Of a stretch of 20,559 bases of DNA, positions 1 to 20,559 are shown one piece after another. Each line of letters opens with the position of its first letter. Positions within the stretch are counted from its first letter, which is position 1. Both the position numbers and the translations under genes were made by a program. Source of the stretch: a virus; IMG/VR virus record IMGVR_UViG_3300010388_000126, positions 1-20,559 of that record; one strand, given 5' to 3'. The notes under the pieces were generated by a model. That model worked only from the letters and a program-made list of their open reading frames with translations, was not told the origin of the DNA and did no database searches.

Positions 1-75
1 CCCCGCCGACCGACCCGCACCCCCCGCAGCGCCCCGCTCCCGCCCCCACCCCCCCACACGCGCTGCCGCCCCCGC
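1..75. other. C-rich low-complexity window end
   Basis: These bases are overwhelmingly C, with a few G and A and almost no T, unlike the balanced composition that starts abruptly at about position 76. The reading frame of the following partial gene happens to stay open through it and would encode a Pro-rich stretch. I see no repeat unit, promoter or structured element. The most economical reading is a low-quality or artefactual contig end, such as a homopolymer tail or polyG-type read error. A genuine proline-rich linker cannot be excluded from the sequence alone. Confidence 0.6.
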
Positions 76-263
76 ATAAGTACTATCAGGATGTTGTTCG
101 TTACTGTATGCAAAACGCATACGAGATGGACGAAGACATGGCTAGTTCTCAGGCTAAAGCTCAGCAGTTTGATGCGAGCTTGAACGAAAAGTCTGAGGAA
201 GAGCGTACTGCCCAGAATATGACTTACGACAAGATTACTGTTTACGAAGACTACGGCTGGTAG
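3..263 (+). CDS. C-terminal end of an unidentified virion-block protein (partial)
   Basis: An open frame runs from the window edge to TAG at 261-263. The trustworthy part is about 75-263, encoding roughly 62 residues that are acidic and rich in Gln, Glu and Ala, and ending in EDYGW. The part upstream of 75 lies in C-rich, probably unreliable sequence and would be almost pure Pro/Ala/His. I recognise no family. The stop codon is embedded in the Shine-Dalgarno of the next gene (TAGGAGG), so the two genes are closely coupled. Its place just before the propeller-like tail protein suggests a head-tail connector, neck or tail component, but that is context only. Confidence 0.6.
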   Translation, partial: PPTDPHPPQRPAPAPTPPHALPPPHKYYQDVVRYCMQNAYEMDEDMASSQAKAQQFDASLNEKSEEERTAQNMTYDKITVYEDYGW

Positions 264-272
264 GAGGCTTCT

Positions 273-1829
273 ATGCCCGGTGAGGCAATCCAAATTGGGC
301 CGTTTACTGGTGGCCTAAACACGTTCAGCGACCCTACCGCTATTGCGGATAATGAGCTTTCCGTATGTGACAACTTTGAGCTAGACCTTGACGGTTCGCT
401 GAAGTCTCGTCCACCTTTTGTGTACCGCAACATCGACATGCCTCTAGGGGCTACCGGGGCGGCTACTATTCTTGGCTACTTTTACGGTCCCGGTAACGTC
501 CCTTACCTGATTGCTTCTGACGGCTTGTCGAGTACGTACTATTACAGCGGTACTGCATGGGTTCTGATTACTAACACTTTTGCGGCTACGTCTATGGCGC
601 AGTTCGACAACAAAGCTTGGCTGCTTGCCCCTTACGGGTCGACTAATCCCGGCGGTCGTTGGGAGCCTACAGGCGGTTTCGTAGCTGAACCTGAAATGCC
701 TCGTGGTGACACCATTGTGGCTCACAAGTATCGCCTCTGGGTTGCTGGTGGTCGTGACGCTTTGCTCAACGCCACCACAATGTACTACTCCAACACTCAG
801 GAAGAGACTCCTTTCTGGCCTACATTCTCCTCTACCCTCAACACGGTAAAGGTTGGCTCTGGTGACGGTCAGGCTATTGTCCGTATTGCGGTCTACTACA
901 ACTCTCTCGTCATTTTCCGTACTAACTCGATCTACTCATACCAGTTCTTGAGTGATCCCGGTGCGGGTACGATTTCACTGCTGGTTCCAAACATCGGCCT
1001 GTCGGATAAGAAGTCTCTCGTAGCGTATGAGAACTATATCTATTTCATGTACGACGAGAAGGCTTACGAGTTTGTGAATAACCGTGCCCAGCAGCTGAAC
1101 ATTAAGGTGCCGTTCGAGTCTGGTACTCGGGCAGGTATTGATGAAGCTCAGGCTCGTGCCGTGTCGCTATTCAACAACCGTATTATTTTCAGCTACTTCG
1201 ACAAGTTGTACGTGTTTGGTTTGCGTACCCGTACTTGGACTGTGTGGAAGTCTACTGTGCATGGCGCTATCGGTGAGATTTTTGCTGCTGTTACGGATGC
1301 TGAGTTTGAGGAAGCTATTACTTTCAGTTCTCAGATTGTTCCTTCAGGTACGCCTCGTGTAGCTAAGACGTTGCACATGACGGACGGTATCACTTCAGAT
1401 AAGGAACTGTTTACCTGCGTTGCTCAGACTAAGAACTACAACTACCAGTCAAGCTCGACCTATAAGCGCTTGTTCTGGTGGGGTGTTGACGCTATTTTCA
1501 AGGGCGAAGTTACCGCTACGGTTACGCCTATTACATGGAACCAGTCAATTACGTGGACTCAGATGTATGCCTATACGTGGACGGCTTTGTCGGGGTATGA
1601 CTGGAACCAGCCTGCTAAGCCCGGATCTGATATTCAGACTGTTCGTGACACTGTAGGTCCTGCAGGTATCCGTAAGTTTGTGAAGTTCTTGAAGGCTTTG
1701 CGTTTCCGACAGGTCAACTACAAGCTTGAGTTTGAGACTGACGGTTCTTCCGACACGGCTCCTGTTCGCCTATTTTCTTTGATGACGTATGTACGTGCGC
1801 ACCAAAGAGTGTCAAAAAGTATCACATAG
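273..1829 (+). CDS. Beta-propeller-like tail/neck structural protein
   Basis: 518 residues. The start is fixed by AGGAGG 5 bases upstream of ATG 273. The N-terminus carries the pattern GGLNTFSDP..IADNELS..DNFELD.DGSLKSRP (about residues 14-47), which recurs in large tail, neck or stabilisation proteins of many phages. The rest is rich in aromatic and beta-prone residues. Loosely repeated strand patterns (for example YNSLVIFRTNSIYSYQF, ENYIYFMYDEKAYEF and NNRIIFSYFDKLYVF) are spaced like propeller blades. No signal peptide, membrane span or enzyme motif is visible. I infer a virion structural protein at the tail tube, hub or neck. The exact position in the particle cannot be told from sequence. 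Confidence 0.72.
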   Translation: MPGEAIQIGPFTGGLNTFSDPTAIADNELSVCDNFELDLDGSLKSRPPFVYRNIDMPLGATGAATILGYFYGPGNVPYLIASDGLSSTYYYSGTAWVLITNTFAATSMAQFDNKAWLLAPYGSTNPGGRWEPTGGFVAEPEMPRGDTIVAHKYRLWVAGGRDALLNATTMYYSNTQEETPFWPTFSSTLNTVKVGSGDGQAIVRIAVYYNSLVIFRTNSIYSYQFLSDPGAGTISLLVPNIGLSDKKSLVAYENYIYFMYDEKAYEFVNNRAQQLNIKVPFESGTRAGIDEAQARAVSLFNNRIIFSYFDKLYVFGLRTRTWTVWKSTVHGAIGEIFAAVTDAEFEEAITFSSQIVPSGTPRVAKTLHMTDGITSDKELFTCVAQTKNYNYQSSSTYKRLFWWGVDAIFKGEVTATVTPITWNQSITWTQMYAYTWTALSGYDWNQPAKPGSDIQTVRDTVGPAGIRKFVKFLKALRFRQVNYKLEFETDGSSDTAPVRLFSLMTYVRAHQRVSKSIT

Positions 1830-1845
1830 GCGGTATAGTTTTAGT

Positions 1846-2112
1846 ATGATTCCTGCACGATATGCTATGGCTCGCAAGCCAATGGGCGCTCCCCAAGCGG
1901 AGAAGCCCACTGCGTCTATGCTTGCTCTAACTGCTGGTGCTCCTCAGGGTGGTGCCGGGTTTAATAACTTGGCTGCAGGAAACAAGTCTTATGGCTCGGG
2001 TCGTCCGATGCCTACTGTAGGTAAAGTGCAGAATAAAGGCGGTTACGCTATGCGTGACGGCAAGATGGCTGCACGACGAGAGGCGCTTATGCGCCGTTCT
2101 GGAGCAATGTAA
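1846..2112 (+). CDS. Small basic Gly/Ala/Met-rich protein
   Basis: 88 residues from ATG 1846 (MIPARYAMARK...). The frame could extend back to 1789, but that would overlap the upstream structural gene by 41 bases. From 1846 it begins 17 bases after that gene's stop, with a modest TAGGCGG element about 12 bases upstream. ATG 1867 (MARKPMG...) is a second possibility. The protein is rich in Gly, Ala, Met, Lys and Arg, has no hydrophobic core or known motif, and is probably disordered. Its stop overlaps the next start (TAATG at 2110-2114). Together with the three genes that follow it forms a cluster of tiny proteins inside the virion block. Function unknown. Confidence 0.6.
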   Translation: MIPARYAMARKPMGAPQAEKPTASMLALTAGAPQGGAGFNNLAAGNKSYGSGRPMPTVGKVQNKGGYAMRDGKMAARREALMRRSGAM

Positions 2113-2375
2113 TGGCAAACCCTAACCCTCAAAGCTGGAAGCCTAACAAGAAGGAATATCCCGAGGTTAACGCAGCTAAGGCGCGTATCCACAGCAGCCT
2201 AGCTACTGCTTCTTCCGACCTTAAAAAAGCTGTAGCTAATAAAAAAGCTGCCTACAAGAAATGGAATACTCCTGAGGGAGAATATCCTGAGTATGGAAAA
2301 GCTAAGATGGAAGTGCGTAAAGCAGCTGCCCGCACTAGCGCTCTTAAAAAGACTGTTAAGGGATTTACTAAGTAA
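2112..2375 (+). CDS. Small Lys/Ala-rich helical protein
   Basis: 87 residues, with about 17 Lys and 3 Arg against about 7 acidic residues, so strongly basic. Residues 20-50 and 60-85 are predicted by eye to be helical (Ala/Lys-rich). A duplicated motif is visible: KKEYPEVNAAKA (about 13-24) and EGEYPEYGKAKM (about 55-66), each followed by a basic helix. This suggests two copies of one short unit. The start overlaps the preceding stop by one base in a TAATG junction, with GGAG upstream. I do not recognise the family. Its charge and place among virion genes would suit a DNA-associated internal protein, but that is speculation. Confidence 0.65.
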   Translation: MANPNPQSWKPNKKEYPEVNAAKARIHSSLATASSDLKKAVANKKAAYKKWNTPEGEYPEYGKAKMEVRKAAARTSALKKTVKGFTK

Positions 2376-2377
2376 TC

Positions 2378-2599
2378 ATGACTGGTGCATTGAAGCTCAT
2401 CCTTGAAATGGGCGGTGAAAGTGAGTCTGAGGATTCTGTCGAGTGCCCTAAGTGTGGGGCTGAGGTAGAGGCTGAAGACAAGTTCTGCTGTGATTGTGGC
2501 GCAAAGATGCCAGCTCCCGCTAAGGCTGTAGCTGATGCTCGTAAGGGCGCTTTGTCAAAGATGGCTGCTGAAACTCCTATGGGGCCTGAGGAGGACTAA
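2378..2599 (+). CDS. Small acidic zinc-ribbon protein
   Basis: 73 residues. CPKCG at 23-27 and CCDCG at 37-41 form a CxxC...CxxC zinc ribbon of the type found at the ends of many bacterial and phage proteins. The first 22 residues and the tail after residue 45 are polar or acidic. The start lies two bases after the previous stop (TAATCATG) with only weak ribosome-binding sequence, so expression probably depends on coupling. The stop overlaps the next start (TAATG). A free-standing zinc ribbon within a virion cassette suggests a protein-protein or nucleic-acid binding adaptor. No specific role can be assigned. Confidence 0.7.
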   Translation: MTGALKLILEMGGESESEDSVECPKCGAEVEAEDKFCCDCGAKMPAPAKAVADARKGALSKMAAETPMGPEED

Positions 2600-2754
2600 T
2601 GCCCTTCAAGTCAGACGCACAGCGCAAGTTCTTATTTGCGACAGATCCTAAGCTTGCTAAGAAGTGGGCTAAGGAAACTCCTAAGGGTAAAGATTTACCT
2701 GAGCATGTAAAGGCTCGTAAGAAGGCTCTCTCTAAGAAAGCTGGAGGAAAGTAA
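2599..2754 (+). CDS. 51-aa Lys-rich phage protein (MPFKSxAQRKF type)
   Basis: 51 residues with 14 Lys. ATG 2599 overlaps the preceding stop (TAATG) and is served by GGAGG 5 bases upstream. The stop overlaps the following ATG in another TAATG. The sequence begins MPFKSDAQRKFLFAT and continues with WAKETPKGKDLPEHV. This pattern (MPFKS.AQRR/KF ... ETPKG..LPE.V) recurs in many phage genomes as a conserved hypothetical protein, which supports a real gene despite its size. Strongly basic and probably helical. Function unknown. It may bind DNA or a capsid partner. Confidence 0.75.
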   Translation: MPFKSDAQRKFLFATDPKLAKKWAKETPKGKDLPEHVKARKKALSKKAGGK

Positions 2755-3524
2755 TGCCTAGTGCAGATGCTATAGAACGCCAATCAAAGGCCGCTGCTAT
2801 TAAAGCAAAGGCAGCTGCTCTTACCGGCGGTACTTACAAGAAGGTAGGAACTACTACTAAAGCTCCTGTAGCTAAGGCAGTTCCTAACGTAAAGCCTTCT
2901 ACCTCGTTTACTCCCGGAGTAAGTGGTGGTGGCCTTACCCGCGCCGTATCTGGTCAGATGGCTACAACTCCTGCAGTACAGAATGGCACTGGTCAAGTTG
3001 ACTACGGTACCGCTACTGTCGAGAACCCAGCTCCAGCTCCTGTGGCAGATACTTCTGTCGAAACCCTACGCACTACTCCTGAGTACATGGCTCGTGAGCG
3101 TGCTCTCGCAGCTGCTATGGAACTGTTTGGGCAGACTCAGGCTACTGAGCAGGCTCGCTACAACAAGTCTTATGACGAGTCTTTGGCTGAGCTTGGTTAC
3201 GATCCAACAAAGGCTTCGTTTGACTTTGGCCAGCTTATGTCTTCTGGTGAGCGAGCTACTACTTCTGGTAAGGCTTACAACTCTTTGCGTAATGACTTTG
3301 CTGCTCGTGGCATGTTGCAGTCTGGTGCTTACCAAGCGCAGCGCGGTGTCTTGAGCACCGAACTTGAGAAGCAGCGTAAGGCTATTGACGAAGCTAAGGT
3401 CAACTTCGGTGTCGACCAAGCAGCTAAGTTGGCAGCTCAGAACGCGGCTAACGAGCAAGCTCGTCAGGTTGCTTTAGATGAAGCTAAGCAAGCTGTTCTT
3501 TCTCGATTCGCAATGGGAGCTTAA
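2754..3524 (+). CDS. Ala/Gln-rich virion protein, probable internal or ejected protein
   Basis: 256 residues, with an excellent GGAGG site before ATG 2754 in a TAATG junction. Residues 1-25 (PSADAIERQSKAAA) form a basic helix. About 25-105 is a Thr/Pro/Val-rich low-complexity linker. About 105-256 is a long Ala/Gln/Glu-rich helical region with DFAARGMLQSGAYQAQRG near 179-197. That RGM..SGAY pattern is familiar from conserved phage structural proteins of unknown role. There is no membrane span or enzymatic motif. Position directly before the 341-aa and giant 1744-aa proteins resembles internal-core/ejection protein clusters of podophages (T7 gp14-gp15-gp16 order), by analogy only. The SADA.ER..KAA motif recurs in the next protein. 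Confidence 0.6.
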   Translation: MPSADAIERQSKAAAIKAKAAALTGGTYKKVGTTTKAPVAKAVPNVKPSTSFTPGVSGGGLTRAVSGQMATTPAVQNGTGQVDYGTATVENPAPAPVADTSVETLRTTPEYMARERALAAAMELFGQTQATEQARYNKSYDESLAELGYDPTKASFDFGQLMSSGERATTSGKAYNSLRNDFAARGMLQSGAYQAQRGVLSTELEKQRKAIDEAKVNFGVDQAAKLAAQNAANEQARQVALDEAKQAVLSRFAMGA

Positions 3525-3526
3525 TC

Positions 3527-4552
3527 ATGGCTGAAAAAGATACTCAGTATTCCAGCAGCTCGAAGATGCTGTTTGGCGGTAGTGCTCAGAAACAACTTGG
3601 ACTGGCAGGTGTTCCCGCAGGTTTAATTCCGGGAGCCGCTAAAGTTATCAAAAAGGGCAATGCTCCTAAGAACACTATGGGTCCCGGATCTGCTGATGCT
3701 TTAGAGCGTCGCGCTAAGGCTGCTAAGGGCAATCGTCCTTCTTTTGGAAGAAATCAGTCTACTCCAACTACTGATTCTGGCAGCCAAGAAGATGCATTTA
3801 TGCAAATGCTTGCAGACATTATGGGAACTGGTGGCGGAGGCGGAGGTAGCCGTGCTGCCTACTCAGCTGACCAGATTGCGTCTGCTCAAGCAGGCATGAG
3901 TGCTAACCGTGCCAAGATGGAAGCGTTATACAAGCGTTATGCTGAGGACATTGCAGCTCGTGAAGCTGACATTGCAGCTAACTACGGTACGGCAGCTACT
4001 AACTTGGGCAGTATCTACGACACTGCGACAGGTAACATTAGCAAGGCTTATGATGCTGCTCGTGCGGCTCAGAACCAGCAATTGTTGAACTTGGGTATGA
4101 CTGAGCAGACTCCTGTACAGACTTTCGGTAACCAGACTGCTGCTACGACAGGTCTTGAGAACTTGCGTGCTGCTGTGTTGGCTCAGAACGAAGCTTCTCG
4201 TAAGGCTGCTATTACTAACCAGCGTCTTGCATCTGAGGGCGCTACTCGTGAGGGTGTTCAGAAGCTGTCGGCTTACGATGCTCAGGTTGCTCAGGCTATT
4301 GCTGAGATGCAAAACGCTACTGTCTCTGGCGGTGGCGGCGGTGGCGGTGGCGGGCTTAGCGGCAAGGATTATGCTTCGCTGGCTCTTCAGAAAATGAAGA
4401 TGGATCAAGATGCTCAGATTGCAGCGGCTAAGCTTGCAGCAAATGAGAAGTCAGCTCCTAACCTTCAGGCAGCTTTCAACAACGTAGCTAACACTACCTA
4501 TACTCCAGAACAGCTGAAGGCAGTAGAACTTCAGATGAGGTACGGCAGATAA
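3527..4552 (+). CDS. Ala/Gly-rich virion protein with poly-Gly linkers, probable internal protein
   Basis: 341 residues, ATG two bases after the previous stop (TAATCATG) with GGGAG upstream. Visible layout: polar N-terminus; SADALERRAKAAKG (55-68), matching the start of the upstream neighbour; a Gly6 tract (102-107); a long Ala/Gln-rich helical region about 110-265 with IYDTATGNISKAYDAARAAQ; a Gly9 tract (268-276); a final amphipathic helical segment. The Gly tracts look like flexible linkers between helical modules. No catalytic motif. Likely a structural or DNA-ejection protein that partners with the giant protein downstream. A tail-fibre or scaffold role is possible but the composition fits less well. 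Confidence 0.55.
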   Translation: MAEKDTQYSSSSKMLFGGSAQKQLGLAGVPAGLIPGAAKVIKKGNAPKNTMGPGSADALERRAKAAKGNRPSFGRNQSTPTTDSGSQEDAFMQMLADIMGTGGGGGGSRAAYSADQIASAQAGMSANRAKMEALYKRYAEDIAAREADIAANYGTAATNLGSIYDTATGNISKAYDAARAAQNQQLLNLGMTEQTPVQTFGNQTAATTGLENLRAAVLAQNEASRKAAITNQRLASEGATREGVQKLSAYDAQVAQAIAEMQNATVSGGGGGGGGGLSGKDYASLALQKMKMDQDAQIAAAKLAANEKSAPNLQAAFNNVANTTYTPEQLKAVELQMRYGR

Positions 4553-4565
4553 TAGTTAGTTTTCC

Positions 4566-4580
4566 TGTAACCTAGTTACA
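4566..4580 (+). promoter_or_regulatory. Perfect inverted repeat abutting the giant gene's start codon
   Basis: TGTAAC-CTA-GTTACA: two 6-base arms with a 3-base centre. The last A of the right arm is the A of ATG 4580. No Shine-Dalgarno lies upstream of this start, unlike nearly every other gene in the block. The element could be an operator, a small RNA hairpin limiting access to the start codon, or part of a leaderless-type start. A chance palindrome of this size is possible, so the functional reading is weak. Confidence 0.35.
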
Positions 4581-7500
4581 TGGCGACTAAAGATTTTTCC
4601 CAGTATTTAGCTGAGGCTAGAGCGAAGCAAGGGGTAGCAAAAGCTACCTCTTCTAAGCCCCTTAATTTGAGTGCTTTCCAGAAGAAGCCTGAACAGCCAG
4701 CACTGGATACCTTGTCGTGGGTTATCGACATTGCGTCGCGTCCTATGCGTGCGGTACAGAACATCCCTAATCAGGTTCTTAATGAGATTTCTAAGGCTGA
4801 TACGCAGGGAACTAACTACGATGTTTTGGGCGGTATCGGTAACGTACTTACTTCGCCTATCCGAGGTCTAACTTCTAACAACCCTGAAGATCAGCCTTAC
4901 GGTGCTCAGCTTATTGAGAAGGCTACTGACGTTGCGGGCCAGCTGAATGATCCTCAGTACAAGAATGTTCAAGATAACGTCAACCCTTGGGTAAAGGGCA
5001 TTGGTGGTTTTGGTCTCGATGTTGGCCTCGACCCACTGACTTACGTTCCTATGGGCATTATTGCTTCAGGTACTCGTGGAGCTATTGCCGGGGTTAAGTC
5101 TGCGACAGGTGCCTCCAAGCTAAGCGCAGGTCTTAAGGGGGTCAAGGTTGGGGCTGAGGCAGCTGCCGCTACGCCGTACAAGATTGGGTCTCTCCAGAAG
5201 CAGATGCGCCCTGTCGGTACTGATCAGTGGGCACAGACTGAAGCGTACAAGAAGCTGTTTAAGACTGGCCTCAAGAACAACATCCCCGCAGAGTCGCTAC
5301 TTAAGTTTTCTGAGGGCGCTGATATTCGTGAAGTTGTCGATGGCATTAACTCTGGTATCTGGGCTAAAGCTCAGAAGGCAGGTAAGGCTGTTGACGAAAG
5401 CAAGTACGTTACTCCTGAAAGTTTCTTAGCTACTTACCAAAAGACTGAGAAGCTTCTTCCTAAGGCTAAGGCTTACGACACTCGTCTTCAGGCTGTGGAT
5501 GCTTCTAACTACATTCTTAAGCAGCAGGAAGCTGCGGCTAAGTTGGCTGATGAGGCCGCTGCTACAGCCGATAACGCTGTACAGCCTACGGTAGTACAGG
5601 CTCCTAAGGCTGGCGCTTCGATGGCTGATTCTGTCAGCACTTCGCTGATGGATGAGCTTGATGCTCGTACTCCCGCAGCTCCTTCAAAGACCATCACTGA
5701 GAAGCTTCAAGGTATCAGTGCTGAGGGTCGTGTATCTTCTGTTCTCAAGGAAGCACTCAACTCTAAGACTGAGGCTACTGCCGCTGGGCGTGTGAAGCCT
5801 ATTGATGAGTGGGTTACTAGCAGCATTGAGCTGGCTAAGACTGAGCCTACGCTGCGTATCCCTACCGCTTCGGGCAAGTCTCTAGCAGCTTCGCGTTTGC
5901 TCGACTACAAGAAGCTGCGTGACGCTCCTGTCGGAACTCTGAACGCCCGTGACCTTGCACGTAAGCAGCAGATTGGTGACTTGGTTGACGAGGCTTACGA
6001 CAACTATGTAACTTCTTTGGGCGGCACGACAGCTCCTAAGGCTACTGGCTTGAAGGAATGGTTCGCTAACCCCGAGAACCAGCTCAAGGCTACTGAAGCT
6101 CTTGGCGAGAAGGCTATGGCTCAAGCCGGTACTTTGACTGAGCCTAAGCTGCAGAGTGCTGTGGAGTTCTTGTCGAAGGCTATCGACACTCCTGAATCTC
6201 TCATGTCTGTTGAAGCCTTTGGTCGTACAGCTGAGCAGCAGTTCGCTAAGAATGTCATCAACTCGTACACAGCTCGAACCATTGACGACACGCCTGCTAT
6301 TCAGGTACAGGCTGAGTCTCGTGTGGCTTCTCCTGAGGTTGCTGAGATCAATGCGGCTAATGAGGCTGGCGAAGATTTGGTGTCGCAGTACTGGGCTTCT
6401 GGCTTACAGAGCGAAGAAGAAGCTAACTTGATTCTTTCTTCGGTCAAGGTTTACTTGGCTAAGATGCTTCGTGACCGTGTAGGTATGAAGTTCAACTCCC
6501 CTAAGGGAGCTGCTAAGTCTGATGCTGAAATGTTTAAGGGCACGGCTAATTGGATTAACCAGTTTAATGGTCGTGACCAAGTTATGTTGTGGCAAGATTT
6601 GGCTAAGCCTGTCTACAAAGAGATTGATGACTACAACAATTTCTTGCGCGCTGAAGCTGCTCGATTGAAGGATCCCCGAATTAAGAACGGCGTAATTGCT
6701 GGAGCTAGACGAGCAGAGAGTGCTGATGCTGAGATTGCTCGTCGCTATATCGCTGCTCGTCGTCTGCTTGACCAAGAACTTGGTATGTCTGCGTGGATGG
6801 GTAAGGGCGAAGTACGAGTACCCATGTACTTGGATCAAGCTATTCAAGCTTTACAGCACGCTGCTTTTACTGGTGAGAAAAAGTTACTGAACCGTCACCT
6901 TGTTAGCATGGCAGTCTTCAACAAAAACACGGTTGTTCCCATGAGCAACCTTGATGAAGCTATTGCTTTGAAGTTGTCAGACTTAGAAGTTTCTGATGAT
7001 GTTCTTCGCGAGGTTCTGCGTCAGCAAACTGGCTCTGCCAATATCCTTACGGACAAGCTTTCCGACAAATTGACTGGTGAGTTTGGATTCTTCCCCGGTA
7101 AGAAGGCTCCTAGTCCTGCTACAGGTATGAAGTTTAAGGCTAAATATGAAAAGGGCCGCACTGACCCTATTGGTTGGTACGGCATTGTCGATCCGGCAAG
7201 TTTTGAAGATGCTTTAATCAAGCTCATCAATGACGCAGTGCCTATGTTTGACAAGGTTATCTCTAGCAATAAGGTCGCTGCAGCTGCTCGTACTAACGCT
7301 GAGTACCTCGACATTACAGCTGAGCAGTGGCAGAAGATTACTGACATGGTAATGAGTCCTGAGAACGCAGCTCAGGGTTACCGCATGATGGCTAACATTT
7401 CTGAGAGTGTTGCCGAGGCTGGAGCTAAGGGCCGTGCAACCTTTGACGCTCAGGCAAACGCTTCGCGTGACGTTGCTGACCTCATCTCTAACGACAGTAT

Positions 7501-9814
7501 TCACGCAGCTCAGGATTACGTAGCTGCTGACCGTATGCTTACTGGTTACAAAGCTGATGCTGAATTGGCCCAGAAGTCTGCTGAGAAAGCGTGGAGCGAC
7601 AAGTACTACGCTAAGTGGGCTGATGAGCGTGTCAAGAGCAGCAAGGAACCTTTGAATGGTGTCGATGAAGCTGGCAACATTATTGATGAGGCTGACTACT
7701 ACGCAGCTGTAGGGCGTGAAGCTCACGGCCTACGCCTTGGACGTACCCGCCACATGCTTATGTCGATGTTCAACAAGGGCTACGGCGCTGAGGATGTCAT
7801 CTATCCTTGGGCTGGGCAAGAGGCTAATTTCTCGAAGATGATTCACCAGTATGACAGTGGCCTTGCTGACATTGCTCGTAAGTACAATGACCCTATTGCT
7901 CAGGGCAACAAGACTACTGTCGCTCAGAAGGCTTTGCAAGACATTGCTAATAACAACCTTGATGACCCACTGACCAAGGCTGCTGTGGACGCATTGCGTC
8001 CTTACGTAGACTTCTTATTCGGGACTAGCAGTGACCGTGGGATTACTAGCGTATGGCTTGCTGAGGGCGCTAACCTCAACGCTTTCGAGACTTACGTAAC
8101 TCGTGCGGGCAAGCTTGAATTCCCCTTCGACAAGAACATGCTGAGCCGTATGGCTAAAGCTGCTGATAAGCCTGAGATCGCAGTTGCTATGGATAACTGG
8201 GGCGACTGGCTGAAGAATGTCGATAACCCCTTCGACTTCTTACAGCGTATGAACTATGCAGCGTTACGTTACACCTCGGACAAGGCGCTTGCCATGTCGT
8301 TGCAGACTGTACGTGGCGGTGTCTCGATGAAGCCTGCTGTTGGCTTTACCAAGGTTGGTAAGAACTTCCAGTATGGAGCTAACCCTCTGCTGGCTCACCT
8401 GCCTGAAGATGTTTACATAGCTGACGAACTGCTGTCTCAGATCAACAGGCTTGAAGAAATCATGATGGAAAGCAGCGAATACTTCGGTGTTTTCAAAAAC
8501 TTCATCAACGACAAGTACTCTCCATTGCTTGCCAACTGGAAGTTCTCAGTTACTGTTCTCCGTGTCGGTCACCACATCCGTAACCATTTCAGTAACAAGT
8601 CGCTTCAGTTCATGGACCTCGGCCCTAAGAACTTCATGTGGTCTGATAAGGCTGGCTGGCAAGTACTGATGGCTTACAAGAAGTCGAACTCTTTCGATCT
8701 TGCTAAGCAGGCTGAGAGCTTGGGCTTGAAGGAAATGCCTAAGCCTACGACTGTATCGTTTACGAGCAAGGTCTTTGGCGATGTCACGATGGAAGATGTC
8801 AACAAGGTTATCGACAAGGGCGGTCTTTACGAAGGCTACAAGACTGTTGAAGACGTTATGCCTACTGACACTGGCAAGAGCTTGGTGCAAAAGCTCAGTG
8901 ACATTGCAGCTATGCGTGGAACTAAGGTTGAGGAATACGCCGGTAATTTGTCGGAGTTCCAGTCATGGCACAACCGTGCTGCTCACGTACTACAGTTCAT
9001 GCGGAACAATGCTGATACTGGAATGTACAAGACTCTTGACGAGCTTGGTGATGCAGCTACGGCTCACGTTCGTCGCCAGCAGCCATCTAACTTGATGCTG
9101 ACCAACAAGGAAAAGCAGCTTCGTCTTATCATTCCGTTCTACGGATGGTTCCGACAGGCACTCCCTGTTATCGCTGAAGGTATCCTCACCCAGCCCGGTC
9201 GCTTCATGATGATTCCTAAGGCTTCATTCAACTTGGCTATCGGCATGGGCGTAAACCCATACCAGATGTACGACCCATTCCCTCAGGATGAGATGTTCCC
9301 AAGCTTTATCAAGGACCAGTTGCTTGGCCCTATAGCTAAGATCAATGGCAAGTACTACACTGCCAGCCCCGGCTTCGCTCCTGTAGATATCTTGAACCAG
9401 TTCGTGCCTGACCCTATTCGCGGTATTGCGGGAATGTCTACGCCATTTATTAAGGTTCCTGCTGAAGTTCTTGGCGGGTCTAACTGGGGTACTGGCGCAA
9501 AGATTAACGATATGTCTGATTACTGGGATGCTCAGCTGCCCGGTATCAACTACCTGTCGAACATGACGGGCACCTCGGTCACTGGAAGCATTGTTTCTTT
9601 GCTTCAGGGACAGGGACTTGACCCTCAGTACGCTGTGTCGAAGGGCAACAAGACTCCGGGCGATCAGGGTCTCAGCGTATCTAACTGGTTCACTGGTGCT
9701 GGTATTCAGAACATCTCGAAGGAAAACTACCGCAACTATGCAGAGATTGAGAAGCGTAATGCTGCCAAGCTTGAGCAAGAACGTGCCGCTGGCACAGCAC
9801 GTAGTCCTTTCTAA
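4580..9814 (+). CDS. Giant virion protein (1744 aa), probable internal/ejected protein
   Basis: 1744 residues in one uninterrupted frame, about a quarter of the window. The N-terminus holds GFGLDVGLDPLTYVP (143-157), a motif I associate with giant phage internal or large polyvalent proteins. About 310-700 is Ala/Glu/Lys-rich helix. About 1327-1340 has RVGHHIRNHFSNK, and about 1510-1600 has PFYGWFRQALP (1519-1529) followed by hydrophobic, membrane-compatible segments. The (V/I)PF..W and HIRN patterns recur at the C-terminal ends of such giants. I see no lysozyme, protease or polymerase active site. Size, helical content and placement after two Ala-rich proteins suggest a protein delivered with the genome, like T7 gp16. 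The start has no Shine-Dalgarno and lies 27 bases after the previous stop. Confidence 0.65.
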   Translation: MATKDFSQYLAEARAKQGVAKATSSKPLNLSAFQKKPEQPALDTLSWVIDIASRPMRAVQNIPNQVLNEISKADTQGTNYDVLGGIGNVLTSPIRGLTSNNPEDQPYGAQLIEKATDVAGQLNDPQYKNVQDNVNPWVKGIGGFGLDVGLDPLTYVPMGIIASGTRGAIAGVKSATGASKLSAGLKGVKVGAEAAAATPYKIGSLQKQMRPVGTDQWAQTEAYKKLFKTGLKNNIPAESLLKFSEGADIREVVDGINSGIWAKAQKAGKAVDESKYVTPESFLATYQKTEKLLPKAKAYDTRLQAVDASNYILKQQEAAAKLADEAAATADNAVQPTVVQAPKAGASMADSVSTSLMDELDARTPAAPSKTITEKLQGISAEGRVSSVLKEALNSKTEATAAGRVKPIDEWVTSSIELAKTEPTLRIPTASGKSLAASRLLDYKKLRDAPVGTLNARDLARKQQIGDLVDEAYDNYVTSLGGTTAPKATGLKEWFANPENQLKATEALGEKAMAQAGTLTEPKLQSAVEFLSKAIDTPESLMSVEAFGRTAEQQFAKNVINSYTARTIDDTPAIQVQAESRVASPEVAEINAANEAGEDLVSQYWASGLQSEEEANLILSSVKVYLAKMLRDRVGMKFNSPKGAAKSDAEMFKGTANWINQFNGRDQVMLWQDLAKPVYKEIDDYNNFLRAEAARLKDPRIKNGVIAGARRAESADAEIARRYIAARRLLDQELGMSAWMGKGEVRVPMYLDQAIQALQHAAFTGEKKLLNRHLVSMAVFNKNTVVPMSNLDEAIALKLSDLEVSDDVLREVLRQQTGSANILTDKLSDKLTGEFGFFPGKKAPSPATGMKFKAKYEKGRTDPIGWYGIVDPASFEDALIKLINDAVPMFDKVISSNKVAAAARTNAEYLDITAEQWQKITDMVMSPENAAQGYRMMANISESVAEAGAKGRATFDAQANASRDVADLISNDSIHAAQDYVAADRMLTGYKADAELAQKSAEKAWSDKYYAKWADERVKSSKEPLNGVDEAGNIIDEADYYAAVGREAHGLRLGRTRHMLMSMFNKGYGAEDVIYPWAGQEANFSKMIHQYDSGLADIARKYNDPIAQGNKTTVAQKALQDIANNNLDDPLTKAAVDALRPYVDFLFGTSSDRGITSVWLAEGANLNAFETYVTRAGKLEFPFDKNMLSRMAKAADKPEIAVAMDNWGDWLKNVDNPFDFLQRMNYAALRYTSDKALAMSLQTVRGGVSMKPAVGFTKVGKNFQYGANPLLAHLPEDVYIADELLSQINRLEEIMMESSEYFGVFKNFINDKYSPLLANWKFSVTVLRVGHHIRNHFSNKSLQFMDLGPKNFMWSDKAGWQVLMAYKKSNSFDLAKQAESLGLKEMPKPTTVSFTSKVFGDVTMEDVNKVIDKGGLYEGYKTVEDVMPTDTGKSLVQKLSDIAAMRGTKVEEYAGNLSEFQSWHNRAAHVLQFMRNNADTGMYKTLDELGDAATAHVRRQQPSNLMLTNKEKQLRLIIPFYGWFRQALPVIAEGILTQPGRFMMIPKASFNLAIGMGVNPYQMYDPFPQDEMFPSFIKDQLLGPIAKINGKYYTASPGFAPVDILNQFVPDPIRGIAGMSTPFIKVPAEVLGGSNWGTGAKINDMSDYWDAQLPGINYLSNMTGTSVTGSIVSLLQGQGLDPQYAVSKGNKTPGDQGLSVSNWFTGAGIQNISKENYRNYAEIEKRNAAKLEQERAAGTARSPF

Positions 9815-9835
9815 CTATTAGACTATTCGTAGACT
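9814..9835 (+). repeat. Short direct repeats in the leader of the holin-like gene
   Basis: The 36-base gap between the giant gene and the holin-like gene holds ACTATT twice (9814-9819 and 9822-9827) and TAGACT twice (9819-9824 and 9830-9835). The TAGACT copies begin 11 bases apart, about one helical turn. GGAG for the downstream gene follows at 9843. The repeats could be an operator or part of a late promoter, but they are short and AT-rich, so chance is a real alternative. Confidence 0.2.
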
Positions 9836-9850
9836 TTAGTTTGGAGAACA

Positions 9851-10180
9851 ATGATTAGTGAATCGGTTTTGGTAGCCATTATTCAGTGGTGTATCGGCCC
9901 TATTGCTGTCATTATTCTTGGTGCGTTCTTGAATAAAAGCATTAAGAAGACGAGGAATGAGATTACTAATTCTCATTCAGTACATTTGCGTGACGATTTA
10001 GATGGTAAGTTCAAGCTTGTGTTTGCTAAGTTGGATACTCTTCGACAGGAGCAGCAGGAGATTGACCGTAAGATTGATAGCCATGCTGTTGACCATGACC
10101 AGATCTTCTCGGATCTTGCAGACCACGAGGTTCGTTTGAGCGGTCAAGCTGCCAAGATGAGGCGCAACTTTAAGAAGTAA
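9851..10180 (+). CDS. Holin-like membrane protein with cytoplasmic coiled coil
   Basis: 109 residues with a clear TTGGAG site 5 bases before ATG 9851. Residues about 5-27 form a single hydrophobic transmembrane helix. It is followed by basic KSIKKTRNE and a long charged helix with heptad-like spacing (KFKLVFAKLDTLRQEQQEIDRK) to a basic C-terminus. This one-helix plus coiled-coil plan, with SHSVHLRDDLD after the membrane segment, matches the actinophage family I know as DUF2746 or holin-like proteins. The likely role is in the host membrane during lysis, but no endolysin is in the window to confirm a lysis cassette. Last gene of the + block, 7 bases before the terminator hairpin. Confidence 0.65.
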   Translation: MISESVLVAIIQWCIGPIAVIILGAFLNKSIKKTRNEITNSHSVHLRDDLDGKFKLVFAKLDTLRQEQQEIDRKIDSHAVDHDQIFSDLADHEVRLSGQAAKMRRNFKK

Positions 10181-10187
10181 TTGAAAG

Positions 10188-10218
10188 GCCCCCGGAGAAA
10201 ACCGACAACTCCGGGGGC
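10188..10218. terminator. Bidirectional GC-rich stem-loop between convergent gene blocks
   Basis: Perfect 10-bp stem GCCCCCGGAG (10188-10197) / CTCCGGGGGC (10209-10218) with an 11-base A-rich loop. It lies 7 bases after the last + strand stop and 31 bases beyond the last - strand stop, so it would form in both transcripts. There is no T-tract on either side, so it is not a textbook intrinsic terminator. U-tract-poor terminators are, however, common in actinobacteria and their phages. The remaining gap (10219-10249) holds only a short GTCAG/CTGAC inverted repeat. Confidence 0.75.
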
Positions 10219-10249
10219 AGGTCAGGTTAGGACGACTGACAGGTCAATC

Positions 10250-10702
10250 TTACAGGTCTTTTAGCGCTGGTGCATCTATGATGTCGTGTGTCACTAGCCA
10301 GTAAATACCTATGTTGTAGGCATCTATCTCGTGGGATTTCTTGTGGTCGCTTGGAGGCTTGACTCCACTGTACATTGAGCCGAGTGTTTTGGCTTGTACA
10401 TTTGCTAGCTCGAACTGTACATCATGCAGGAAGGCGTGGTACTTGAGGGCACCGATGACTTGTACTGCTTGGAATCTACTGCCTGTCTGCTGTGCTTGCT
10501 TACCTGCACGTAGACGGTAGTCCTCTACGACAATGCGCTCGATATGTATAGTATTTTGCAACATTTCCATAATATGTATAAAATCGCCCTGATTCTTTAC
10601 ATATAGTTCGCCGTCATCGTAGAAGAGGGCGTAGCCTGTGGTGTCTCCGGGGTCTACGACAAGGATCACAGCTCGCCCCATAGACGTACATGTGTAGCGC
10701 AT
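10250..10702 (-). CDS. RuvC-like Holliday junction resolvase (RNase H fold)
   Basis: 150 residues. It shows VVDPGDTTGYALF (15-27, catalytic Asp17), IERIVVEDYR (Glu60) and SHEIDAYNIG (His124 and Asp127). These are the three conserved acidic positions of RuvC-type RNase H-fold nucleases. It should cleave four-way or branched DNA to resolve recombination and replication intermediates before packaging. ATG 10702 has GGAG four bases upstream and is chosen. ATG 10681 (MGRAVILVVD), which starts closer to the fold, has no ribosome-binding site. The gene overlaps the preceding 54-aa gene by 37 bases. It is the last gene of the - block, 31 bases before the shared terminator. Confidence 0.75.
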   Translation of the reverse strand: MRYTCTSMGRAVILVVDPGDTTGYALFYDDGELYVKNQGDFIHIMEMLQNTIHIERIVVEDYRLRAGKQAQQTGSRFQAVQVIGALKYHAFLHDVQFELANVQAKTLGSMYSGVKPPSDHKKSHEIDAYNIGIYWLVTHDIIDAPALKDL

Positions 10703-10830
10703 GGGTCTCCGCCATCATCCCAGTCAGCTTCCTCTTCCTCGGTAAGGGGGCCACCTTCGTGAGTGTTGCAGAAAGGCTCAGAGATCCAGCCTTTGTCGAT
10801 ACCGTATTTAAACCATTCTAGGAGTGTCAT
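10666..10830 (-). CDS. 54-aa acidic actinophage-type small protein
   Basis: 54 residues, too short for routine gene callers, found by following the TAATG junction at the end of the zinc-ribbon gene (ATG at 10830-10828). It begins MTLLEWFKYGIDKGWISEP, followed by CNTHEG, an acidic EEEEADWDDGGDPC stretch and a short C-terminus. This (MTLLEW...G...G..SEP.C.TH ... EE.E.W..GGDPC) matches a small conserved protein I know from many mycobacteriophage and other actinophage genomes. Two Cys and two His could hold a metal. Its end overlaps the start of the RuvC-like gene by 37 bases. Function unknown. This is the best single hint of an actinobacterial host. Confidence 0.75.
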   Translation of the reverse strand: MTLLEWFKYGIDKGWISEPFCNTHEGGPLTEEEEADWDDGGDPCATHVRLWGEL

Positions 10831-11012
10831 TAGTTGAACCTATCTGTTGTGTAGAAGCCTTCACCTTTAAAGGTTGGGCGTGAATCGGTCATGGGTTTAC
10901 GTACTAGGGGGGTATCACATGTGATACATTTCTTCTCGCTATCGTCACTCATTGAGTGTGTAAGTGTAAAAATCTTGTCGCAATTTTTACACTTATAGTC
11001 ATACGTCGGCAT
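10830..11012 (-). CDS. FmdB-family zinc-ribbon protein
   Basis: 60 residues: MPTYDYKCKNCDKIFTL with CxxC at 8-11, HSMSD at 19-23, CITC at 29-32, and a C-terminal FKGEGFYTTDR. This is the arrangement of the FmdB-type zinc ribbon (YeYrC..CG..FE...SM.......CP.CG ... GGG.Y.TD). Members are small, free-standing zinc-binding proteins, often of unknown role. Regulatory or nucleic-acid-binding functions have been proposed. ATG 11012 has AGGA six bases upstream and overlaps the end of the polymerase gene by 14 bases, so it is probably translated by coupling. Its stop overlaps the next start in TAATG. Confidence 0.8.
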   Translation of the reverse strand: MPTYDYKCKNCDKIFTLTHSMSDDSEKKCITCDTPLVRKPMTDSRPTFKGEGFYTTDRFN

Positions 11013-12762
11013 TGTTTTTCCTAACTGTCGCCTCTACTGCAAACTTCACTCCGAAGTCTGGCTGTACGTCTTCCATCAATTCAAGAATACGTGCTGAGTA
11101 TTCGTCAATCATGTCAGTCTTGATTTCCCATACGAGCGAGTCGTGTACCTGCAGGAGTAGGCGACAATTCTCGTCGTCGATGAGGTTGAAGGCTCGCACC
11201 ATGATGCGTTCTACAATGTCTGCTGCTCCGCCTTGGATGATGGAGTTCAGTGCCTTGTAGGATTCGCTGGGGTACTTGAAATGCCTCCAACGCCCTGACC
11301 AAATCTTTACCTTGCTATTGCGCTGAGCTTGCTCGGTAGCTATCTCCGACAATGCTTTGAACTTAGGGAATGTCGTGAAGTAGTTCTCTCGGATGGCCTT
11401 AGCTTCGGGCTGCGTTACGCCGAACACGTTCATGATGCGGTTCTCTCCAGCCCCATACTGCATGGAGTAGACAAGGGTCTTGGTGTCCTGTCGGCTCATG
11501 CCTAGCTGTCCGCTCATCTCGGTGAAGATGTCTCGGCCTTCGTTGAAGACTGTCTTGAGTTCTTCTTCGCCTGCGTAGGCGGTGCCGAGGCGTAGCTCTA
11601 GCTGGCTGTAGTCGAACTCGACGAGAGTGTACCCGTCTCTAGCGATGAAGCACTCTTTGACTCGCCCATTCCACGGCTTGTCTGAAGCTTTAGGTATCTG
11701 TTGAAGGTTTGGTTCGGCGCAGCTGAGGCGACCCGATACAGTGCCGTGTGTCTTGTAAGAACAACGGATACGACCGTCACCATCAACAAGGGCTAGATAG
11801 GGCTTGTATGCGGCGCTGACAGCCTTAGACCAGCCTCTGAATTCCTTGATGAGGTTAGCGACAGGGCTATCCATACGGTCGAGGAGGATTTCGTACTCGT
11901 CCATGGCGAACTTGTCGAAGCTGGCCTTGCCTGTCTTCTTAGATTCTTTGAGGATGGGAAGCCCGAGTTGAACAATTAGCAGCTCATACATATCTCTGTT
12001 GGATGCCGGGTTCATGCCCAGTTCTGTTTTGATTTCTTCAATTCGGGCTTCCCCAATACGAACCATATCAGCTGCGAGAGTGGTGTCGACACGCACTCCT
12101 CTGCGGCGCATGTGTAGGAGCACGCGGATAAGCCTTTGTTTCTCATCCCATACTGTCTCGGGTATGACTGACCACTCTGGGTGGTGCATGAGTTTGTCCC
12201 AGACACGCCATGTAGTTACTGCATCTCCGACTGCATACTCGTACATATCTTCTGGTGTTGTGTTTTTCCAACCAGATTTCTTTTCCTTGGTAATCTGGGG
12301 CGTGTCGAGCTTACCTTGCTCGCCTAAGTAGTGGAGGGATAGCTGTGCCAAAGACTTCTGGATCGGATCATTCTCGTCCACCATATTCGCAACCGTCAGA
12401 ATGTCCCAGAACGGATTGTCAGATACTGCTATGTCAATGCTCTCTAGGGCGAGCACATCAAACTGCACGTTAGCGAAGATGAGCTGTCGCTCTGGCATCT
12501 CTAGTACGTACTTGAGCATGTCAAATGTTTCACGGGAAACATTGACACCTACCTCGTGAGCTATGCCGTAGTAGTGGCTGACTGCTTGGTCATCTATGAC
12601 GGCGGCGATCGAGACACCAATACATGTATCAGCTCCACCGACACAGTTGAGGCCTGTTGTTTCAGTGTCAACAGCAACGGGTACGTAAGGGTTTTCGTAG
12701 AGATGACGAAGTATCTCACGGCCTTTGGGTTCTTCATAGCTATCCAATGTCAAACACCTCAT
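10999..12762 (-). CDS. Family A DNA polymerase with 3'-5' exonuclease domain
   Basis: 587 residues from ATG 12762. A TTG at 12774 would add four residues but has no ribosome-binding site. The proofreading domain (about 25-190) shows VDTETTGL (Asp32, Glu34), FANVQFDVLAL (Asn98, Asp102) and YAVGD (Tyr176, Asp180), a DEDDy exonuclease. The polymerase domain shows SGRLSCAEPNLQQIP (about 343-357), motif A DYSQLELR (384-391), motif B R-x3-K-x3-Y-x3-YG (Arg424, Lys428, Tyr432, Tyr436) and motif C QVHDS (538-542). Tyr432 sits at the Phe762 position of E. coli Pol I, and motif C has Ser in place of the usual Glu. No 5'-nuclease domain is present. This is the replicative polymerase. The start overlaps the helicase gene by 23 bases. 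Confidence 0.93.
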   Translation of the reverse strand: MRCLTLDSYEEPKGREILRHLYENPYVPVAVDTETTGLNCVGGADTCIGVSIAAVIDDQAVSHYYGIAHEVGVNVSRETFDMLKYVLEMPERQLIFANVQFDVLALESIDIAVSDNPFWDILTVANMVDENDPIQKSLAQLSLHYLGEQGKLDTPQITKEKKSGWKNTTPEDMYEYAVGDAVTTWRVWDKLMHHPEWSVIPETVWDEKQRLIRVLLHMRRRGVRVDTTLAADMVRIGEARIEEIKTELGMNPASNRDMYELLIVQLGLPILKESKKTGKASFDKFAMDEYEILLDRMDSPVANLIKEFRGWSKAVSAAYKPYLALVDGDGRIRCSYKTHGTVSGRLSCAEPNLQQIPKASDKPWNGRVKECFIARDGYTLVEFDYSQLELRLGTAYAGEEELKTVFNEGRDIFTEMSGQLGMSRQDTKTLVYSMQYGAGENRIMNVFGVTQPEAKAIRENYFTTFPKFKALSEIATEQAQRNSKVKIWSGRWRHFKYPSESYKALNSIIQGGAADIVERIMVRAFNLIDDENCRLLLQVHDSLVWEIKTDMIDEYSARILELMEDVQPDFGVKFAVEATVRKNNADV

Positions 12763-13996
12763 CGTTCTTACCAAACTGCTGCTGCAGCTGGTCGAAGTCG
12801 ATGCTGAATGTGAGGTTGCTGTCTCGGTGAATCTCGAACGGCTCAGGTGTAGGACCTAGGCGGTTCTTGACCATCGTCACAGCGACCATGTCGGTTGTCG
12901 TAGCGTGCAGGTTCATAACAAAGTCAGCATCGGTAGCGATGTAGGTGGAGCCGTACACATCCGACAGTTCTACTGACTTCTTCTGCGCATCATTGGGCTT
13001 CTTACGGTTGTGGTGAATGACCAGCAGCGAGGTGCCGTACTTAGCTCGTACTGTCGACAGGTAGTGAATGAGGTTCTTTACTGCCTGCTCATCTGTAAGT
13101 TCCTTGCTCGACACCTTCTGGAGTGAGTCGATGATGAGGACATCAGGCATGTACTCGTCCATCAGGTTGTTGAGGAACTGCTGTCCTTCTGGTGCATCCA
13201 AGGGGATGGGCGTACCGAAGGGAGCTACGAGGAAGTTGCGGTTGAGCATCTTACGATCTTGGTAGCTGTTGGCGATGAGTCCGAGGAAGTGGTTCAGCGG
13301 TGCCTTGCTCATCTCTAGGGAGAGGAACAGTACCTTCTTGGACCCGCCGATGTTGTCCCACTTGAGGAACTTATCGTGCCCTAGGGCGAGCTGTGCGCCC
13401 ATCTGAATGGCTAACGTGGTCTTACCTACACCGGGGTGGGCTACGAGTAATCCGAAGCCTCCTGAGGCGAATAGGTCTTCAAGCATCCAGTCGATGTGGA
13501 ACTCAGCGTTGACGAAGTCATCGAAGCCCCAGACCATCTTGGCTGCTTCCTCACCAGCGACAGGTTTCTGCTGCTGCAATAGCGCAGACATAGCGAGGTC
13601 GGTGAGTGAGCCTGAGTAGCCGTGCTTCTTACGTGCCCTGTCAATGAGGGGGATGAGGAAGCGGTCTTCACGGTCACGACGATTGGTGTATTTCTCCCAG
13701 CGATTGTCGATGTCGACAAGTACTGCCATGATCTGTGGGTCGGTCCAGCCTTGCTCAGCTCCTGAGTAGGCCATGCGTGCCATGGCTGAGCTGCGGTCAA
13801 ACAGCTTGGTGCCTTGTGCATCGACTGACATTGCTTGCTCGTGGGTGACGTTGAACAGTTCGTTCATCTCGGTCGTCCACCGAGCGAGGGTCTTTACTTC
13901 GTCAATGGTAGGGATTGGCTCTTCAAGAATCTTGGAGGAGACAACTACCTTGGCTGACGTAATGTGTCCGAAGTCGGACAGTTTTAGTGTCTTCAC
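12740..13996 (-). CDS. RecA-fold replicative helicase (RepA/AAA_25-like)
   Basis: 418 residues from GTG 13996. This start forms a 4-base GTGA overlap with the primase stop and has AGGAG 8 bases upstream. A GTG three codons earlier lacks that spacing. Residues about 60-130 (DRSSAMARMAYSGAEQGWTD) resemble the C-terminal helical domain that follows phage primases. The ATPase core has HPGVGKTT (Walker A, 187-194), LFLSLEMS (about 223-230), VLIID (Walker B, Asp290) and LLVIHHNRK (about 324-332). This is a hexameric RecA-fold helicase of the RepA/AAA_25 type. With the primase encoded just upstream it forms a primase-helicase pair split across two coupled genes, and it probably unwinds the fork for the family A polymerase. 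Confidence 0.85.
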   Translation of the reverse strand: MKTLKLSDFGHITSAKVVVSSKILEEPIPTIDEVKTLARWTTEMNELFNVTHEQAMSVDAQGTKLFDRSSAMARMAYSGAEQGWTDPQIMAVLVDIDNRWEKYTNRRDREDRFLIPLIDRARKKHGYSGSLTDLAMSALLQQQKPVAGEEAAKMVWGFDDFVNAEFHIDWMLEDLFASGGFGLLVAHPGVGKTTLAIQMGAQLALGHDKFLKWDNIGGSKKVLFLSLEMSKAPLNHFLGLIANSYQDRKMLNRNFLVAPFGTPIPLDAPEGQQFLNNLMDEYMPDVLIIDSLQKVSSKELTDEQAVKNLIHYLSTVRAKYGTSLLVIHHNRKKPNDAQKKSVELSDVYGSTYIATDADFVMNLHATTTDMVAVTMVKNRLGPTPEPFEIHRDSNLTFSIDFDQLQQQFGKNDEVFDIG

Positions 13997-14538
13997 AGGT
14001 CCCACTCCTTCACTACGACAGGCAGGTCACGCTTGCGGTTGATGGTGTGGATGGGGCGAAGTATCTGGTCGGCATCCCAGCCTGAGGTGTCTGCGTGTAG
14101 CAGGTAGGCGAGTGACCGGTTGCGGTCCTCGATCATGGGGATGTCGGTTAGGAACTCGTCGAGTCTCCAGTAGCAGTGTTGATGACTTTCAAGAGATGAC
14201 TGCACAATGAGTGTGGGGTGAGGGACCCGATCGTCCCAGTTCTCCGGCGCGTTCCCATCAAAGTCGACCCAGAGCACCCAGCTACCCAGCACTGAATCTT
14301 TTTTAGGACTTGCCGCTGAGAAGATGGCTGGGCTGTAGAAGACGTTGGCTCGTGTTGCTGCATGCTTGAGGACATGTCGTATAACTCCTGCTCGTTGGCG
14401 TGGCCATGCGAACATGAAGCCTTGCCAGTCCTTAGGTCCGTAAGGCTCGGGTTGAATGGGTAGGTAGACGTAACCTTCTGTGTCAGACCAGATGTAGTCG
14501 AAGAAGTCGCCTAGTTCGTCGGTTGCGATGTCGCTCAT
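13993..14538 (-). CDS. Archaeo-eukaryotic-type (PrimPol/RepB-like) DNA primase domain protein
   Basis: 181 residues, ATG 14538 with TAGGA about 8 bases upstream. It shows WVLWVDFDGN (DxD, Asp92 and Asp94), SSLESHQHCYWRL (about 114-126, the SxH/HxYW motif) and LRPIHTINRKR (160-170, matching the LR.PGT.N.K motif). These are the three catalytic or nucleotide-binding motifs of archaeo-eukaryotic primase-superfamily proteins in phages and plasmids. The canonical PGT is replaced here by IHT. It contains only the primase catalytic domain. The helicase follows as a separate ORF with a GTGA overlap, where many phages have one fused polypeptide. It would make primers for the family A polymerase. Confidence 0.75.
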   Translation of the reverse strand: MSDIATDELGDFFDYIWSDTEGYVYLPIQPEPYGPKDWQGFMFAWPRQRAGVIRHVLKHAATRANVFYSPAIFSAASPKKDSVLGSWVLWVDFDGNAPENWDDRVPHPTLIVQSSLESHQHCYWRLDEFLTDIPMIEDRNRSLAYLLHADTSGWDADQILRPIHTINRKRDLPVVVKEWDL

Positions 14539-14561
14539 GAGAGTGTCCTAAGTTGGTGAGT

Positions 14562-14613
14562 GTCCCGCCCCGTGTTATCCCATACTTATTGGTTGATAAG
14601 AATGGGGCGGGAC
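14562..14613 (-). terminator. Perfect GC-rich stem-loop between ssDNA-binding gene and primase gene
   Basis: The arms GTCCCGCCCC (14562-14571) and GGGGCGGGAC (14604-14613) pair perfectly over 10 bp. The 32-base loop contains a second small hairpin, CTTAT/ATAAG (14585-14589 and 14596-14600). The element starts 12 bases after the stop of the ssDNA-binding gene and ends about 23 bases before the primase start, leaving that gene's AGGA site free. No T-tract follows. It could be a partial terminator that lowers primase and helicase expression relative to the upstream ssDNA binder, or an RNA-stability element protecting the upstream message. Confidence 0.6.
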
Positions 14614-14625
14614 CCTCAGTATATG

Positions 14626-15123
14626 TTACGCGAAGGGGTTGGAGACAGCGGTGGCTGGCTTTTCCTTGGGCGCAGCTGCCTTAGGAGCGTCAGCTCCAGC
14701 AGCCTTGAAGGTGCTACCGATAATGTTCTGGTAGTCCTTACCATCCTTACCGGGCTTGGTCCGCAGCTCAAAGGTGCCACGGGTACCGATGAGGTCATCA
14801 GCGGTGATGGTGTTTACCTGCTCGGGAGCTACACCCAGCGACAGGAGACGCTGCTTGTAGTATCCGAGGCGGTTAATTTCCTTCTCAGTTGGGTCGGTTG
14901 GGTCGACAGGAAGCTCAAAGAGTTCTGAGAACTTCAGGCCACCATCTCCGAGGAGGTACTCGAAGATGATCCACGAACGGTTGGGGTTGTTCTTAGACCC
15001 TTCCTTGAGTGAGACGTTGCCTAGCTCCCATTCGTAGATGTCGTCCTTGGGCGTCTCATATCCTCCTTCGGATACCGCTACGTTGTCGAGGTCGATGCCA
15101 AATTCAGCAATCAGTCCAGCCAT
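14626..15123 (-). CDS. Probable ssDNA-binding protein (OB-fold type)
   Basis: 165 residues, ATG 15123 with AAGGA about 8 bases upstream in a purine-rich leader. The N-terminal 115 residues are mixed beta-rich (GGYETPKDDIYEWELGNVS, RSWIIFEYLLGD, GTRGTFELRTKPGKDGKDY), resembling phage OB-fold ssDNA-binding proteins of the DUF669-like kind. A low-complexity Ala/Pro/Lys tail follows and the protein ends SNPFA. A terminal Pro-Phe recalls the protein-interaction tip of bacterial SSB (..IPF), but it lacks the acidic run. Its position between the Sak4-like ATPase and the primase supports a role coating single-stranded DNA during replication and annealing. The family assignment is by pattern and context only. 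Confidence 0.6.
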   Translation of the reverse strand: MAGLIAEFGIDLDNVAVSEGGYETPKDDIYEWELGNVSLKEGSKNNPNRSWIIFEYLLGDGGLKFSELFELPVDPTDPTEKEINRLGYYKQRLLSLGVAPEQVNTITADDLIGTRGTFELRTKPGKDGKDYQNIIGSTFKAAGADAPKAAAPKEKPATAVSNPFA

Positions 15124-15152
15124 TTTATTTTCCTTCTTCCTTTTTCTTTTTA

Positions 15153-16058
15153 TTATTCGACGACGATCGGTTCGTCGTCGCCTTCATCCGAGATGGGGAT
15201 GCCATCGGTCGGAATGTCGTCAGGTACAAGCTCGTTTAGTTCTGGCTTGACCAAATCTTGTTCCATTCGCACGCCACTGACCCAGTCTGCGACTGTGTTG
15301 ACGAATTCGATGGAGTCAGTCTTGTATGCGAGTCCGCCTACGCGGGACTTAGCCTCGACAAGAGCTGATGGCTGTGACTGTACCTGTCGTGTGTAGGTTA
15401 CAGTACCAGCTGACATGCCTGTCTCTGCGGTGCAGTAGGCAGTGATGTGCATGAGCTTCTGCAGCTCGCCCAGCAACTTGTCTGGGAAGTCAGGCTTCAT
15501 GACCTTAACCTTGCGGTGGTCGAGCTTTTCCTTAGCGTGAGCTACGAGGATAACGTGCAGGTTAGGTACCTCATGCAGTTGGATTACCGCTTTACGGATG
15601 AGTTCCTTCTGAGGGTAGTAGTCAGACCACTCAGCCGTGACCGAAGGGATCTCGTCGTCCTTCGTGCCTGTGCGCTCTCGTAGTACGCGGTCAAGTACGT
15701 CGTTAGCAATGCTGGAGAGTTCATCAACGACGATGACGTTGACTCCTTCAAGAATTCCTCGACGCTCAGTGCGTAGTGCTGCCGCAATGGTGGGGAGGTC
15801 GTCGTACTGCTCGAATGGGATTCGGACAGTATTGTGCATGAGTGCGGGGATGTTTTCAAGTGACACCCATCCGTCTGCTGAATCAAGGTACAGTACCTTC
15901 CCGCCGTTGCTTAGTTTGTGGGCAAGACCCATCGCAAGCGTCGTCTTACCGACACCGGGAGGGCCGTAGAGCATACCCATGAAGTTTTTGTCTACAGTCT
16001 GGTGCTCAAGGTCGGACATGCGTCCGAGGAGCATTTCTAGTTTAGTTTGCTTAGCCAT
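15153..16058 (-). CDS. Sak4-like RecA-fold ATPase (AAA_24)
   Basis: 301 residues. Walker A is GPPGVGKTT (32-40), then VLYLDSADG (about 55-63) and Walker B VNVIVVDELSS (106-116, Asp112), with a VILVAHAKEK motif (about 167-176) that fits the RecA-fold sensor position. An acidic tail (GDDEPIVVE) ends the protein. This is the compact RecA-core architecture of phage Sak4/AAA_24 proteins, which promote single-strand annealing or recombination with a partner ssDNA-binding protein and nuclease. Both are encoded on either side here. ATG 16058 lies one base after the nuclease stop (TAAAATG), with GGAAG about 13 bases upstream. An alternative reading is a packaging or general AAA ATPase, but the context argues for recombination. 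Confidence 0.8.
   Translation of the reverse strand: MAKQTKLEMLLGRMSDLEHQTVDKNFMGMLYGPPGVGKTTLAMGLAHKLSNGGKVLYLDSADGWVSLENIPALMHNTVRIPFEQYDDLPTIAAALRTERRGILEGVNVIVVDELSSIANDVLDRVLRERTGTKDDEIPSVTAEWSDYYPQKELIRKAVIQLHEVPNLHVILVAHAKEKLDHRKVKVMKPDFPDKLLGELQKLMHITAYCTAETGMSAGTVTYTRQVQSQPSALVEAKSRVGGLAYKTDSIEFVNTVADWVSGVRMEQDLVKPELNELVPDDIPTDGIPISDEGDDEPIVVE
15158..15180 (-). promoter_or_regulatory. Nine-bp hairpin overlapping the end of the Sak4-like gene
   Basis: CGACGACGA (15158-15166) and TCGTCGTCG (15172-15180) pair perfectly around a 5-base loop. In the - strand transcript this hairpin encodes the last residues (acidic tail) and ends 2 bases before the stop triplet. It is followed by a purine-only leader (AAAAAGAAAAAGGAAGAAGGA) and the next start. 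Possible roles are a stability or processing element that sets separate levels for the ATPase and the ssDNA-binding protein. The repeated GAC/GTC codons of the Asp/Val tail could also produce it by chance. Confidence 0.35.
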
Positions 16059-16059
16059 T

Positions 16060-16938
16060 TTAGTTTTCTACTTCCTCTGATACTACGAATTCTTTACGTT
16101 CGCGGATCTTGTATTCGGTCTGAATCATTAGCTTACTATTACCGCCGGACAATTCGGTACGGCAGATGTCCAAGAATGAACATGACTGACACACCATCTT
16201 GTTAGCGACACGGTAAGCGTGCTCGTCCTGCTGCTTCTCATCCAAGCTCTTGATAGCCATGATGTCTGATGCGACAGCTATCTGCTCCTTGAATACTTGC
16301 TGTACACGAGCAGGCTCAGGCTTAACATCGAGCCATGCAATCATGCCATCAGCTGTCGACTCCTTGAGCTTACGTGTACGGATCATGTTGTATGCACCGT
16401 GGTCGATCTTGTAGTTCAGGGCACGTAGAGCACCGATGTACTTAGGGATCTGGGGCTGCATGATAGATGCTTCGTAGTTGTAGAAGTCATAGACAAACTT
16501 GTGGTCGACAACTACTACCTTGCCTTCAGGAGACTTAGCAATGATGTCAACTACGAATGGGTACTGTGCCTGAGTATCGGGGTCATACTCAAGGTTGAAC
16601 TGCTTCTCGACAGCAAGGATCTCCCAGCCTTCCTTCACGAGTGGCTCGTTAGGGAAGTAGATGTCGAACAGTGTGTCGAAGATGTTGGCTCGGTTAGCTG
16701 GGATAGATACCTGCTGACGTAGCTCATCTGCCTCAGCCTGTGCTGCAGCTAGGGCTACATCGAAACTGTGACCATCGAGGATGTTCATGTAAAAGACTTC
16801 GAGGATCTTGTGCCCTGCTGACCCCATAGCTAGGGCAGCTGACTCTTGTACACGCTGAAGGCTCTTGGTGTATCCGTAGTAGTGCTTACGGCGACATAGC
16901 AGGTAGCTGTCTACTTCTGAATGGCTAACGCTAGGCAT
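16060..16938 (-). CDS. Cas4/RecB-like PD-(D/E)XK nuclease with Fe-S cysteines
   Basis: 292 residues. The fold is marked by GSAGHKILE (His43), FVVDIIAKSPEGKVVVVDHK (Asp131, Asp145, Lys147) and MQPQIPKY (160-167, the QxxxY motif). Four cysteines are placed as in Fe-S nucleases: Cys15 in SYLLCRRK, then Cys250, Cys253 and Cys259 in CQSCSFLDIC. This is the Cas4/AddB-type iron-sulfur exonuclease plan. No cas genes or CRISPR repeats are nearby, so a stand-alone phage exonuclease is the sensible reading. It probably resects DNA ends to feed the Sak4-like ATPase and ssDNA binder encoded next. The first 8 bases overlap the end of the 31-aa membrane peptide gene, and GGA lies about 10 bases upstream. 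Confidence 0.88.
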   Translation of the reverse strand: MPSVSHSEVDSYLLCRRKHYYGYTKSLQRVQESAALAMGSAGHKILEVFYMNILDGHSFDVALAAAQAEADELRQQVSIPANRANIFDTLFDIYFPNEPLVKEGWEILAVEKQFNLEYDPDTQAQYPFVVDIIAKSPEGKVVVVDHKFVYDFYNYEASIMQPQIPKYIGALRALNYKIDHGAYNMIRTRKLKESTADGMIAWLDVKPEPARVQQVFKEQIAVASDIMAIKSLDEKQQDEHAYRVANKMVCQSCSFLDICRTELSGGNSKLMIQTEYKIRERKEFVVSEEVEN

Positions 16939-17026
16939 TGATAATTGTCCTTACTACTGAGGTGATGACGATGAATAAGAGGAGCCATGCAATAGAGAAG
17001 CGCGGCTTGGTAAGGAACTCCAACAT
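16931..17026 (-). CDS. 31-aa single-span membrane peptide
   Basis: ATG 17026-17024 overlaps the exonuclease stop in a TAATG junction and has GGAG 8 bases upstream, so initiation is well supported. The peptide starts MLEFLTKPRF, then a hydrophobic helix (about residues 11-27, IAWLLLFIVITSVV) and RTIINA. Charge placement (Lys and Arg before the helix, Arg after) gives no clear orientation. The stop lies inside the beginning of the Cas4-like gene (8-base overlap). I recognise no family. It sits in an early DNA-metabolism operon, not beside the lysis-type gene, so a host-membrane takeover or superinfection-exclusion peptide is possible. Confidence 0.6.
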   Translation of the reverse strand: MLEFLTKPRFSIAWLLLFIVITSVVRTIINA

Positions 17027-17568
17027 TAGTTGTTCTCCTTGTATGCGTCGGTGAGGATGTCGCGGTACATCCAAGCATGTGCCAGCGAGTTGTTGATGTC
17101 GTTAGCTGCTCGGTGCTTGCCATCATTCTTGATGTCGTCCATGTGCCCTACGCTCTTGAACAGTGTCTTGAGTGTAGTGGTGTCGTAGACACGGTGGCTT
17201 AGCTTCTCAGCTAGGCGTGGCATGTGCTCACGAATGAAGCTGAGGTCGAACTGAGGTGATGAGCCTGCGATCATCCAAGGGCCGTCAACGATGGTGACAT
17301 CCTTGAGCATCTCATCTTCGACATCTTCCAGCATGAGCAGGTCGTGCATGGTGTCGATGTCGTCGAGTAGTCCGTTCTCGATGTGCATGTCCATAACGAA
17401 TGGTGTCTGCTGTAGCTGTACCCAAGCTTCCTTGCTGGGTCGTACTACATGTGACTTGGTTACTGACCATGGAATGAGCGAGTCATTCGTGATACGCCAT
17501 GCCACTTCGAGGATGTGGTCATTGACTGGATCGATGCCGGTTGTTTCGAGGTCTATCCAAATTAACAT
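17026..17568 (-). CDS. DEDDh 3'-5' exonuclease (DnaQ/oligoribonuclease-like)
   Basis: 180 residues. It shows LIWIDLETTG (Asp6, Glu8), AGSSPQFDLSFIREHMP (Asp108) and HRAANDINNS (His152, Asp157), which together form the DEDDh active site. The order WIDLETTG..P..D.ILEVAWRIT plus FIREHMP and AANDI..S most resembles oligoribonuclease (Orn) and DnaQ-type proofreading exonucleases. The polymerase has its own DEDDy domain, so a role in clearing short RNA or DNA fragments and recycling nucleotides is as likely as proofreading. ATG 17568 has no strong Shine-Dalgarno and follows an A-rich leader downstream of a stem-loop. The end couples to the membrane peptide. Confidence 0.85.
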   Translation of the reverse strand: MLIWIDLETTGIDPVNDHILEVAWRITNDSLIPWSVTKSHVVRPSKEAWVQLQQTPFVMDMHIENGLLDDIDTMHDLLMLEDVEDEMLKDVTIVDGPWMIAGSSPQFDLSFIREHMPRLAEKLSHRVYDTTTLKTLFKSVGHMDDIKNDGKHRAANDINNSLAHAWMYRDILTDAYKENN

Positions 17569-17614
17569 TGTCGGTTTCTTTTCTACTAATTGTTTTGGTT
17601 GTTGGTTTTAAGGA

Positions 17615-17648
17615 GGGGCTGGTAGAAAGGGGGAGAACTACCAGCCCC
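17615..17648 (-). terminator. Perfect 11-bp stem-loop between HNH gene and exonuclease gene
   Basis: Arms GGGGCTGGTAG (17615-17625) and CTACCAGCCCC (17638-17648) pair perfectly around a 12-base loop, purine-only on the + strand. It lies in the 122-base gap between the end of the HNH gene (17691) and the start of the exonuclease gene (17568). Read on the - strand it is followed by TCCTTAAAACC, with no real T-tract. It probably terminates or attenuates the SNF2-HNH transcript. An A/C-rich stretch (17570-17612) follows as leader for the exonuclease gene and could contain a promoter. No clear -35/-10 pair stands out. Confidence 0.65.
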
Positions 17649-17690
17649 ATGTGAGGCTCTCATGACTCTCTAATAACTTACCACACTTTT

Positions 17691-18311
17691 TCAAGATTTA
17701 CGTGATGACCAATAAATTTCATTCTCAGCCATCTCTTCATCGGTAGCTTGTGTCTCTTTATCGTGATCACTCCAGACGTATTCCTCCAACGGAAGAAATG
17801 GTTTAGTTCCGTCGATCTTCCCGTCTTCTTTCTTAGGTCGTTCACCATAGAACTTATCGTTGGCGGCGTGCCATCGGTGATGGCAGAACGCACAAATGCG
17901 GTGAGCATTGCCCGGTTCATTAGCCAACGTATTCTTATCTGGCCCGTGGTGTACGTCACCTTGTATAAGTTCGCCATTGCCGCCCTTCTGTGACGATAGT
18001 TTGTTTCCGTTGCATCCGATGATGGGTTCAACACCACCACCTGCATACTTGAGGCCAGCCCATTCACAGGTCATACCATCGAAGATCGGATAGAGCATAG
18101 CTGCACGCTTACGTCCCGCCGACAGTACATCAGTAATATCTGCTGGAGAGGATACTGGTCGTCCGATCTCCTTGACCCAGTTGTCGCTATCTGATCCGGG
18201 CTTACTGTCGAAGCAGCAGCACTTGTAGCCAGCATCGTCAATAGGCGTGAGATCGAAGCACTCCTCGTGGAGTCCTGATACGCATGCCCAGCATGCTTCA
18301 GCGATAATCAT
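17691..18311 (-). CDS. HNH endonuclease with N-terminal Cys cluster
   Basis: 206 residues. An N-terminal cysteine cluster (CWAC at 7-10, HEEC at 15-18, CCC at 31-33) looks zinc-binding and recurs in actinophage proteins. The nuclease core begins at CEWAGLKYAGGG (82-93) and Cys100. It continues through DVHHGPDKNTLANEPGNAH (119-137) and RICAFCHHRWH (138-148), giving the HNH triad around His121/122, Asn135 and His148 with structural cysteines 140 and 143. An acidic C-terminus follows. The start overlaps the SNF2 stop (TAATG), with GGAGAG 7 bases upstream. The pairing with a SNF2 ATPase suggests they act together in DNA processing. A free homing HNH is less likely because it is tightly coupled in the operon. 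Confidence 0.88.
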   Translation of the reverse strand: MIIAEACWACVSGLHEECFDLTPIDDAGYKCCCFDSKPGSDSDNWVKEIGRPVSSPADITDVLSAGRKRAAMLYPIFDGMTCEWAGLKYAGGGVEPIIGCNGNKLSSQKGGNGELIQGDVHHGPDKNTLANEPGNAHRICAFCHHRWHAANDKFYGERPKKEDGKIDGTKPFLPLEEYVWSDHDKETQATDEEMAENEIYWSSRKS

Positions 18312-20230
18312 TAGAGAATCTCTCCGCTCTCAATAGCCTGTAGCAGGTTACCCATCGTGTCTTCCTGTTCATCAATCATCGTGTCGGTAAATTCTCCGAT
18401 GAGCTTTTCTTTACGGTAGATGGTGTTAGACATCCACGTGTCAATGGTACCGGGGATGCGGTACACGTATACGTCGGTCTCTTCGAGCTGACCCATACGT
18501 GCGCTACGTGCATACGCTTGGTCGCGCTTACCGGGGTTCCATTCCTCATCGAGAATATGTGTCTTGGTAATTGCTGTGAGGTTGAGGCCGACACCGCCGG
18601 TCTTGTAGTTGGCGAGCAGGATGTCCCACTTAGCGGTTTCTCCCTTAGCTCGGTAGAAGTTGGTCTTGATCTCGCCTCTGAGTGCTTCTGGGGTATCTCC
18701 ATCCAGTCGCACGACCCGGTAGCCCTGAGCTGTGAGTCGCTTGTCTAGCTCAGCTAAAGCGGTCTTGAACTGGGAAAATACTACCTGTCGATGCCCTTCC
18801 TTGTGGAACTTGGCAAGGTTCTCGGTCATGACATCCATCTTCACTGACTCTTGTACCTCATCACCGACAGAGAAGACGACGTTGCCATCTTCGTCCTTCA
18901 TCTCGATACCGCCGGGCCATACGTTTGCTTGACGCTTACGTGTGACCAATGCGATGAGGTGCATCACCGTCATTCGCGCTCCGCTGTCCAATAGGATCGA
19001 AGCTGCTTTACTGAGCTGGGTAATAGTACGGTGCTGTAGTGGGTAGGTTTGTTTGTCCAGATCCACAGGTACAACGTGTACATGTTGGTCTGGGATGACC
19101 ACGCCAGCATCATCGTATGTGCGAGCAAGGAATCGTCCTTCAATAAGGGGTTTAAGGTTCGCCACAGCACCGGGACGGAACTCCCACTTACCTGAAAGGT
19201 AATTCTCACGGCAGTACGTTGTAAGGAATTGGTTGGCTGACTTGAAGAGAATGGGGTCACATAGGTGTAGTAAGGCATAGATGTCCTCGGGGCTATTGAG
19301 AATGGGGGTACCTGTCGTGAACAGGGCGTTTTTGATTGACTTGGTTGAGAGTGACTCTTCGAGCTGGTTAGCGTAGGTGTGTCCGGTCATCTCTCCTACG
19401 CGCCATCCGCAGCTCCAGCATGGTCGTGGGATACGTGTGGCTAGGGCGTGTGTCTGTGGCTCATATAGTCCATTTACTTGCGCTCCACAGCTGGGGCAGG
19501 TGTTGTCGACAAAGGTGAGTGCCTTGATGGACTTAAAGTTTGCTGAGTTGGTGTTCTTGAGGGCGTGTGCCTCGTCAACGATGATGCTGTCTGCTTGCCA
19601 CTTCATGAGCTTGGCTAGTACGTCTTGGTCGCGTCGCCATATTTCGTAGTTGACTACGATCATGCCTTCCTTGCGGGTCAGCATCTCATCGAGTAGCTCA
19701 TGCCTACGCTTAGGTGTCTTCTTGTACAGTCCTACTACGTGACGATGAGGTGCCAATGTCATAGCTTCACCGACCCACTGATCGCAGATGTCTGAGGGTA
19801 CAACTACGATGGCTTTCTTGGACTCGACAAGGTCGAGCCAACCGATTGACTGCCATGTCTTACCAAGTCCGGGTACGTCCCCGAGGATCCAGCGCTTAGC
19901 TACCGCTCCAAAGAAGATACCTTGCTTCTGGTGAGGGAGGATACCGTCCCACCAGACATGTCCTTCAGACATAGCCTCGAACTTGTACTCCAAGGCTGAG
20001 CGTTGTACACGTACATGCTCAGCTTGCTGAGCACTAGCGTTGAGTCGTTCCTGTCGCTCCAATTCTTTCTTGGTATTGGCAATGTCGGTACGACTACGCT
20101 GTAGTGCCTTGTCTGCTTGGTCACGTTCCTTGAGTAGGCGTTCAATCTCAGCTGTCGCCTTGTCTAAGGCTTCAGCCTGTGCTTGACGCTCAATCTCTAG
20201 GTCAATGAGCTGTTGGCGTGGGTCGGTCAT
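18311..20230 (-). CDS. SNF2-family DNA-dependent ATPase/helicase with zinc-ribbon insert
   Basis: 639 residues. Residues 1-75 form a charged coiled coil. The N-lobe has LPHQKQGIFF (98-107), GDVPGLGKTW (motif I, Lys124), VVVPSDICDQW (Ia), IIVDEAH (motif II, 216-222) and LFTTGTPILN (motif III, 303-312). A CPSC/CWSC zinc ribbon (Cys245, 248, 271, 274) is inserted between motifs II and III. The C-lobe has VVFSQF (483-488), YRVVRLDGDT (504-513), LLANYKTGGVGLNLT (538-552, motif V) and QAYARSARMGQ (571-581, motif VI). Such phage SNF2 proteins are thought to remodel branched DNA or displace proteins. The start forms an ATGA overlap with the 60-aa gene, and the stop overlaps the HNH start. Confidence 0.93.
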   Translation of the reverse strand: MTDPRQQLIDLEIERQAQAEALDKATAEIERLLKERDQADKALQRSRTDIANTKKELERQERLNASAQQAEHVRVQRSALEYKFEAMSEGHVWWDGILPHQKQGIFFGAVAKRWILGDVPGLGKTWQSIGWLDLVESKKAIVVVPSDICDQWVGEAMTLAPHRHVVGLYKKTPKRRHELLDEMLTRKEGMIVVNYEIWRRDQDVLAKLMKWQADSIIVDEAHALKNTNSANFKSIKALTFVDNTCPSCGAQVNGLYEPQTHALATRIPRPCWSCGWRVGEMTGHTYANQLEESLSTKSIKNALFTTGTPILNSPEDIYALLHLCDPILFKSANQFLTTYCRENYLSGKWEFRPGAVANLKPLIEGRFLARTYDDAGVVIPDQHVHVVPVDLDKQTYPLQHRTITQLSKAASILLDSGARMTVMHLIALVTRKRQANVWPGGIEMKDEDGNVVFSVGDEVQESVKMDVMTENLAKFHKEGHRQVVFSQFKTALAELDKRLTAQGYRVVRLDGDTPEALRGEIKTNFYRAKGETAKWDILLANYKTGGVGLNLTAITKTHILDEEWNPGKRDQAYARSARMGQLEETDVYVYRIPGTIDTWMSNTIYRKEKLIGEFTDTMIDEQEDTMGNLLQAIESGEIL

Positions 20231-20409
20231 CGAACTAGCTTGAATTCGTCGTACAAGGTTGGCTCGCGGTCATTCTCGTGCGCTGTGTCTAGCTCGTTGA
20301 TCTGTGCATCGAAGCATGCCTCAGCGAACGTAGGTGCCTCAAGTCGGTAGCGGTCAATGACTCGTGAGCCTTCATAGTTTTCGATGGCTTCAAATTCGTA
20401 GAGTCCCAT
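20227..20409 (-). CDS. Small acidic hypothetical protein (60 aa)
   Basis: 60 residues, acidic (about 15 Asp/Glu), with no cysteine pair, membrane span or known motif. ATG 20409 overlaps the stop of the gene before it (TAATG), with GGA about 8 bases upstream. Its own stop forms a 4-base ATGA overlap with the SNF2 start. The sequence looks like a compact mixed alpha/beta domain (YEFEAIENYEGSRVIDRYR, APTFAEACFDAQINEL). I do not recognise the family. Tight coupling to the SNF2 gene suggests co-production, perhaps as a small partner. Confidence 0.65.
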   Translation of the reverse strand: MGLYEFEAIENYEGSRVIDRYRLEAPTFAEACFDAQINELDTAHENDREPTLYDEFKLVR

Positions 20410-20558
20410 TAGTTGTCCTTAGTTAGTGTGTCGTGCCAGTCAGGGGTACCGGCAACTTCACTGAGTGAGTATGAGAGAGCTGCGAGTGTCCCCGCGATAG
20501 TACCGAGCTGTAGTGCCAACTGCTTAGGGTTAGCCTTAGCGTCGATCTCAGTCAACGA
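20409..20558 (-). CDS. Unidentified protein, C-terminal part only
   Basis: The frame is open from the right window edge to TAA at 20411-20409, giving 49 residues (SLTEIDAKANPKQLALQLGT ... WHDTLTKDN). A Leu/Ala-rich, moderately hydrophobic helix (QLALQLGTIAGTLAALSYSL) is visible. The start is outside the window, or could be the TTG at 20555. The stop overlaps the next start (TAATG), as elsewhere in this block. No family is recognised. Confidence 0.5.
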   Translation of the reverse strand, partial: SLTEIDAKANPKQLALQLGTIAGTLAALSYSLSEVAGTPDWHDTLTKDN

Positions 20559-20559
20559 T

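Follow-up and report, generated by a model that had tools for sequence, protein, structure and literature searches.

The locus and its genes

The stretch of DNA analyzed here (“the window”) makes up an entire IMG/VR virus record (20,559 bases, linear by class), the very beginning of which (bases 1-76) is C-rich and unlike the relatives, with the homology to an upstream tail-tube-type gene starting abruptly at about base 77, which makes this first end look like a sequencing/assembly artefact. Four small open reading frames (ORFs), whose products are 88, 87, 73 and 51 aa long (o88, o87, o73 and o51, respectively), follow one another on the plus strand at the coordinates where the initial annotation had them, and are found in the following surroundings:

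273..1829, + strand: podophage tail nozzle (propeller-like), 518 aa, as predicted from its AF2 model, Foldseek and VIA
1846..2112, + strand: o88, 88 aa, the conserved core member (tblastn in podovirus relatives, alignment A1, AF2, pN/pS)
2112..2375, + strand: o87, an orphan basic protein with two EYPE units (repeat test; without relatives in viral contigs)
2378..2599, + strand: o73, an acidic protein with a single zinc ribbon (PF13240; six relatives)
2599..2754, + strand: o51, an MPFKS-family protein (phrog_1375 profile; family alignment A4)
2754..3524, + strand: o256, putative first core/ejection-type protein, by position (synteny)
3527..4552, + strand: o341, putative second core/ejection-type protein, by position (synteny), tag-less
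4580..9814, + strand: giant putative internal/ejection-type protein of 1744 aa, by size and position (tblastn)

The junctions between these genes had been read correctly (TAATG at o88/o87, o73/o51 and o51/o256, and TAATCATG at o87/o73), as had the basic nature of three of the cluster proteins (pI 11.3, 10.1 and 10.4) and their Lys content (17 in the 87-aa and 14 in the 51-aa protein). The two EYPE units suspected in the 87-aa protein proved to be a true internal repeat, its best ungapped 26-residue self-match scoring 47, whereas no more than 37 was reached in 300 shuffles (P=0.003), and the zinc ribbon proposed for the 73-aa protein, which is acidic (pI 4.4), is backed by a match to the Pfam profile PF13240 with its four Cys (E 2.9e-6; 27.3 bits at a cut-off of 25). 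As for the start of o88, the program-made ORF list puts it at 1789 (107 aa), but the alignment with its closest relatives (A1) begins at the ATG in position 1846, which is taken as the start. Purifying selection is seen in o88, o73 and o51 (pooled pN/pS of 0.28, 0.35 and 0.33, respectively), the value for the nozzle gene being 0.16.

Phage group and the virion gene block

Relatives of the 518-aa protein encoded just upstream of o88 were found by tblastn in 11 records of an annotated phage collection, including Shocker, DS1 and Arthrobacter Jasminevirus phages (in the case of Microbacterium phage Shocker over the full length and with 49% identity), as well as at 38 loci in viral contigs; none were found in bacterial genome contigs. 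Podovirus morphology is documented for Jasmine (PMC5513430). The laboratory hosts are Microbacterium paraoxydans NRRL B-14843 for Shocker and Arthrobacter sp. ATCC 21022 for Jasminevirus. An AF2 model of the protein, built from 17 sequences (mean pLDDT 68), was used as a query: in Foldseek, the tails of podophages Pa223, VP1, Pan3 and P22 came out on top and that of T7 was ranked 13, and VIA gave Z of 23.2 for Pa223 and of 21.4, over 357 residues, for P22 gp10, whose fold the model shares. Other propellers start at Z 20.8 and go down from there, so that the full-length coverage by the tail proteins weighs more than Z. Judged by this modelled nozzle propeller fold, the 518-aa protein is a podophage tail nozzle.

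In Shocker, DS1 and Brad, a single small gene (gp34 in Shocker, gp23 in Brad) lies between the nozzle gene and that of a 240-247-aa protein, after which come the genes of a 417-441-aa and a 1743-1803-aa protein, an order that is the same as in the window, and the giant 1744-aa protein of the latter matches Shocker gp37 (1743 aa) as well as DS1 and Brad in tblastn. It is this order, shared with the podoviruses and with T7 (gp11-12-13-14-15-16), that suggests core/ejection roles for o256, o341 and the 1744-aa protein. The placement of the four small genes in a virion block, as claimed initially, thus stands, there being a nozzle fold upstream and a succession of nozzle, small gene(s), o256, o341 and giant gene that is kept in the named podoviruses, and the window is a podovirus fragment, kin to the podoviruses of actinobacteria. 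A PDB sequence search with the o88 and nozzle profiles gave no match; four weak rows obtained there with the o256 profile were judged unrelated.

Conservation and turnover of the small genes

The relatives of the locus were grouped by sequence alone, and four of them (L040, L042, L043 and L044) were removed before counting, being the same contig as, or identical at the locus to, L037, L041, L002 and L004. The conserved gene order that the initial annotation had looked to in related phages turned out to hold for a part of the cluster: o88 is present wherever the contig reaches, o73 and an o51 bearing the C-terminal tail described below are confined to six near relatives (L002, L003, L004, L006, L037 and L041, with copies), and no relatives of o87 were found in viral contigs. 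For o88, tblastn relatives (including Shocker gp34 and DS1) were obtained in 9/9 of the records searched, that in Brad (Jasminevirus) being weak (E 1.7e-4), and among the nozzle-bearing loci of sufficient extent only Brad lacks the C-terminal half at the threshold used there.

The further small genes found between o88 and o51 differ from one near relative to the next: L002 has two (products of 96 and 60 aa), as does L006 (179 and 97 aa), and a single product of 134, 76, 90 and 109 aa is encoded in L003, L004, L037 and L041, respectively. In most members of a second group of relatives (L007-L035), their place is taken by a 55-60-aa family, by a 45-50-aa family or by the two together. In the latter group and its kin, just before the first core-type protein, one also finds 90-134-aa proteins of family F5 (L018:5256-5591 and relatives), which are tag-less and in many of which the IPSPRQ and NDAFFGPDRKRFDIVEF patterns recur.

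Such a fast turnover of accessory genes between close relatives resembles that of counter-defence genes, and the zinc ribbon is a common module in small host-acting proteins, both of which speak for late host-acting proteins (e.g., anti-defence or takeover ones) that share a host or phage partner via their tail and stay unpackaged. This explanation is, nevertheless, quite unlikely, given that the tailed o88 immediately follows the nozzle gene in all relatives with contigs extending that far, and that the PADLOC hits are weak and all to the zinc-ribbon protein.

A shared C-terminal motif

Overlooked in the initial annotation was that all four cluster proteins end in A-R-[KR]-x-A-[LIM]-x-[KR]-[KR]-[LMA] (the “tag”), as do many different small proteins that occupy the same slot in the relatives. 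The copies present in the window are the following:

2071..2103, + strand: o88 tag, ARREALMRRSG (left-out-family p=0.002; stricter null 0.004)
2328..2360, + strand: o87 tag, ARTSALKKTVK (left-out-family p=0.014; stricter null 0.002)
2537..2569, + strand: o73 tag, ARKGALSKMAA (left-out-family p=0.002; stricter null 0.002)
2713..2745, + strand: o51 tag, ARKKALSKKAG (left-out-family p=0.001; stricter null 0.002)

After the small proteins had been clustered minus their last 24 residues (16 for the short ones), a motif finder run on 14 groups, with no alignment by hand, put out ARKKALKKKAG, located mostly near C-ends, with a log-likelihood of 117.7, the highest value among 25 shuffled sets being 67.3, a gap that is overstated, since the shuffles also destroy the within-family likeness. 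In the left-out-family test (one representative each), 9/13 small families had p ≤ 0.014, with the best site at most 12 residues from the end, and under a stricter null, where only the last 32 residues are shuffled, p ≤ 0.02 was seen for 8/13 (F10 now being at 0.09). The 25 control sets of 13 other related-genome proteins, drawn from a pool from which 4/144 motif-pattern proteins (three small-gene and one o256-type) had been removed beforehand, gave 0-2/13. The four families missed in the first of these tests (F0c at 0.43, F5 at 0.78, F8 at 0.67 and F9 at 0.12), joined by F10 under the stricter null, count against the docking role that is proposed for the tag further below.

It is the family counts, and not the locus counts, that bear the argument, as many of the loci are near-identical contigs. 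The families themselves were set by sequence similarity with the low-complexity filter off, and any hidden homology between them would cut the number of independent cases; the same filter setting led to a cluster (F0) that mixed o88-type, o256-type and other rows and was split by rule, with three rows moved by hand. In L008 and L011, the motif reaches the very end and exceeds the 11-wide scoring frame, and is scored as a miss. The sequences are of low complexity and the motif is short, so small Ala/Lys/Arg-rich C-termini might be thought to look alike by chance as a mere composition artefact, which is highly improbable in view of the composition-keeping shuffles, the left-out families, the matched control sets and the later-fetched loci (see below); that a shared C-terminal motif exists is in very little doubt.

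Besides Arg, its most conserved positions include Ala and Leu. The clustering of conserved residues on one helix face was not significant (P=0.089) and is not used as support here. In the AF2 model of o88, which is of low confidence (pTM 0.23), an extended N-part is accompanied by a single helix (65-84) containing most of the motif. No description of the motif was found in literature searches on podovirus small virion proteins, shared C-terminal motifs and the capsid targeting sequence, nor in those on MPFKS, Jasminevirus, Cellulosimicrobium phage DS1 and the Microbacterium podoviral Shocker.

Specificity of the motif

When the products of all called genes were scanned with the motif matrix over their last 32 residues, scores of at least 12 were, wherever the genes had been called, restricted to this locus: they were reached by 3/23 called genes of the window (plus o51 at 23.0), 4/61 of G001, 3/62 of G002 (the zinc ribbon of which has 9.6) and 1/59 of G005 (the o88-type one, at 22.3, its o256-type having 9.7), and the next-best gene elsewhere scored 1.4 in the window, 3.2 in G001 and 7.3 in G002. 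As the matrix was built from the same families, the high scores are not independent. No gene reached 12 in G003 (0/46; best its o256-type at 11.3) and Shocker (0/51) because the gene caller had lost their o88-type genes, which were scored in a separate o88-type scan (20.8 for that of Shocker) or fail for width; in the window, the same gene caller lost o51 to an antisense ORF and started o88 at 1789.

Controls with the motif matrix gave 0/15 for both the nozzle and the o341-type proteins, and out of 337 small proteins encoded at other phage loci, which had been picked for their MPFKS genes and are not a random sample, one scored at least 9.6 and none at least 12. At the score used, none of the 64 strongly basic small-protein tails from other phage loci matched, so that the motif is more specific than charge.

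The latter matters for the idea, close to that of the initial annotation, that these are DNA-condensing/scaffolding proteins binding the packaged DNA by charge, with the common tail being a non-specific basic DNA-binding helix. Such a view would accommodate the pI above 10 of three of the four proteins, the Lys/Arg-richness of the motif and the precedent of T7 gp7.3, which touches the DNA end via Lys (PMC11784390), but sits badly with the motif being borne by o73 at its pI of 4.4, with the absence of matches among those 64 tails and with Ala and Leu, besides Arg, being among the most conserved positions, and is thus unlikely. DNA condensation as the common theme of the cluster finds no support here: one of the four proteins is acidic, and what they have in common is a specific C-terminal motif rather than mere charge.

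Selection on the protein sequence

At same-residue sites between the tags of one genome (ten loci), identical codons were found in 113/274 cases, with 110.2 expected from codon usage; the codons are therefore randomised between tags, and selection acts on the protein. The tags are either old or convergent, and are kept as protein. The codon test rejects both a recent duplication of DNA and a repeat element as origins of this common tail, and a translational-coupling sequence as its cause is incompatible with the randomisation of codons; the GGAGG found in the o51 tail overlaps just the motif end and the sequence beyond it.

An explanation by common descent only, whereby the accessory genes would have arisen as duplicates of the o88 3′ end, or of that of another member, and acquired new N-terminal parts, leaving the motif as a remnant or as a solubility/stability aid, would agree with the tandem arrangement of the genes on the same strand with the same type of junction, and with an L192 protein in which the motif is present twice. 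The residues, however, have persisted while their codons were being randomised, from which it follows that the motif is kept by selection, and MPFKS proteins of other phages are without the tail (0/51, see below), which together render descent alone rather improbable.

Additional loci

A search with the o88 profile led to 80 loci, 31 of them being contigs already used and 49 being new contigs, many small genes of which fall in known families. Nine small ORFs were new, and four of these were set aside by eye (three look non-coding and one looks F5-like). A new second-gene family was seen to end in the motif in L192 (…AREDAIKKRLN), L198 (…AQKEAIRRRLN) and L196 (…PRITAIRKRLG), with p=0.002 for each of the three, and L160 encodes two short proteins with weaker versions of it at their ends (scores of 6.6 and 1.1; p of 0.006 and 0.008). 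The likeness of L192 and L198 has an E of 4e-10, and that of L196 only of 0.002, which makes the family membership of L196 less sure; as these three are one family or nearly so, about three independent new cases, not five, have been gained. The confidence placed in the motif and in docking is left unmoved by this recount, because it is the left-out-family tests that bear the argument.

Several results from the relatives have to be counted against a docking role of the tag: at their C-ends, the second-gene proteins of L185 and L194 reach scores of just 3.9 and 3.7 and that of L184 is without the motif (its only one, at 10.2, being near the N-end), the motif is absent from 11/11 proteins of the F5 family, and the o256-type proteins, which would be expected to share a portal/core dock, match in only 10/29 sequences. 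The latter do so at p ≤ 0.02 and most strongly in Brad, the window's own copy having p=0.40, and with such a proportion the o256-type tail was not accepted as a full motif member.

All of the o88-type proteins, in turn, score for the motif (15/15, of which 11 are from the later-fetched loci; the o88-type is among the training families), and in seven of these 15 an extension of 17-22 residues follows it. The combination of an o88-type tag and extension is seen in the distant lineages L184, L185, L192, L194, L196, L198, L202 and L193, the extension mostly being TGNPMN...GVF and differing from this in L193, L196 and L202. The above-mentioned 146-aa protein with two copies of the motif (L192:3749-4189) has them near the N-terminus (residue 24) and at the C-terminus, the two copies reaching scores of 17.2 and 9.5.

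Possible function and comparison with known systems

Chances seem to be about even that o88 docks on a site of the virion by means of its C-terminal helix and that the accessory proteins copy its address, are packaged and are perhaps injected. The cluster, flanked by the tail-nozzle and the internal (ejection-type) genes, would then serve small late proteins as an accessory slot, in which o88 would be the constant member, probably residing in the tail-portal-core assembly with its extended N-part and with the helix as an anchor. The docking motif, ARxxA[LIM]x[KR][KR][LMA], would form a part of that helix, if the low-confidence model of o88 is right. Since o73, o51 and o87 carry the motif of o88, they could occupy the same docking sites, through which they may be built into the virion, and they would probably leave it early in infection. 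What the computation establishes is the motif itself, where it lies, that it is confined to this locus wherever the genes were called, and that selection maintains it in the protein; its role as a docking signal, a partner in the virion, and the packaging and delivery of the accessory proteins are inferred, and the packaging or host action that had been suggested for the small proteins initially is plausible. The broader proposal, tentative but worth entertaining, is that of a transferable C-terminal helical tag that would load changing, otherwise unrelated small proteins onto a single virion site beside the nozzle/portal/core, to be delivered with or before the DNA, and would thereby maintain a reservoir of injected factors.

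Were the motif indeed an address tag, small genes ending in it could be predicted to encode virion/injected proteins from their sequence alone, and this in a region of phage genomes that is full of unnamed tiny ORFs, which would provide a route to new early-acting phage proteins. It would also suggest that the tiny, fast-changing genes between the nozzle and internal-protein genes are not noise. The terms “mass spectrometry” and “SDS-PAGE” are absent from the main text of the article on Arthrobacter phages (PMC5513430).

One parallel is T7 gp7.3, which is present in six copies, each of them gripping two neighbouring nozzle subunits through a C-terminal loop and contacting the DNA with its basic N-part (PMC11784390). 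Like the proteins proposed here to dock, gp7.3 is small and basic, is anchored on the nozzle by its C-terminal loop with the rest surrounding the channel DNA (PMC11784390), and is encoded in the virion region; unlike them, it scores -1.2 for the motif, with the best site at residue 4, and its gene precedes that of the portal instead of following that of the nozzle. T7 gp6.7 is likewise 88 aa long and bridges portal and core, but has been resolved on the portal via an N-terminal loop, unlike the tag (PMC11784390), and T7 gp13 likewise holds the position after the nozzle gene; neither of the two fits the motif (-4.9 and -1.5, respectively). No set of different proteins with a tag tail was found in the T7 stretch scanned (0/14 genes scoring at least 12), and gp6.7, gp7.3, gp13 and gp14, considered as possible family members by motif, gave no match, which counts against the docking role as well.

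A parallel of another kind is the T4 capsid targeting sequence, which is N-terminal and removed by the prohead protease, whereas the motif described here is C-terminal and known from genes alone. The T-even internal proteins are diverse small packaged defence proteins that have only this targeting sequence in common (PMC3012670), and the likeness lies in a diverse set of small proteins with one common targeting sequence (PMC3012670), the packaging being putative in the present case. By this analogy, the podoviral tag would be a C-terminal counterpart of the T4 capsid targeting sequence. Among the matches listed, the literature on capsid targeting sequences deals mostly with T4, the others being SPN3US, P1 and P22. 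In P22, the gene of gp26 follows gene 10, and, when compared by gene position alone, the small tagged proteins are found in that slot instead. P22 gp26 is a trimeric needle that plugs the channel (PMC8402733).

As the sequence-level features tested for T7 gp7.3 and for the T4 system are missing, the cluster is to be filed under neither, though it may work like them; the locus combines features of both, with a constant tagged protein immediately behind the nozzle gene and tagged companions that change.

The MPFKS family

The o51 protein belongs to phrog_1375 by profile (E 3.2e-5; residues 3-40) and has its N-terminal core, MPFKSxxQ...P...A, with M1, P2, F3, S5, Q8 and P17 being invariant in the family alignment (A4). 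The initial annotation was right in that the 51-aa family turns up repeatedly in phages and has no described function (phrog_1375 is of “unknown function”): with o51 as the query, 66 loci were found in viral contigs, five of which (L040-L044) are of this phage group. Most of the MPFKS genes are stand-alone ORFs of about 33-67 aa, and in a few cases the MPFKS sequence is the start (L045, L050, L086 and L104) or the end (L047, L093 and L102) of a larger ORF. None of the 51 unique MPFKS proteins from other phages scores at least 9 for the tag (0/51), the tag tail being seen, among the members compared, only in this phage group, which means that the tail was either gained by a protein that already existed or lost in the other phages.

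Five annotated isolate genomes have the MPFKS gene within or close to sets of packaging, structural or lysis genes: in FlowerPower it adjoins the holin gene (E 3e-4), in C75C1 it belongs to a string of tiny genes that precedes a “head closure” gene (E 4e-3), and the weak matches in 023Pt (E 0.04), S-CBS2 (E 0.3) and Horseradish (E 3) deserve little weight. Of 115 neighbour proteins around the MPFKS genes at 38 loci, 83 were scanned (32, mostly on the opposite strand, were left out), with matches to 63 PHROG families; among the 25 listed, 19 are named, 15 as packaging/virion, one as holin and three as other. No publication on the family was recognizable by title among the matches listed for literature mentioning MPFKS. 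The MPFKS profile retrieved 14 rows from PDB, mostly the designed propellers Cake, Bagel and Scone, which were dismissed because no single stretch passed alone and the chains are mostly repetitive.

At two loci, an MPFKS ORF of 42-43 aa is nested in another frame within a giant gene (L109:5001-5129 and L110:4001-4132), the host gene being an annotated structural protein of Flavobacterium phage elemoC_14-1A in the former and the giant gene of MW202828 in the latter case. The nested frame is conserved at 32/39 residues versus 19/38 in the annotated frame, and may therefore be an overprinted gene that is absent from the annotations. In L104 (6001-9879), a contig of 178 kb, an ORF of 1292 aa has an MPFKS-like start at its N-terminus.
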